Below the pieces are notes generated by a model. The model was not told the origin of the DNA. It did not search any database and was given only the letters and a program-made list of their open reading frames with translations. Shown piece by piece: positions 1 through 49,183 of a DNA stretch of 49,183 bases. Where the stretch lies: positions 1 through 49,183 of IMG/VR virus record IMGVR_UViG_3300027980_000042. One strand, given 5' to 3'. How positions within the stretch are numbered: position 1 is the stretch's first letter; each line of letters begins with the position of its first letter. The DNA comes from a virus. The translations under genes were made by a program, and so were the position numbers.

Positions 1-127
1 GCTTTGCGACTTTCTCGGCATTGCTGCCAAAGCCCTTGACCGACCTTGTGCCTTTGTTCAGTTCGCGCTGTAGCGGGCCAATATCGGCAGAGACTTCAAC
101 GGCAATATCACCGACGACTTTCGCCAT
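1..127 (-). CDS. Tape measure protein, 5' end only (cut by window edge)
   Basis: The ATG at 127-125 opens the first 42 codons of a tape-measure protein, and the sequence is identical base for base to 9405-9531. Only the context differs. Here the start lies one base after the stop of a terminase small subunit and has no Shine-Dalgarno of its own, so translation would have to be coupled. At 9531 the same gene has a clear AAGGAGG upstream. The body of this gene lies beyond the window edge and is inferred to continue into sequence like 9404-7816. An identical stretch of 127 bases at a contig end is the mark of an assembly break at a repeat. Confidence 0.8.
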   Translation of the reverse strand, partial: MAKVVGDIAVEVSADIGPLQRELNKGTRSVKGFGSNAEKVAK

Positions 128-128
128 G

Positions 129-581
129 TCAGGAATCCAATGCTGCAAATGGGTTTTGCTCGGCAGGCTTGCCCGCCGAAACCCTGTTTCGTGTCGCGGG
201 ACTCAGCCCGAATTCAGTCAGAAGGCTTTGAGCGTGGCGCATGGCCTCGGAGCGCTGCGCCACCTCCGGGCGCGCTTTCCACAAGCCGCTTTCGCTTTGG
301 TAGGTGCGCCCGCAATCCTCAATCACCGCCGTCAGGATTTCGATTTCCTCCAAACGGGATGCCAGCATGGCCAGCATGTGAACATCGACAGGTGAGGCGA
401 TGCTCAGAGCGTCCAGAACGGCGCTCAGGTGCGCGAACAGTTCCGCCGCGCGCTCGGATAGCCAATGCGGTGCATCAGGCAGTCCAGAAGGCGCAGAAGG
501 CGCATCGGAATTCGCCCGATCCGGTCGGAATGTGCCTTGAATAACCTTGATCTCGTCAGGTTTTGACTTGTTGCCGCGCAT
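129..581 (-). CDS. terS: Terminase small subunit, P27 family (segment S copy)
   Basis: 150 aa. Terminase small subunits bind the packaging site and direct the large subunit to the right DNA. The call rests on clear similarity along the whole length to the other TerS of this window (17514-17978): both begin with a basic stretch, share WLSERAAE, AMLASR(L/I)EEIEI, TAVIED and EAMRHAQSLL, and end in NPFAAL. The start at 581 has GGAGG eight bases upstream; a longer reading frame to 791 crosses the conserved non-coding sequence at 610-673. No large terminase subunit is encoded nearby, so the protein would have to work with another phage's TerL. A satellite that redirects helper packaging would need exactly this. 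Confidence 0.88.
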   Translation of the reverse strand: MRGNKSKPDEIKVIQGTFRPDRANSDAPSAPSGLPDAPHWLSERAAELFAHLSAVLDALSIASPVDVHMLAMLASRLEEIEILTAVIEDCGRTYQSESGLWKARPEVAQRSEAMRHAQSLLTEFGLSPATRNRVSAGKPAEQNPFAALDS

Positions 582-609
582 CGGTTTTTTCCTCCAAATC
601 TGACGGGGT

Positions 610-673
610 AAAAAAGTGACGCCCCCGCGCCGGTCCCCTGCAAAGAGTGTGAGAAATCGGACCCACCCCCGGT
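610..673. other. Candidate packaging (cos-like) site, segment S copy
   Basis: This stretch aligns with 18018-18080 at about 57 of 63 positions with one single-base gap, including an exact GCGCCGGTCCCCTGCAAA. In both places it lies just upstream of terS. In HK97-type phages the cos site lies in this position, next to terS and an HNH gene. Conservation here covers non-coding bases in segment S, which argues for a DNA site rather than a shared protein. The cleavage position cannot be read from sequence. Confidence 0.5.
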
Positions 674-793
674 TTGTGAAAGCCTGCCACGCGCGGCCAG
701 CGCTGCAGGCTCTACCCGGCCAGCCTTTTCCCAAATAGGCCGGGCAGCATAGTGGGCGGCAAGCGATGGAGCAGGCCCGCCACCCGGTCACGA

Positions 794-2050
794 TCAGCCC
801 TGAACAGCCGTGGTCGCGTGGAATGCCGCAGGGTGGCTCACCGCAATGTCGCCGCGCATGTGCGCGATGAAGCCGAGTTGATGATTGCCCGCGAAAAGTT
901 CGCGCACGATCTCCACTCTGATATCCGAACGCAGGCCCAAAATCAGGCGGCTGAAGTCGCCCATAAAGATCGTGCTTTCATCGCTTCCCGCTCCGCCATC
1001 GATCGGTATTTGCGTGCTGGTCAGCATCGGAATGTCCGAGATTTGACGCGGCGCCATCAGCGGTTGGTTGTCGGTTGCGGTCAGGCCAGTGAGTGCGCCT
1101 TCATCACGCGGATGCGCGATGATCGCGGATGGATAGTGGTTTGCGCTCAGTAGCGACGTGCGTGCAGTGACAAACGGTGCATAGCTTGTCAGTGCGCCCG
1201 ACAATGCTGAGGTGCTGATGCCCGACACATTCGCCACGCCTTCGGGCTCAGGTGCCGTGCCGCTGCCCAAGAGGGCCACGCGGTCCCATTCCTCGGCCAT
1301 AGCAGCGGCCAAGATGCGCGGCAATTCTACGCTCAGGTTTACGCTGTCCTCGATCAATTCCCGCGAAACCTTCACCAGAACGGCCAAGGACTTGGGGGCA
1401 AGGGTAACGGCTGAAAACGTCGGATCGCTTTCAGTGATACTGGCGTTTTCTGCGCGCCACGCGGGCACCGGATCAGATGCCAATTTGGCAATCACGGTCT
1501 GATCCGATTCAAGCGGAATGGTGGTGGCACCTGCCCGCACGGCGACACTGCGTGCGCGCATCAGGTCAATAAGTTGGCTGGCAACAACGGTCGGCACGGT
1601 GAAACCGCCCGCGCTGTCAGAGCCTTCAGCCAGGGCGCGGCGCTCAGTGTCCGTTTTGGCACCTGTTACCATTGCACGCATCAAGCGCCCGATTTCCAAT
1701 TCGCCGTATGTTGACGCATCGTCGGGATGCTCACGGCGAACATAGTCAGCCATGCGTTGATCTGGACGCAGGCCCGCTGCCTTCACCTCAATCTGCGGCT
1801 CGCCTTCATCAACGCCGCGCGCTTCGCCACTCTCGTTCGGGCGGCGCGGGTCAGGGCGGTTATTCGCTGCCCGTTCCTCGGCTTCGTCGATCTGGTCGCG
1901 CAATTCGTCAATCTCCAGCATAACGCCATTGAATTGCGTTTCGATCTTCCGGGCTTCCTTGTCCGGTGTGCTGTCCGTGATCTTGTTCGACAGCGCGCGG
2001 GCTTCCCGCATCTTCTCGCGGTGTTGGGCTTTCAGTTGTTGAATGGTCAT
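794..2050 (-). CDS. Major capsid protein, HK97 fold (segment S)
   Basis: 418 aa. Residues about 1-75 are a charged, helical delta/scaffold region (KMREARALSNKI, EIDELRDQIDEAEER). The linker PDPRRPNESGEARGVD comes next, then an HK97-type capsid body (SDSAGGFTVPT, AKLASDPVPAWRAENASI, KVSRELIEDS, WDRVALLGSGTAPEPEG, FMGDFSRLILG). Start 2050 is preceded by AAGGATCAC. The protein is nearly as long as the other capsid protein of the window (12710-13963) but its body is clearly different; the linker is shared almost exactly, also in DNA (1809-1852 against 13707-13750). No protease or portal gene accompanies it, so maturation would need a protease from elsewhere, possibly acting at the shared linker. 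Confidence 0.9.
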   Translation of the reverse strand: MTIQQLKAQHREKMREARALSNKITDSTPDKEARKIETQFNGVMLEIDELRDQIDEAEERAANNRPDPRRPNESGEARGVDEGEPQIEVKAAGLRPDQRMADYVRREHPDDASTYGELEIGRLMRAMVTGAKTDTERRALAEGSDSAGGFTVPTVVASQLIDLMRARSVAVRAGATTIPLESDQTVIAKLASDPVPAWRAENASITESDPTFSAVTLAPKSLAVLVKVSRELIEDSVNLSVELPRILAAAMAEEWDRVALLGSGTAPEPEGVANVSGISTSALSGALTSYAPFVTARTSLLSANHYPSAIIAHPRDEGALTGLTATDNQPLMAPRQISDIPMLTSTQIPIDGGAGSDESTIFMGDFSRLILGLRSDIRVEIVRELFAGNHQLGFIAHMRGDIAVSHPAAFHATTAVQG

Positions 2051-2305
2051 CTTGTGATCCTTCGTCTTTGGGGCGCACATCAGAGAAAGCGGCCCCGGTT
2101 GTGGGGTCCGTGCTTTCTCTTCGCGTCTTGCGAAGGGGGCCTGCCGAATTTGCGGCGGCGTGCCCGGTATCGGGCAAATCACACTGACTGGATGATACGT
2201 TATATCGTAGCGACAGGTCAAGCATTGCCCGACGCATCCGAAGCCTTTTGCGTATGCGCGCGGCGCTGAAATTGCGCCGCCGCTGTTTCTTGTTTGCCTT
2301 CCGGG

Positions 2306-2575
2306 TCACGCGCGCCCCGCCTTGCCGAATTTCTTCGCCTCGAAGTCCTGGGCCTCGCGCTGCGCCTCGGCGCTTACCAGCTTTGCCAGTGCGACGGGCA
2401 AGCCATCCGGGCCAGTGTTGCCGTGGATGCTGCGATAGAGGCCAGCCGACAGCGACAACATGCAGGCCGCCAATGAACGCATGTCACCGCCCTCGATCTG
2501 CGTTTGTGCAATGGCTTCCTCGATTGCCGATGTGGCGCGGCTGAATTCGGGGTGTTGCTCGATTTTCGTTTTCAT
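2306..2575 (-). CDS. Hypothetical protein (89 aa)
   Basis: Not recognised. Mostly helical, with a hydrophobic centre (RSLAACMLSLSAGLYRSI) and an acidic/basic C-terminus (SAEAQREAQDFEAKKFGKAG). Start 2575 overlaps the stop of the preceding gene by four bases (ATGA) and has GGAGC upstream, so it is coupled. It sits directly before the capsid gene, a place where scaffold, decoration or size-determining factors are often found; that role is inference from position only. Confidence 0.65.
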   Translation of the reverse strand: MKTKIEQHPEFSRATSAIEEAIAQTQIEGGDMRSLAACMLSLSAGLYRSIHGNTGPDGLPVALAKLVSAEAQREAQDFEAKKFGKAGRA

Positions 2576-2748
2576 TTCTGATGCTCCTTTTTTGCGCTTT
2601 CGGCCAAGACGATCAGTTCCTTGGCCCAGAAGATGAGGCCATCCATCGCTTGGATCGGGCATGTGCCGCCTGCGCGGGATTGTGCGAGGATGAATTCAAC
2701 GGTTTCCCGCGCTTCGTCGTCGGCAACGTTCATCTGGTGTTCGTTCAT
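2572..2748 (-). CDS. Hypothetical protein (58 aa)
   Basis: Small acidic protein with a helical C-terminus (EFILAQSRAGG, LIFWAKELIVLAESAKKEHQ). Start 2748 has a strong AAGGAG; a reading frame extending to 2880 would run through the iteron array and is not used. First gene after the iterons, coupled to the next gene by an ATGA overlap. Function unknown. Confidence 0.6.
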   Translation of the reverse strand: MNEHQMNVADDEARETVEFILAQSRAGGTCPIQAMDGLIFWAKELIVLAESAKKEHQK

Positions 2749-2787
2749 TGAAGGCTCCTTTGCCTGTGGGGAGTGGTAGATAAGGAT

Positions 2788-2922
2788 GTCACTGTTTTGG
2801 TGATGGGCTGCGCTATCTGGGGGGCGCATTTCGTCACCGTTTTGGTGACGTCCTGTCACTGTTTTGGTGACGCGTTTCATTTATCCGTCACCGTTTTGGT
2901 GACGGGGCGTCACCAATTTGAC
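2788..2922. repeat. Palindromic iterons, candidate replication origin of segment S
   Basis: Four copies of GTCACyGTTTTGGTGAC occur at 2788-2804 (last base differs), 2833-2849, 2855-2871 and 2887-2903, and a half-conserved copy (GTCACCAATTTGAC) at 2909-2922. Each is an inverted repeat with GTCAC/GTGAC arms. The first three lie outside any gene; the last ones overlap the 3' end of the Rep-like gene. Iterons at or inside a replication initiator gene are the usual layout of theta origins of phages and satellites. The spacing is irregular, so this is not a CRISPR array. Confidence 0.7.
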
Positions 2923-3384
2923 GACAGGGTTTTGTTTTTTGCGGGTGCCTTTCGGATTGTGCGCTGCGGCCTTCTGCACCGGGAAATCCGCGCCCTCGCG
3001 CCATTCCTTGAACAGCTTCCTGCCGCTTGGTTTCTCAGCGTGAGGCAACGGCAACTCGGTCAATTCGTATGCGGGGCTTGTTGCCTTTCCTTTGACGCCG
3101 AGGCGGGCATGTTCTGTCACCACCGCGAAGCCTTTGGCCTGCAAATCATGGAATGCCCTTGATGCCGTGTTGATGCCGACGCCCAGCCGGTCAGCCGCTT
3201 GCCGAACGCTCAACCGTATCTTGCCGTTGTTGTTAGCCTGCGGCCCGCGCCATTCCAGCTTGAGCCAAGGATAGAGCGCCTGTGCGGACGGGCTGAGCGC
3301 CCGCCACGCAGGGGTTTCCATCATGTTGCGCACCAGCTTAGTGAAATGCTCAACCTGCCGTTCGTTGCGCTTCTCACGCCCCAT
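2881..3384 (-). CDS. Helix-turn-helix protein, probable replication initiator of segment S
   Basis: 167 aa. N-terminal part contains LVRNMMETPAWRALSPSAQALYPWLKLEW and a winged-helix-like stretch at about 60-100 (IRLSVRQAADRLGVGINTASRAFHDL). The C-terminus is basic and low in complexity. This pattern is common in phage regulators and replication proteins that resemble RepL/initiators. Start 3384 has a GGGGGCGAAG ribosome site. The 3' end is built from the same palindromes that form the iteron array just downstream, a self-encoded origin arrangement that supports a replication role. A transcription regulator of the downstream operon is the alternative. Confidence 0.6.
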   Translation of the reverse strand: MGREKRNERQVEHFTKLVRNMMETPAWRALSPSAQALYPWLKLEWRGPQANNNGKIRLSVRQAADRLGVGINTASRAFHDLQAKGFAVVTEHARLGVKGKATSPAYELTELPLPHAEKPSGRKLFKEWREGADFPVQKAAAHNPKGTRKKQNPVVKLVTPRHQNGDG

Positions 3385-3622
3385 TCTTCGCCCCCTTTGC
3401 ATGGTGTTGCTTGTGGTGGCGACGGCAGAGAAAACGCACATCGAACGGGCGGTCATAGTCGTCATGGTGCGCGTCCGTTTTCGGGTTGCCGCACACCTCG
3501 CACGGCTGGCGCTTGATGACGCCAAGGCGCATCGCGTTCTGTGCCGCCAGGTGGCAGGCGTATTTCTTTGGATTGCGTTTGCGCCATGCTTGCTGCCGCG
3601 TGGGCTTCTTTTTCTCAGCCAT
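3374..3622 (-). CDS. Small HNH-like zinc-binding protein
   Basis: 82 aa. Basic N-terminus (KKKPTRQQAWRKRNPKK) followed by CEVCG, then AHHDDYDRPFDVRFLC and RRHHKQHH. The two Cys pairs and the HH motifs match a family of small phage proteins with a minimal HNH/treble-clef fold. Whether it cuts DNA is unknown. Start 3622 is translationally coupled to the 31-codon gene before it (TAATG), and its end overlaps the start of the Rep-like gene by 11 bases. Confidence 0.7.
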   Translation of the reverse strand: MAEKKKPTRQQAWRKRNPKKYACHLAAQNAMRLGVIKRQPCEVCGNPKTDAHHDDYDRPFDVRFLCRRHHKQHHAKGAKNGA

Positions 3623-3717
3623 TACGACGCCCCCCAGATCAGGACGGCCAGCGCCTGTGCCTGTGCTTCGGTGACGCCGTGAAGGCGCATCAGGAATTTG
3701 ACTTGGAGTCTTGTCAT
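3622..3717 (-). CDS. Very small hypothetical protein (31 aa)
   Basis: Reads MTRLQVKFLMRLHGVTEAQA and eleven further residues. It has GAGGTGAG nine bases before its ATG and its TAA overlaps the next ATG, so it is a plausible coupled leader gene at the head of the Rep/capsid operon. No function recognised. Confidence 0.5.
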   Translation of the reverse strand: MTRLQVKFLMRLHGVTEAQAQALAVLIWGAS

Positions 3718-3993
3718 TTTTGCTCACCTCGTATTGCCCGAGGCTGCGCGGCGTGGTATCTTTCAGGCTGAAATCCCCTCAGATTTCCAATTCCCGAAAG
3801 CCCCCGCCGTGCCGCCGGTCGGGGGTTTTTTTTATGGATTTGTGTGTTGAAAACGGTTGGTCACTTGCGGAATTTCCGCAATGAATTCAATGCCCCAACA
3901 ATCGCCGGTTGGGCATTCTAACCATTTGATTTCAGGGGGATATTGCCCTCCCCTACGGGCTGCCACCTGTTTCATTTCTGGCAATCCTTTCAA
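3718..3993. other. Non-coding interval between integrase and Rep operon; likely attachment region
   Basis: No convincing gene. The interval holds a promoter region for the minus-strand operon starting at 3717, a terminator (3801-3833), a 17-bp near-perfect palindrome TTGCGGAATTTCCGCAA around 3867-3883, and an imperfect hairpin formed by AATGCCCCAAC and GTTGGGCATT near 3887-3918. Lying immediately downstream of the integrase, it is the best place for attP of segment S, but no core site can be identified without the host junction. Confidence 0.4.
3801..3833 (+). terminator. Rho-independent terminator reading rightwards
   Basis: CCCCCG, a 13-base loop, then CGGGGG followed by eight T. The T-run is on the plus strand, so it would stop plus-strand transcription before it runs antisense into the integrase gene. 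Confidence 0.65.
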
Positions 3994-5073
3994 TTAGTTA
4001 CCACTCGACTTGTCCAACTTTTCGGAAAGGTTGGGCAATGTTTGTTCCGGTTTCTCCCCGGAAAGGCGCGACAGGCCGCTGTCAGCCAAACGCCCCCGTT
4101 TCGCCTTCTTCGTATAGGTCGCCGCCTCTTTAGGTGTTGCGTGGGCCAAGAAGCTCATGACCTCGAATTCTGTTCCCTCATGATCGGCAATCGCGGTCGC
4201 CTGGCCCTTTCGGATACCGTGCAGCGAACAATGCGGAAGCCCCGCCTCTTTGCAGCGGTCCTTGAACCAGTTGCCGAGCGTCTCAGGCTTGTAGGGCAGT
4301 CCCTTGCCGTGATGGATCAGCAGCATCACATCACGCGGCAGTTGCGCCAATTCCTCCGCCAGTTCAGGCAAGATTGTATATTCCCCGACAATGCCGGTCT
4401 TGCCCCGCGAATAGCGGATTTTGCCATCCTGAATGTTGCCCCACGTGAAGCGGGTAAGGTCCGCCCGAGCGGCCCCTGTATTCTGTGCGAGGCGGAAAAC
4501 AAGCCGTGCCTTGGTTCCCGGTCCATGACGCCCAAGGAATTGATCCATTTCCGCAGCGGTCCAAGTGTGGAAGCCGTCAGCGCCCTCTTTCATCCGTTCC
4601 GCAGCCCGCGCCGGGTTGACTGTGACGCCCTCCACCTCTTGCTTGATCGCGTAGGTGAACAGCATGGAAAGGTTTTTGCGAACCTTGTTCGCTGCCGCTG
4701 GCCCCTCCTTCTTCGCCATCAGCGCCTCGACGTGCTTTGCACGGAAGCGCGCGACAGGCAGATCGCCAGCGACCTGCCGCAACCAATCAAGTTCGCGTTG
4801 CAGGACGCGCCGAGTCGATGCCGACTTGTTCTTGTGGCGAGGTGAACGCAGGTAGTTTTCAATCAACCAATTGAGTGTACCGTAAGGATGCCGGGAATAT
4901 GCCGCAGGTGTACGACATTCATTCATGGCCGCTTCATAGGCGGCGCGAAACCCCTCAGAGCCATACGGCCCCGGCAGATACGCGGAAAAGCCTTTGCGCC
5001 GGAACCTCCAACGCACTTTTCCGTGCCGATCAGTGGCCCGCGAAACGCCGGGATATGGATTGCGCCGACGCAT
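3994..5073 (-). CDS. int: Tyrosine recombinase / integrase (segment S)
   Basis: 359 aa. Catalyses site-specific insertion and excision. The N-terminal arm-binding part and core-binding part (about 60-170) precede a catalytic domain in which the Arg I region reads GAARADLTRF, the HxxR box is LHGIRKG, the second His lies in LAHATPKEA and the nucleophile is in ATYTKKA. All expected residues are present. The start at 5073 overlaps the previous stop (TGATG). It clearly differs from the other integrase of the window (34408-35382), so two independent integration modules are present. Confidence 0.9.
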   Translation of the reverse strand: MRRRNPYPGVSRATDRHGKVRWRFRRKGFSAYLPGPYGSEGFRAAYEAAMNECRTPAAYSRHPYGTLNWLIENYLRSPRHKNKSASTRRVLQRELDWLRQVAGDLPVARFRAKHVEALMAKKEGPAAANKVRKNLSMLFTYAIKQEVEGVTVNPARAAERMKEGADGFHTWTAAEMDQFLGRHGPGTKARLVFRLAQNTGAARADLTRFTWGNIQDGKIRYSRGKTGIVGEYTILPELAEELAQLPRDVMLLIHHGKGLPYKPETLGNWFKDRCKEAGLPHCSLHGIRKGQATAIADHEGTEFEVMSFLAHATPKEAATYTKKAKRGRLADSGLSRLSGEKPEQTLPNLSEKLDKSSGN

Positions 5074-5252
5074 CAATCCAGCAACCTATCGCAAGGGTTT
5101 GCGCTGTCATCGCCAGGCATACCTGCCGGAATGATCGTAACCGTACCGTCGCGCGCAATCGTGATTTTTCCCACCAGCACACCCGCCTGGACAACAGCCG
5201 AGACGTACCGCTTCAAATCAGATTGTTTAACCGTGGCGCGACGGTCAGACAT
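5073..5252 (-). CDS. Hypothetical protein (59 aa), possible excisionase-type accessory
   Basis: Begins MSDRRATVKQSDLKRYVSAV. Basic N-terminus, then a predicted beta-rich tail (VLVGKITIARDGTVTIIPAG). GGAGGGC lies upstream of 5252 and the stop overlaps the integrase ATG. Genes in this place are often recombination directionality factors, but no helix-turn-helix is obvious, so the role is only suggested. Confidence 0.6.
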   Translation of the reverse strand: MSDRRATVKQSDLKRYVSAVVQAGVLVGKITIARDGTVTIIPAGMPGDDSANPCDRLLD

Positions 5253-5253
5253 G

Positions 5254-5790
5254 TTAGCCCTCCACCTTGGAATAAATCGTGTCGAGTGCTTCCAGCGGGT
5301 GGATGTCGCCAATCCGCTGGCAAATCTGGAAAAACAGTTGGGTCACGTTGACGATGATAAAGTCGTCGCAGTGCAGGTGCCTTTTGAGATCGGAATAAAG
5401 GCTGGTGTTTTCGTCCAGCGCCTCAAAAGTGTTTCCGTTGATACCAGCCGCGAAAACAGTGTCGCCATGATCATGGTGATAAGGCAATCCGGGCAGGCGT
5501 TCGGGAAGATCAAAGATTGCGCCGCCTCCCCCGGCATGAGCGAAATGGCTTGCAAACTGGAACGCCTTCGAAAGTTCGACGCCCATATTATTCAGACGAT
5601 AGGCGAGAGCAAATTCCATGAGCGTGAAGAAACTGAAACGCGCATGTTTTCCCTTCGGCTTGTTCTTAGATTGTGAATCCCGCGGCCCCTGACCAACGAC
5701 AAGGCCGCGGTTGATATGATTGCGAAGTGTACCGGGGTCCATATCAAGAACCTCACCGATGCGCGCCAATGTGAAAGTTTGATCAAGCAT
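5254..5790 (-). CDS. MerR-like DNA-binding regulator
   Basis: 178 aa. Residues 1-60 resemble a MerR-type winged helix (FTLARIGEVLDMDPGTLRNHINRGLV, then FSFFTLMEFALAYRLNNMG), followed by an unassigned C-terminal domain that could sense a ligand or partner. Start 5790 has GAGG six bases upstream; an ATG at 5802 is less well placed. It heads the integrase operon, and TTCACC-type sites lie just before it, so it may control excision and its own expression. Confidence 0.65.
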   Translation of the reverse strand: MLDQTFTLARIGEVLDMDPGTLRNHINRGLVVGQGPRDSQSKNKPKGKHARFSFFTLMEFALAYRLNNMGVELSKAFQFASHFAHAGGGGAIFDLPERLPGLPYHHDHGDTVFAAGINGNTFEALDENTSLYSDLKRHLHCDDFIIVNVTQLFFQICQRIGDIHPLEALDTIYSKVEG

Positions 5791-5805
5791 GTTAAACCTC
5801 ATTTT

Positions 5806-5858
5806 GGTTCACCATAAATCAAAAAGGTGGCGCGCGCAAGCATTTAGTTCACGGTGAA
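5806..5858. promoter_or_regulatory. Putative operator: TTCAC-n-GTGAA palindrome plus half site
   Basis: TTCACGGTGAA at 5848-5858 is a palindrome, and GGTTCACC at 5806-5813 repeats one arm 35-40 bases away, next to the MerR-like start. The palindrome overlaps the stop codon of the preceding gene. Autoregulation by the MerR-like protein is inference. Confidence 0.4.
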
Positions 5859-6061
5859 TTAAAGGCGGGACGCACCAGTTTCTCCAGCCCATCCCCGATA
5901 CCAATCACGGCGCTTCGCAACTCGCTAACTTCGCTGCCAGGTTCCAGCGATACTTGGCAGAGTTGCCATGCCACGACTTGCAGCGCGGAAACCAAGTTCG
6001 ATACTTCGCCAAGCTTGTGTTCCAGCTTGCTGTGTTCCTCACTCCAATCTCTCTCAGCCAT
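5849..6061 (-). CDS. Hypothetical protein (70 aa)
   Basis: Acidic, probably helical protein (SEEHSKLEHKLGEVSNLVSAL, ELRSAVIGIGDGLEKLV). It shares its start region with the stop of the preceding gene, so it belongs to the minus-strand operon that begins with the small Arc-like gene. Not recognised. Confidence 0.55.
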   Translation of the reverse strand: MAERDWSEEHSKLEHKLGEVSNLVSALQVVAWQLCQVSLEPGSEVSELRSAVIGIGDGLEKLVRPAFNSP

Positions 6062-6264
6062 TAGAAGTCCTCCAGTTTATCGGCCAGCGCGTCAGCACGG
6101 CGGCGCAGGTCTTCAAAAATGGCTGGCAACGCGTTGCTCGCCATACCCCTTTCCACGTCATCACGGTTTAGGCTTGTTGCCCTGTCTGTCAGAACTTCAG
6201 CCCCGCCGATAAGCGCCGCAAGAAAAACGGCATCGGTTTGCAGGTCTCTAATTCCCTTAGTCAT
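6061..6264 (-). CDS. Hypothetical protein (67 aa)
   Basis: Helical protein with FLAALIGGAEVLTD and a charged C-terminus (FEDLRRRADALADKLEDF). Start 6264 lies three bases after the stop of the Arc-like gene and shares its GGAGCC-type ribosome site. Proteins of this size beside small repressors are sometimes antirepressors or toxins, but nothing in the sequence shows this. Confidence 0.5.
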   Translation of the reverse strand: MTKGIRDLQTDAVFLAALIGGAEVLTDRATSLNRDDVERGMASNALPAIFEDLRRRADALADKLEDF

Positions 6265-6267
6265 TGC

Positions 6268-6411
6268 TCAGGCTCCTTCGTTGTTTGTGCGCTCCATCCG
6301 GTCACGGATCGCGCGGATCACTTCGCTGTTCTGCGAAGAACGGTTTTTTTCAGCTTGCTGTTTGACCCAATCCTTAAGGTCATCGGGCAAACGCAATTGC
6401 ATCGGTTTCAT
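6268..6411 (-). CDS. Arc/MetJ-type ribbon-helix-helix repressor (47 aa)
   Basis: Reads MKPMQLRLPDDLKDWVKQQA, then EKNRSSQNSEVIRAIRDRME. This is the classic ribbon-helix-helix layout: a short beta strand (MQLRLP), helix A (DDLKDWVKQQAEKN), the SxNSEV turn and helix B. The size matches P22 Arc. It is transcribed divergently from another RHH protein at 6496 across an 84-bp gap with three palindromic sites. The pair is a good candidate for the immunity switch of segment S. Confidence 0.8.
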   Translation of the reverse strand: MKPMQLRLPDDLKDWVKQQAEKNRSSQNSEVIRAIRDRMERTNNEGA

Positions 6412-6426
6412 AATTTCCTCTCATGA

Positions 6427-6493
6427 TGTCCATATGACACTATATGTCCAAATGACATCATTGCGTCAAGAGTAAATTTATGTCCATTTGACA
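6427..6493. promoter_or_regulatory. Three phased RHH operators between divergent repressor genes
   Basis: TGTCCATATGACA (6427-6439), TGTCCAAATGACA (6445-6457) and TGTCCATTTGACA (6481-6493) share TGTC/GACA arms. Their starts are 18 and 36 bp apart, so all lie at multiples of the same spacing, as for cooperative binding of RHH dimers. The position at +36 (about 6463) holds only a degenerate site. The third site abuts the start codon at 6496. Regulation of both genes is inferred. Confidence 0.7.
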
Positions 6494-6495
6494 CC

Positions 6496-6861
6496 ATGAG
6501 CGAAACGCGATCACTAACAGACAAGTTTATGTTGCGCCTTCCAGACGGAATGCGTGAACGAATTAAGGCGTCCGCAGAGCGAAATGGGCGGTCAATGAAC
6601 TCGGAAATCGTGGCTGTTTTGGAGCGCGAGTTCCCGCCTCCACCGCCAGAAGGAATAGACCTTTATGCCGAATCTCTAAAAGTCACCCTAGGTAGGCTAG
6701 ACGTCAAACCACCCAAGGGGATGACCATAAATGATGTCGTAAAAGTGGTGATGGCGGATTTGATGCTAGAAAATACTGACCTTGAGGCGCTCGGCGAGAA
6801 ACTGAAACAGGAAGCAATAGACCGACAGAATTTCAACGATGCGGCAATTGATGATCGGTGA
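6496..6861 (+). CDS. Arc/Mnt-type ribbon-helix-helix repressor with C-terminal extension
   Basis: 121 aa. The first 50 residues form an Arc-type domain (DKFMLRLPDGMRERIKASAE, then RNGRSMNSEIVAVLEREF) followed by a proline-rich hinge (PPPPPEG) and a roughly 65-residue acidic domain that may drive multimerisation or contact a partner. Divergent from the 47-aa RHH gene. By analogy with P22 Arc/Mnt, this longer protein is the likely maintenance repressor. No ribosome site is obvious, because the operator fills that place. Confidence 0.8.
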   Translation: MSETRSLTDKFMLRLPDGMRERIKASAERNGRSMNSEIVAVLEREFPPPPPEGIDLYAESLKVTLGRLDVKPPKGMTINDVVKVVMADLMLENTDLEALGEKLKQEAIDRQNFNDAAIDDR

Positions 6862-6867
6862 GCCGCA

Positions 6868-6919
6868 CCGCCAACTTGGCGGAGTGGAAATGTCACGAGC
6901 CGCATATCCAACTTGGATA
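6868..6919. promoter_or_regulatory. Two inverted repeats with the same core after the repressor gene
   Basis: CCGCCAACTTGGCGG (6868-6882) and TATCCAACTTGGATA (6905-6919) are each perfect except for the central base and share the core CCAACTTGG. They lie 37 bp apart in the leader of the gene at 6949. Paired operators for an unknown regulator are more likely than terminators, as no T-run follows. Confidence 0.4.
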
Positions 6920-6948
6920 GGCGGCGGGCCGGGGGTGAGGTTGAGGAA

Positions 6949-7164
6949 ATGACCCCTCGCAAGGCGGCGCGCATAATCATTAGCGAGGGCAAGCCGCTGA
7001 ACCCTGACGATGAGGTTGGATCGGTCACAAACATTTTTGAATTGGCTGAACAGCATAGTCCGGGAAGTTTGGGCGAACTATGCTTCGTCGTCGCCACCAT
7101 GTATTTGGTGGTTATGCGAAAAATCGGATACTATGAAGGCGGCTGGTACGTTACCACAAAGTGA
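6949..7164 (+). CDS. Hypothetical protein (71 aa)
   Basis: Starts MTPRKAARIIISEGKPLNPD and contains a hydrophobic stretch (LCFVVATMYLVVM) that could be a buried helix or a single membrane span. The start is chosen by GAGGAA just upstream, the same arrangement as the gene at 7237. Lower G+C than the structural genes. Function unknown. Confidence 0.5.
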   Translation: MTPRKAARIIISEGKPLNPDDEVGSVTNIFELAEQHSPGSLGELCFVVATMYLVVMRKIGYYEGGWYVTTK

Positions 7165-7195
7165 CAATTTACGCCGGTCCCTGAATAAAGCTTAG

Positions 7196-7217
7196 TCACT
7201 GTCCAAATGGACAGTGA
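7196..7217. promoter_or_regulatory. 22-bp palindrome containing TGTCC/GGACA arms
   Basis: The arms TCACTGTCC and GGACAGTGA match over nine bases around a 4-base AAAT centre. The core TGTCCAAATGGACA resembles the three operators at 6427-6493 but with a longer symmetric arm. It lies 20 bp before the start chosen for the membrane protein at 7237 and may bind the same RHH repressor. Confidence 0.5.
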
Positions 7218-7236
7218 GCCGAGAAAGTTCGAGGAA

Positions 7237-7473
7237 ATGACGTCAGAAACCGTAAACACCATTGGCCTCGTGCTGGATATTGCCGGGGTGATATTGCTGT
7301 TTTTCTTTGGATTGCCGCCAGAACTCAACCGCGGCGGAAAGAACTATTTGCTTCTAGAGCAACCGAACGAAGACGAAGCGAGGAAGGCCAAAGGCTATGA
7401 GATTGTCTCTTGGTTCGCTCTAGTTCTCCTGATCGCGGGCTTTGGCTTGCAGATATGGAGCAACTACCTCTGA
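7237..7473 (+). CDS. Small membrane protein, two predicted spans
   Basis: 78 aa. Two hydrophobic segments (TIGLVLDIAGVILLFFFGL and IVSWFALVLLIAGFGLQIW) are joined by a hydrophilic loop with NRGGKNYLLLEQ. An upstream in-frame ATG at 7207 lies inside the palindrome; 7237 is preferred because GAGGAA precedes it. Small membrane proteins beside immunity regions often act in superinfection exclusion; this is inference. Confidence 0.6.
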   Translation: MTSETVNTIGLVLDIAGVILLFFFGLPPELNRGGKNYLLLEQPNEDEARKAKGYEIVSWFALVLLIAGFGLQIWSNYL

Positions 7474-7532
7474 CAATTGGCGAGTTTTTCTCGTATGATC
7501 AGCCACATGCAACGCAAGTTGAGGCGGAAATA

Positions 7533-7829
7533 ATGGCAGAACAAAAAGTGTCGCTCGAAGAGGTAATTGAAATATTCAATCAGGAAATCAATCGCCTAAA
7601 GCAGCGGCAACAAGCGACAGAGTTATACATGCGCATAATTATCGCGCGCCTGGAGCAAGAGGGCAGCTTGGGTGCCGCGACTGGCTCAGATTTGGCCCAT
7701 GCGCTCGCCAACCGAGTGGAAACTATCAAAAGCGATGGTGTCGCCGATCTGGCCGCCGTCATAAGGGATGTTTGGACCGATGATTTACCGGATGCCGAGA
7801 TCATCGACTTTAACCCTAGTTCGTCGTGA
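7533..7829 (+). CDS. Hypothetical coiled-coil protein (98 aa)
   Basis: The N-terminal half is helical and heptad-like (SLEEVIEIFNQEINRLKQRQ); the C-terminal half is acidic. The start at 7533 has GAGGCGG upstream; an earlier ATG at 7410 would overlap the membrane protein. Its last 14 bases overlap the 3' end of the convergent tape-measure gene. Not recognised. Confidence 0.55.
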   Translation: MAEQKVSLEEVIEIFNQEINRLKQRQQATELYMRIIIARLEQEGSLGAATGSDLAHALANRVETIKSDGVADLAAVIRDVWTDDLPDAEIIDFNPSSS

Positions 7830-9531
7830 TCCCCTTAATCACCGCGCCGTCATCAATGGCTTCGTTAAACTGAGCGATAAAGTCGCGCATCGCTGACTGA
7901 GGGATTGCCCCGTCGCCGGTGAAGTTGAAATGCAGATATTGCGTGTTCATCGGCGCGGCTTGCTGCCCGCCACCGATGCCACCATATCCCCCGGCCATGC
8001 CAGCACTCGAGCCACCACCGTAGGACTGGCTTTGAAGCTGTGAGATCATCGTTGCAGTCTTGGCAATGGATGCCGCCGCAGAGATCGCCCCGAACGCTGG
8101 CCCACCGCGCTCAGTGCCCCATTCATAGGCTTCAATGGCCGCTGCAATCCCGCTGACAGTGGCCTTGGCAACCGCCGCCGCCTTGCCGATCTGGAACATC
8201 TTCTTGTTCTCGGACTGCATAAGGCTGGCCAGATCACCGAACACACTGGAAGCAATTCGCAACTTGGTTTTCGCAAGGTTTTCTTCGCCCGCCATCACGT
8301 TATCGTTGTGCTGCTGTTGCAGATCACGTTCCCGCGCGTATGCTTCGCTCAGAAGTTCAAACTTGCCTTCGCTGTATTCGGCCAGCAGTTCGCGCATCCG
8401 CTCAAAATGCTCGGCCTGAATTTCAAATTCCTGCTCATTTTCGCTTTGCAGGAAATCGAGTTTTGATCCGCCTTCAAACCCGTCGCCAAGAGACGGGAAC
8501 AGCGGGCCATCGCTGCCGCCGCCACCAGACAGTGCGCCGCCGATTGTGCCGCCCAGGCTTCCGGTGATTGAATCTGTCGCGCCCTTGCCAAGTTCGTTTT
8601 GGCTGCGCAGCTGATCCGTTGTGCCAACATCAGCCTCGCGGCGATCCTCGCCTTTGATCAGGCCCGCAAGAATGTTGTAGCCCTGAATGGCGTCGGTGAT
8701 TGCGTCGGTGATCTTCGTGATCGCACCGGCGGCGCTCAACAGGGCAGGTATCCAGACGTTTGTGATGTCGTCTGTTAGCTTCTTGATCTCGTCCTTGTTC
8801 TCAAGAATGGCCTGCGTGAACTGTGTGCTGATCGCGCCGGTCATGTTGTCGAGTTCGGCTTGAAGGTCTTGCGCGCCCTTCACAGCTTCATCTGACATGA
8901 TAGCGCCTGCGCGCTGCGCCTCATCGCCAAGGCGCTTCATTTCCTTCCCGTTGTCGGCAAGCAATGGCTGCAACGCCGTCAGGTCAGACGCCATCGCCTC
9001 CATGTAGAACGTCATTTCGTCTTGCGAGAGGTTCGCCTTTTCAAGGCTGCTGACGAACAGTTGCAGAGCCTGCGGGCCGCTCAGGTTTCTGAACTGTTCA
9101 GCCGTCACCCCCACCTTCGGGGCGATGTTGTCAAAGAAATCCTTCATCGGGCCACCGCCCGTTTGCAGGAAATCCCCAACCCGGTCCTGAACGTCTTTCA
9201 GAATGTCGGCCAGCTTTTCCTGTCCGATGCCGACAGTCTTTGCCGCTGCCGCCATCTTCTGAAATTTCTCGGGGCTGGCATTGGCGATGCGTGAAAGCCG
9301 CTCGATCTCGGCACCGGCATCAGCCGCGCCGCGCACCATCGTGTAAGCACCGGCCCCCGCGACGGCCATGCCGCCCGCAATCGCCGCGCCAGCCTTGGCA
9401 ACACGCTTTGCGACTTTCTCGGCATTGCTGCCAAAGCCCTTGACCGACCTTGTGCCTTTGTTCAGTTCGCGCTGTAGCGGGCCAATATCGGCAGAGACTT
9501 CAACGGCAATATCACCGACGACTTTCGCCAT
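7816..9531 (-). CDS. Tail tape measure protein (571 aa)
   Basis: Sets tail length by spanning the tail tube during assembly. N-terminus IAVEVSADIGPLQRELNKGT and an Ala/Gly helical part (RVAKAGAAIAGGMAVAGAG) are typical. Further on come a TMP-like central domain (SRIANASPEKFQKMAAAAKT), a coiled coil (about 365-410) and a Gly-rich C-terminal part ending IDDGAVIKGITTN. The start has AAGGAGG. Residues 1-401 (8330-9531) appear to belong to a tract present twice in the real DNA. The C-terminal 170 residues are followed by segment S genes, whereas the alternative C-terminus at 48538-49057 is followed by the rest of a tail module. As printed, the gene may therefore join a phage promoter side to a satellite end. 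Confidence 0.9.
   Translation of the reverse strand: MAKVVGDIAVEVSADIGPLQRELNKGTRSVKGFGSNAEKVAKRVAKAGAAIAGGMAVAGAGAYTMVRGAADAGAEIERLSRIANASPEKFQKMAAAAKTVGIGQEKLADILKDVQDRVGDFLQTGGGPMKDFFDNIAPKVGVTAEQFRNLSGPQALQLFVSSLEKANLSQDEMTFYMEAMASDLTALQPLLADNGKEMKRLGDEAQRAGAIMSDEAVKGAQDLQAELDNMTGAISTQFTQAILENKDEIKKLTDDITNVWIPALLSAAGAITKITDAITDAIQGYNILAGLIKGEDRREADVGTTDQLRSQNELGKGATDSITGSLGGTIGGALSGGGGSDGPLFPSLGDGFEGGSKLDFLQSENEQEFEIQAEHFERMRELLAEYSEGKFELLSEAYARERDLQQQHNDNVMAGEENLAKTKLRIASSVFGDLASLMQSENKKMFQIGKAAAVAKATVSGIAAAIEAYEWGTERGGPAFGAISAAASIAKTATMISQLQSQSYGGGSSAGMAGGYGGIGGGQQAAPMNTQYLHFNFTGDGAIPQSAMRDFIAQFNEAIDDGAVIKGITTN
8330..9531. repeat. 1.2-kb tract inferred to be shared by two tape-measure genes
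   Basis: The right edge 9405-9531 recurs at 1-127 and the left edge 8330-8455 recurs at 49058-49183, both without a mismatch. Beyond each edge the sequences diverge at once (9532 against 128; 8329 against 49057). The interior is seen only once and its second copy is inferred. Frames agree: 1202 bases here plus 520 bases at 48538-49057 make an open 573-aa tape measure. Confidence 0.75.
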
Positions 9532-9534
9532 AAG

Positions 9535-10112
9535 TCAAGCCTCCTTTGCCTTGGCCTCTTTGAGCATCGTGTAGAGATTGGAGCGGGTTTCCTGAGCCGA
9601 TGTGACGCTCTTTGGCATCCGCGCGCTCACCACCCACCACGCTTGACCGGGCGATAGTTGCCAAAATTCAAGCGGCGTAACCCACCCGCTGCCGACCAGA
9701 AGATCGTGCAGACCTTTTACGATTCCGCCGCTTGGTTCTTTTTTTCGTCGTCGTCAAAATCAGCCGCCATCGCTATAGCAATTGGCGGCGCCATGATTGC
9801 CAGAAGCGCATGAATGGCCATCTGAATTTTTGTGGCAACGTCCGCATTGCCCTGCGCGAAGTCATTGATGATCGAAAGATATACCTCATCATCACTGACG
9901 CTCGCGCCAGCATGGCGCAGCGCCGCCGCATACGCCATTGAAAGGCGCGGGACGCTAGGACCGTTGCCAGTCGTCAAAACCTGCACGGCGGGCTTGCCGC
10001 TGTCGCCCGACAGAATATCCTCCATCTTGGCGACAAGCGGCATCATCGCGGTCGCGCGGATTGTGTAATCCGCACCTTTCCACGACACTTTCACATCCTC
10101 AAATCCCTGCAT
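9535..10112 (-). CDS. Tail assembly chaperone, -1 frameshift product (gpGT type)
   Basis: Two overlapping frames are joined by a slippery heptamer. The 0 frame runs from 10112 to its stop at 9717. At 9744-9738 the minus strand reads A AAA AAG in the correct phase, and a -1 slip there enters an open frame of 67 further residues (EPSGGIVKGLHDLLVGSGWV and on, ending KEAKAKEA) that stops at 9535, three bases before the tape-measure start. The product would be about 192 aa. The same arrangement is known for lambda G/GT. The second frame alone has no ATG near its beginning, which supports frameshifting. Its GSGWVTPLEFWQLSPGQ region resembles GTA-like chaperones. Confidence 0.75.
9717..10112 (-). 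CDS. Tail assembly chaperone, short form (gpG type)
   Basis: 131 aa, starting MQGFEDVKVSWKGADYTIRA and ending in an acidic, Lys-containing tail (FDDDEKKNQAAES). It lies between the tail tube and tape-measure genes, the fixed place of chaperones that coat the tape measure before the tube polymerises. The start at 10112 overlaps the tail-tube stop (TAATG). Confidence 0.8.
   Translation of the reverse strand: MQGFEDVKVSWKGADYTIRATAMMPLVAKMEDILSGDSGKPAVQVLTTGNGPSVPRLSMAYAAALRHAGASVSDDEVYLSIINDFAQGNADVATKIQMAIHALLAIMAPPIAIAMAADFDDDEKKNQAAES
9738..9744 (-). promoter_or_regulatory. Slippery heptamer A AAA AAG for -1 frameshifting
   Basis: In the 0 frame the codons are GAA AAA AAG, the optimal X XXY YYZ arrangement. 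The 0-frame stop follows 19 bases later and the -1 frame stays open for 67 codons. A downstream stimulatory structure was not established. Confidence 0.75.
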
Positions 10113-10513
10113 TATGCGCCCGGAGTCCAAGTGTGCGCGGCGTTACGCACAAGCGTTGCGGTAAAGGTCGTGGCTTCCTGGTACTGCCCATTCTCGACAT
10201 AGTTTGTCAGAATGAAATTGCCGGAAATCACATCGCCGTTCGCGCGTTCGAGCGTCAGGTCGGACAGAAACTTGTCGCTGTCCGTAGTGCTGAACGCCAA
10301 ATCGGAAAGCACATCGTCGTCGGTCAGGCCTTCAACCGAGATTTCAAGCGTCGTGCTGGCGAAAGCATCGGAAAGATAGGTGGTCGCGCCCGCGTCATCA
10401 TCGTTGGTAATGTCGATGGGTGTGCCGTTCCAAGTTACGCTTTTTGTCCGAACAGCAGCAATCGCGGTGCTGTTCTTTTTGACCACGAAATCGCGGCCCG
10501 CTGTCTTAGCCAT
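10112..10513 (-). CDS. Major tail tube protein
   Basis: 133 aa, rich in beta strands and Thr/Asp (TLEISVEGLTDDDVLSDLAF, DVISGNFILTNYVENGQYQE), as in the TP901-1/GTA-type tail tube family. It stacks as hexameric rings around the tape measure. Its position directly before the chaperones fits. The leader at 10519-10537 is identical to that of the capsid gene, as expected for a highly made structural protein. Confidence 0.85.
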   Translation of the reverse strand: MAKTAGRDFVVKKNSTAIAAVRTKSVTWNGTPIDITNDDDAGATTYLSDAFASTTLEISVEGLTDDDVLSDLAFSTTDSDKFLSDLTLERANGDVISGNFILTNYVENGQYQEATTFTATLVRNAAHTWTPGA

Positions 10514-10518
10514 GATTT

Positions 10519-10537
10519 AGGCTCCTTCTAAGGGAAA
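10519..10537 (-). promoter_or_regulatory. Strong ribosome-binding leader shared with the capsid gene
   Basis: The minus strand reads TTTCCCTTAGAAGGAGCCT, identical to 13986-13968 before the capsid gene, with AAGGAG as the Shine-Dalgarno. No other gene in the late operon has it. Confidence 0.6.
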
Positions 10538-10582
10538 GGGACGCTTCACAGCGTTCCGGTCTGCGCTTGCCCAAGGCGCGGA

Positions 10583-10990
10583 TCAGGCTTTGTCCAGGTA
10601 TCCCCGATATTCGCAGACACCGTGGAACGCGCCGCGCGATGTTCGCATCACGCTGCTATCCTCGCGGCGGAAAAGAATTGTTTCGTATCCAGTGACAGAC
10701 AGGGCTTGCAGGTGCAGCGCGGCGTAGATCGCGCTTTGCATCGCCTTGGTTTCCTTCACGCCACTCTGGGCGGAATATGAATGCACACGCACCAGAACAT
10801 TGAACCCGGTCGTGTCGTCAGTATCCCATTCGGCAAGGCTGGCATCGCCGATGGACACGTATGGAAAGATAGTTGCGGCATCTTCATCAGACGGGCCGAA
10901 ATCCACGATCCTTGCGCCAATGGCGGCAAGCGTGGCATTGGCGCTCAGAACAGAATAAATCGCCTTCTGAAATTCAAACTCAGCCCCCAT
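10583..10990 (-). CDS. Tail terminator / completion protein, DUF3168 type
   Basis: 135 aa. FQKAIYSVLSANATLAAIGA at the N-terminus, PYVSIGDASLAEWDTD, and VRVHSYSAQSGVKETKAMQS follow the DUF3168 pattern. Members of this family (related to lambda gpU and GTA gp8) cap the tail tube at the neck. Starts inside the 3' end of the HK97-gp10-type gene. Confidence 0.8.
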   Translation of the reverse strand: MGAEFEFQKAIYSVLSANATLAAIGARIVDFGPSDEDAATIFPYVSIGDASLAEWDTDDTTGFNVLVRVHSYSAQSGVKETKAMQSAIYAALHLQALSVTGYETILFRREDSSVMRTSRGAFHGVCEYRGYLDKA

Positions 10991-11399
10991 GACGTTTCCT
11001 TGCCCTCGCCAGTGTCTGTTCGAATTTCTTCAAGAACGATTGCAGAAACATGGCCTGCATGGAGGTCTGCATTTTCTGAACGGCATGCATGAAAAAGGCG
11101 TATTCAACCCCGTCAGGGCCGTCGCCATACTCAAGAAACCGCCAGTAAAACGCCTTGCGCCCCACCCTTACCGTTGAGCGGACACGATCATCGAAACTCC
11201 GCAGGCGCTCACGCTTTGCCTTGGTCAAGCGCTTCATCGTGCCTTCATCAGTCGGCATAGACTTCTTCGCATCGTTGCGGACCTTCCCGGCCATGTCATG
11301 CACGGTTGAGCGCATGATATTGCGGGCCTGCTTCGGTGCGATCTGGCTTAGAAGATCATTCACGTCATCAATCCCGCGAATTGTGGTACTGATCTTCAC
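10980..11399 (-). CDS. HK97 gp10-type neck/tail component
   Basis: 139 aa. N-terminal IRGIDDVNDLLSQIAPKQAR, then MAGKVRNDAKKSMPTDEG and WRFLEYGDGPDG resemble the HK97-gp10-like family, which acts at the head-tail joint or tail completion. Start 11399 overlaps the stop of the head-closure gene by four bases. Confidence 0.8.
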   Translation of the reverse strand: MKISTTIRGIDDVNDLLSQIAPKQARNIMRSTVHDMAGKVRNDAKKSMPTDEGTMKRLTKAKRERLRSFDDRVRSTVRVGRKAFYWRFLEYGDGPDGVEYAFFMHAVQKMQTSMQAMFLQSFLKKFEQTLARARKRHGG

Positions 11400-11725
11400 T
11401 GCGGTGCCCCTCGCTCCGCGACAATCTCGAGATACATGGCGCGACCGCCCATCCGGCTGACCTGCCGGATATTGTAGAAATCACCGCCCCACTTGATGCG
11501 ATCCTTCTCCGACACATCGTCACGGTTTCGGATCGTAAACCGCCACATGCCAGATGCGTTGAATGCGCCTTCCTCGACACGCTCAGAACCGCTCAAGGCA
11601 TCGACCTTTGCCCATACCTTCGGAACGCTCGAAAAGTCTCCCCACGCCGTCTCTGTGCCGCCTGCGCCGTCGCTTGTCTCTGTGCGCGATTGCAGCGTTA
11701 TGCGCTGGTCAAGGCGTCCGATCAT
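11396..11725 (-). CDS. Head-tail adaptor / head closure protein
   Basis: 109 aa starting MIGRLDQRITLQSRTETSDG, with GGTETAWGDFSSVPKVWAKV and FTIRNRDDVSEKDRIKWGGD, the hallmarks of the SPP1 gp16 / HK97 gp7 head-closure family. The ATG at 11725 overlaps the previous stop (ATGA); an earlier GTG at 11737 is less likely. Confidence 0.85.
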   Translation of the reverse strand: MIGRLDQRITLQSRTETSDGAGGTETAWGDFSSVPKVWAKVDALSGSERVEEGAFNASGMWRFTIRNRDDVSEKDRIKWGGDFYNIRQVSRMGGRAMYLEIVAERGAPQ

Positions 11726-12300
11726 GCCCCGATCCACCCGCGCCGATGCAGACCGACAAGAGACTGCACGGAAAACGGAACCTCGCGTAACAGTTGCTCG
11801 GACACCGCGCGGCGCTCCTCATACCAGTGGGACAGAAGCATCAAAATCGCGTGTTTCAGTTCCATCGGCACGGCATTTGCAGAGCCATAACCCGCCACAT
11901 AGCTAATCGTCAGGCTGTCCTGCCGGTCGAACACATCAGGCCAGTCATAGCCGTTTTTCGGCTCAATCCATGCGCGGTAAATGTCAGAAAACAGGTGAAA
12001 GTTCGCGGCAGTAGCTGTCTGCGATACCTCGTCCCGGTCGTAGTATGTGATGCTGCTGATCGACTGTGCGGGCGTCTTTGGCAGGTATACCCGGCCAGAC
12101 GCGCCGTTCATCGCCAGAGACCACGTTTGAGTGATCAGCGCACGGCCCGTCATTTCCTCAACCGCAGCCGTTGCGGTAGCAACGAGGCCAGAGATATAAA
12201 TATCCTCCTCGCTGTGATCCACGCGCAATTGCGTCTTTGCGTCAGACAGCGATACAGGCTGTGACGCTGGCGCAGCAGTGCGATTGAGAAGCGTTTCCAT
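11722..12300 (-). CDS. Head-tail connector (HK97 gp6 type)
   Basis: 192 aa. QPVSLSDAKTQLRVDHSEED and ALITQTWSLAMNG, then SITYYDRDE and AILMLLSHWYEERRAV, match the gp6-like connector family that attaches beneath the portal. Start at 12300 overlaps the previous stop (TGATG). Confidence 0.85.
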   Translation of the reverse strand: METLLNRTAAPASQPVSLSDAKTQLRVDHSEEDIYISGLVATATAAVEEMTGRALITQTWSLAMNGASGRVYLPKTPAQSISSITYYDRDEVSQTATAANFHLFSDIYRAWIEPKNGYDWPDVFDRQDSLTISYVAGYGSANAVPMELKHAILMLLSHWYEERRAVSEQLLREVPFSVQSLVGLHRRGWIGA

Positions 12301-12482
12301 CACTTGCTGGCCTTTTCCGCCTTACGCTTCGGAATGGCCGTCTCAGGCTTTGCGCGGCGCACAGGAGTTGCCTGCCCTGCCTCGATCATGCGCTTGGCCT
12401 CGGCGTCCGAAACGTCGATTTCATTCCCCGCGACCTCGCATCCTTTCAGCGTGGCGCGGGAAATAAGAAGTTTTACGCGCAT
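12300..12482 (-). CDS. Small basic hypothetical protein (60 aa)
   Basis: MRVKLLISRATLKGCEVAGN followed by an acidic helix (VSDAEAKRMIEAGQATPV) and a very basic tail. Small proteins of this pattern lie between capsid and connector in many GTA-like phages; role unknown. Its ATG overlaps the preceding stop. Confidence 0.6.
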   Translation of the reverse strand: MRVKLLISRATLKGCEVAGNEIDVSDAEAKRMIEAGQATPVRRAKPETAIPKRKAEKASK

Positions 12483-12661
12483 CAGCCCGCGCTCACGGTA
12501 AGAACGCCGGAATTTGACCAAAGCGCGCCAGCCGAAGTAGGATCAGAAGTCGGAAGCCCCGTGATAACAAGGTTCGACCCGTCCCAAGTCAGCTTTACAC
12601 CACCAAGATTCAGAACGTTGCCGCCCTGCTCAATGCTCACACTTGTGTTTTCGTTTGCCAT
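12482..12661 (-). CDS. Small protein with phage fibre-type LPTSDP-AGALW motif (59 aa)
   Basis: MANENTSVSIEQGGNVLNLG, then VITGLPTSDPTSAGALWSNS and VLTVSAG. The LPTSDP..AG.LW segment recurs in phage head-fibre and other virion proteins, so this may be a capsid decoration or assembly accessory. It lies directly after the capsid gene. Function inferred from motif and place only. Confidence 0.65.
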   Translation of the reverse strand: MANENTSVSIEQGGNVLNLGGVKLTWDGSNLVITGLPTSDPTSAGALWSNSGVLTVSAG

Positions 12662-12709
12662 GTCTGGAAACTCCTAAAGTGCGGGGCGGCGTGTGCCGCC
12701 CCGTCATGT

Positions 12710-13963
12710 TTATGCGTTCAGGATGTGCTTGACAGCCGCAGTATCGGACAGCTCACCGTCAAAACGGATGTATCCGGCGACACCGAAGCCCGGCCAGAAA
12801 TCCTTGTCCTGAATCGCCCCGATCAGCGGTTGACCAACCTTGCGGACAATGTATTTGCCGAAATCACCCACAACGATGGGCTTGTTTCCGGTGCCGAGGC
12901 TCGGCATCGCTTGGTTGACCGTAAACGGATAGCCAAGCATCCGCTCCTGCAGCCCGTCGCGGAAATCGGTCTGAATGATGTAATGACCATCGCCATACTT
13001 CAGCTTGCGAAGAGCGGCCAAGGTGCTGTCGTTCATCATCCAGCGGAAACGCGGGGACGCACGATAGGCGGGATCAACCGAATGCAGCAGGTCGATCAAT
13101 TCGTCCGCAGTCACCGCAGCCGCACCAGCCGCATCAACACCCTTGGTAGATGCGGTCACGATGCCGTTGGGATCGCCAGTTCCATCGCCGGTCGTCAGTT
13201 CGGTATTGGCGCGACGGCCAAGGCGCTCGCCGAGAAGTTCGCCAAGGAATTGTTCAATGTTGAAAGCACTGTCATCGACCAATTCTTTCGAAACGCGCAG
13301 CCATTCGGTATCGAACGCATAAGCGTCAAGCGTTTTCTCACCGAACGTCACATCCGAGCCACCGTCATCAGTGAGTGTAACACCCTCGGAATGCTTCACT
13401 ACAACTGCACTGGTGTCGTCAACGGTCGGGATGGTGATCTGACCGCCGCCACTCGTGACCATTTCGGTCGTGATGCCGGGATCATACATCGGGCCATATG
13501 CTGCCATCGACTTGACGATGAAGTTCACCATCTCGGTCGGGACGGTATACCCGCCTGCGCTGTCAGAGGTAGTTTGAGCGCGTTGTTCAACAGCAGCGTA
13601 TCCACCGCGCAGAACTGCCCGTTCCTCTTCGTGCATGGCACCAATGTTGCCTTGTGCGCGAAGATAGGCATGGAACGCTTCGCGGTATGTCGGGCCTTCG
13701 CCACCATCGACGCCACGTGCCTCGCCACTCTCATTCGGGCGGCGCGGGTCGGGCGCGTTCATGCGTTCCTCGGCGGCCTCAAGCCGCTCCTGGCGTTCGA
13801 TCTTGCTGCCGATCTTGTCGTGATCTGCCATCATGGCGTCAAATTCGCGTTCGATCTCGGCGGCGCGCTCTTCGGGCGTGTCGTCCTTGATTTCATCGAA
13901 TTTCGAGCGGGCATTTGTCGCAATCCGCGCCTGCTCCTCGCGGAGTTCTTTCACAGTTGCCAT
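12710..13963 (-). CDS. Major capsid protein, HK97 fold (segment P)
   Basis: 417 aa. Delta domain at 1-70 (KELREEQARIATNARSKFDE, ERQERLEAAEERM), linker PDPRRPNESGEARGVD at about 70-86, then the HK97 body (TTSDSAGGYTVPTEMVNFIV, FNIEQFLGELLGERLGRRAN, DFRDGLQERMLGYPFTVNQA). The preceding protease would remove the delta domain. The linker is shared with the capsid protein of segment S while the bodies differ. Strong leader at 13968-13986. Confidence 0.93.
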   Translation of the reverse strand: MATVKELREEQARIATNARSKFDEIKDDTPEERAAEIEREFDAMMADHDKIGSKIERQERLEAAEERMNAPDPRRPNESGEARGVDGGEGPTYREAFHAYLRAQGNIGAMHEEERAVLRGGYAAVEQRAQTTSDSAGGYTVPTEMVNFIVKSMAAYGPMYDPGITTEMVTSGGGQITIPTVDDTSAVVVKHSEGVTLTDDGGSDVTFGEKTLDAYAFDTEWLRVSKELVDDSAFNIEQFLGELLGERLGRRANTELTTGDGTGDPNGIVTASTKGVDAAGAAAVTADELIDLLHSVDPAYRASPRFRWMMNDSTLAALRKLKYGDGHYIIQTDFRDGLQERMLGYPFTVNQAMPSLGTGNKPIVVGDFGKYIVRKVGQPLIGAIQDKDFWPGFGVAGYIRFDGELSDTAAVKHILNA

Positions 13964-13967
13964 TTTA

Positions 13968-13986
13968 AGGCTCCTTCTAAGGGAAA
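13968..13986 (-). promoter_or_regulatory. Strong ribosome-binding leader shared with the tail tube gene
   Basis: Identical over 19 bases to 10519-10537; AAGGAGCC lies nine bases before the capsid ATG. Suggests selection or copying of one efficient initiation region for the two most abundant virion proteins. Confidence 0.6.
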
Positions 13987-14034
13987 AGGCGCCGCCATCA
14001 CGGCGGGCCGGGTGGTAGGCTCAGGCGCGGTGCC

Positions 14035-14625
14035 TTAGCCCTCTGCGCGGGCCGCGCGCAGGTTCATACGCATACGGCGCAGTCGCGCCGCGTTGCGGTT
14101 GTTCTCTTTGATTTGTTCCGTCCGCATCGCCTCAAGGCTGCGAAGGCCGATCTCTGTGCCGTCATAGGCTGGCGTCGTCACAATCGACACGTCATGCAGG
14201 GACGCCTTCTTGATCGTGCGAAGCGGGATATCGCCGCTGTCGTCCCATTCCTGAACATCAGGCCAGAATGCAAAACTCATCTTGTCCAGATCGCCGCGCT
14301 TCATCTTGCCGACGATGCGGGCAACGTCCGGATCGCCTTCCTCAAGACGGGTGCTGATTTTCAGCCCCTTGTCGTCCTCGGAAAGCGTCAGGGTGCCGGA
14401 GCGGGTGCGCGCCAGCGGCAACCCATCGTGATTGATCAGGAAAACCACATCATCGCGCCCGATTGCTTCCGAAAAAGCCCCCGGTTCGATCTTCTCTCGG
14501 AAATACCCGCCAATATCCGTTTCTTCGTTGAATATGGCTGCATAGCCTTCAACAAGGATGCCGTCATCATCAGCCCGGACCTCGGCGGGCAGACGCACAT
14601 GCTTGCCACGCGCCTCAAATTCCAT
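14035..14625 (-). CDS. Prohead maturation protease (HK97 gp4 / U35 family)
   Basis: 196 aa. VEGYAAIFNEETDIGGYFRE, the catalytic His in FLINHDGLPLARTRSGTLTL, and the Ser region MSFAFWPDVQEW are as in herpes/HK97-type proteases; HDVSIVTTPAYDGTEIGLRS follows. Cleaves the capsid delta domain. Start 14625 overlaps the portal stop by 11 bases. Confidence 0.92.
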   Translation of the reverse strand: MEFEARGKHVRLPAEVRADDDGILVEGYAAIFNEETDIGGYFREKIEPGAFSEAIGRDDVVFLINHDGLPLARTRSGTLTLSEDDKGLKISTRLEEGDPDVARIVGKMKRGDLDKMSFAFWPDVQEWDDSGDIPLRTIKKASLHDVSIVTTPAYDGTEIGLRSLEAMRTEQIKENNRNAARLRRMRMNLRAARAEG

Positions 14626-15835
14626 CTTCTTCGCCTCCGTTGGGCTGTTGCTGTTGAGTGATTGGAACTGTCCCGCCTTGGATCATCAGGCTGTCGCCAC
14701 CTTCCAGCGCGGGCCGGTTCTCGATCTCGCGCGCCTCGTTCGGCGTTTCGATGCCGTTCTGGATCGCCATAGAATGACCCTCCATGCGGGTCTTGAAGTC
14801 GCCGCGCAGCAGGCCATCTACATTGAACTCGACGTATTGCTTGGCACCTCGGCCAAACAGTTTCAGGTTCATTTCCTGCTCGGCCTGTTCGATCCAGCGC
14901 TTCAGGGTGTGTTTCACGAAATGCAGGTCTTGCTGCTCCGTGTTACTGAACGTGCCGTGGGTCAGGTCTTGGAGGAATGTCGGCGGAATTGAGTAGATGC
15001 GCGCGATCTGCTCCACGTCGAAACGCTGCGTCTCGACAAGCTGGTTTTTCTCAGGCTCGGCACCGATTGCCTTGATGTCCAAGCCAGTCGGCAGGATCAG
15101 CGCCAAGCGTTCCTCTCGCGCGGCCTTGTCAACCGAAGCCTCAAGATCATCCGCAGCCCGCTTCATAGCCGCGCCGGATTGAAAATTCCCGGTGACAGCG
15201 AAGGGGGGGACGCCACCGCCGATCAGGTATTTCTCGCCGTATTTCGTCGCGGCAATCGCCCGCCCGATCACGTCCTTGTTCGACATTATCGGCCCCTTGT
15301 GGCCAATACCGTCAGACTTCATCATGAACGCCAGATCAATGATCTCGCTGGCGGCGTATTTCTTGGCCTTGTCGTAGGTGTAGACCAGTCGCCCGCCTTC
15401 GCGCTTCACTTCGACCTTCGACGGATCAAGCGGCCATAGGTTCATCACCCGGCCCTGTTCGTTGCGCTCGATGAAGGTGAACGCCCGCCCGGTCGTCAGG
15501 ATGCGCTCAAAGGTATATTTCCGCCAATCGAATGACGTGCATTCGTCGTTGATCGCGTCATGCAAAATCGGAGCAATGCCGCCAGTGACGCGCTTTCGCC
15601 CGTCCTTTTCTTTGCGATACACCTGCAAGGGCAAGCCAGCGATTGTCCCGGCGATGAAATTCACAGCCGCCCAGACTGCCGGAACGCCGAGCGCGCTCTC
15701 AGGCGTGACAACCGTTGCACCAACCATCTTATCCCAGAAATCAGGCCGGAAAATCTGCGCCGCAGTTGGTGAACTCTGCACCGCCGTGATACCGGCGCGC
15801 TGTTCAGCCTGCTTTTTCTTGCCAAGTCCGAACAT
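14615..15835 (-). CDS. Portal protein, HK97 family
   Basis: 406 aa. Forms the dodecameric DNA gate at one capsid vertex. AVWAAVNFIAGTIAGLPLQV, TGRAFTFIERNEQGRVMNLW, and FDVEQIARIYSIPPTFLQDL are typical of this family; the C-terminus ends in a Gln/Gly-rich tail. ATG at 15835 overlaps the TerL stop. Confidence 0.93.
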   Translation of the reverse strand: MFGLGKKKQAEQRAGITAVQSSPTAAQIFRPDFWDKMVGATVVTPESALGVPAVWAAVNFIAGTIAGLPLQVYRKEKDGRKRVTGGIAPILHDAINDECTSFDWRKYTFERILTTGRAFTFIERNEQGRVMNLWPLDPSKVEVKREGGRLVYTYDKAKKYAASEIIDLAFMMKSDGIGHKGPIMSNKDVIGRAIAATKYGEKYLIGGGVPPFAVTGNFQSGAAMKRAADDLEASVDKAAREERLALILPTGLDIKAIGAEPEKNQLVETQRFDVEQIARIYSIPPTFLQDLTHGTFSNTEQQDLHFVKHTLKRWIEQAEQEMNLKLFGRGAKQYVEFNVDGLLRGDFKTRMEGHSMAIQNGIETPNEAREIENRPALEGGDSLMIQGGTVPITQQQQPNGGEEDGI

Positions 15836-17517
15836 CAATTCACCATGCTAAATTCCGGGTCAACGTCCCAAGGCGTCGGGGCATCCGCAGCCTCGTCCAT
15901 CAGCCACCGCCCGAGCGCCATCATCGCCGCCACAGGGCCGTCAATCTTGTTTTCGCCGCGCTCTTTCGCGGGCCGGTGCAGATCGCTGTTGCGCGATCCG
16001 TTCACCACGTTTGAAAGCATCCAGGTAAAGGCCGGGTCGCCATCGTGATAGAATTTCCCGTCAGCGATCAGGGCGTCCATTGCCCTCATAGGCTCGTTCA
16101 TAAGGCTCGGACTGTTGCGGTATTCCACGCAGTTTGCGCCATGTTCCATCAAATCCACGGCCATTTGCCGCGAATGCCACGGGTCAAAGGCGATTTCCCG
16201 AACGTCGAACTGAGAAAGCAACTCGATCACGTCATCGAAGATGATTTTCTGATCGGTCACAGCCCCGTCGATCTGGATCAGCCGCCCGGTGTCGCGCCAC
16301 AGCCGGTAATGCTCATTTTCAGGCTGCTCTATCGTTTCCTCTGGCGCGTAGAACTTCCCAAACCTTGCGTATCCACCTTGGTGCTGGAAAAGCAGTTCAA
16401 CCGCCGTCAAATCTCGCTTTTCGGCAAGGTCGACGCCGATGATGCACTCCTGCCCCTCGAACTGATCCAGCGACAAGCTTTCGTCCTTGATTTCCATGTA
16501 GCGCGCCACGTTGAAATACGCATCGCGCGACTGCACCCAGACATTCAGGTGCTTGGTTTTGAAAACGCCAGCCTTGCGCGGGCTGGCCAGCGCCTCGCGT
16601 TGGCGGCTCAGCAGAAAATCAGCACTCACCGAAACATCGAAATTCGGGTTTGCCTTTCGCAAAACGTCAGGGTCTTGCCAGTCGTCGTCCTTGTCGATCC
16701 CGTAGATCAGGGCCAGCGTTGAATCATCTTCTGCGGTGCCTTCCAGCATCCGCTGCGCTTCCTCTTGCATCAGGTAGCAAGGGCCTGCGATATTGTCGCC
16801 CGCCGTGGTGATCACCAGCATCATGGGTTGCTCACGCGCGCCCATGCCGGTTTCCATCGTGTCGAACATCTGGTCGGTGTCGTGTTCGTGATATTCGTCA
16901 ACGATTGCACAGGACGGTGACGCGCCATCGCCGGGTTTGCCAATCAGCGGCTCAAACCGGCTTTCATTGCCAAGAATATGCAGGTTCGATGCGTTCACGC
17001 CCAAGCCGTAATGACTGCACATATCTGGCCGCTTCTGCGCCATCAGTCGCGCGGGCCTGAACACCTCCCAAGCCTGCTTCTCTGTCGTGGCCCCCGAATA
17101 AACCTCTGCGCCGTGTTCTCCATCGGCGCAGAGCATGTAAAGACCGATTGCCGCCGCCAGTGCTGACTTGCCGTTTTTGCGAGGCACCAGCAAAAGCACC
17201 CGGCGAAACCGGCGCGTGTTGTCCTTGCGGCGCATCCACCCGAACGCAGCGCAGACAAAGAACACCTGCCAAGGCTCAAGTTTCAGCGTTTCGCGCTGCG
17301 CCGCCCATTTGCCTTTCGTGTGCGGCATCAGTTCAATGAAGGCACAGACCTTGTTTGCCGCCGTCTCATCGAACCGGAATTTGAAATCGTCGTCGTCCTG
17401 CCAAGCCAGATCGTCAATGTGTCGCTGGCAGGCCAACCTGATCCACTTGCTTGCGGGAATTTCACCAGATGTAACGTCGCGGGCGTATTGTTCCGCGACG
17501 GCGCAGTAATCAGTCAC
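15835..17517 (-). CDS. terL: Terminase large subunit (HK97 gp2 / Terminase_1 family)
   Basis: 560 aa. The ATPase has an adenine/Walker A region VLLLVPRKNGKSALAAAIGL and Walker B CAIVDEYHEHD, then the motif ITTAGDN. The nuclease carries acidic residues in IIGVDLAEKRDLTAVELLFQ, FDPWHSRQMAVDLMEHG and the C-terminal GPVAAMMALGRWL. Starts at a GTG overlapping the TerS stop (GTGA). Only one large terminase is present in the window, so both TerS proteins would have to share it. Confidence 0.95.
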   Translation of the reverse strand: MTDYCAVAEQYARDVTSGEIPASKWIRLACQRHIDDLAWQDDDDFKFRFDETAANKVCAFIELMPHTKGKWAAQRETLKLEPWQVFFVCAAFGWMRRKDNTRRFRRVLLLVPRKNGKSALAAAIGLYMLCADGEHGAEVYSGATTEKQAWEVFRPARLMAQKRPDMCSHYGLGVNASNLHILGNESRFEPLIGKPGDGASPSCAIVDEYHEHDTDQMFDTMETGMGAREQPMMLVITTAGDNIAGPCYLMQEEAQRMLEGTAEDDSTLALIYGIDKDDDWQDPDVLRKANPNFDVSVSADFLLSRQREALASPRKAGVFKTKHLNVWVQSRDAYFNVARYMEIKDESLSLDQFEGQECIIGVDLAEKRDLTAVELLFQHQGGYARFGKFYAPEETIEQPENEHYRLWRDTGRLIQIDGAVTDQKIIFDDVIELLSQFDVREIAFDPWHSRQMAVDLMEHGANCVEYRNSPSLMNEPMRAMDALIADGKFYHDGDPAFTWMLSNVVNGSRNSDLHRPAKERGENKIDGPVAAMMALGRWLMDEAADAPTPWDVDPEFSMVN

Positions 17518-17978
17518 CCCAGAGCCGCAAACGGATTCTCGTCTGCCGTCTTACCGGCGCTGACCTTGGCCCGCGCCGCCGGGGAAAGCCCGAACTCAGA
17601 CAGCAGCGATTGAGCATGACGCATCGCCTCGTTGCGCTGCCCGACCTCCGGGCGCGAACGGATCATCTGAATGTTGCCATCCTCGTCGCGCTTTTCATAC
17701 GTGCGCCCGCTGTCCTCGATCACAGCCGTGCAAATCTCGATTTCCTCGATCCGGCTTGCCAGCATCGCCAGGTTGTCCTGATCGTCAGGTGACGCGATGC
17801 CCATGCCATCAAGCGTGGCGCACAGCCGGGAAAAGATTTCAGCCGCCCGCTCGGACAGCCAAGCCGGGGCAACCGCAACGCCCTTCGCGGCTACGGGCGC
17901 ATCCTCGTTCACACGATCAGGACGGGCCGTGCCTTCAATGACTTTCAGCGAGTCGGGCTTGCGCTTTCTGCCTGCCAT
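17514..17978 (-). CDS. terS: Terminase small subunit, P27 family (segment P copy)
   Basis: 154 aa starting MAGRKRKPDSLKVIEGTARP, ending ENPFAALG. Shares most of its length with the TerS at 129-581, with an extra insertion (KRDEDGNIQMI). Start 17978 has AAGGGG upstream. Immediately coupled to terL. Confidence 0.92.
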   Translation of the reverse strand: MAGRKRKPDSLKVIEGTARPDRVNEDAPVAAKGVAVAPAWLSERAAEIFSRLCATLDGMGIASPDDQDNLAMLASRIEEIEICTAVIEDSGRTYEKRDEDGNIQMIRSRPEVGQRNEAMRHAQSLLSEFGLSPAARAKVSAGKTADENPFAALG

Positions 17979-18017
17979 GTTAAGCCCCTTCACTTTTTGG
18001 TTTCATTTTGACGTTGC

Positions 18018-18080
18018 AAAAAAGTGACGCCCCGCGCCGGTCCCCTGCAAAACCTGTCAGAAATCTGACCCACCCCCCGT
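18018..18080. other. Candidate packaging (cos-like) site, segment P copy
   Basis: Lies between terS and the end of the HNH gene, the usual cos position in HK97-like phages, and is about 90% identical to 610-673 upstream of the other terS. Part of it (18057-18080) codes for the HNH C-terminus. Exact nick positions not known. Confidence 0.5.
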
Positions 18081-18494
18081 AAAATTCTCCGGAAGCAGGC
18101 CCCATTGCTTCATGATGGTCCGCACATCCCTGCCCTGCCTCTCTGCTACGCTTTCTGCCTTGGCCTTTGGTCCATCGTGGCAGGCTTTGCAGCATGGGGC
18201 GAAGTGATCTTGTGGATCGCCATCTGGCCAGAACAAGTCGGGGTCTCCTTTGTGGGGGATGATGTGATCGACCACGGTTGCCGGTGTCACTCGGCCCGTG
18301 CTGTTCAGGCAGTAGATGCACACTGGATTTGCAGCGAGGAATGCAGCGCGGAACTTGTCCCACCTGCTACTGTATCCCCGTTGTCTTGCGTTGCCACGCT
18401 CTCGCTTGTCCCTAGGACGTGCGCGATGCGCCTGAACTTTCCCCTTTGCCTTGAACCGTGCGAATGGGTTATGGCTTGCTATGTCTTTAGCCAA
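18057..18494 (-). CDS. HNH endonuclease beside terminase (HK97 gp74-like)
   Basis: About 145 aa if it starts at TTG 18494. Basic N-terminus (RARPRDKRERGNARQRGYSS), then CIYC, VVDHIIPHKGDPDLFW, FAPCCKACHD: the His-Asn/His metal-finger of HNH nucleases with a zinc knuckle. HNH proteins in this place assist terminase cleavage at cos. The open frame extends to 18602 but then overlaps the oppositely oriented lipoprotein gene; no good ribosome site marks the start, so it is uncertain. Confidence 0.75.
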   Translation of the reverse strand: MAKDIASHNPFARFKAKGKVQAHRARPRDKRERGNARQRGYSSRWDKFRAAFLAANPVCIYCLNSTGRVTPATVVDHIIPHKGDPDLFWPDGDPQDHFAPCCKACHDGPKAKAESVAERQGRDVRTIMKQWGLLPENFTGGGSDF

Positions 18495-18505
18495 AGGGAT
18501 ATGCC

Positions 18506-18844
18506 ATGCGTTTGTGGATGATTGCACCTCTTGCTGCCTTAGCTGGATGCGTTCAGATGACTGAGATTGAAAGCACAACGCCCGTTCGGCTTTCCTCTGC
18601 ACAGGTTGCAGAAATCAAATCAGAAGTGACACAGGATTTCTTTGATCCATTCACCGCACAGTTCCGCAACATCCGTGCAGCTGATGTGCTGCTTGCAGAC
18701 GGGAAACAGGAGCGGCGCGTATGTGGTGAGGTCAACGGCAAGAACCGTCTCGGCGGATATGTCGGGTTTACTCACTTCGGCGGCGTGATCGTCAACGGTG
18801 ACTTTCAGCAGAAGGATTTCTTCTCAGCCTGTGAGCCTTGGTGA
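18506..18844 (+). CDS. Small lipoprotein, moron-type gene
   Basis: 112 aa. Signal peptide MRLWMIAPLAALAGC with a lipobox (LAGC) at residues 12-15, then a soluble domain with RVCGEVNGKNRLGGYVGFTH, a pattern seen in small secreted proteins of proteobacteria. AAAGGG lies before the start. It is the only plus-strand gene between minus-strand operons and is followed by its own hairpin, so it may be expressed from the prophage, for instance to alter the cell surface; that role is inference. Confidence 0.75.
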   Translation: MRLWMIAPLAALAGCVQMTEIESTTPVRLSSAQVAEIKSEVTQDFFDPFTAQFRNIRAADVLLADGKQERRVCGEVNGKNRLGGYVGFTHFGGVIVNGDFQQKDFFSACEPW

Positions 18845-18859
18845 TTTTTCATGCAAAAA

Positions 18860-18898
18860 CACGCGCCCTTTCCTCAGTTCCGTCACCGGGGGCGCGTG
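18860..18898. terminator. Hairpin after the lipoprotein gene
   Basis: CACGCGCCC (18860-18868) pairs with GGGCGCGTG (18890-18898). No long T-run, so termination efficiency is uncertain; it may work in both directions between convergent units. Confidence 0.45.
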
Positions 18899-18974
18899 GT
18901 TGCAAGGTGGCCCGATCCGAAATCAGGCGATCCACCTCTGATGCGAACATAACACCCAAATCGCAACTGCGCAA

Positions 18975-19244
18975 CTATCCATACCCATGAATTGAATTGG
19001 CCGCTTCATGGTTTGCCAATAGCCTTGAAAGCGCCTCATTCGGAGTATCCCCACCAGCTAAAAAACATCGACGCCTAATCTCGTCCGAGGCGTCTGCCGC
19101 AGCCTGATCGCCTGAACCTTTTACGTCATCAATAAGCTCCTCGAGGTATGGTTCTACCCATCTAATCGATTCATCTTCCACACAGGCGACCCACTTGCCA
19201 TCGCATGGCCACCCAGAATATCTGACTTGAAATATAAAAATCAT
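18975..19244 (-). CDS. Hypothetical protein (89 aa)
   Basis: Starts MIFIFQVRYSGWPCDGKWVA with GGAGGCGGC upstream; acidic middle and DEIRRRCFLAGGDTPNEALS. Last gene of the left early operon before the convergent lipoprotein. Not recognised. Confidence 0.55.
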   Translation of the reverse strand: MIFIFQVRYSGWPCDGKWVACVEDESIRWVEPYLEELIDDVKGSGDQAAADASDEIRRRCFLAGGDTPNEALSRLLANHEAANSIHGYG

Positions 19245-19273
19245 ATGCCGCCTCCATTTCAGGTTAGGTCACA

Positions 19274-19837
19274 TTAACCTTTCGCTCTTACCTTGTCCGG
19301 ATCCACTTCCATCGCTGTCCTGCGCCCGAACACCTCGATCTCCACTTGCAGGCGCGAATAATCGTCGTGTGCTCGGCGGATTACCTTCTTGAACTCGCCA
19401 GTAAGTCCCTCGAACGGCCCTGCAAGCATCTCTAGCGCCTGTCCTGGCCGATACTGGCATTGATACTCGCTATTGGCCTTGAGTCGCTCTGCGTCGGCAT
19501 ATTCGGCCTCTACGGCGGCTTTGAAGTCGCGAAGGCCATAACGCGGCGGGCGTCCTTTGACTGACGGCATCCCCTGAATGTCCATGCGCGACAGCTCCAC
19601 CGGCTTTCCGATGATGTGCTTTTGCTCCACCACGTCACGCCAGTAGATCGCCGGGATGACGCAGAACATCAGTTTTGGCACGTATGGCTTGTCATACCAG
19701 ACAGCGGCCCGCTTTTCCTTGACGTATCGGCTTTCCAGCCTGATCGGCACCCACGGGTGCAGGCCGATGCTGCGAAGCTCCTCCGCAACGTCGAACTCTT
19801 TTCCGCGCGTCGTGTTGATTGCGTAGATCGAATTCAT
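19274..19837 (-). CDS. NusG/RfaH-like transcription factor, probable antiterminator
   Basis: 187 aa. The N-terminal part (SIYAINTTRGKEFDVAEELR, LHPWVPIRLESRYVK, VPKLMFCVIP) follows the NGN fold that binds RNA polymerase. The C-terminus holds a KOW motif (YRPGQALEMLAGPFEGLTGE). It is longer than NusG paralogues by an inserted middle of about 50 residues. Encoded at the promoter-distal end of the left early operon, just before the late genes on the same strand, it could let polymerase read into the late region. Confidence 0.75.
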   Translation of the reverse strand: MNSIYAINTTRGKEFDVAEELRSIGLHPWVPIRLESRYVKEKRAAVWYDKPYVPKLMFCVIPAIYWRDVVEQKHIIGKPVELSRMDIQGMPSVKGRPPRYGLRDFKAAVEAEYADAERLKANSEYQCQYRPGQALEMLAGPFEGLTGEFKKVIRRAHDDYSRLQVEIEVFGRRTAMEVDPDKVRAKG

Positions 19838-20439
19838 ACTGAAGTCCTGCCGTGGTTTGCGTGATATCCATGCTCTCTTTCTGCGGCCTCCCTAGCAGCC
19901 ACGGCGTCATCAAATCTCTCAAAATGACCCAATGAAACGCGCTTACCACTTACACTTATATACGCCCTCCATTTACCGCTCAGCTTGAACAGGCTTACCC
20001 CAATGTGCCCACTTGTATTATCATCCCTTACCTTTGTATTTTTCGCATTGCCAGATGGGTCCACCTCTCTCAGATTCGATAATCTATTATCTTCTCTGTT
20101 TCCGTTTTTATGATCAATTTGCTTTAGCGGCCATTCACCAAAATGAATTGCCCAGGCCACCCTATGCGCCTTTAGCACTTTCCCGCAGATACCGCCGCTC
20201 CTGTAGCCATGAGCATTTACGCTAGTGAAAGCCTCCTTTCCTGCGTACTTGGCATTAAACAAGTTCATGTTGTGCACCCGCGACCGGGCGACGGCAGCGG
20301 GGAAATGATCGACGCCTCTTGGCCTCCATGTAAGTGATCCCGTCTCTGCGTCGTAGCTCAAAATCTCCCTCAGGTATTTTGGCGTTATTTCTCTTCCGTA
20401 TTTACCCATTGGGTTGCATGTTTCGTATGTACTGCTCAT
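19834..20439 (-). CDS. HNH homing endonuclease with AP2-like DNA-binding domain
   Basis: 201 aa. The HNH part has AHRVAWAIHFGEWPLKQIDH, KNGNREDNRLSNLREV and N-K repeats; the C-terminal AP2-like part reads IGVSLFKLSGKWRAYISVSG and LGHFERFDDAVAAREA. Free-standing homing endonucleases of this type are mobile. G+C is lower than the neighbours, supporting recent arrival. AAGGGG lies before 20439, and its stop overlaps the NusG-like start. Confidence 0.88.
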   Translation of the reverse strand: MSSTYETCNPMGKYGREITPKYLREILSYDAETGSLTWRPRGVDHFPAAVARSRVHNMNLFNAKYAGKEAFTSVNAHGYRSGGICGKVLKAHRVAWAIHFGEWPLKQIDHKNGNREDNRLSNLREVDPSGNAKNTKVRDDNTSGHIGVSLFKLSGKWRAYISVSGKRVSLGHFERFDDAVAAREAAEREHGYHANHGRTSV

Positions 20440-20466
20440 CTCACTGCCCCTTCCTGCCTGTCGGCC

Positions 20467-20826
20467 TCAGATCAAAGCCAAGCGCCCGACGCGCCCCGCC
20501 CGCTTCATGCCTTTCAGGTCGTTCGCAATCTGCGTCTGCGTCATGTCGGGGAACATCGGCCTGATTTGTGCAATCGTCAGGCCGTCGCTGTCGTTGATTG
20601 CGCTCAGAAGCAAATCCCGGCGAGCATTGACGATGGCGATTTCATCAGCCTTGAGCGAACCAAGCTTTTTGGGCTGCGGCTCGGCTGGTGATTTCCCGTT
20701 GCACCCGTCAAGCTGCATCATACGAAATCGCAGTTCGTCCTGGCTGTAGCTGCTGAACGGCTTGGCCTGTCGTGGCTCGATGTATTTGGAGCATAGCCGG
20801 GTGGTGTCGCGTTGGGATTGAAGCAT
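20467..20826 (-). CDS. Hypothetical protein with C-terminal winged-helix look
   Basis: 119 aa. The C-terminal half (LSAINDSDGLTIAQIRPMFP, TQTQIANDLKGMKRAGRV) has the spacing of a winged helix. Strong AGGAGG before 20826, located within the end of the upstream rep gene. Likely a small replication or regulatory partner. Confidence 0.6.
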   Translation of the reverse strand: MLQSQRDTTRLCSKYIEPRQAKPFSSYSQDELRFRMMQLDGCNGKSPAEPQPKKLGSLKADEIAIVNARRDLLLSAINDSDGLTIAQIRPMFPDMTQTQIANDLKGMKRAGRVGRLALI

Positions 20827-20830
20827 GGGT

Positions 20831-21544
20831 TTAGCCTCCTGCTACTTTGCGCCAGCGGTCGATGCTCGTGGCGCTGTTCTGGGTCGGTTGGTTGAATTCG
20901 TCCTCCCACCGTTTGCCGTTCAGGTAGCTGGTGGGGTGGATATCGCTGGCTTGGGGATACTTGGCCCGCCAGTTGCGCGCCCATTCCTTGACGCGCTCGG
21001 TTGCCAGTGTTCGGTTTTGCTGAGAAAGGCGATTGAACGCAGCCTTTGCTTTCTGCTTGCCAACTCTCCCAAGCGGCCATGCCTTCCAAAAATCATCGAA
21101 ACACGGATCAGGCGCAGACTGATCTGATCTTACTGTTTCTTTACTAGGTTCCCTTACAGGGTTACTCGGCAAATTTTGCCGACGGTCGACGGCAGATTTT
21201 GCCGACGGCAAACACTCGTTTTCGCCTACGGCAGATTTTGCCGACGGCAGGTTTTGCTCTGCGGGAAAATCAACTTCAAACCCCAAGATATAGCGGTTCG
21301 ATGAGAACTGGCCGGAGCGGGATTTACCGCCCCTAGACTTCAAAATCAGGCCCGCATCTTCCAGCTTTTTGAGGTGGTCAGCAACCGAGCGCTCGGACAT
21401 TTCGCAGTCCTCTGCCAGCCGCCTTTTGCTCGGGAAACACCCGTGATGCGGGTTATGGCAGTTGGCCAAGCTGAGAAGAACCATCTTCGTCGCAGGCTTG
21501 AGGCCCTGCTGCTTGAATGCCCAATTTGTTGCCTCGTGACTCAT
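20831..21544 (-). CDS. Replication initiator, lambda O-like helix-turn-helix protein
   Basis: 237 aa. N-terminal winged helix (WAFKQQGLKPATKMVLLSLA, GCFPSKRRLAEDCEMSERSV) as in phage replication proteins. The central low-complexity part (NLPSAKSAV three times) is the translation of DNA iterons. The C-terminal part (FDDFWKAWPLGRVGKQKAKA) is common in DnaC/O-like loader proteins. It lies right after dnaB. Like lambda O, it probably binds the origin lying in its own gene and brings in the helicase. Confidence 0.8.
   Translation of the reverse strand: MSHEATNWAFKQQGLKPATKMVLLSLANCHNPHHGCFPSKRRLAEDCEMSERSVADHLKKLEDAGLILKSRGGKSRSGQFSSNRYILGFEVDFPAEQNLPSAKSAVGENECLPSAKSAVDRRQNLPSNPVREPSKETVRSDQSAPDPCFDDFWKAWPLGRVGKQKAKAAFNRLSQQNRTLATERVKEWARNWRAKYPQASDIHPTSYLNGKRWEDEFNQPTQNSATSIDRWRKVAGG
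21168..21264. repeat. Iterons inside the initiator gene, candidate origin of segment P
   Basis: GGCAGATTTTGCCGACGG is exact at 21191-21208 and 21230-21247, one-base variant at 21168-21185, and degenerate at about 21208-21229 and 21246-21264. Starts recur at about 20-bp steps. The repeated unit also contains the inverted arms GGCA/TGCC. Confidence 0.7.
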
Positions 21545-21545
21545 A

Positions 21546-22940
21546 TCAATCCTCCCAGAGCAAATTCATGGCAGGATTGAACCGCACCTTTGCCGTGCCG
21601 ATTGCGCCTTGGCGCTGCTTGGCAACGATGATTTCAAGCTTGTTTCGAGAGGCGTTCAGGGCCTGCGACCATAGTTCGTAATTCTCGTCGTCTGCGTCCG
21701 GCTCCTCGCGTTCGAGGTAGTATTCGTCGCGGTAGCAAAACAGCACCCCGTCAGCGTCCTGTTCAAGCTGACCGCTCTCTCTGAGGTCTGACATGATGGG
21801 GCGCTTATCTTCACGCTGTTCTAGCGCTCGGGAAAGCTGAGACAGGGCGATAACGGGTATATCCAGCCCCATTGCCATCCCCTTCAATGCCAGCGACACA
21901 TCGGTGATTTGCTCGTATCGCGTCTTGGCCTTGGAGCGCAGCAACTGCGCATAGTCCACAATCACGATGGGAAGCTTATCCCCGTCCATGCGGCGCAGCG
22001 CCTGCTTAACGCCAGCCTGTAGCAAGTCGGTATCCTGGTATTCGCGCGGCAGGAACGTGATAGGCAACTCCGCCACCTTGCGCGCCGCTTCTGTCAGCGC
22101 CTCGCCCTGCTGTTCGGTGAACTGGCCAGAGCGAAGGTTGCTATACGATGTGGCGTGGCGCGTTCCTGCCGTGCCCTCTGACAGCGCCCGCATAGCCATC
22201 GCCTGCGGTGTCATTTCGAGGCTGGCAATCACCACCGGATGCCCGACGCGCGCGGCGTTTAACCCAAAGGATAGCGCAACGGCAGTCTTGCCCATCGAAG
22301 GACGCCCGCCAATCAGCCACATTTCCCCCGGCGCAAAGCCCGGAACATACCTATCAAGGGATCGGATCCCGGACATGACGCAACGGCGCTCCTCGCCGCT
22401 ATATGCCGCGTGTATTTCCTGCATCGCCCCCGTCACGGCCTGCATCATCGACACCGGCTTAACCCGCGTCTCTGAATCCGCCAGCGCCTGAAACCCGGCT
22501 TCCATCTGCGCCGCCACGTCAGAGGCGCTCAGTTCGCCCCTGTTAATCTCTGTCTGCGCGTTGCGCATGATGCTTAGAACCGTGCGCTTGGCGCGCTCCT
22601 CGGCCACTACAGCGGCATATTCGCCCAACTGCGACGGCGCGATAGCTGCACCGGCAAGCGTTGCGAGGTATCCCGGCCCGCCCAGAGGCTCCATGCCTTT
22701 CGCCAGTTCGTCGGACAGGCTGGCCTTGACGGTGACGGGCGACACAAGCCGCCCCGCCTTTTCAAGCCGCCGACACGTCCTGTAAATCTCGGCGTGAACC
22801 GGGTCGTAAAAGATTTCATCCCCGCCAACAGCCTGAACAGGCTGGCACGAATGCCCCAAGAGCATTGCGCCCAAAATCATCTGCTCGGCTTCTGTGCTGT
22901 GCGGCGCTTCTTCTTGCTGGAAGCTGACAATCTGGTTCAC
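21546..22940 (-). CDS. dnaB: Replicative DNA helicase, DnaB family
   Basis: 464 aa. N-terminal domain (PHSTEAEQMILGAMLLGHSC) followed by the RecA-like helicase: Walker A GGRPSMGKTAVALSFG, Walker B PIVIVDYAQLL, DnaB motif IALSQLSRALEQREDKRPIM and the C-terminal AKQRQGAIGTAKVRFNP. Start is a GTG at 22940 overlapping the preceding stop (GTGA). Unwinds DNA at the phage fork with the initiator encoded next to it. Confidence 0.95.
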   Translation of the reverse strand: MNQIVSFQQEEAPHSTEAEQMILGAMLLGHSCQPVQAVGGDEIFYDPVHAEIYRTCRRLEKAGRLVSPVTVKASLSDELAKGMEPLGGPGYLATLAGAAIAPSQLGEYAAVVAEERAKRTVLSIMRNAQTEINRGELSASDVAAQMEAGFQALADSETRVKPVSMMQAVTGAMQEIHAAYSGEERRCVMSGIRSLDRYVPGFAPGEMWLIGGRPSMGKTAVALSFGLNAARVGHPVVIASLEMTPQAMAMRALSEGTAGTRHATSYSNLRSGQFTEQQGEALTEAARKVAELPITFLPREYQDTDLLQAGVKQALRRMDGDKLPIVIVDYAQLLRSKAKTRYEQITDVSLALKGMAMGLDIPVIALSQLSRALEQREDKRPIMSDLRESGQLEQDADGVLFCYRDEYYLEREEPDADDENYELWSQALNASRNKLEIIVAKQRQGAIGTAKVRFNPAMNLLWED

Positions 22941-23176
22941 TTGGCACCAACCTTTGCCGCAAGCGCAGCCGCGAGTTCGCCAATGGTTTTCCATTTGTCT
23001 GGTGTTTGTTCAGGATTGCACGGATTCGTGGAATCACTATATTGCCCGTAACGGGACATCTGACGCCTCCTATCTAGGTGTCTATGTTCAAGAGCCGGGC
23101 GGGTGTTGGTAGCACCTTCTCGGCTCGCTTCATTTATACCGCTTTTCCCATGGCGGGGCAACGATTTATAGGTCAT
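22937..23176 (-). CDS. Hypothetical protein (79 aa, or 40 aa from an internal start)
   Basis: An ATG at 23176 overlaps the RusA stop (ATGA) and gives 79 aa. An internal ATG at 23059 has a perfect AGGAGG and gives only the last 40 (MSRYGQYSDSTNPCNPEQTP and on). The C-terminal 40 look protein-like while the first 39 are Arg-rich, so the short form may be the real gene. Coupled to dnaB. Confidence 0.5.
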   Translation of the reverse strand: MTYKSLPRHGKSGINEASREGATNTRPALEHRHLDRRRQMSRYGQYSDSTNPCNPEQTPDKWKTIGELAAALAAKVGAK

Positions 23177-23565
23177 TCCACCACCCCGCGATACTGCACG
23201 AAATGCTTGTCCACCGGCTGGCCAAACTCGATTTGAACCTGCCCGCCATCCACCACGCAGCCGCGACGGATGGTTAAATCCCATGCGCTATCATCGACGC
23301 CTAAGGCATCGGACACGCCGTCCAGCCCGCTCTTGATTGCCGCCAGCATGTTGTCCAAGTCCCGCTTGCGTCGGTCGGGCGGGCAGAACGTGACAAGCAG
23401 GTGAGCGCGCTCCCAACGAACCTTGCGAAAGCCCGCCGCCCACGTCGCCTTGGCACCGTCCGAGCGATATTGCCTGCGCGTAGGTGCCACGCCGCGCCTG
23501 TCCTTGCGGCTGTTGGGCCACATGGACTTATCGGGCCAGGGAAGGCGGATTACACCGTCAGACAT
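23173..23565 (-). CDS. rusA: RusA-type Holliday junction resolvase
   Basis: 130 aa. PWPDKSMWPNSRKDRRG at the N-terminus, and the acidic catalytic region KRDLDNMLAAIKSGLDGVSD followed by DDSAWDLTIRRG, match RusA. It resolves recombination intermediates before packaging. Confidence 0.88.
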   Translation of the reverse strand: MSDGVIRLPWPDKSMWPNSRKDRRGVAPTRRQYRSDGAKATWAAGFRKVRWERAHLLVTFCPPDRRKRDLDNMLAAIKSGLDGVSDALGVDDSAWDLTIRRGCVVDGGQVQIEFGQPVDKHFVQYRGVVE

Positions 23566-23769
23566 TCAAGACGCCTTCCTGCATGTCCTGAACATCAGGG
23601 CGTCACGCTGGTGAAAGCGCCGAGATTTGAACCCGCGCTTTGCCGCCGCCTCTGCTACGCATGAAATGTTGACGCCAATCCAGTCAGCAATGCTCTTGAG
23701 GGTTTCTCCGGAATGCCACCGCTGATAAAATTCGTCGGTGTCATAGATAGGGTTGCAGCGGTTATCCAT
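23566..23769 (-). CDS. Hypothetical HTH-like protein (67 aa)
   Basis: Contains HSGETLKSIADWIGVNISCV, which could form a helix-turn-helix, and a basic C-terminus. AAGGGAAG precedes 23769. Directly before rusA. Confidence 0.5.
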   Translation of the reverse strand: MDNRCNPIYDTDEFYQRWHSGETLKSIADWIGVNISCVAEAAAKRGFKSRRFHQRDALMFRTCRKAS

Positions 23770-23770
23770 G

Positions 23771-23959
23771 TCACTTCCCTTTCGCTATTTCCCATCGCCG
23801 TGTTGTGACGAGGCGTCTGTTTTCTTCACTGTCCCGGCCATCGCGTTTGAGTTGCTTGGCCACCCCATCGAGTTCGGCGGGGTCCGTTATTTGCGCTATC
23901 TTTTCGGCAAGCGTTGGAACCTGCCCCGTGGCCCGATAGCGGGCGATGAAGTCAATCAA
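23771..23959 (-). CDS. Hypothetical protein (62 aa)
   Basis: FIARYRATGQVPTLAEKIAQ, then LDGVAKQLKRDGRDSEENRR. TTG start overlapping the preceding stop (TTGA). Helical; function unknown. Confidence 0.5.
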   Translation of the reverse strand: MIDFIARYRATGQVPTLAEKIAQITDPAELDGVAKQLKRDGRDSEENRRLVTTRRWEIAKGK

Positions 23960-24207
23960 ACACGCCCCCGCTCGATAGAGCGCAGAAGGTCGCCGTTGAC
24001 GCGGCCCGCTTTGTAGGCTTCACTTAGAAAGTCAGGGTCAAACCCGGCGTTTTCGCATACCTCGCGGAAGTCTTTCCCGGCCCATCGAATCCAGCTATCG
24101 GCATCACGTTTGGCGCGGATGCTTTCACTGCCGGAAGGTTGCTTCGCTGTCGCATCGCGGAAGGCTTGGAACACCACCGCCTGCCAGAGTTTCTTGTATC
24201 CGGTCAT
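23956..24207 (-). CDS. Hypothetical DNA-metabolism-operon protein (83 aa)
   Basis: KKLWQAVVFQAFRDATAKQP at the N-terminus, and DSWIRWAGKDFREVCENAGF then DPDFLSEAYKAG, a pattern seen in small phage proteins near replication genes. Start 24207. Function not assigned. Confidence 0.6.
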   Translation of the reverse strand: MTGYKKLWQAVVFQAFRDATAKQPSGSESIRAKRDADSWIRWAGKDFREVCENAGFDPDFLSEAYKAGRVNGDLLRSIERGRV

Positions 24208-24582
24208 TACACTGCCCCTGTTGGCTGCTTAGAACGCACCGCACCCGAGGCCGTATGCATCCGGTTACTCAGGCTCCATGTTGATTCATGTGGCGCTTGC
24301 GGCGATTGCACAGCAGAGGCGGCGGTGAATGGGTTGAGCGCGGAAGCGGAGGCCATCCCGCCAGCCCAAAGCGCGCCGGGACTTGAGGTGGACGCGCAGC
24401 CCGCGCTCGGTTGAGGGAACCCAAAGAACGCCGCGCTTCCTCGAGCATTCAGCATTGGGGTGACGGCGGTTCCCTCAACGGAACACGGCTTAGAAAGCCC
24501 CGGCACCGCAGCGCCGGGGAAGTTGCCCCCGAGGGGGAGAGACAGGAACTGCGCAGATATACCGCTGCGCCCCGGTGTTCGA
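24208..24582. other. Structured interval, coding status unclear
   Basis: An open minus-strand frame runs through (…PGALWAGGMASASALNPFTA…, rich in Ala, Ser, Pro) and its stop overlaps the ATG at 24207 (TAATG). Its frame upstream of 24583 lies antiparallel in phase to a better gene, so a translated product could only be short. The DNA carries a perfect 12-bp inverted repeat, GTTGAGGGAACC (24410-24421) and GGTTCCCTCAAC (24468-24479), and a hairpin CCCCGGC/GCCGGGG (24498-24504, 24513-24519) followed on the minus strand by CTTTCT. A structured leader, attenuator or small RNA is possible. Confidence 0.35.
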
Positions 24583-24900
24583 TTAAAGGCGGTCGAGTTG
24601 TTCGAGGCGGGCTTCAAGGTCTGACAGCCGCAAGCCGAGAGTATGAAGCCCATCAACTGCGTCACCGACACGACCACCCATATTCGGCGGTCCGTCCATC
24701 TGTTCCTCGCAGACAAACCAGACGCCAAGCAACCGATGTGCGATTTCACCGGCAGTATCGACGCTACCTTCGACGCGCTTTGTAATGTCGTGGATGACGC
24801 GGAGGAGGTGGTCGATTTCCTTGTCTTGAATGGCATTCTGCGCCTTCTGAGCGCACAATGCGTCAATCGCCTTTTGGTCCATTGATGGTCCTGAAAGCAT
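24583..24900 (-). CDS. Hypothetical protein (105 aa)
   Basis: Starts MLSGPSMDQKAIDALCAQKA; helical throughout, with HLLRVIHDITKRVEGSVDTA and a C-terminal coiled coil (LRLSDLEARLEQLDRL). AAAGGAGAAG precedes 24900. Not recognised. Confidence 0.6.
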   Translation of the reverse strand: MLSGPSMDQKAIDALCAQKAQNAIQDKEIDHLLRVIHDITKRVEGSVDTAGEIAHRLLGVWFVCEEQMDGPPNMGGRVGDAVDGLHTLGLRLSDLEARLEQLDRL

Positions 24901-24961
24901 GTTGCTTCTCCTTTGGTTGTGGTGTGAGTGGCGCTGCGCCCCGGTGTCTCTGTGTGGGCGG

Positions 24962-25150
24962 TCATGACATTTCCTCAAGGTTGCCCTCTTGGATATCGAG
25001 CGTCGGGCAGCCACGTTTGCCGGTGAGGAATTGTGACCGAGGGCCGTATGACAGAGGGTCACGGTTCGCGCAGTTGGCGCAGTTCTCTGCGTCTGTGACG
25101 AGCTCCTTGCACTTACGGCAGCGCGTGTATTCCGGGGCGGTCTTGGTCAT
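24962..25150 (-). CDS. Small zinc-ribbon protein (62 aa)
   Basis: CRKC and CANC separated by 12 residues form a probable four-Cys zinc site. Second gene of the left operon, overlapping the Cro-like stop by four bases. May bind nucleic acid or protein; unassigned. Confidence 0.6.
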   Translation of the reverse strand: MTKTAPEYTRCRKCKELVTDAENCANCANRDPLSYGPRSQFLTGKRGCPTLDIQEGNLEEMS

Positions 25151-25371
25151 GACGTGGCCCTCTCGCTTGGCGAGAAGTGCTCATAGGCAGGCCAGTCATA
25201 GAAGCGCACCGCCCCGCCCGTTTCTTTCTCAATGGTGCCAGCCAGCTTGGGGCTAGGCTGCGCCCTGCCTTTCGCCAACCGCGAAATGACAGACTGAGTG
25301 ACCCCGCAACGCTCTGCGAAATCCGCCTGCCTTATCCCATTCGCTTGAAGATATTGAAAAAGCCTGTTCAT
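25147..25371 (-). CDS. Cro-like helix-turn-helix regulator
   Basis: 74 aa from the ATG at 25371. YLQANGIRQADFAERCGVTQ and SVISRLAKGRAQPSPKLAGT form a complete HTH as in YdaS/Cro proteins. It is the first gene of the left operon and divergent from the CI-like gene. The -10 TATAAA lies seven bases before this ATG, so the message would be nearly leaderless; in-frame ATGs at 25389 and 25407 lie within the promoter and are rejected. Confidence 0.75.
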   Translation of the reverse strand: MNRLFQYLQANGIRQADFAERCGVTQSVISRLAKGRAQPSPKLAGTIEKETGGAVRFYDWPAYEHFSPSERATS

Positions 25372-25378
25372 GCGCCCA

Positions 25379-25407
25379 TTTATACCCATCAGGAATATTC
25401 CCTGCAA
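25379..25407 (-). promoter_or_regulatory. Left early promoter with operator in its spacer
   Basis: On the minus strand: -35 TTGCAG, 17 bases, -10 TATAAA. The spacer contains GGAATATTCC. The 18-mer ATATTCCTGATGGGTATA (25398-25381) is repeated exactly at the right promoter (25940-25957). A second imperfect site ATTCCT/AGGAAA lies at 25416-25436, next to the likely -35 of the repressor promoter (-10 TATTAT at 25454-25459). Confidence 0.7.
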
Positions 25408-25465
25408 GCATTTTTATTCCTAGGGCAATTAGGAAATGCACCTGACGCGCATGTATTATGCAGCT

Positions 25466-25765
25466 ATGAGAGCTGCACAGATCAGAAAGGCCAAGGGCCT
25501 CACGCAAGCGGATTTGGCGCACCTTGTGGGCGTCGAACAGGGCACAATTTCCAAGTTTGAAAACGGAAATGACGGGATCACCCTTGGCGTGGTCCGCGAG
25601 ATTGCGAAGGCGATGGGTGTTCAGGTTGCTGACCTTTTCGCAGAGGATCGCACCGACCGCGAACAACTCTTAATCGAGGCTTTCCGCCAGATGCCTGACC
25701 AGCGTCAGCTTGGCTGGATAGACCAGGCGCGCCTTTCTGCGGCAGACTATTCAGCATCCGCTTAA
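25466..25765 (+). CDS. CI-like repressor (XRE family), HTH with short C-terminal domain
   Basis: 99 aa. RAAQIRKAKGLTQADLAHLV and GVEQGTISKFENGNDGITLG form the HTH_3 domain; the remaining 35 residues have no peptidase motif, so self-cleavage like lambda CI is unlikely. The ATG at 25466 is six bases after a TATTAT -10 and has no ribosome site, which suggests a leaderless message as for lambda cI from PRM. Flanked by the two mirrored operators. Confidence 0.8.
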   Translation: MRAAQIRKAKGLTQADLAHLVGVEQGTISKFENGNDGITLGVVREIAKAMGVQVADLFAEDRTDREQLLIEAFRQMPDQRQLGWIDQARLSAADYSASA

Positions 25766-25856
25766 AAAACCTCTCAAACTGAACGTCTGTCATTTGCGCT
25801 AATATACGCGCGAATTCCTCATCTCTATTCATTATCTCCATCCAGAATAATTCCAT

Positions 25857-25886
25857 CCCCGCGCACAGCTTAGCGCGGGGTGTCTT
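25857..25886 (+). terminator. Terminator of the repressor gene
   Basis: CCCCGCGC, loop ACAGCTTA, GCGCGGGG, then TGTCTTTT. A clear GC stem with a T-rich tail 90 bases after the repressor stop. Confidence 0.65.
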
Positions 25887-25904
25887 TTCATGCCTATAAA
25901 AATT

Positions 25905-25966
25905 AATATTCCTGTCACGCATATTTATTCTGGACAAAGATATTCCTGATGGGTATATTCCTCCCA
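25905..25966 (+). promoter_or_regulatory. Right early promoter and operators
   Basis: -35 TGGACA (25931-25936), 17 bases, -10 TATATT (25954-25959). The spacer carries the same 18-mer as the left promoter (25940-25957). Further copies of the ATATTCCT core occur at 25905-25914 and 25953-25963. This is the mirror image of the left promoter, about 540 bp away across the repressor gene. Confidence 0.7.
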
Positions 25967-25995
25967 TAGCCCACGGGCAAACATGGGAGACAGAC

Positions 25996-26205
25996 ATGGA
26001 AATGAACATTTGCGTAACGCGGGATAAATCGAACTGGCCCGCTTGGCTGCTCAAGGCATACGAGCGCGACTTTGGCGATGCTTCGTCGTTCTCGCCTATC
26101 GTAGATGGGCGCGGCGCTTTCTGCGGTTACGAAGCAATCAATAACCGGATGAAAAGGCGGACTATCCGCATCGGTCAGGTTGTTAGCTATCGGGACGTTG
26201 CGTGA
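25996..26205 (+). CDS. Hypothetical protein (69 aa), first gene of the right operon
   Basis: MEMNICVTRDKSNWPAWLLK and on; no known domain. GGGAGAC upstream. Its place directly behind the right promoter means it is expressed first on induction. Confidence 0.6.
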   Translation: MEMNICVTRDKSNWPAWLLKAYERDFGDASSFSPIVDGRGAFCGYEAINNRMKRRTIRIGQVVSYRDVA

Positions 26206-26384
26206 TGACCCTCCCCGACCAGACCCGCGCCGAGCGGATCGCGGCCACGCTGGCCCGCTCGGACTTTCTCAGCACCCGCAGCGGCCTTGTATCCACCGAC
26301 GACCTGCGCGCCTGCCTGCCCTACGAGGCCAAGCCGGTGACGCTGCCAGACCCAATGCCAGAACGAAAGGGAGCGGAGCAATGA
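26205..26384 (+). CDS. Hypothetical protein (59 aa)
   Basis: MTLPDQTRAERIAATLARSD, then a Pro-rich tail. Start overlaps the preceding stop; a GTG three bases earlier is also possible. Unassigned. Confidence 0.55.
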   Translation: MTLPDQTRAERIAATLARSDFLSTRSGLVSTDDLRACLPYEAKPVTLPDPMPERKGAEQ

Positions 26385-26635
26385 CTTGGGTTCTCGTTCG
26401 CAGGTCTAAACTCAAGCACCCCAAGTCTGGGAAGCCCATAGAATCTACAACCTACCACATGAGGATCAATGAGACACTTGGCTTCCCGGTTGGATCAACA
26501 AAAGTCAGCGAGGCCCGTCCTTTCATCACAAAGGCGCTGGCTGAGACTTACGCCAAGAACAAGGGGCTTACAGGTTACGGATATAAAGCCGAACGCCTGC
26601 CAGAAACGCCATATGACAGGGAGATTGAAGCATGA
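26381..26635 (+). CDS. Hypothetical protein (84 aa)
   Basis: Starts MTWVLVRRSKLKHPKSGKPI; a basic, beta-rich small protein ending in TPYDREIEA. GGGAGCGGAGC upstream. Not recognised. Confidence 0.55.
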   Translation: MTWVLVRRSKLKHPKSGKPIESTTYHMRINETLGFPVGSTKVSEARPFITKALAETYAKNKGLTGYGYKAERLPETPYDREIEA

Positions 26636-26877
26636 CTGACAATCTCGAATGGAAGCCGATTGAATCTGCGCCCTTTCAAAAGGTTGTCTGGGTCCGAAAC
26701 AGCCTCATGGAAAAGCCGTGCAAAGCGACACGGGGATACATGACAGAAACCGGCATTCACCCTGACATGAGTTTTTTCACCACCGTCTACACGTCCGACA
26801 GGTTCTTTCCAATTCCTGCCGGAAACTTGGTTTGCCCGGATGAATGGGCGGAATGCAGGGAGGTGTGTCATGACTGA
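26632..26877 (+). CDS. DUF551-like small protein (81 aa)
   Basis: Begins with the WKPIESAP signature and ends in CPDEWAECREV. Related in motif to the gene at 34043. Members of this group are common in phage early operons without known function. Confidence 0.6.
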   Translation: MTDNLEWKPIESAPFQKVVWVRNSLMEKPCKATRGYMTETGIHPDMSFFTTVYTSDRFFPIPAGNLVCPDEWAECREVCHD

Positions 26878-27142
26878 CCATATCAAAGATGGCGGGCCTG
26901 CGTTTCCGCAACTGAAAAACTCAGGGATGGCCAAAGCCGATGAAAATGGCGGGTTTGTTCTGGACAAGGAGCTGTCTGGCGGCATGTCGCTCCGCGATTA
27001 TTTCGCCGGGCAAGCGCTTATCGGAATTTTGTCCGGGTACTGGTCGAACCCAGAACTTGAAGGTCTTCGCCCTGAGGTTCTAGCGCAAGAGTGCAACATA
27101 GTTGCCGACGCCATGCTTTCCGCACGGGAGGGCAAGCAATGA
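26870..27142 (+). CDS. Conserved phage protein with GMSLRDYFAGQA motif (90 aa)
   Basis: GGPAFPQL near the start and GGMSLRDYFAGQALIGIL, then CNIVADAML, is a widespread phage early-gene pattern of unknown function. Overlaps both neighbours. Confidence 0.65.
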   Translation: MTDHIKDGGPAFPQLKNSGMAKADENGGFVLDKELSGGMSLRDYFAGQALIGILSGYWSNPELEGLRPEVLAQECNIVADAMLSAREGKQ

Positions 27143-27414
27143 CCCCGCATTACCTGACATACACCGACTATCCCGACCTTGGCCTTGCCACGTCCGACCC
27201 GTCGAACTTTGACGACGCTTGCGACCGATACGCAGAGGCCCGCGAGGAAGGCTATCACGCCACGGTTATGCGTATCGAACCCGGCAAGGGCAAAGGCGCA
27301 GGCATGGCCCTAGACGTGACAGACGACGCGATTGCGCAAATCCGCCGCCGGTGCCGAGCAAGGGTTGGCAAGGGCTATCAGATGCCCGCTTGGCTTTTGG
27401 AGGAAGTAGCATGA
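27139..27414 (+). CDS. Hypothetical protein (91 aa)
   Basis: TYTDYPDLGLATSDPSNFDD at the N-terminus, RCRARVGKGYQMPAWLLEEV at the end. Coupled to both neighbours by 4-base overlaps. Unknown. Confidence 0.55.
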   Translation: MTPHYLTYTDYPDLGLATSDPSNFDDACDRYAEAREEGYHATVMRIEPGKGKGAGMALDVTDDAIAQIRRRCRARVGKGYQMPAWLLEEVA

Positions 27415-27824
27415 AGCCGGAATTCAATTTCGAGATTCACGACAAGGGCGGTGAGGCCAAGCGGTTTGTCTGGTCGTTGAAAGGCCCGTCTGGCGGCGTT
27501 CACATCTGGGCGCAGTTCTCGCCGGACTTGGGAGGCATATTCGGCGGAAAGTGCTACGGCGGCATTGAAGTGCACCACAAGGTAAAGCCCTATGAGCACT
27601 GCCCAGACGAAGCGCCCATAAAGGACTGCTGGCTAACTGGCTGCGATTGCTGGCCTGACGGCTCAAGCCTGTTCTTTGACGAGCAGTTGCGCCCTCTGGT
27701 CGAGGACTACGAAGACGACCCCGAGCGCCTTACCGCAACCATGAATGCTGAAATGCTGAGTTGGTATCGGTCGCATCTTTCGCGGGCGGACTTTCCAGAA
27801 CTCGGCGCGGCAGGTGCGTCATGA
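27411..27824 (+). CDS. Hypothetical protein (137 aa)
   Basis: Beta-rich N-terminus (WSLKGPSGGVHIWAQFSPDL), Cys-containing middle (CPDEAPIKDCWLTGCDCWPD) with possible metal binding, acidic helical end. Unassigned; part of the overlapping early gene chain. Confidence 0.6.
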   Translation: MKPEFNFEIHDKGGEAKRFVWSLKGPSGGVHIWAQFSPDLGGIFGGKCYGGIEVHHKVKPYEHCPDEAPIKDCWLTGCDCWPDGSSLFFDEQLRPLVEDYEDDPERLTATMNAEMLSWYRSHLSRADFPELGAAGAS

Positions 27825-27967
27825 ACGCCCGCCAACTCTTTCACCAGATGATGCGAGAGCGCCGCCAGTTCCCGCGCGGCAGTGCCGAATGGGAGTGGCG
27901 CACGAGGTCCGCCCGCAAGTTCGCGTGGCTCGTGCTTGGCGTCCCGACAAACGAATGGAGCGAATGA
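27821..27967 (+). CDS. Small basic protein (48 aa)
   Basis: MNARQLFHQMMRERRQFPRG, Arg- and Trp-rich (EWEWRTRSARKFAW). Overlaps the preceding stop (ATGA). Unknown. Confidence 0.5.
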   Translation: MNARQLFHQMMRERRQFPRGSAEWEWRTRSARKFAWLVLGVPTNEWSE

Positions 27968-27968
27968 T

Positions 27969-28679
27969 ATGAATATCCGCCCTGAAATTAACCTCATCGA
28001 ACGCGCATTCACAAATGAGCGTTTCGTTTATTTCGATTTGGAAACCATCCCTTGCCAGGATGAAAGCTATCTCGAAGAATTGAAGCGCAAGGTGCGCCCG
28101 CCTGCCAACATCAAAAAGCAGGAAAGCATAGACAAGTGGCTGTCAGAGAACCGCGAAAGCGCGGCAATCGAAGAAATGGCCAAGACCAGCTTTGACGGTG
28201 GCCGGGGCCATGTCTGCACCATCGCATGGGCCAAGAACGATGCGAAAATTCAGGTGTACCATGCCAAGACGCTTGCCGAAGAACGGGACGTGATTGAGGC
28301 GTTTTTCGAGAGCCTTGACGATTACCACTCCGAAACGCTTGTCGGCCACAATATCACCGGCTTTGACCTGCCGTTCCTTCGCAAGAGGGCGGTGGCCTTG
28401 GGCATCGCCATGCCGGACCGCCAGACGTTCCCGCGTGACCCGAAGCCTTGGGATAGGTCCGTTGCCGACACCATGAACATGTGGGCCGGTGGAACGAACC
28501 GTATCAGCATGGATAATCTGTGCGGCATTCTCGGCATCAAGGGCAAGGAAGGCTTTGACGGCTCTATGGTTGCCGAGGCTTGGGCCAACGGCGAACACGA
28601 TACGATTGCGGAATATTGCCGCGATGATGTGTGGCGCACCCGTGAAATCCACAAGCGGTTTTTGCAGGCGGGGTGGTGA
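27969..28679 (+). CDS. DEDD-family 3'-5' exonuclease
   Basis: 236 aa. Exo I motif FVYFDLETIP, Exo II GHNITGFDLPFLRKRAV, Exo III-like YCRDDVWRTREIHKRF: the acidic residues needed for two-metal catalysis are present. Similar to PolB-like exonuclease domains of phages. Coupled to the ERF gene, it may supply the ends used for annealing. Confidence 0.8.
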   Translation: MNIRPEINLIERAFTNERFVYFDLETIPCQDESYLEELKRKVRPPANIKKQESIDKWLSENRESAAIEEMAKTSFDGGRGHVCTIAWAKNDAKIQVYHAKTLAEERDVIEAFFESLDDYHSETLVGHNITGFDLPFLRKRAVALGIAMPDRQTFPRDPKPWDRSVADTMNMWAGGTNRISMDNLCGILGIKGKEGFDGSMVAEAWANGEHDTIAEYCRDDVWRTREIHKRFLQAGW

Positions 28680-28681
28680 AC

Positions 28682-29311
28682 ATGGCCGACAAACTCAACA
28701 TCCATCAGCGGTTGGCCAAAGTCATGGCAGACGTGTCCTACATCCAGAAAGAGCAAAAGAAGGGGATGCAGTATAAAATCGTCAGCCACGACAAGGTGAC
28801 TGCGAAGGTGCGTCCTGCCTTGCTGGACGCCGGTATCGTTTACTACCCGGTGCGCTGCGAACACACGCACAACGGCAACCGTGCCGAGTGCAGCATGACG
28901 GTGCGTTTCGTCAACATCGACGAGCCGACAGACTTTTTCGACGTGCCCACCTTTGGCTATGGCATCGACCAGCAGGACAAAGGGCCAGGTAAGGCCATGT
29001 CATACGCGGTGAAATACGCTCTGCTCAAGGCTCTTGGCTTGGAGACTGGCGACGACGCCGACCACGACAACATCGACCACGACCGGAAAGACCCGGCAAA
29101 AAAGCCGGAACTCACTAACGGCGAAAAGCGCGATGCCGTCAAAAAAGCCATTCTCGGCAAACAGGACGCACAATCGCTCGATGCCTACTGGAAAGACAAG
29201 CGCGTTTGCGATGGCGTTGCATCCCTCCCTGAGCCGATGCAGGCGGAATTGCAAAAGGCTTTCTCTGACCAGATGGCCCGCGTGTATCAAGCACCGGAGG
29301 CTGCGGAGTGA
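28682..29311 (+). CDS. erf: ERF-family single-strand annealing recombinase
   Basis: 209 aa. LAKVMADVSYIQKEQKKGMQ, VTAKVRPALLDAGIVYYPVR and the glycine/lysine core QQDKGPGKAMSYAVKYALLK are ERF hallmarks. Promotes annealing of complementary strands, useful for genome circularisation and for mosaic exchange such as that seen in the tape-measure gene. The start at 28682 is preferred to 28673. Confidence 0.85.
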   Translation: MADKLNIHQRLAKVMADVSYIQKEQKKGMQYKIVSHDKVTAKVRPALLDAGIVYYPVRCEHTHNGNRAECSMTVRFVNIDEPTDFFDVPTFGYGIDQQDKGPGKAMSYAVKYALLKALGLETGDDADHDNIDHDRKDPAKKPELTNGEKRDAVKKAILGKQDAQSLDAYWKDKRVCDGVASLPEPMQAELQKAFSDQMARVYQAPEAAE

Positions 29312-29619
29312 TGCTGGAACAGGTGGAACGCTGGCGCATCGCCGCCGCCGAATGGCTTGACGCCCAAGAGGCTGCGGATCTTCTGCGCGAATGCAAAAAC
29401 GACACCTTCGCAGAAATCGTTGACCAGCAAGACGGCTCAACGAACGCGGAGAAAGAGCGCCAAGCCCGCCTGTCCCCTGAGTGGAAAGAATACCGAACCA
29501 AGATGATTGACGCGGAATCCCACGCCCGCCGCCTTCGCCTTCGGGTGAATTACCAGAAGATGCGGTTTGAGGCGATGCGGAGCGAGAATGCGAACGCCAG
29601 AACGGAGCGCACGGCATGA
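29311..29619 (+). CDS. Coiled-coil protein (102 aa) following the recombinase
   Basis: Helical and highly charged (AAEWLDAQEAADLLRECKND, KMIDAESHARRLRLRVNYQK). Proteins of this pattern often follow Erf/RecT genes as recombination accessories. ATG overlaps the previous stop (TGATG). Confidence 0.65.
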   Translation: MLEQVERWRIAAAEWLDAQEAADLLRECKNDTFAEIVDQQDGSTNAEKERQARLSPEWKEYRTKMIDAESHARRLRLRVNYQKMRFEAMRSENANARTERTA

Positions 29620-29915
29620 ACGCCTTTTTCAAAACCCCGCCATTCGTTTCAAAGCAACTGCGGATATTCGCCAAGGGCCAAGAATGCCAGATGCGTAGCG
29701 ACTGGTGCAACAACGACAACGAAACGGTTGTACTGTGCCATTCCCGCCGACGCTCAACCGCAGGCATGGGGCAAAAGCCTCACGACTTCTGGGGATACCA
29801 CGGGTGCAGCGCCTGCCATGCACATGAAGACGAACTTGAAGACCGCGAACTTTACGACGCGATACGCCGCACTCAGTGGGAGGTTTTTGAACACTTTGGG
29901 ACGCTTACGCCCTGA
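29616..29915 (+). CDS. DUF1364-like putative nuclease
   Basis: 99 aa. CQMRSDWC, VLCHSRRRSTAGMGQKPHDF, then CSACHAHEDELED: the Cys/His spacing is that of a small HNH-related family in lambdoid phage nin regions. Possibly a recombination nuclease. Confidence 0.7.
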   Translation: MNAFFKTPPFVSKQLRIFAKGQECQMRSDWCNNDNETVVLCHSRRRSTAGMGQKPHDFWGYHGCSACHAHEDELEDRELYDAIRRTQWEVFEHFGTLTP

Positions 29916-30000
29916 ACACCGGAACGCCGCCCACAAGCGGCAAGCGCGGGTTGGGCTGTCCTCCCATGTGCCCGGCCCGCGCGACAACAAGGAGATAGCA

Positions 30001-30294
30001 ATGAGTGACCTTATCGAACGCGCAAAGGCGGCGCTGGATGGATACACCGGACAAGAAATTGCCGAAAGCGAAAGGCTGTCTTTTGCCAGCTCCATTCTTG
30101 CCGACGCCGAAGCCCTGAAAGCTGCGGATGCGCTAATCGACCACGCGCAGGCGGCGCATGACGAACTGGCGCTTTGGTTTGAATGTGCCAACGAGCTTGA
30201 AAGGCACGGCTTTGAGATTGGCGACACAGAGGCGGCAATGAATGCGCTTGACCGTGCTATCACCGCCTACCGCAAAGCACGGGGAGGTGAGTGA
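30001..30294 (+). CDS. Hypothetical helical protein (97 aa)
   Basis: MSDLIERAKAALDGYTGQEI and two long acidic helices (LIDHAQAAHDELALWFECAN). GGAG upstream. Pattern common to phage protein families of unknown function. Confidence 0.6.
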   Translation: MSDLIERAKAALDGYTGQEIAESERLSFASSILADAEALKAADALIDHAQAAHDELALWFECANELERHGFEIGDTEAAMNALDRAITAYRKARGGE

Positions 30295-31025
30295 TGACCG
30301 ACAAACCGATACTTTTCAGCGGCCCGATGATCCGGGCGCTACTCGACGGGCGAAAATCCCAGACGCGCAGGGTGTTGAAGCCGCAGCCGCCGAGCGTTGA
30401 GGCCGTCCATGACCTAGCGGGAATTGGCTACCACTGGTTTCCCCCGAAAGACCCGGCGCAGCCTTGGCGGCCTGTTGGCCCGGTGTGGGCCGTCAGGAAG
30501 CTGATGGGCCGCGAACCGAGTATCTCGTTGCCATACGCCCCAGGCGACCGGCTCTGGATTCGCGAGGCGTGGAGCGGTGATTGGTTCTTCCGCGACACAC
30601 CGCCATCTGAACGTCAGTCGAATTTCCTTGACGGTTCACCACATGACAAGCGTGATATTTGGTACTGGGCAGACGGAAATCCCGAGTATGGAGATTGGGA
30701 GCGACCACGTCCCTCGATCCACATGCCCCGCTGGGCGTCCCGCCTGACGCTGATCGTCACGGACGTTCGCGTGCAGCGGGTGCAGGAGATCAGCGGCGAG
30801 GACTGCATTGCAGAGGGCGCTCATTGCGACACCTGCACCGCCAGTTGGTCGGTAGGCCGGAGCGCGTGCAATCAGCGCGGCTGCTTTGAGATCAGGCAGA
30901 ATTTCCGCACGCTCTGGGACAGCCTGAACGCAGATCGCGGCTTTGGATGGGAGGCTAACCCGTGGGTCAGCGCCACCACCTTCACCGTCCACAAGTGCAA
31001 CATCGACCAGATGGAGGCGACATGA
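30294..31025 (+). CDS. Conserved phage protein, possible ASCH-like RNA-binding fold
   Basis: 243 aa. ILFSGPMIRALLDGRKSQTR is the signature of a widespread phage family; YAPGDRLWIREAW and RVQRVQEISGEDCIAEGAHC follow. Some annotation systems link the start motif to the ASCH superfamily, which binds RNA or modified nucleosides. Function unproved. Confidence 0.65.
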   Translation: MTDKPILFSGPMIRALLDGRKSQTRRVLKPQPPSVEAVHDLAGIGYHWFPPKDPAQPWRPVGPVWAVRKLMGREPSISLPYAPGDRLWIREAWSGDWFFRDTPPSERQSNFLDGSPHDKRDIWYWADGNPEYGDWERPRPSIHMPRWASRLTLIVTDVRVQRVQEISGEDCIAEGAHCDTCTASWSVGRSACNQRGCFEIRQNFRTLWDSLNADRGFGWEANPWVSATTFTVHKCNIDQMEAT

Positions 31026-31180
31026 CCAACCACAGCGAAGACCTGCCCCACTACGCCAACCTACGCGACGGCGAGATGTATGAAGGCGAGGACAAGTCGC
31101 ACCTGATGCTCGGCATTGCGATTTGCTGGGCCATTGGATTTTGGACAGCCGTGGCGCTGTTTGTGAGGGTGTTCGGATGA
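31022..31180 (+). CDS. Small single-span membrane protein (52 aa)
   Basis: Acidic N-terminal half, then one membrane span (LGIAICWAIGFWTAVALFVR). Overlaps the previous stop. Unknown. Confidence 0.6.
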   Translation: MTNHSEDLPHYANLRDGEMYEGEDKSHLMLGIAICWAIGFWTAVALFVRVFG

Positions 31181-31191
31181 AAGGAGACACC

Positions 31192-31689
31192 ATGACCGAA
31201 CTTGAGCAAATCGCAAACGACGAAGCCCGCCACGCGCATCGCGACCTAATTCAGCGATTGACTGAACGGGCAGAGCGGGCGGAGGAAGTCTTGCGGTATT
31301 ATCGTGACCAAATGTGTGAAGGTTTCTGTACCGACTTAAAATCACAGTCTGAATACGGCGAAAGCATGGATTTTCATTGTGCTGGTTGTAAAGCCCGCGC
31401 CACCCTCGCCCAACTCGACGCCGAGCCTGCCATGCGATGCGCCGAGTGCGATTGCGATAATCCCCCGCATGGGTGCAACTGGATTGCGCCGGGACCGCTT
31501 GCCGAGCCTGCGGGCGTGTCCGAGCCTGCCCACCGCGAAGTCTGGGAGCAGGTGAAAGAGGCGGCGGATGTTGACTTAATCGAACAGTGCATCCGTGACG
31601 TATTGGATGAGGGCGGGACCATCAGGGACGGCGCTAAACACGTCGCAGTCGCCATCCGCAACATGCCATATCCGGGAGACAGCCAATGA
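31192..31689 (+). CDS. Hypothetical Cys-rich protein (165 aa)
   Basis: N-terminal coiled coil (LIQRLTERAERAEEVLRYYR), then CAGCKARA and CAECDCDNPPHGC which may bind zinc, then an acidic helical end. AAAGGAG upstream of 31192 decides the start over an ATG at 31177. Confidence 0.6.
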   Translation: MTELEQIANDEARHAHRDLIQRLTERAERAEEVLRYYRDQMCEGFCTDLKSQSEYGESMDFHCAGCKARATLAQLDAEPAMRCAECDCDNPPHGCNWIAPGPLAEPAGVSEPAHREVWEQVKEAADVDLIEQCIRDVLDEGGTIRDGAKHVAVAIRNMPYPGDSQ

Positions 31690-31946
31690 TGGACACCTAC
31701 AGCCTAAAGGATAAGCAGGCTCGTTGCTCCGAATGCGGCAAGTTCATGCCTTGGGAAAACAGCCGCCTTGTCGAAAAGAGCGATGGTATGCCGCTTCCAT
31801 CGCCTGTCCTTATCGAGCACGGAATGTGCGGGAGGTGTGAGGACATATTCCGCGAAGCCTACGAGAAACAGCGCCATGAAGAAGAAATGCACGAACTTGA
31901 GCGGATCGCGATGGAAGAACACTTCACGCTCCACCCGCACGGCTAA
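31686..31946 (+). CDS. Small zinc-finger protein (86 aa)
   Basis: CSECGKFMPW and CGRCEDIFRE form a four-Cys site; the rest is a charged helix (EKQRHEEEMHELERIAMEEH). Unassigned. Confidence 0.6.
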   Translation: MMDTYSLKDKQARCSECGKFMPWENSRLVEKSDGMPLPSPVLIEHGMCGRCEDIFREAYEKQRHEEEMHELERIAMEEHFTLHPHG

Positions 31947-31957
31947 GGAGACAGCCA

Positions 31958-32362
31958 ATGACGAAAGCACCTGAACGAGTTTTTGCGAGCAAACAGGAGG
32001 ATGGCTCTTGGCGACTCGCTGACTGTGCAGAGACAGCATGCCTAGAGTTCATTGAGTTCGTTCCGAAGGGCCACGCCATAGCCCTTGTGGCTGCGGCCTA
32101 TGAGGATGCGGCGGATAGCATCCAAAAATTTGGGGTTACGCCACTCGTAGACGCCGGGCACGACTCCGCTCCGTTTTTTGTTGCTACATATGGACGCGAT
32201 GTAGCCCGCGCCCGCACCCCCGACGACGCCACCGCCGCGCTTGAGCGTGTGAAGCAGGAGGTTGCCGAGCAAGCCGCCAAGCTGGCCGACGAATGGTATC
32301 ACAACAGCGGGCACGGCTCACCGGGCGATGAAATCCGGGCTGCTTTTATCAGGAAAGGTTGA
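31958..32362 (+). CDS. Hypothetical protein (134 aa)
   Basis: MTKAPERVFASKQEDGSWRL and AALERVKQEVAEQAAKLADE. AAGGAGAC upstream. No domain recognised. Confidence 0.6.
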   Translation: MTKAPERVFASKQEDGSWRLADCAETACLEFIEFVPKGHAIALVAAAYEDAADSIQKFGVTPLVDAGHDSAPFFVATYGRDVARARTPDDATAALERVKQEVAEQAAKLADEWYHNSGHGSPGDEIRAAFIRKG

Positions 32363-32366
32363 GGCC

Positions 32367-32648
32367 ATGCCAGAACTCAAGAAGCACAGCGACAAAGCTT
32401 GGGGCATCGCATCGAAATTCAGCTACACGCTGGCATCAGACACCAGAACGCTTGCGGCGATGATTGACGATGCGTTGCAGGAGGCAAGGAACGAGGCGCT
32501 GCGGGAGGCGAAAGCAAAGTGCGATACGTATCAAGACTGGTGCGCCGGGTGGGGCGAAGACAAGCTGCTATCCGCTGCGGACACCGGGGCAAGTGAATGT
32601 GGCCAAGCAATCGCAGCACTAATCACGGAGGGCCAGAGCGATGCGTAA
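32367..32648 (+). CDS. Hypothetical protein (93 aa) ending in EGQSDA
   Basis: Helical protein (IDDALQEARNEALREAKAKC). Its last codons are supplied by the repeated ribosome-site cassette at 32627-32643, so its C-terminus EGQSD is shared with two later proteins. Unknown function. Confidence 0.55.
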   Translation: MPELKKHSDKAWGIASKFSYTLASDTRTLAAMIDDALQEARNEALREAKAKCDTYQDWCAGWGEDKLLSAADTGASECGQAIAALITEGQSDA

Positions 32649-32886
32649 GGCGCTTCTGACAGCCGCCCTTGCAGTTGGCATCGCAGGTATCGGCCACAAC
32701 ATGCCGCCTGCCCCGTTGCCGCCAATGACGACCTCCGAACGGATGCGCGAGGAACACCGCATCAAGCGCCGAGAGAACAAGAAGCTGTGGCAGAAGCGCA
32801 GGCGCAAACCGAAGATGCGGTGCCGCCACCACCGTCTGAGTTGGTCGAAACGCAAGGGCCGACTTTTCAAAGGCCACAGGATTTAG
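32641..32886 (+). CDS. Small basic protein with signal-like N-terminus (81 aa)
   Basis: MRKALLTAALAVGIAGIGHN looks like a signal or membrane segment; the rest is extremely Arg/Lys-rich (KLWQKRRRKPKMRCRHHRLS). An envelope-targeted cationic peptide is one possibility; a misread frame is another. Confidence 0.45.
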   Translation: MRKALLTAALAVGIAGIGHNMPPAPLPPMTTSERMREEHRIKRRENKKLWQKRRRKPKMRCRHHRLSWSKRKGRLFKGHRI

Positions 32887-32899
32887 GAGGTCCAGAGCG

Positions 32900-33148
32900 A
32901 TGGATAAACCGCCGTGCATCCATTCATGGGTTCAGTGCCATGAGTGCGACGACAGCCTGCCAACGCCGCGCATCGTTCGTATCCACATTAGCGGCGTTGT
33001 CCAGCACTTCTACACGTTCTCAAACGCACCCCTTGATGATCTTCGCCTCGGTGATCTCAAGCCATACCCAGCGATGGATGCGTGGGTTTGGTTGGAGGGC
33101 ATGAACAAACCGAAGCTAGCAAGCGTGGAGGGCCAGAGCGATGGGTAA
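32900..33148 (+). CDS. Hypothetical protein (82 aa) ending in EGQSDG
   Basis: MDKPPCIHSWVQCHECDDSL, with CHEC and later beta-rich sequence. Starts from the second cassette copy and ends in the third. Unknown. Confidence 0.55.
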   Translation: MDKPPCIHSWVQCHECDDSLPTPRIVRIHISGVVQHFYTFSNAPLDDLRLGDLKPYPAMDAWVWLEGMNKPKLASVEGQSDG

Positions 33149-33308
33149 CAACCCAATTGAGACTTTAACCTGCGCTATTGTGTGGATGCCGCTCTTTCTC
33201 GTTTACATTGCCGTTCTTGTGTTTGTGCGTTTGGCCTACGGACGGAAGTCGGCGGGGCGCATGATGGGTGTCGATTTAACCTCGGAGGGCCAGAGCGATG
33301 TCGAATGA
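33141..33308 (+). CDS. Small membrane protein (55 aa)
   Basis: MGNNPIETLTCAIVWMPLFL followed by VYIAVLVFVRLAYGRKSAGR: one or two spans and a basic cytoplasmic side. Begins in the third cassette and its last codons pass through the fourth (EGQSDVE). Too short to be noticed without the cassette. Confidence 0.55.
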   Translation: MGNNPIETLTCAIVWMPLFLVYIAVLVFVRLAYGRKSAGRMMGVDLTSEGQSDVE

Positions 33309-33693
33309 CCTGATTAAGCGGCTGCGCGCCAAGCCAAAATACTCCGGTTTCTCAAACCAAGGGGAGATTGAGTATACGAAGTCACTCCATCACGAGTCCG
33401 CCGACCGCATCGAAGCCCTACAGGCGGAGAATGCCCGGTTGCAAGAGATGGTTGAGAAGCGCCATGCCAACCCCGCCGACTTCCGGTATTGGGAAGGGCG
33501 GTATCGGGATGAAGCCGCAGAGAACGAACGTCTGCGGGGGATTGTCGAAAAGGCGTATCATGAGGGATGGGGCCACGGCGCTATCTCAAGCGGACGCAGA
33601 GACATGCACAATATCCATGCAGAAGCGGAGCGAGACTGGAATGGGTATAGCCGCGCCAGCGCCGCGCTACAGCAGGACAAGGAGGGAGAGTGA
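33298..33693 (+). CDS. Ead/Ea22-like phage early protein (131 aa)
   Basis: MSNDLIKRLRAKPKYSGFSN, then SADRIEALQAENARLQEMVE, the pattern of phage early proteins with DRIEALQAEN coiled coils. Function unknown. Confidence 0.65.
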   Translation: MSNDLIKRLRAKPKYSGFSNQGEIEYTKSLHHESADRIEALQAENARLQEMVEKRHANPADFRYWEGRYRDEAAENERLRGIVEKAYHEGWGHGAISSGRRDMHNIHAEAERDWNGYSRASAALQQDKEGE

Positions 33694-34043
33694 TGGACGG
33701 GAAGCAGCATCTTACGAATATGGCAATCTCACTTCGCAGAATGCCGTGGTCCGAAATGGCGCGCGTTGCGGAGTATCTTGTAAGCGAGATTCCGCATTTG
33801 CGAAAAGCTGAAAAGTTGGACCGTGACGGGATGGCGCAAGTTCTTTCCGACATGGCTGGCGATATAATCATGGAAGCAGATAAGCGCGCCAGAGAGTCCA
33901 TCCGCAACATGCCGGATGCACCGAATGATGATCGCGGCATATGCACGGACTGCAACGGCTCAGGCGAAAGCGGCCCTGACCAAATATGCGGAACATGCGA
34001 TGGCGATGGCGCGGAAATCCCCGAACCACCGGAGGCAGGGTGA
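33693..34043 (+). CDS. Hypothetical protein with DnaJ-type CxxCxGxG fingers (116 aa)
   Basis: Helical N-terminal part, then CTDCNGSGESGPDQICGTCD and GDG at about 90-112: two CxxCxGxG-like repeats as in DnaJ zinc centres. Could be a small chaperone-like or zinc protein. Coupled to both neighbours. Confidence 0.6.
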   Translation: MDGKQHLTNMAISLRRMPWSEMARVAEYLVSEIPHLRKAEKLDRDGMAQVLSDMAGDIIMEADKRARESIRNMPDAPNDDRGICTDCNGSGESGPDQICGTCDGDGAEIPEPPEAG

Positions 34044-34255
34044 TGGAGTGGCAACCGATTGAAACAGCGCCGAAGGATGGGACGGTCATTCTTGTTTGTC
34101 TGCCCCGCATGATGAACCTGATAGTGCGTGCCTGCTACAGCACAGTTCACGGCTACTGGCGGACAGACTGCGAAACGGATGGGGGGATTACAAACCCGAC
34201 GTTTTTCCACGATGGGGATTATTGGATGCTCCTCCCCGAACCACCGGAGGCTTGA
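34043..34255 (+). CDS. DUF551-like small protein (70 aa)
   Basis: WQPIETAPKDGTVILVCLPR at the N-terminus and DYWMLLPEPPE at the end, the classic pattern of this phage family. Related to the gene at 26632. Confidence 0.7.
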   Translation: MEWQPIETAPKDGTVILVCLPRMMNLIVRACYSTVHGYWRTDCETDGGITNPTFFHDGDYWMLLPEPPEA

Positions 34256-34258
34256 AGC

Positions 34259-34411
34259 ATGAACACGCAACAACGCGCCTGTGAACTTGTGAAAGAACTA
34301 CGGCAAGCTGGCCTTGAAGTGGCGCGCGTTGTCGTGGACGGTAAAAAGATTGACGTTGAGTTTGTCAACGACAGCAAACCGCAGCCGATAGACGGGGTGA
34401 ACTGGAAGTGA
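34259..34411 (+). CDS. Small hypothetical protein (50 aa) before the integrase
   Basis: MNTQQRACELVKELRQAGLE, then VARVVVDGKKIDVEFV: helix followed by two strands. Its TGA overlaps the integrase GTG. Place and size fit an excisionase, but the sequence does not prove it. Confidence 0.55.
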   Translation: MNTQQRACELVKELRQAGLEVARVVVDGKKIDVEFVNDSKPQPIDGVNWK

Positions 34412-35382
34412 AACGTGACCTGCCGAAATACGTATACCGCAAGAGCGGGAAATACCTGTATTTCATGCGGGGCAATATCAGTCAGCGCATCATGGCCGCG
34501 CCCGGTTCCGATGCGTTCTGGCGGGAGTATTCGCGGCTTCTGAATGGCGATGTGTCTGGCGAAAAACGCCGCACCGTTCAAAAGCTGATTGATAACTATA
34601 TGCAGTCACACACTTGGGCAAAGAAGGCTGCGAACACAAAAAAGTCATACGAAAAATCATTCAGGTATTTCTTGGAGAAGATACCGCGCGTTGACCCCGC
34701 CGCTATACGCCGCCACCACGTTATAGAAATGCGTGACGCGCTGGCAGAGACCCCGACAACAGCCAACCGGCGCGTGGGAGCGCTCTCAGTGCTTATGGAG
34801 CATGCCATAGATATCGGATGGCTGGAACGGAACCACGCGAAAGGCGTGTCTCAGCTTGAAGGCACAAGGAAGCGCGAAGCATGGCCGCAAGATATGGTTG
34901 AGGCGTTCCGCGAAACCGCCGAGGGCGAGGTTGCCTTGCTGTTTGAGGTTTTGATAGGCACGGGCCAGCGAATAGGCGACGTGCTCAAAATGCAGTGGGG
35001 CCATATCGAGGATGGCGGCATTACAGTGAAACAGGGGAAAACCAAGGCCGAGGTCTGGATTCCCTTCACAGCGCGACTAGAGCAAATGCTAAGGGATACC
35101 CACAAGCGCAGCCTTTACCTTATCTCACAGCCAAATGGACGGCCCGTTAGCTACCAGTTGGCGTGGAAGTGGATAAGGGAGGTCCGCGTGGCGATAGGGG
35201 CTGAGAAGTGGGATATTCACGCCCTACGCCATTACGCCGCGTCAGAGTTGGCGGGGCTGAACTTAGACGATGACCACATTATGGCAATAACCGGGCACCA
35301 GTCAAAGGAAATGGTGCGGCTGTATACAGGAAAGGCGGCGCAGAAGGCGCGCGCCAGGAAAGCACAGGAGAAACGGAAATGA
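34408..35382 (+). CDS. int: Tyrosine recombinase / integrase (segment P)
   Basis: 324 aa, GTG start. Core-binding part at about 55-150; catalytic domain with Arg in LIGTGQRIGDVLKMQWGHIE, Lys in VKQGKTKAE, HALRHYAASELAG, second His in AITGHQSKEM and Tyr in VRLYTG. Complete. Last but one gene of the right operon, so it is expressed with the early genes; a region of repeated short motifs follows downstream. Confidence 0.92.
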   Translation: MKRDLPKYVYRKSGKYLYFMRGNISQRIMAAPGSDAFWREYSRLLNGDVSGEKRRTVQKLIDNYMQSHTWAKKAANTKKSYEKSFRYFLEKIPRVDPAAIRRHHVIEMRDALAETPTTANRRVGALSVLMEHAIDIGWLERNHAKGVSQLEGTRKREAWPQDMVEAFRETAEGEVALLFEVLIGTGQRIGDVLKMQWGHIEDGGITVKQGKTKAEVWIPFTARLEQMLRDTHKRSLYLISQPNGRPVSYQLAWKWIREVRVAIGAEKWDIHALRHYAASELAGLNLDDDHIMAITGHQSKEMVRLYTGKAAQKARARKAQEKRK

Positions 35383-35747
35383 GTGACGATAGGTTCGATT
35401 TGCCTGAATGGATGATTGAAAGAATGCGGCAAGAATACGTCGCAGAACTTGAGGCGATACATGAAGACCCTGACACATCTCTTTTGGGTTTTGGGTGGCA
35501 TGGCGACAAGCTGTCAGTCTATTTCCGTGCAGGTGATAAAGTCTTAGCGGAAGAATCTATTTCAATTGAGCAACTATGCGATGAACCCGCCAAATATTGG
35601 CATGCTGATGGCCGCACTGACGCTGAGCATCACGAACTTATCGGGGCGATAGCGCAGAGACTTAGGGAGCAGTCAGACAGGCTATTTGCGGTTCAAAAGA
35701 GCCTAGAAGTTGAGCAGAACAAAACAAAGCCGAAACGTGAATCTTGA
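35379..35747 (+). CDS. Hypothetical acidic protein (122 aa)
   Basis: WMIERMRQEYVAELEAIHED and FGWHGDKLSVYFRAGDKVLA; coupled to the integrase by ATGA. Last gene of the right operon. Unassigned. Confidence 0.6.
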   Translation: MSDDRFDLPEWMIERMRQEYVAELEAIHEDPDTSLLGFGWHGDKLSVYFRAGDKVLAEESISIEQLCDEPAKYWHADGRTDAEHHELIGAIAQRLREQSDRLFAVQKSLEVEQNKTKPKRES

Positions 35748-35904
35748 AAATCGCGAAATTTTCTTGAAAACGGATTGTGGAAAATCAACGCCTTAACCAC
35801 CCCATACAAATGATTGAGAAACATATGCAGTATTGTTTAAAATCAATGTGTTAGGAGTTTATATTTTCAAGGACAAAGCGAAAACGTAAGGTGAATCTTG
35901 AAAA
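35742..35904. other. Intergenic region with repeated TCTTGAAAA; candidate attP
   Basis: TCTTGAAAA at 35742-35750, 35762-35770 and 35896-35904, and CCTTGAAAA inverted at 35864-35872. Two of these lie in the longer repeat GTGAATCTTGAAAA (35737-35750 and 35891-35904). The stretch between is AT-rich and non-coding and lies just after the integrase operon. Arm-type sites flanking a core is the typical attP design; no core is identified. Confidence 0.4.
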
Positions 35905-35907
35905 CGC

Positions 35908-35940
35908 AAAAAAGCCCCCGCCGATTTCTCGACGGGGGCC
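35908..35940 (-). terminator. Terminator of the late operon
   Basis: GCCCCCG (35914-35920) pairs with CGGGGGC (35933-35939); on the minus strand the stem is followed by six T. It lies 92 bases beyond the last tail gene and between convergent operons. The interval 35941-36031 holds nothing else recognisable. Confidence 0.75.
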
Positions 35941-36031
35941 AGTTAAACAGGGAGGTAGTGAAAAGCTGAAATCAGGGCATCCCTAATTTCAGGCCCGGAA
36001 GCGCCGGGCGCGCATTACCCAAACGGGCAAT

Positions 36032-36358
36032 TCAGGAACCGGGAACGTCGCGGGAAATCTCGACAGCGATAAAGCCGCTCGACGGGTAGTGCTGCGACAG
36101 CCCGTCCGAGAACGTCACCTTGAACTCGGCGCGGTATGTGCCTTCGGTGTCGGTGTCGCCATTCGCCCACTCATAGGCAACGATCCCGTCATCGTCCAAG
36201 ATCGTCCCCGCCGCGTCGATCACGGTTGTGCCGTTGGCGTCCATCATCTGGAATTTCACCGATCCGCCCGTCAGCAGCCCGGAGCCGCTTTCATAGTCGG
36301 ATAGCTGATACTTGATCGCGTATTTCCGATCACCGGGCTTTAGTTGGAATGTCGCCAT
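36032..36358 (-). CDS. Tail/baseplate-associated protein with BppU-like domain (108 aa)
   Basis: FQLKPGDRKYAIKYQLSDYE, then SVKFQMMDANGTTVIDAAGT and a GTYRAEFKVTFSDG strand pair: an Ig-like beta domain similar to those of baseplate or fibre-anchoring proteins. Last gene of the late operon. Role inferred. Confidence 0.6.
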   Translation of the reverse strand: MATFQLKPGDRKYAIKYQLSDYESGSGLLTGGSVKFQMMDANGTTVIDAAGTILDDDGIVAYEWANGDTDTEGTYRAEFKVTFSDGLSQHYPSSGFIAVEISRDVPGS

Positions 36359-36360
36359 AG

Positions 36361-37857
36361 TCAGACCTCGTATCGTGAAAGAGTGCCGCCGCGCGTCGGG
36401 CTGATCAGGGTGCCGCCGCGCGCGCTATCTTCGGGGTAGGAGTAGAAGTAGGTGAACGCCCCGATATCCGCCAAAACAGGTAGGCTCAGGCTGGAAGCGC
36501 TGGATACGTCCGCTCCGGTCAGCCCGTGCACCTGCCCCAAGGCCGGGACACTGATTGCTGGCTGCGCAGACAGCCCCAGAGCTGCCAGAGAATGCGTTTG
36601 GCCCATCGCCGGGGCAGACACGCCCGACGCTGCCGCCACATCGTTCGCAGACAGGTTGTCGATGCCAGATGTGCCTATGGAAGGGCTGGATACGCTGGAA
36701 CCGGACGCCACGTCGCTTGCTGCGAGGCTATGCACCTGCCCAATCGCAGGAGTATCGACCGAAGATGCGGCCTGCACATCGTCTGCGGTGAGCGCGTCCG
36801 TGCCATCTGTCGATATGGCCGGGGCCGACACGCTGGACGCCGACGAAACGTCAGACCCCGCCAATACGTGAACCTGTCCGATAGCCGGGGTATCGACGCT
36901 CGAAGCTGACGCAACATCGGACGCAGTTAGCGAATGCGCTTGCCCAAGAGAGGGCGTGTCAACGCTCGATGCGGACGATACATCGGAAGCTGTGAGGCTG
37001 TGCGCTTGGCCTATAGCTGGTGTGGATACCGTGGAAGCCGACGCCACATCAGAGGCTGTCAGCCCATGCACCTGACCGATTGCCGGGGTATCAACAGATG
37101 ATGCAGCCGACACGTCCGATGCGGTGAGGCCGTGGGCCTGCCCGATTGCCGGGGTTGAAACGCTGGATGCGCTGGAAATGTCGTTTGGGGTGAGATCGTC
37201 GCCGCCGCCGCCAGCAGGCTCGATATACATCTCGAACCCGGAGTATCTGCTGTCCGTTGTCCAGTCGAGATCGAAGCTTTCGGTTGCTGGGGTCGGAACC
37301 GCCTCATAGGCCACTAGAGCATCAACGTCTCTGGCCGCGTCCCCGCCGGTCGTGAAGGAGCCAAGAGAAGTGCCGCCGCCGCTGAGGGTCACGCCCCCGT
37401 CTGAGCGTGGGCTACCGGACCCAAGAAGCCAAGAGCCGTCAACTGTCGTTGTTCGCGTAGGCGACCACCCGGTAGCTGAATCTCCTTCCGCGATGTAGTT
37501 GATAGTTGATTGCGATCCGAAACCGTCCACTTCCCATACGATAACGCCGCCGCCGCGCTGATACTGGTTCATTGCCAGCGCGACAGCTTTGGACCCCGCT
37601 GACACATCATCCCACCGAGCGACCGCGCACCAGTTGCGCAAGTTGTTCGCGCTGTTGCTCACAAAATCAGGGGCAACACCCCCGAGCGTGATGGATGAAA
37701 AGCCCTCTGACCCACTGGTCTGGCCGCTACAGAAAAACGCGAACAGGTAAACGGCATTCCCAGTATTGCCGTTTACCGTGAAACTCTGTCCACTGTAGGA
37801 GTTCGACGTGCTGGTGTCGTTGTAAACAACTGAACTGTTGACGGATGAGAGGGCCAT
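36361..37857 (-). CDS. Repeat-containing tail fibre protein
   Basis: 498 aa. The N-terminal 220 residues form a beta-rich domain (SGQSFTVNGNTGNAVYLFAF and on). About 240 residues then contain eleven copies of a roughly 22-aa repeat (LTASDVSSASSVDTPAIGQ as consensus), and a short C-terminal cap follows. Such repeats build long shafts. AAGGAGC before 37857. Probably a receptor-contacting or spacer fibre whose length varies with repeat number. Confidence 0.75.
   Translation of the reverse strand: MALSSVNSSVVYNDTSTSNSYSGQSFTVNGNTGNAVYLFAFFCSGQTSGSEGFSSITLGGVAPDFVSNSANNLRNWCAVARWDDVSAGSKAVALAMNQYQRGGGVIVWEVDGFGSQSTINYIAEGDSATGWSPTRTTTVDGSWLLGSGSPRSDGGVTLSGGGTSLGSFTTGGDAARDVDALVAYEAVPTPATESFDLDWTTDSRYSGFEMYIEPAGGGGDDLTPNDISSASSVSTPAIGQAHGLTASDVSAASSVDTPAIGQVHGLTASDVASASTVSTPAIGQAHSLTASDVSSASSVDTPSLGQAHSLTASDVASASSVDTPAIGQVHVLAGSDVSSASSVSAPAISTDGTDALTADDVQAASSVDTPAIGQVHSLAASDVASGSSVSSPSIGTSGIDNLSANDVAAASGVSAPAMGQTHSLAALGLSAQPAISVPALGQVHGLTGADVSSASSLSLPVLADIGAFTYFYSYPEDSARGGTLISPTRGGTLSRYEV
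36468..37194 (-). repeat. Tandem 66-bp repeats in the fibre gene
   Basis: Eleven imperfect 66-bp units; two contain a longer linker (STDGTDA, TSGIDN) in place of GQ(V/A)H. Units in the centre (about 36900-37190) are the most alike, edges the most diverged, as when arrays grow and shrink by unequal exchange. Confidence 0.75.
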
Positions 37858-37868
37858 TCAGGCGCTCC

Positions 37869-39113
37869 TTATGCGAAGAAGTGCGACCAGCGGGGATCGG
37901 CCTGCGCCTCGGCCCGCAGCGCCTTATCGTCCAGCACCTTGATCTGATTGCTCGGATCGTAGGTCTTTGGGTTTATGATCCCCGGAGCCACGTTGCCCAT
38001 GCAGGCGAAATTGTCACCTCCCGCATTGATCTTCGGAATTGCGATGCCGGGGTTGTTGTCGGGGCGCGGATTGCCCTGATCGTCCAGCCATTGAGCTACA
38101 CGGTTGCCGCTCCAATCGCCGCCATCAAAGTTGATCCAGGCGATGCAGTTGGTGTGCGACATGATCAGCACGTTGTTCTGGATCACCACGCCGAAATCCT
38201 TGCTGTTCGCATCCGACCAGATGCCTTGAGCGTAGCGGCCTGCGCCCTGATCCAGCAGGTTATCGCGGATCGTGATGCCGTTGGCCGCGCCAATGATCTG
38301 GATCATGTCACGGTGATCGAACTGCCCACCGATCATGGCGAAATCGTGGATATAGTTGCCTTCGATCAGGTAGTTTGATCCATCGCCTGTATTGATACCG
38401 TCCGAGCGGATATCGTGGATATCATTGGCCCGGCAGACGATATCGGTGCCGTTCAGGCCGATGCCCTTCCACCAGTGCGCGATCTCGCATCCTTTGATCA
38501 GGCAGTTCCGGTTGTTGCCCCAGAGGCGCAGGCCACGCCCCTTGCCCTCGCCGGTTTCGGAATAGTCGCCCTCGATCAGACACCCGATATACCGGATATT
38601 CGTGCTGTCCTGGCACAGGAAGCGGTTCGTCGCATCGCCATCGCCAGCAGCGTAGGTGTATTTCAGATGCAGATCGCGAATGGTGATATCCGAGCGGTTC
38701 ACCACGTTCATGCGCGAGAATTTCGGCATCTGGGCCGGATCGGCGGCTTGCAGCGTCACGCCCGAAGGGATGCTCGGGCAGTCGCCATAGTCACCAGGAG
38801 CCAGCACAAACGTCTCGCCGCCGATGGCAGACGAAAGCGCCTGTGCCAGTTCACCGGCGTTCTGGACATTGGCCGGGGTCGGCACAGGCTGCGGAACCGG
38901 ATCAGGGATCGGATCAGGCGTCGGCTCGGGATCGGGCTGAGGCTCCACCGGATCGGGCACGTCCTCTTTCAGCACGGCGATGATCGGCGAGAAACGCTCG
39001 GTCTTGTCGTCAACAAGGACTTCAAGCCGCTGGCCGTCCTGCGAGACGCGGGTAACCCGCATCCCGTCGCCGATCTTCTGGCCGTTGCTCTCATAGACCA
39101 GTTCATAGCCCAT
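37869..39113 (-). CDS. Right-handed beta-helix tail spike protein
   Basis: 414 aa. N-terminal SH3-like head (GYELVYESNGQKIGDGMRVT), a Pro/Asp linker (PQPDPEPTPDPIPDPVPQPV) at about 60-80, then beta-helix coils with NVVNRSDITIRDLHL, RNCLIKGCEIAHW, SDGINTGDGSNYLIEGNYIH, NGITIRDNLLDQ. The fold is that of pectate-lyase/NosD proteins, often polysaccharide-degrading or -binding spikes. No specific catalytic set can be assigned by eye. Confidence 0.75.
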   Translation of the reverse strand: MGYELVYESNGQKIGDGMRVTRVSQDGQRLEVLVDDKTERFSPIIAVLKEDVPDPVEPQPDPEPTPDPIPDPVPQPVPTPANVQNAGELAQALSSAIGGETFVLAPGDYGDCPSIPSGVTLQAADPAQMPKFSRMNVVNRSDITIRDLHLKYTYAAGDGDATNRFLCQDSTNIRYIGCLIEGDYSETGEGKGRGLRLWGNNRNCLIKGCEIAHWWKGIGLNGTDIVCRANDIHDIRSDGINTGDGSNYLIEGNYIHDFAMIGGQFDHRDMIQIIGAANGITIRDNLLDQGAGRYAQGIWSDANSKDFGVVIQNNVLIMSHTNCIAWINFDGGDWSGNRVAQWLDDQGNPRPDNNPGIAIPKINAGGDNFACMGNVAPGIINPKTYDPSNQIKVLDDKALRAEAQADPRWSHFFA

Positions 39114-39481
39114 CAGCTTGCATCCGCGATAGTGATGTCGATTGCGCCGAGCGTGAACGTGTTTCCGTTGGTCACGCCCTGCGATGCTGACAAAGAACCA
39201 GTGGCCAGCAACTCTCCGGAGCCATCCGTCAGCGCCCAGTGCGAAGCCGTGCCGGTTCCGGTCACGCTGCCATCGGTGATGGCCGGGACAACGACCTTGC
39301 GCCCGTTAGTATCGCCATTCGTGGGAGCACCGACTGTCAGGCCGGTCTTGTTGCCGAGCGTGTAGGTGCTGGTAGCCTCGGCATAAGACGTTGGTTCTTG
39401 CGAACATACGTCAATCCGACTTCCGTTGGTCTGGGCATAGGAAAGCCCACTGTCAAAAATGTTGTCTGCGATGAAGGCCAT
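39113..39481 (-). CDS. Phage structural protein of unknown role (122 aa)
   Basis: MAFIADNIFDSGLSYAQTNG, then small-residue-rich beta sequence (LATGSLSASQGVTNGNTFTL). The pattern is common in tail regions of alphaproteobacterial phages. AAGGAGCC upstream. Confidence 0.6.
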   Translation of the reverse strand: MAFIADNIFDSGLSYAQTNGSRIDVCSQEPTSYAEATSTYTLGNKTGLTVGAPTNGDTNGRKVVVPAITDGSVTGTGTASHWALTDGSGELLATGSLSASQGVTNGNTFTLGAIDITIADAS

Positions 39482-39515
39482 TTCTCAGGCTCCTTTCAGT
39501 TGGTTAGATCAGTTT

Positions 39516-40559
39516 TCAGGTGATCGCTTCGAGGTAGTTTTGCGCCCGCTCGGAATCCCAGAAGGTCTTGACCTTATCCGGGCTGGTGTCCGGTTCGCGC
39601 GGGTCAATCACCAGTTCCCAGACCGGCGAAATCTTCGGCCCGTTCAGGCCGTGAACGTCTGCGAAGGTGTCAAATTCCTTGAATGCCGAAATCTGGCAAA
39701 CATGGCTGCGGAACCCGTCAGGGTGTGAGACAAGGCGCGGCTCATCCTGGTGGATATGCCCGCCGACAAGGATAAGGTCGCGCCAGCCCTCGCGGTTGGC
39801 CCTCACGCCCCAATGAGCGGCGGAATACATCGAATTGCCCCGCCACTTGTGCCGCAGGGCGATAAAGAACGGTTCAAGCCCACCGCACTTAACCATGACC
39901 CGCAATGCGCCCTGCCGATAGAGAACGCCGTATTTCTTCATTAGAAGGTCAACGGGATCGGTTGGTCCGTGTGTCCAGTCGTCGTGATTGCCGGAACACG
40001 CGGCTATCAGCGCGCCACCTCGTTGCTCCATCAGGTATTCAAGGCAAAGCCACGCATCGGAGGGGTGGGTGCTTTCCTCCCGCCACAGGTGAGCAAGCGC
40101 CTTTAGCCAGTTGTTAAACCAGTCACCGATGCACATGCCGTAAACGCCGTTTTCTGCGTCAAGGTCCATCCAGTGCTGCTCAAACAGTTCAAAGTTGCAC
40201 CCGTCCGCATCAAGGTGCGGATCGCCAAACAATTTCAGCCGGAATGGCTTTTCTGGAAGGGTGGTGACCACCGGCTTGCGCCAATCGCCTTTGCGCTTCT
40301 TTTTCTGATACGCGGCGATTTTGCGTTCCCGCGCGGCAAGATAATCATCCCGACGCGGCACGTTCGGATCGTGGGTTTCCCATTCTTCAATCTCGCCGCG
40401 CTTCTTTGCCGCCTTGATGCGGTCCTGAATGGCTTGCCTTGATACCCCAAGGCGGCGCGCTGTTTCTGACATGTTGCCGCCGGTTTCCCGGTATACGGCA
40501 ACGGTTTCGGCCCGCTCTTTGTCTTGGACCGCGATAGACTTTGCGTTCGCGCGGGCCAT
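39516..40559 (-). CDS. Calcineurin-like metallophosphoesterase with N-terminal HTH
   Basis: 347 aa. Residues 20-60 form a Fis-type HTH (GNMSETARRLGVSRQAIQDR). The phosphoesterase motifs follow: FGDPHLD, CIGDWFNNW, CSGNHDDW, GGHIHQ. All metal ligands are present. The combination suggests a nuclease or phosphatase that recognises DNA. ATG at 40559 overlaps the protease stop (TAATG). Not an obvious virion part although it lies among tail genes. Confidence 0.8.
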   Translation of the reverse strand: MARANAKSIAVQDKERAETVAVYRETGGNMSETARRLGVSRQAIQDRIKAAKKRGEIEEWETHDPNVPRRDDYLAARERKIAAYQKKKRKGDWRKPVVTTLPEKPFRLKLFGDPHLDADGCNFELFEQHWMDLDAENGVYGMCIGDWFNNWLKALAHLWREESTHPSDAWLCLEYLMEQRGGALIAACSGNHDDWTHGPTDPVDLLMKKYGVLYRQGALRVMVKCGGLEPFFIALRHKWRGNSMYSAAHWGVRANREGWRDLILVGGHIHQDEPRLVSHPDGFRSHVCQISAFKEFDTFADVHGLNGPKISPVWELVIDPREPDTSPDKVKTFWDSERAQNYLEAIT

Positions 40560-41200
40560 TAAGCACTCATCCCCATCAAGTCGCAAACCACGTCAGCCGG
40601 GACGATGTAGCTTATCCCGACAAACGTGCCGTAAAGCCCCATCGGCTGCACCATTGCGCCGACATTCACGCCGACCAAATCGCCGTCCAAGTCAAACACG
40701 CCACCGCCAGACATGCCGCCCGCGATTGAGCCGTCAATCGGCAAGACCTTGTGCCAAGCGTTTTCCAGCGTCTTGACCCCGCCCGCCACGCGGCCCCATG
40801 TGCTGATATGTTCCAAGTTGATAGGGTTGCCGCGCAGTTCCAGGTTTTCCCTGAATGCGGGCCTGCGGCATTCCAAGCCAGCCTTTTGCACCCGCATTTC
40901 CGAGCGCAGAAGCGCAATGTCATATTTCCGTGAATACCAGAGAACCTCGGCCTTTTCGGTTTCCCCGGCGCTGTCTTTCAGGGTTATCTCACCCTTGTCA
41001 GCCACGACATGCGCCGCCGTGACGTAGTAGCCATTGCCGATGTGCGTTGCCGATCCGTGGCCGCGTTCGAGCGCGACTTTCACGACAGGGTTGGCCAGCG
41101 TCACATCCGCGACGGCCTGATTATTGTTGATATGGACAAGAGCGCCCGAGACGATAAGCACGAAAAAAGCCGCAAGCGCGGCGGTGATGAGCCTTTTCAT
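40559..41200 (-). CDS. Secreted trypsin-like serine protease
   Basis: 213 aa. Signal sequence or membrane anchor (LITAALAAFFVLIVSGALVH), then the catalytic triad in order: His in GYYVTAAHVVAD, Asp in YSRKYDIALLRSEM, Ser in GMSGGGVFDLDG. Looks complete. Trypsin-like proteases are rare in temperate phages and may process a virion or host envelope protein. GGGAGGG before the start. Confidence 0.8.
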   Translation of the reverse strand: MKRLITAALAAFFVLIVSGALVHINNNQAVADVTLANPVVKVALERGHGSATHIGNGYYVTAAHVVADKGEITLKDSAGETEKAEVLWYSRKYDIALLRSEMRVQKAGLECRRPAFRENLELRGNPINLEHISTWGRVAGGVKTLENAWHKVLPIDGSIAGGMSGGGVFDLDGDLVGVNVGAMVQPMGLYGTFVGISYIVPADVVCDLMGMSA

Positions 41201-41255
41201 AGGTGGCCCTCCCTATTGATATGGTCAGGGGCGACCGAAGCCGCCCCCGCTTGCC

Positions 41256-41444
41256 TTAGACAAAGTTTGCCTTCACGGCCCACATCGCGGCTTGCTCGTA
41301 GTTTGTCAGAGCGATGCTGCGCTGGCGATTTTCAGGGACGTTTGCGCGGATGTATTCCATCAGCGCCTCCGTCATGTCCTTGATCGCGGCGACCTCATCT
41401 TTGCCGGACGGGTTGAAACTTGGGATGGTGGTTTCGTTCGACAT
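41256..41444 (-). CDS. Acb2/Tad1 hairpin-domain protein, candidate anti-CBASS/anti-Thoeris sponge
   Basis: 62 aa. The pattern F-N-P-S-G, then EVAAIKDMTEALMEYIRANV, PENRQRSIALTNYEQAAMWA and a short end is that of the small helical-hairpin family (DUF7681) containing Acb2 and part of Tad1. Known members bind cyclic di- and trinucleotides and so block CBASS or Thoeris signalling. Similarity was judged by eye from the ALT..EQA.MWA block. AGGAGC upstream; stands alone between non-virion genes, as accessory anti-defence genes often do. Confidence in the family is moderate; the ligand is unknown. Confidence 0.65.
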   Translation of the reverse strand: MSNETTIPSFNPSGKDEVAAIKDMTEALMEYIRANVPENRQRSIALTNYEQAAMWAVKANFV

Positions 41445-41505
41445 AACATGCTCCTATGTCGTAGAGCGGTTGACCCTCCGCAGGGGAAACGCCGTTTTGG
41501 CGAAT

Positions 41506-41775
41506 TCAGGTATTTTCGTGGTATTTGCTGTCCTTTGAGTGGAGCCGGGTGGCATCACGCTTTTCGGCCCAGAGCGCAAGGAACGCCCCGGCCAGCATTT
41601 CGTTTATGACCGCCTGCGCCTTGATGCCCTGAGCCACCATGTGCGCGCCCTGAGTGCCGTCATACCACCTGTCGGCAGGCAACCCCTTGTCGGAGCGGCG
41701 GGCGAACTCACGGGCCGCTTTCATGGCGTCCTCGTTTGCCTCGGCAAAGGCTTCGATATCGTCGGCGGAAATCAT
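41506..41775 (-). CDS. Hypothetical protein (89 aa)
   Basis: ADDIEAFAEANEDAMKAARE, WYDGTQGAHMVAQGIKAQAV, then a basic end. Coupled to the membrane protein before it. Lies with the Acb2-like gene in a small accessory group, so a defence-related role is possible but unsupported. Confidence 0.55.
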   Translation of the reverse strand: MISADDIEAFAEANEDAMKAAREFARRSDKGLPADRWYDGTQGAHMVAQGIKAQAVINEMLAGAFLALWAEKRDATRLHSKDSKYHENT

Positions 41776-42086
41776 TTGACGTGTCCCGGTTCCAAGCTGT
41801 TCAGCACCACGACGAAACGCTGCGTTGCGCTCACATCGGCGTCATGGAGGCGTTGAAGGCGTGAGGTGAAAAGCCACTCTTTAGGCCGCTCCCAGAACAG
41901 GAACGAACCCACGGTCAGGTTGTAAATCACATCGGCAAGGACAAACCCGGTCACGAAGGCAAACGCCACCACCAGCCATCGCGGCAGGAACGTGGCAAGC
42001 CATGCGTAAAAGGCGAACCATGCGAGAATGCACAGCGTTACCGGCGCGGCTGCTAGATGCCGCACTTCAAACCATGTTCTGTCCAT
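41772..42086 (-). CDS. Small membrane protein, two to three spans (104 aa)
   Basis: AAPVTLCILAWFAFYAWLAT and WLVVAFAFVTGFVLADVIYN are membrane spans; the C-terminus is soluble and basic. AGGAGC upstream decides 42086. First gene of the accessory group after the lysis genes. Confidence 0.65.
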   Translation of the reverse strand: MDRTWFEVRHLAAAPVTLCILAWFAFYAWLATFLPRWLVVAFAFVTGFVLADVIYNLTVGSFLFWERPKEWLFTSRLQRLHDADVSATQRFVVVLNSLEPGHVK

Positions 42087-42382
42087 GTTATATTGCTCCT
42101 GTGAGCGCGGCGGCGCTGAAAGCAGTAGCGCCAATTATTCGAGAGGTTAGGCCCCGCCCTTTTGTGGAAGTCGCGAATGAAGCAGAAGGGAGCCGAAGGA
42201 AATGGTCCATATGCTCAGTCTTGCGGAAGATGGTGTGGTAGGCCACCATACTTGACACCCTTGATGGTACGCTTGGTGGCTCGTGGACAAATTCGGGGAA
42301 GCCGGAGTAGCGACCGGCCCGCGCTCACGTTAAGATTTCGCGGTTTCGTTAACCTGTTTCGCTTGCATTGTTGAAATGCAGC
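42087..42382. other. Intergenic region between lysis and accessory genes
   Basis: No convincing gene on either strand. It may carry a separate minus-strand promoter for the accessory genes (for instance TTGTCC near 42285-42290), but no full promoter or terminator can be defended. Not a tRNA. Confidence 0.35.
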
Positions 42383-42577
42383 CTATTTCGCTTGCCAGCC
42401 GCAGATTTCCCTGCCGGTCAGATTGTGCCGCAGGATTTGCCGCGCGGTTTCGTCCGTCAGCACGTCCTTAACGCTCGGGCGGATGGGCATGGCCCAATCG
42501 CATTCACTCGTCGTTGTCACGCATCCATTCAGAAAGCTGATCGCGAACAGAGCCGCTATCCATTTTGCTAACGTCAT
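42383..42577 (-). CDS. Rz1-like outer-membrane spanin
   Basis: 64 aa. Signal peptide MTLAKWIAALFAISFLNGC with lipobox LNGC, short mature part. It starts inside the preceding Rz-like gene in another frame and ends beyond it, the overlapping arrangement found in many phages. Together with Rz it fuses the inner and outer membranes at lysis. Confidence 0.75.
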   Translation of the reverse strand: MTLAKWIAALFAISFLNGCVTTTSECDWAMPIRPSVKDVLTDETARQILRHNLTGREICGWQAK

Positions 42578-42740
42578 CCTGCACGTCCTTTGCCTTGTGG
42601 GAGTCGCTGAGGCGCTTGTGTAGGGCGTCTGTCTTGCTTTTTGCGCGCCCTACCCGCTGCCCGCCCCAGAACGCCCCCAGAACCGCCAGAAACGCCCCTG
42701 CGGCGATGATTGCGTAGAGTTTCAGCTTACCCCAAATCAT
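42504..42740 (-). CDS. Rz-like inner-membrane spanin
   Basis: 78 aa. One N-terminal span (LYAIIAAGAFLAVLGAFWGG) and a periplasmic charged helix (RAKSKTDALHKRLSDSHKAK). Short for Rz but correct in topology. Overlaps the holin-like gene by 14 bases. Confidence 0.75.
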   Translation of the reverse strand: MIWGKLKLYAIIAAGAFLAVLGAFWGGQRVGRAKSKTDALHKRLSDSHKAKDVQDDVSKMDSGSVRDQLSEWMRDNDE

Positions 42741-42930
42741 TCTTCTCAGCCGCCATCAGAGAACCGACAAACGCAATCACAGCCAGCCCAAGGCCGGAAT
42801 ACACTTGCCATTCCATTTCGTTGACTGCCCCGTGCATCGCCAGCGCTGCGCCCACGGTATTCATGAAGTGCCGTAGCTGCCCCATGACTTTCGGGCGGTT
42901 TAGGGTGGTGATTGCCTGCTTCCAGTTCAT
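42727..42930 (-). CDS. Holin-like membrane protein (67 aa)
   Basis: MNWKQAITTLNRPKVMGQLR, two hydrophobic stretches (FMNTVGAALAMHG and VYSGLGLAVIAFVGSLMAAE). Similar in pattern to small holins beside endolysins in alphaproteobacterial phages. It lies between amidase and spanins, coupled by overlaps. Confidence 0.65.
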   Translation of the reverse strand: MNWKQAITTLNRPKVMGQLRHFMNTVGAALAMHGAVNEMEWQVYSGLGLAVIAFVGSLMAAEKNDLG

Positions 42931-43436
42931 TTCGCGAACCCCCTCAAAAACGCCACCAGCCATTGCAGGAACCCGCCGTAGCCCGTGGATGTGTCAGGCC
43001 GTGATACACTCGACCACCATGCAGTCGCGTCAAACCCCGGACATTGCGTTGCGGCCCCCGGCATATCGCGGTGGCCGACAACCTTTGCACCGGGGTATCG
43101 GTCCAGCAATTCACCGATGACACATATCATTGATTGCTTCTGCGCCGCCGTGCGCGTGTCGCGGCCTGTATTCGGGTCGTCTTGGTAAACGCCGCCCTCG
43201 TAGCAGACGCCGACCGAATGGTGATTGTGGCCCTTTACGTGCGCGCCTTGCTCATTCAGGTCGCGCCCTTTTTCCACCAGACCGGACTTGCGGATATACT
43301 TGTGATACCCGATGCCCTTCCACCCGCGCCGCTTGTGCATGGCGTCGATATCGGCTGCTGAGAAATCCTGTTCTACGTTCGTCGCGCTATAATGCACGAC
43401 TATATATTTCACGTCATCGTCTCTTAGATACGTCAT
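42927..43436 (-). CDS. Endolysin: N-acetylmuramoyl-L-alanine amidase (Amidase_2)
   Basis: 169 aa. Zinc ligands in IVVHYSATN and in VGHRDMPGAATQCPGFD, with YHKYIRKSG and HNHHSVGVCYEGG between; ends in a hydrophobic/basic tail. Cuts the stem peptide from murein. The start at 43436 follows a homing endonuclease gene and seems to have been rebuilt: a second, diverged copy of its first 15 codons lies at 44055-44098, in the place where the gene would be coupled to its upstream neighbour. Confidence 0.88.
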   Translation of the reverse strand: MTYLRDDDVKYIVVHYSATNVEQDFSAADIDAMHKRRGWKGIGYHKYIRKSGLVEKGRDLNEQGAHVKGHNHHSVGVCYEGGVYQDDPNTGRDTRTAAQKQSMICVIGELLDRYPGAKVVGHRDMPGAATQCPGFDATAWWSSVSRPDTSTGYGGFLQWLVAFLRGFAK

Positions 43437-43484
43437 GCCATTACCGGTGTTGCTTTCTGTTGTACATTCTGCTATTTTTCTCTT

Positions 43485-44057
43485 ATGCCGCAGATACTTA
43501 TTGAAGAACTTAGAGAAGTCTTGGATTACTGCCCCACGACAGGGAAGCTTTTCTGGAAGCCAAGAACCCCATCGCACTTTCCGAATGGGTTTGGGCGCGG
43601 GACAACGCCAGAAAGTGGATGCAGCCGTTGGAACAAGATGTACGCGGGGCAGGTAGCAATGCACGCTATAAACTCAGACGGATATAGAGGCGGCCCAATT
43701 CTGGGACACAGACTGAAGGCGCACAGAGTGGTGTGGGCCTTGGTTCATGGCTCTTGGCCAAAAGATGATATTGACCACATTAACGGTGACCGGTCAGATA
43801 ACCGCATTTCCAACCTTCGCGAAGCAACGCGCGCGCAAAACGGCATTAACCGAAGGTACAAAAAAAAGAAGCGCTCTAAATATCGCGGAGTTGCGCCCGC
43901 GCCCCGCTGTCACAACAAGTGGAGCGCGCGAATATCGTATCAAAACAAGCAATATTTTCTTGGCTTGTTCGACAGTGAAGACAAAGCTGCTCGCGCCTAT
44001 AATCAAGCGGCGCTTGATTTGCACGGTGAGTTTGCTTTCCAAAACAAGATCACTTGA
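43485..44057 (+). CDS. HNH homing endonuclease with AP2-like domain, inserted at the amidase start
   Basis: 190 aa. HNH part: LKAHRVVWALVHGSWPKDDI, then DHINGDRSDNRISNLREATR; AP2-like part: YRGVAPAPRCHNKWSARISY and FLGLFDSEDKAARAYNQAA. Similar in build to the gene at 19834. Points against the late operon and lies between the split copies of the amidase 5' end. Lower G+C than neighbours. A mobile gene that spreads by cutting homing-site alleles that lack it. Confidence 0.9.
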   Translation: MPQILIEELREVLDYCPTTGKLFWKPRTPSHFPNGFGRGTTPESGCSRWNKMYAGQVAMHAINSDGYRGGPILGHRLKAHRVVWALVHGSWPKDDIDHINGDRSDNRISNLREATRAQNGINRRYKKKKRSKYRGVAPAPRCHNKWSARISYQNKQYFLGLFDSEDKAARAYNQAALDLHGEFAFQNKIT

Positions 44058-44098
44058 ACCACGATGTATTTCACAGCGCTGTCAGGTAGGTATGTCAT
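44055..44098 (-). pseudogene. Displaced amidase 5' end (first 15 codons)
   Basis: ATG at 44098 overlaps the upstream stop (ATGA) and reads MTYLPDSAVKYIVVQ, against MTYLRDDDVKYIVVH at 43436: 11 of 15 residues agree but many codons differ (ACA/ACG, TAC/TAT, ATC/ATA, GTG/GTC). After this the sequence runs into the 3' end of the homing endonuclease. This is the original start region cut off from the rest of the gene. Confidence 0.75.
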
Positions 44099-44358
44099 TC
44101 CCGGCCACCGTGGTTTTGAAACAGCGTCAAAACGTGCTTGTTGATTTCCTTCACGTCGCGCTTCACTTCCTGCAAATCGTCCCGGTCGCGCTGGCGCATT
44201 TCCTCGCGCTGCCTCAATTCGGCTTGCATCATTTCAAGCTGCTTTTGGTTGGTGAACACGCGGCGCACCAACCAGACCGCGCCACCGGCTGCGGTAACAA
44301 CGATCCATGTCACGACATTCCCCGCTGCCTTTTCTGCGACTTCCGGCCAACTGCTCAT
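44095..44358 (-). CDS. Membrane-anchored coiled-coil protein, lysis cassette (87 aa)
   Basis: MSSWPEVAEKAAGNVVTWIV, one span (VVTWIVVTAAGGAVWLVRRV), then a charged coiled coil (QLEMMQAELRQREEMRQRDR). It precedes the amidase and may be a holin, pinholin or Rz-type accessory. Start 44358 by ATGA overlap. Confidence 0.65.
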   Translation of the reverse strand: MSSWPEVAEKAAGNVVTWIVVTAAGGAVWLVRRVFTNQKQLEMMQAELRQREEMRQRDRDDLQEVKRDVKEINKHVLTLFQNHGGRE

Positions 44359-44795
44359 GTCCAATACCCATCATCGCGGTAGTCTTGCGGGATCGGGTCC
44401 ATCACCTCGATCTGATCCGACTTGGTGCGGATCGCCGCAATCTGCGTCCAAAGCGCCTCACCGGCATCCCACGCGGCCTGTTCTTCTGCGGTCCAGTTTT
44501 CCGGGCCTTTCTTGGCCAAGATAGCCGCCTGCGCGGTCAGGTTGCGCTGCTTCCACTCCGGGCAGATAGCGATGATGCGGCGGCGGGCCTCTGCCTTTAC
44601 CTGCCCCACCGTGACCGGCTCAGGCGCGGGCGGCTCATAGGCCGCGACATTGCCAGATGCGTCCAGTTCGGCAAAGAGGTCTTTGCTCACCTCGTCGTCG
44701 GGCGATGCCGTGTAGGGTATCCAGCCGAAACGCGGGTGATTTACCTCGCAGTCAATGCGGCCATCGGCGGTGTAGCGGGCGTTTCTGTGCTCCAT
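44355..44795 (-). CDS. Tail fibre assembly-type protein (146 aa)
   Basis: MEHRNARYTADGRIDCEVNH, then PEPVTVGQVKAEARRRIIAI and a Trp-rich helical end (ENWTAEEQAAWDAGEAL). The VK.EA.RRI.AI..W...N motif is typical of DUF4376/fibre assembly proteins. Start 44795 overlaps the previous stop. Confidence 0.65.
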   Translation of the reverse strand: MEHRNARYTADGRIDCEVNHPRFGWIPYTASPDDEVSKDLFAELDASGNVAAYEPPAPEPVTVGQVKAEARRRIIAICPEWKQRNLTAQAAILAKKGPENWTAEEQAAWDAGEALWTQIAAIRTKSDQIEVMDPIPQDYRDDGYWT

Positions 44796-45244
44796 TACGC
44801 GATCCTCTGCCAAAGGGTTGCGCCGTAGCCGTAGAACGTGTTGGCGCTATCGTCGAAATCTTCGCGATAGGAATATGTTCCGAGGCATTGCCATGTGCCG
44901 GAAAGGTTCGACACGCCATCAATGCCGCTGGCCGGGAACGCCCCGTCAAGGAATGTCCCGCCGGATTCCTGCGCCTTCCAGAGCGCAGAAGTCGGATAGA
45001 GGTTCGATCCAGATATCGTATCGCCAAACGCCTTGTCGGTTGTATCGGCGCGCGCAAAGGCGAATGTGCCGATGCCATCTGACGTGTAATACCAAGCGCC
45101 AATCGCGGCCTCCAATAGCGGGGGCGCACCAGATGCCCCCTCCATCGCCGCTGTCACGTTGTCGCGCAGCGCAAGGCCAGTCTCGGCCTTGATCGGCTTG
45201 TCCTGCGCAATGTCAGCGTTTGGTATTGTCGTCCAGGTTGCCAT
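44795..45244 (-). CDS. Tail protein of unknown role (149 aa)
   Basis: MATWTTIPNADIAQDKPIKA, then VTAAMEGASGAPPLLEAAIG, a pattern often found at tips of phage tails; beta-rich rest ending in FYGYGATLWQRI. May be a short fibre or tip protein. Confidence 0.6.
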   Translation of the reverse strand: MATWTTIPNADIAQDKPIKAETGLALRDNVTAAMEGASGAPPLLEAAIGAWYYTSDGIGTFAFARADTTDKAFGDTISGSNLYPTSALWKAQESGGTFLDGAFPASGIDGVSNLSGTWQCLGTYSYREDFDDSANTFYGYGATLWQRIA

Positions 45245-45247
45245 TCT

Positions 45248-47005
45248 TTACCCCCACGTTGCGCATTTCGCGCCGTCGCTCAGAAGCCCATCACTGTCGC
45301 CCCAATAGGCGTCCGTAAATCCAGCCGTTGCAGCGCCGGGATAATCCCCCGCAGCCGCCGCCATCCATTCGTAAATCTTGCCGTAGAGGTCCGTGTTTTC
45401 CGCGACGTATTCGACCACATCACCGGGAATGACTTCCTCGGCAGAAACAATCGTCCACTGGCTGATATTCCTGTCGCCCACCTCGTCCACATCAAGGAAA
45501 TGGCTGAGATAAAGCGCATCGCCGGTCCAGTGGCCACGATCCTTTGCGTCCAGCCGGAATGTTACCTGGCGCGGAACCGTGGCGTATCGGTTGACCGTCT
45601 TGAACGATGAAGAAAACGCCAGAGCGCCGTTTTGTATCCAGCGCGAAAACACCTTCTTGATCGACGCCTCGCCGTATTGATCCGCGCCTTCCGATGCCAG
45701 ATCGGCAACCACCTGAACGCTGCGGAAGTTTTCGGCATCCAGCGAAAGCGTCGGGTTGCGAAGATCGTAGTAAAACCAGATTTGGCTGATCCGGCTGCGC
45801 GGCAGATCGGTAAAACCAAGCGTTCCTTCAATGATGTTGAGCGAGTCCGTCACCGTGTCGGGCCGGTTCTCAACCCCCCTGATCGCGCGCATCTTGATCA
45901 GCGCTGCCCGTTCATCCCACCAGATGTAGAAACCGATCTGCGCTTGCAGTTCAGATAGTAGCGTATCGACGCCTTCCGGCTCGGTGATCAGCGCAGTCAG
46001 GCTATAGGCGCTCAGGTGCCGCGCCATTTCGTCGGTGAAGCTGCTTGCCGTGTCGATCATGGACACGTCAATGCCGCCCCATGTGGTCAGCAAGTCCTCG
46101 ACAATATCCGCCACCGGCTCGTCGGTGTAGCGCAGGCATTCCTGCACGTTATCCTCGGCGTTGTGGCTGTCCGCCGTGGTGTTGTCCGTCCCCCGCGCCG
46201 TGATTGTGAAAACGATACCGCTCTCGCTATGAGCCGCCACCGCGCTATAGGTCATCACCTCGTCATTGATCCGCAGGGTGCCGCTGGACGGATAGTCAGA
46301 GGTCGTCGCGCCCTGCACCCTGATTGACGTGGTGGATGCGTTTATGTCCTTGTGCAGAACACCGGGCGATGCCGCCGGAGCCTGTGCCTTGCGTTCTTCG
46401 ATCTTGGCCAGAATATCCTTGGCCTGCACCCGCACCCGTCCGCTTTCGTCAGGGCCGGAAAAGCCGGTGATGATGTATTCCCGCTTGGTCATGGCAGACA
46501 GCGCCTGCCCCGCGTATCCCTCGTAAACCTTGAGCGTCAGGTTGTAGCGGAACTTGTTCCGAACCAGCCACTTCGTCCAGAAGCTGCCCTTCTGCATCGG
46601 ATCGTATGAGCGATTGGCAACATACGGATCAACGCGGCGATCCGTATGGGGATGATCCTGAAACGTGACGGAGCATGTCGCCCGGTTGCCCAAGCCCTTC
46701 GCGTCCGGGTTGGCTGCTGACAGGTTGATCTTTGTCGGGGCCGTGCTGACCGAGACAAGCGACGGGATGATATAGGGCGCTCCGCTCACGCCACGCTCGG
46801 CAACGTGGCCCTTGCTGAAAAACAGGCTCAGGGTATTTGAGCCGTCATAGTTGTCAACGTCTTGGCATGTCGCGCGGGTGTTGAAGCACTCGCTGCCAGA
46901 CGCCCCCGCCGCCGTGCAGGGGGCGGTGCCGTAGGTGTTCGCGCACAAAGGCTGCACGATTTCTACGATCTGGACAACCTCACGGCCCGGTGCGGTGTTA
47001 GGCAT
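45248..47005 (-). CDS. Tail tip / baseplate hub protein (585 aa)
   Basis: N-terminal region with three Cys in VQPLCANTYGTAPCTAAGAS, NTRATCQDVDNYDGS (a pattern of hub proteins in GTA-like and lambda-like tails), a middle beta-rich part (KREYIITGFSGPDESGRVRV), and a C-terminal part with ADLASEGADQYGEASIKKVF. Its length and place after the distal tail gene fit the central tail hub. Start overlaps the previous gene by eight bases. Confidence 0.7.
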   Translation of the reverse strand: MPNTAPGREVVQIVEIVQPLCANTYGTAPCTAAGASGSECFNTRATCQDVDNYDGSNTLSLFFSKGHVAERGVSGAPYIIPSLVSVSTAPTKINLSAANPDAKGLGNRATCSVTFQDHPHTDRRVDPYVANRSYDPMQKGSFWTKWLVRNKFRYNLTLKVYEGYAGQALSAMTKREYIITGFSGPDESGRVRVQAKDILAKIEERKAQAPAASPGVLHKDINASTTSIRVQGATTSDYPSSGTLRINDEVMTYSAVAAHSESGIVFTITARGTDNTTADSHNAEDNVQECLRYTDEPVADIVEDLLTTWGGIDVSMIDTASSFTDEMARHLSAYSLTALITEPEGVDTLLSELQAQIGFYIWWDERAALIKMRAIRGVENRPDTVTDSLNIIEGTLGFTDLPRSRISQIWFYYDLRNPTLSLDAENFRSVQVVADLASEGADQYGEASIKKVFSRWIQNGALAFSSSFKTVNRYATVPRQVTFRLDAKDRGHWTGDALYLSHFLDVDEVGDRNISQWTIVSAEEVIPGDVVEYVAENTDLYGKIYEWMAAAAGDYPGAATAGFTDAYWGDSDGLLSDGAKCATWG

Positions 47006-47183
47006 TGAGGTTGCCCTTCAGGAACGCCAGAAGCCAATTCGGAACCAATTCACCTTCCGCCACAGCCTTGCCGTCCACCTCAACAAAGTCAGCCACTCTG
47101 ATCAGATCACTAAGGCTCGGAACCCGCGCCAGAGTGACCGTGTGCCCGTCGATGTGGTATTGCTTGTTCGCTTCGATCATCAT
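46998..47183 (-). CDS. Small tail-module protein (61 aa)
   Basis: IEANKQYHIDGHTVTLARVP, then DLIRVADFVEVDGKAVAEGE. Beta-rich; encoded between distal tail and hub genes with overlaps on both sides. Role unknown. Confidence 0.6.
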   Translation of the reverse strand: MMIEANKQYHIDGHTVTLARVPSLSDLIRVADFVEVDGKAVAEGELVPNWLLAFLKGNLNA

Positions 47184-48541
47184 TCATACCCCCGCGCACT
47201 GACGTTGAGACTGACTTGGAAAAGATCGCGAATACCCATGCTGGACGGCACCGGCATCTGGTCGGTGTAGCAAAGGCCCACCTCGGAAAAGTCACCGGGA
47301 CGCCACGCCAGAAAGAACGGCTCCTCCTCAATTGCGAGTTGGAAATCCTTCCAGTTGGCATCAAGCCAATCCCGCTTGAGGTGCGCCCAATCGTATGACG
47401 TGGCCAAGGTATTCCGCAGTTTCGTGCGGCCCAGGAATTCCCCGGTAACAGAGCGGTTCGACCGCATGATCGTCTGCCGTGCATAGTCCAGCGGGGTATG
47501 CCCGCCGTAGAGCGCCCGCTGCATTTGCAATGCCTTGCCGAACTTCACAACGCCGATCTCTGGCACGGTGCCGTTCGTCAGCCTGATACGCCAAGCCTGA
47601 GCAGTGACAGGTTCGAAGATCGCAAACACCGGCATATCGGTGGTAAGTTGCGTCCACGGGATCAGGTCATACCACGTCGATGCTGCGGTCGATCCACTTG
47701 TCGGAATGTAGCTTGTTGCGGACCCTCCAACTTCAAGCTGCGCGCCAAAGATCAGAATTGAGGACGTGCCGTCAAGATTGACCATTCTCACGCCATCGGC
47801 GCTGGCCAGTTCGATGCTGAGATTGCCGGATGTATCCGCCGCATCCGTGGTGAACGTCACGGAACAGCGATACCAGCCATCCCCGAAGTCCTGAATTGCG
47901 CCAGTAAGCCCAGCGGTGGCTGTTCCAACGGCACCAGCGGAAAGATCAAACCAGACACCGCCATCAGCGGGCGTCGTAAAGCCGCCGAAACGAATGCTTG
48001 CCCATGAAAGGCTGCCCGCCTTGAGGAACGCAGAAAAGGTATACTGAGTGGCAGTCGAAACGGTCGGTGTCAGCCTGCATTGCACAATGCCCGTGCCGCC
48101 AGAGCTATCGTCAGAAAGTGTTGCGGCAGAGTTGCCAACTCCATCTGGCCCGTCTTGATCAAGCGCCACGCCGCTTGTGACCTTGCTCCAACTCGCGTCG
48201 GTGAAGTCCTCGGAATAGGTCACGATATTCGTGCGGCTTGCCCCTTCATATTGGATCTGCAGCGTGTTTCCGCTCGTTCCCATCGTGTGCGCGCCGATGC
48301 AGCAATAGTCGCACTCTGCCGCGCTGCCGTGGTCGTATTCCCAGGTGGCGGTCAGCGCATCCGGAGACCATTTTTCATAGGTCAGACTGTTCGTCGGGCC
48401 GTCCGCGAAATAGTCCGTCGCCGTCCCGCTGGCCGTCACCGTGCCGCCCGAAAGCCAGTTGTTCGCATGGGCGATGCGGGCATGGGTCAGAGGTTCGTCG
48501 CTGGAAGGCAATGAATAGCCCGTGCTGAAAATCACAGTCAT
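47180..48541 (-). CDS. Distal tail protein with inserted carbohydrate-binding-like domain
   Basis: 453 aa. The ends look like a distal tail protein (SLPSSDEPLTHARIAH at the start; FLAWRPGDFSEVGLCYTDQM and VSLNVSARGYE at the end). Between about 95 and 275 lies a jelly-roll-like domain (RTNIVTYSEDFTDASWSKVT, YTFSAFLKAGSLSWASIRFG, GDGWYRCSVTFTTDA), a pattern of phage carbohydrate-binding modules. Such insertions widen host binding. ATG overlaps the tape-measure stop (ATGA). Confidence 0.75.
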   Translation of the reverse strand: MTVIFSTGYSLPSSDEPLTHARIAHANNWLSGGTVTASGTATDYFADGPTNSLTYEKWSPDALTATWEYDHGSAAECDYCCIGAHTMGTSGNTLQIQYEGASRTNIVTYSEDFTDASWSKVTSGVALDQDGPDGVGNSAATLSDDSSGGTGIVQCRLTPTVSTATQYTFSAFLKAGSLSWASIRFGGFTTPADGGVWFDLSAGAVGTATAGLTGAIQDFGDGWYRCSVTFTTDAADTSGNLSIELASADGVRMVNLDGTSSILIFGAQLEVGGSATSYIPTSGSTAASTWYDLIPWTQLTTDMPVFAIFEPVTAQAWRIRLTNGTVPEIGVVKFGKALQMQRALYGGHTPLDYARQTIMRSNRSVTGEFLGRTKLRNTLATSYDWAHLKRDWLDANWKDFQLAIEEEPFFLAWRPGDFSEVGLCYTDQMPVPSSMGIRDLFQVSLNVSARGYE

Positions 48542-49183
48542 CCGTTCACCACGATCCCTTTGAGCACCGCACCGTCATCAATGGCTTCGTTGAGTTGTTC
48601 GATCAGGCCGCGAACACCATCGCGACCTATCGGCCCCTGTCCGGTGAGATTGACGGTGTAGTATTGCTCATTCGCCGGGGCAGACTGTCCACCACCAGCA
48701 AAACCGCCGACAGCACCGGCCATTGCCCCGCCGCCCCCGCCGCCGCCATAGGATTGGCTTGCGATTTTCGAGATAAGGACGCCCGTTCTTGCAAGGGATG
48801 CAGCAGTAGAAAGCGCAGCAACGGGCGGGCCACCTTTGCTCATACCCCATTCCCAAGCGTCAACAGCGGCCTTGTATCCAGAGATAACAGCCTCTGCGAT
48901 TTTCGCTGCCTTGCCGATCTCGAACAGCTTCCGGTTCTCTGACTGCATCAGGCTGGCAAGATCGCCAAAGATGCTTGATGCCATTTCCAGCTTGGCGCGA
49001 TTCGATGTTTCCTCTTGACGCTCCATCGCCGCCAAGTGTTCCGAGTTCAGATCACGCTCCCGCGCGTATGCTTCGCTCAGAAGTTCAAACTTGCCTTCGC
49101 TGTATTCGGCCAGCAGTTCGCGCATCCGCTCAAAATGCTCGGCCTGAATTTCAAATTCCTGCTCATTTTCGCTTTGCAGGAAA
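48538..49183 (-). CDS. Tape measure protein, C-terminal part (segment P form; cut by window edge)
   Basis: Coiled coil (FERMRELLAEYSEGKFELLS), helical SIFGDLASLMQSENRKLFEI, a Gly-rich run (SYGGGGGGGAMAGAVGG) and the end NEAIDDGAVLKGIVVNG. It aligns throughout with the C-terminus of the gene at 7816 but is diverged after 49057, where identity stops abruptly. Joined in frame to 8330-9531 it would give a 573-aa tape measure followed by a complete distal tail module. Confidence 0.88.
   Translation of the reverse strand, partial: FLQSENEQEFEIQAEHFERMRELLAEYSEGKFELLSEAYARERDLNSEHLAAMERQEETSNRAKLEMASSIFGDLASLMQSENRKLFEIGKAAKIAEAVISGYKAAVDAWEWGMSKGGPPVAALSTAASLARTGVLISKIASQSYGGGGGGGAMAGAVGGFAGGGQSAPANEQYYTVNLTGQGPIGRDGVRGLIEQLNEAIDDGAVLKGIVVNG
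49058..49183. repeat. Terminal 126 bp identical to 8330-8455
   Basis: No mismatch over 126 bases; first difference at 49057 against 8329 (C/T). Mirrors the 127-bp identity between 1-127 and 9405-9531. Both ends thus point into the same tape-measure gene. Confidence 0.9.

Follow-up and report, generated by a model that had tools for sequence, protein, structure and literature searches.

In the virus record IMGVR_UViG_3300027980_000042 (the window, that is, the whole stretch of 49,183 nt that was analyzed), a homing-type endonuclease gene interrupts the amidase gene of the lysis cassette. The first 14 codons of the amidase are left on one side of the endonuclease gene, and on the other side stands an intact amidase gene that begins with a diverged copy of these codons. 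Comparison with uninterrupted relatives identifies the remnant as the original amidase start and the working start as the diverged newcomer. The account that we favor, and that we consider reasonably probable as a whole, is invasion by the endonuclease gene together with import of a donor phage's amidase start by co-conversion. Mobile elements cope with the invasion of essential genes in different ways: introns and inteins are removed by splicing, a split is tolerated in some phage genes, and other elements occupy intergenic positions. In the present case, a diverged part from outside would instead have replaced the broken part of the host gene, a solution so far known, as far as we found, from fungal mitochondria. 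This raises the possibility of a route by which phage genes acquire mosaic 5′ ends.

The interrupted lysis cassette

On the minus strand the cassette runs from an 89-codon gene through the amidase and a 78-codon gene to the Rz/Rz1-like spanins, with the endonuclease gene on the opposite strand between the first two (Table 1). The product of the 89-codon gene, with a TNQKQ motif, a membrane segment, and a coiled coil, is likely a lysis-cassette protein. The gene has homologues in at least 28 viral loci, where it often overlaps the gene that follows by ATGA. In the window, its TGA overlaps the ATG of the remnant amidase start in the same way (ATGA). No family match was obtained for the 78-codon gene in Pfam and phrog searches. 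Both sequence and fold identify the amidase as T7-lysozyme type: the residues His15, His122, and Cys132 are invariant (alignment A4), the predicted structure compared with PDB 1lba gives a TM score of 0.70, and the working protein is modeled with the T7-lysozyme fold and a formed first strand (residues 11–16). The host gene product resembles T7 lysozyme (PDB 1lba, 1aro) in fold and zinc-ligand arrangement; T7 has no insertion.

Table 1. Coordinates of the features in and around the interrupted amidase gene
Feature	Position	Strand	Evidence or remark
Virus record IMGVR_UViG_3300027980_000042, 49,183 nt			
Upstream gene, 89 codons, membrane segment and coiled coil	44095..44364	-	Homologues in viral loci
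Remnant amidase start: MTYLPDSAVKYIVV plus the first two bases (CA) of codon 15 (His); 14 codons + 2 nt	44055..44098	-	Profile match, Pro5, ATGA overlap
Homing-type endonuclease gene (HNH_3 + AP2), 190 aa, on the strand opposite to the lysis genes	43485..44057	+	Pfam, phrog, and structure profiles
Insert relative to an uninterrupted amidase gene, 662 bp, splits codon 15	43393..44054	.	Alignment of both copies and relatives
AT-rich spacer, 48 bp, between the divergent endonuclease and amidase starts	43437..43484	.	G+C 0.40
Replacement amidase start, first 44 nt of the working gene: MTYLRDDDVKYIVV + CA	43393..43436	-	Weaker profile match
Intact amidase gene, 169 aa, T7-lysozyme-type Amidase_2	42927..43436	-	PF01510 2.5e-16; phrog_822 1.8e-52; PDB 1aro/1lba
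Small lysis-cassette gene, 78 aa, downstream of the amidase	42727..42963	-	ORF only
Rz-like spanin	42504..42740	-	phrog_1026 1.2e-16
Rz1-like spanin	42383..42577	-	phrog_1275 2.3e-19

The endonuclease gene is open and complete. It matches PF13392 (8.3e-19; 67.4 bits against a cut-off of 24.8) and phrog_99 (4e-62), and its profile matches the HNH homing endonuclease of PDB 1u3e as well as AP2 domains; the HNH motif residues are intact and the invariant motif columns are kept. The C-terminal domain is AP2-like: its PF00847 score of 20.2 bits is below the cut-off of 33.3, while the family profile matches AP2 structures at 1e-9. The domain architecture is that of the HNH_3 + AP2 endonucleases of phrog_99, to many phage members of which the protein is ~35–45% identical, and an HNH-AP2 architecture has been described for the ICP1 phage (PMC10448857). 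The arrangement is free-standing, with the gene on the opposite strand, only 48 bp of non-coding DNA, and no intron, and the stop codon of the endonuclease gene (TGA, 44055–44057) is supplied by the target amidase DNA. The protein is a putative active endonuclease, and its predicted cut site is at the amidase start. The window has a second HNH + AP2 gene (19834–20439, minus strand), 41% identical to the first, that ends at the start of a NusG-like ORF (19274–19837); no gene-start copy was seen adjoining this second gene.

Two copies of the amidase start

The remnant, read on the minus strand from 44098 down to 44055, is ATG ACA TAC CTA CCT GAC AGC GCT GTG AAA TAC ATC GTG GTT CA. The near-copy of it that the original prediction described is present, but the remnant comprises 14 codons plus 2 bases and not 15 codons, the adjoining base already belonging to the insert. 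The working start, from 43436 down to 43393 on the same strand, is ATG ACG TAT CTA AGA GAC GAT GAC GTG AAA TAT ATA GTC GTG CA and continues into TTATAGCGCGACG; the intact amidase beyond the insert begins MTYLRDDDVKYIVVHYSAT. Over the 14 codons the two copies have the same base at 28 of 42 positions and the same residue at 11 of 14, and the longest identical run is at most 8 bases. Five codons are identical. The differences, which had been described as mostly synonymous, comprise six synonymous ones and three amino-acid changes (P5R, S7D, and A8D). The local alignment of the two start regions scores 37, compared with 31 for the best of 2000 dinucleotide shuffles, which together with the window-wide scan described below argues against a chance match.

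To place the two copies among natural alleles, 24 uninterrupted amidase relatives were taken from viral contigs, one genome contig, and one phage record. All 24 have a continuous start at the codon concerned, that is, the insertion site is unbroken and without an endonuclease gene. Their consensus is M[TS]Y.PD..V..IV.HYSAT, in which Pro5, Val9, and HYSAT (positions 15–19) are each present in 24/24 and Ser7 is the commonest residue at position 7. A 14-residue start profile built from these relatives and run over six frames of the whole window gave exactly two positives, the remnant at 44098 (45.1 bits) and the working start at 43436 (22.8 bits), followed by a next-best score of −4.6. These are the two places, on either side of the reverse endonuclease gene, at which the copies had been predicted. 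On leave-one-out profiles the natural starts score 21.6–50.0 bits; in this comparison the remnant has 44.9 bits, and the working start, with 22.8 bits, is near the bottom of the natural range. The working start is without Pro5 and Ser7, and the remnant has Pro5. Moreover, in an uninterrupted relative (L047), a homologue of the upstream gene (34% identical) runs into the amidase gene through the same ATGA overlap, with nothing inserted. Since the remnant fits the profile of the relatives far better and stands in the arrangement seen in L047, the sequence comparison identifies it as the old start and the working start as the replacement. The comparison thus bears out the proposals that the upstream, ATGA-coupled ATG is the original one, displaced by the endonuclease gene, and that the altered N-terminus now serves the amidase beyond it.

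The conserved copy is the useless one, and the differences between the copies therefore probably predate the insertion. If they were already present when the endonuclease arrived, the replacement start probably came with it. The base composition agrees with an imported start: the first 25 codons of the working amidase have a G+C content of 0.42, the lowest among all 25-codon windows in 20 phage genes, while the start of every other gene in this set has 0.51–0.63; low G+C and codon usage at gene starts can have other causes. A replacement confined to ~15 codons, as first proposed, is not what the data establish. Low G+C extends to about codon 25 with no sharp boundary placeable, and the GC3 change-point meant to locate where the import stops is not significant (p 0.29). 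In the tree of the amidase body the protein is basal in its clade and somewhat atypical, though not more so than the most divergent members; it is atypical at some near-invariant places, with Trp39 and a missing GRF stretch. The same two features are seen in the amidases of phages Shpa and Mae-JY35, while the protein is mostly MxYxPD-clade-like. It is possible, from these sequence features, that the amidase is a mosaic.

With respect to expression, the old start has a fair ribosome-binding site (−6.5 kcal/mol pairing to the anti-SD sequence) and is coupled to the upstream gene, and the new start has a weak one (−3.1 kcal/mol) and is uncoupled. No ribosome-binding site for the HNH gene was seen in the 48-bp spacer. 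A promoter inside the insert had been suggested to drive the rebuilt amidase; a promoter and terminator scan found none, with counts at chance. The amidase is probably read from a late operon transcript that crosses the antisense endonuclease gene.

Origin of the working start

The split codon 15 encodes the His that in the alignment corresponds to T7 lysozyme's first zinc ligand, and the stretch around it is invariant among all relatives. We take His15 to be the first zinc ligand of the amidase by this correspondence. Homing endonucleases usually target conserved sites such as invariant active-site codons. In our model, a free-standing HNH + AP2 endonuclease gene entered the amidase gene at this most conserved point. 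On the amidase side, the incoming DNA would have carried a diverged amidase 5′ end along with the endonuclease gene; this 5′ end most likely stems from the amidase allele of a related donor phage and was moved when the cut was repaired (co-conversion). At the opposite end, the incoming DNA would have been joined straight to the broken start of the recipient, leaving the 14 old codons as a dead, upstream-coupled stub, and translation of the amidase would now begin at the imported start. Since 14 of the 42 positions are different in the working start and the old site is interrupted, the enzyme should find a good substrate in neither flank, and element and host gene could persist together; the differences as such are consistent with a predicted resistance to the nuclease of the element. 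Co-conversion of flanks is established for T-even phages and is what free-standing homing in phages normally leads to (PMC2988022). Against this account we count that no donor phage with an MTYLRDDD start was found in viral contigs or species genomes and that, among the loci examined, none except the window has an amidase with an HNH neighbor or an HNH gene with an amidase neighbor. A scan for other phages with a Tyr11/Val14 start returned none.

A more far-reaching proposal is a natural home-and-rescue system, in which the endonuclease would routinely carry a cleavage-resistant N-terminal replacement for the essential gene that it breaks and so occupy a zinc-ligand codon without intron or intein. 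We regard this generalization as tentative and rather unlikely. Should the replacement indeed resist the enzyme, it would be the equivalent in nature of the rescue gene drives made by engineering.

The main rival to import of a donor allele is that the amidase 5′ end was rewritten by selection, mainly at synonymous positions, into a rescue cassette that its own enzyme cannot cut. Of the residues that the copies have in common, 10 are not Met, and six of these are encoded by a different codon; the changes are spread across the presumed recognition site GTGAAATACATCGTGGTTCA, and both copies have Val14 and a Leu4 encoded by CTA, which are rare in relatives and would be expected if one copy came from the lineage of the other. 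However, natural pairs of relatives at the same 11/14 residue identity show two to six synonymous differences, and the six in the window leave no synonymous excess to explain. Moreover, three amino acids are changed, including the otherwise invariant Pro, which pure recoding would avoid, and the window is the single known instance. Selected recoding is in our judgment unlikely, and the proposal that the start was recoded for cut resistance, which was part of the original prediction, is not borne out. Since the six synonymous changes lie within the range of natural alleles, we prefer the donor allele. On these codon comparisons, a diverged donor allele would account for the synonymous and the three amino-acid changes equally well and would be protected from cutting without selection for recoding.

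The remaining explanations carry little weight. Local duplication at insertion, in which repair copied the target and two identical starts later drifted, would fit the observation that the working start matches no relative (9/14 at most) as well as it matches the remnant (11/14 residues). It would lead one to expect decay of the dead copy and conservation of the working copy, the opposite of what is seen, and we hold it improbable. Little can be said for an assembly artefact, the misjoining in a metagenome contig of co-occurring variants with and without the endonuclease gene. The window is an IMG/VR virus contig and near-repeats are prone to assembler errors, but identical runs of at most 8 bases are far under the overlap used by assemblers, and a join inside the stop codon of the endonuclease gene leaves that gene intact; the probability that we assign to it is small. 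Smaller still is that of an ancient tandem of amidases, one member of which was cut down to its start and then invaded. Such a history formally yields two diverged starts in succession, yet the fragment breaks off right at the stop codon of the endonuclease gene and nothing more of an amidase follows, the record has a single amidase, and two were not seen in any relative examined. Chance similarity and an ancient tandem, named at the outset as the cases that would speak against the prediction, are hence argued against and not supported, respectively. Finally, homing endonucleases are frequent in introns, including those in lysin genes of other phages, but an intron, intein, or translational bypass joining the remnant to the amidase at the RNA or protein level has practically no standing, given that a scan of 4 kb gave no Rfam match at E ≤ 1 and no group I ribozyme flanking the endonuclease ORF, that just 48 bases are non-coding, that the endonuclease gene is on the opposite strand, and that the amidase has a complete start of its own.

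Relation to known mobile elements

The proposed import of a donor start into the amidase gene by way of an endonuclease gene has a close parallel in Tremella mitochondria, where mobile elements with duplication and replacement of a host-gene N-terminal part have been described (PMC7315562). In both cases, the old gene part is on one side of the element and a diverged copy of a host-gene part on the other, and for Tremella this copy was suggested to derive from a foreign donor and to take the place of the original N-terminal part (PMC7315562). However, the Tremella elements are introns of mitochondrial genes, whereas the phage lysis gene in the window harbors a bare antisense HNH gene without an intron, and its whole start is replaced. 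The insert works like a Tremella-type element but is not one. Likewise, in fungal mitochondria (e.g., PMC6279837), partial duplication has left C-terminal fragments of atp6 and cob beside ORFs of homing endonucleases; there the duplicated part is from the opposite gene end and the genes are mitochondrial. N-terminal duplication by mobile elements was already known, which qualifies the novelty claimed earlier; for phages, no report of the replacement of a gene start was found in the literature searched, which left most subscription papers outside.

Among phages, the T-even seg and mob genes are free-standing endonuclease genes, some of them in critical coding regions, such as mobA, which lies in gene 60, and mobE, which lies in nrdA of Aeh1, and with co-conversion of flanks (PMC2988022). 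In the split T-even genes the two polypeptides reassemble (PMC2988022), whereas here the broken start is abandoned and an intact gene has a new start. Synthetic home-and-rescue gene drives also insert a nuclease into an essential gene and supply with it a substitute for the broken part that is meant to escape cutting (PMC7968924). These are engineered in insects with Cas9 and are resistant by design, whereas resistance is here only predicted.

A flank survey of HNH relatives covered 78 distinct loci including the window, plus 12 further phage records. The flanking pair in the window scores 57, a value reached by 1 of 1500 mismatched pairs, and a gene-start copy on both sides is absent from the ~86 other endonuclease-family loci in the viral contigs and the 12 phage records. 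The only comparable flank matches, at L253, L254, L256, and L259, were rejected, as these are GC-rich repeats and not gene starts. At these four loci and at L249, another HNH gene is flanked by short GC-rich repeats (GCGGCCCTGC units) that are ordinary-looking. In three Felixounavirus loci (L300, L303, and L305), an HNH gene of the same family lies directly behind the DNA polymerase gene; the annotation of this polymerase gene has two pieces in GEP101 and L27 but a single one in bumzen.
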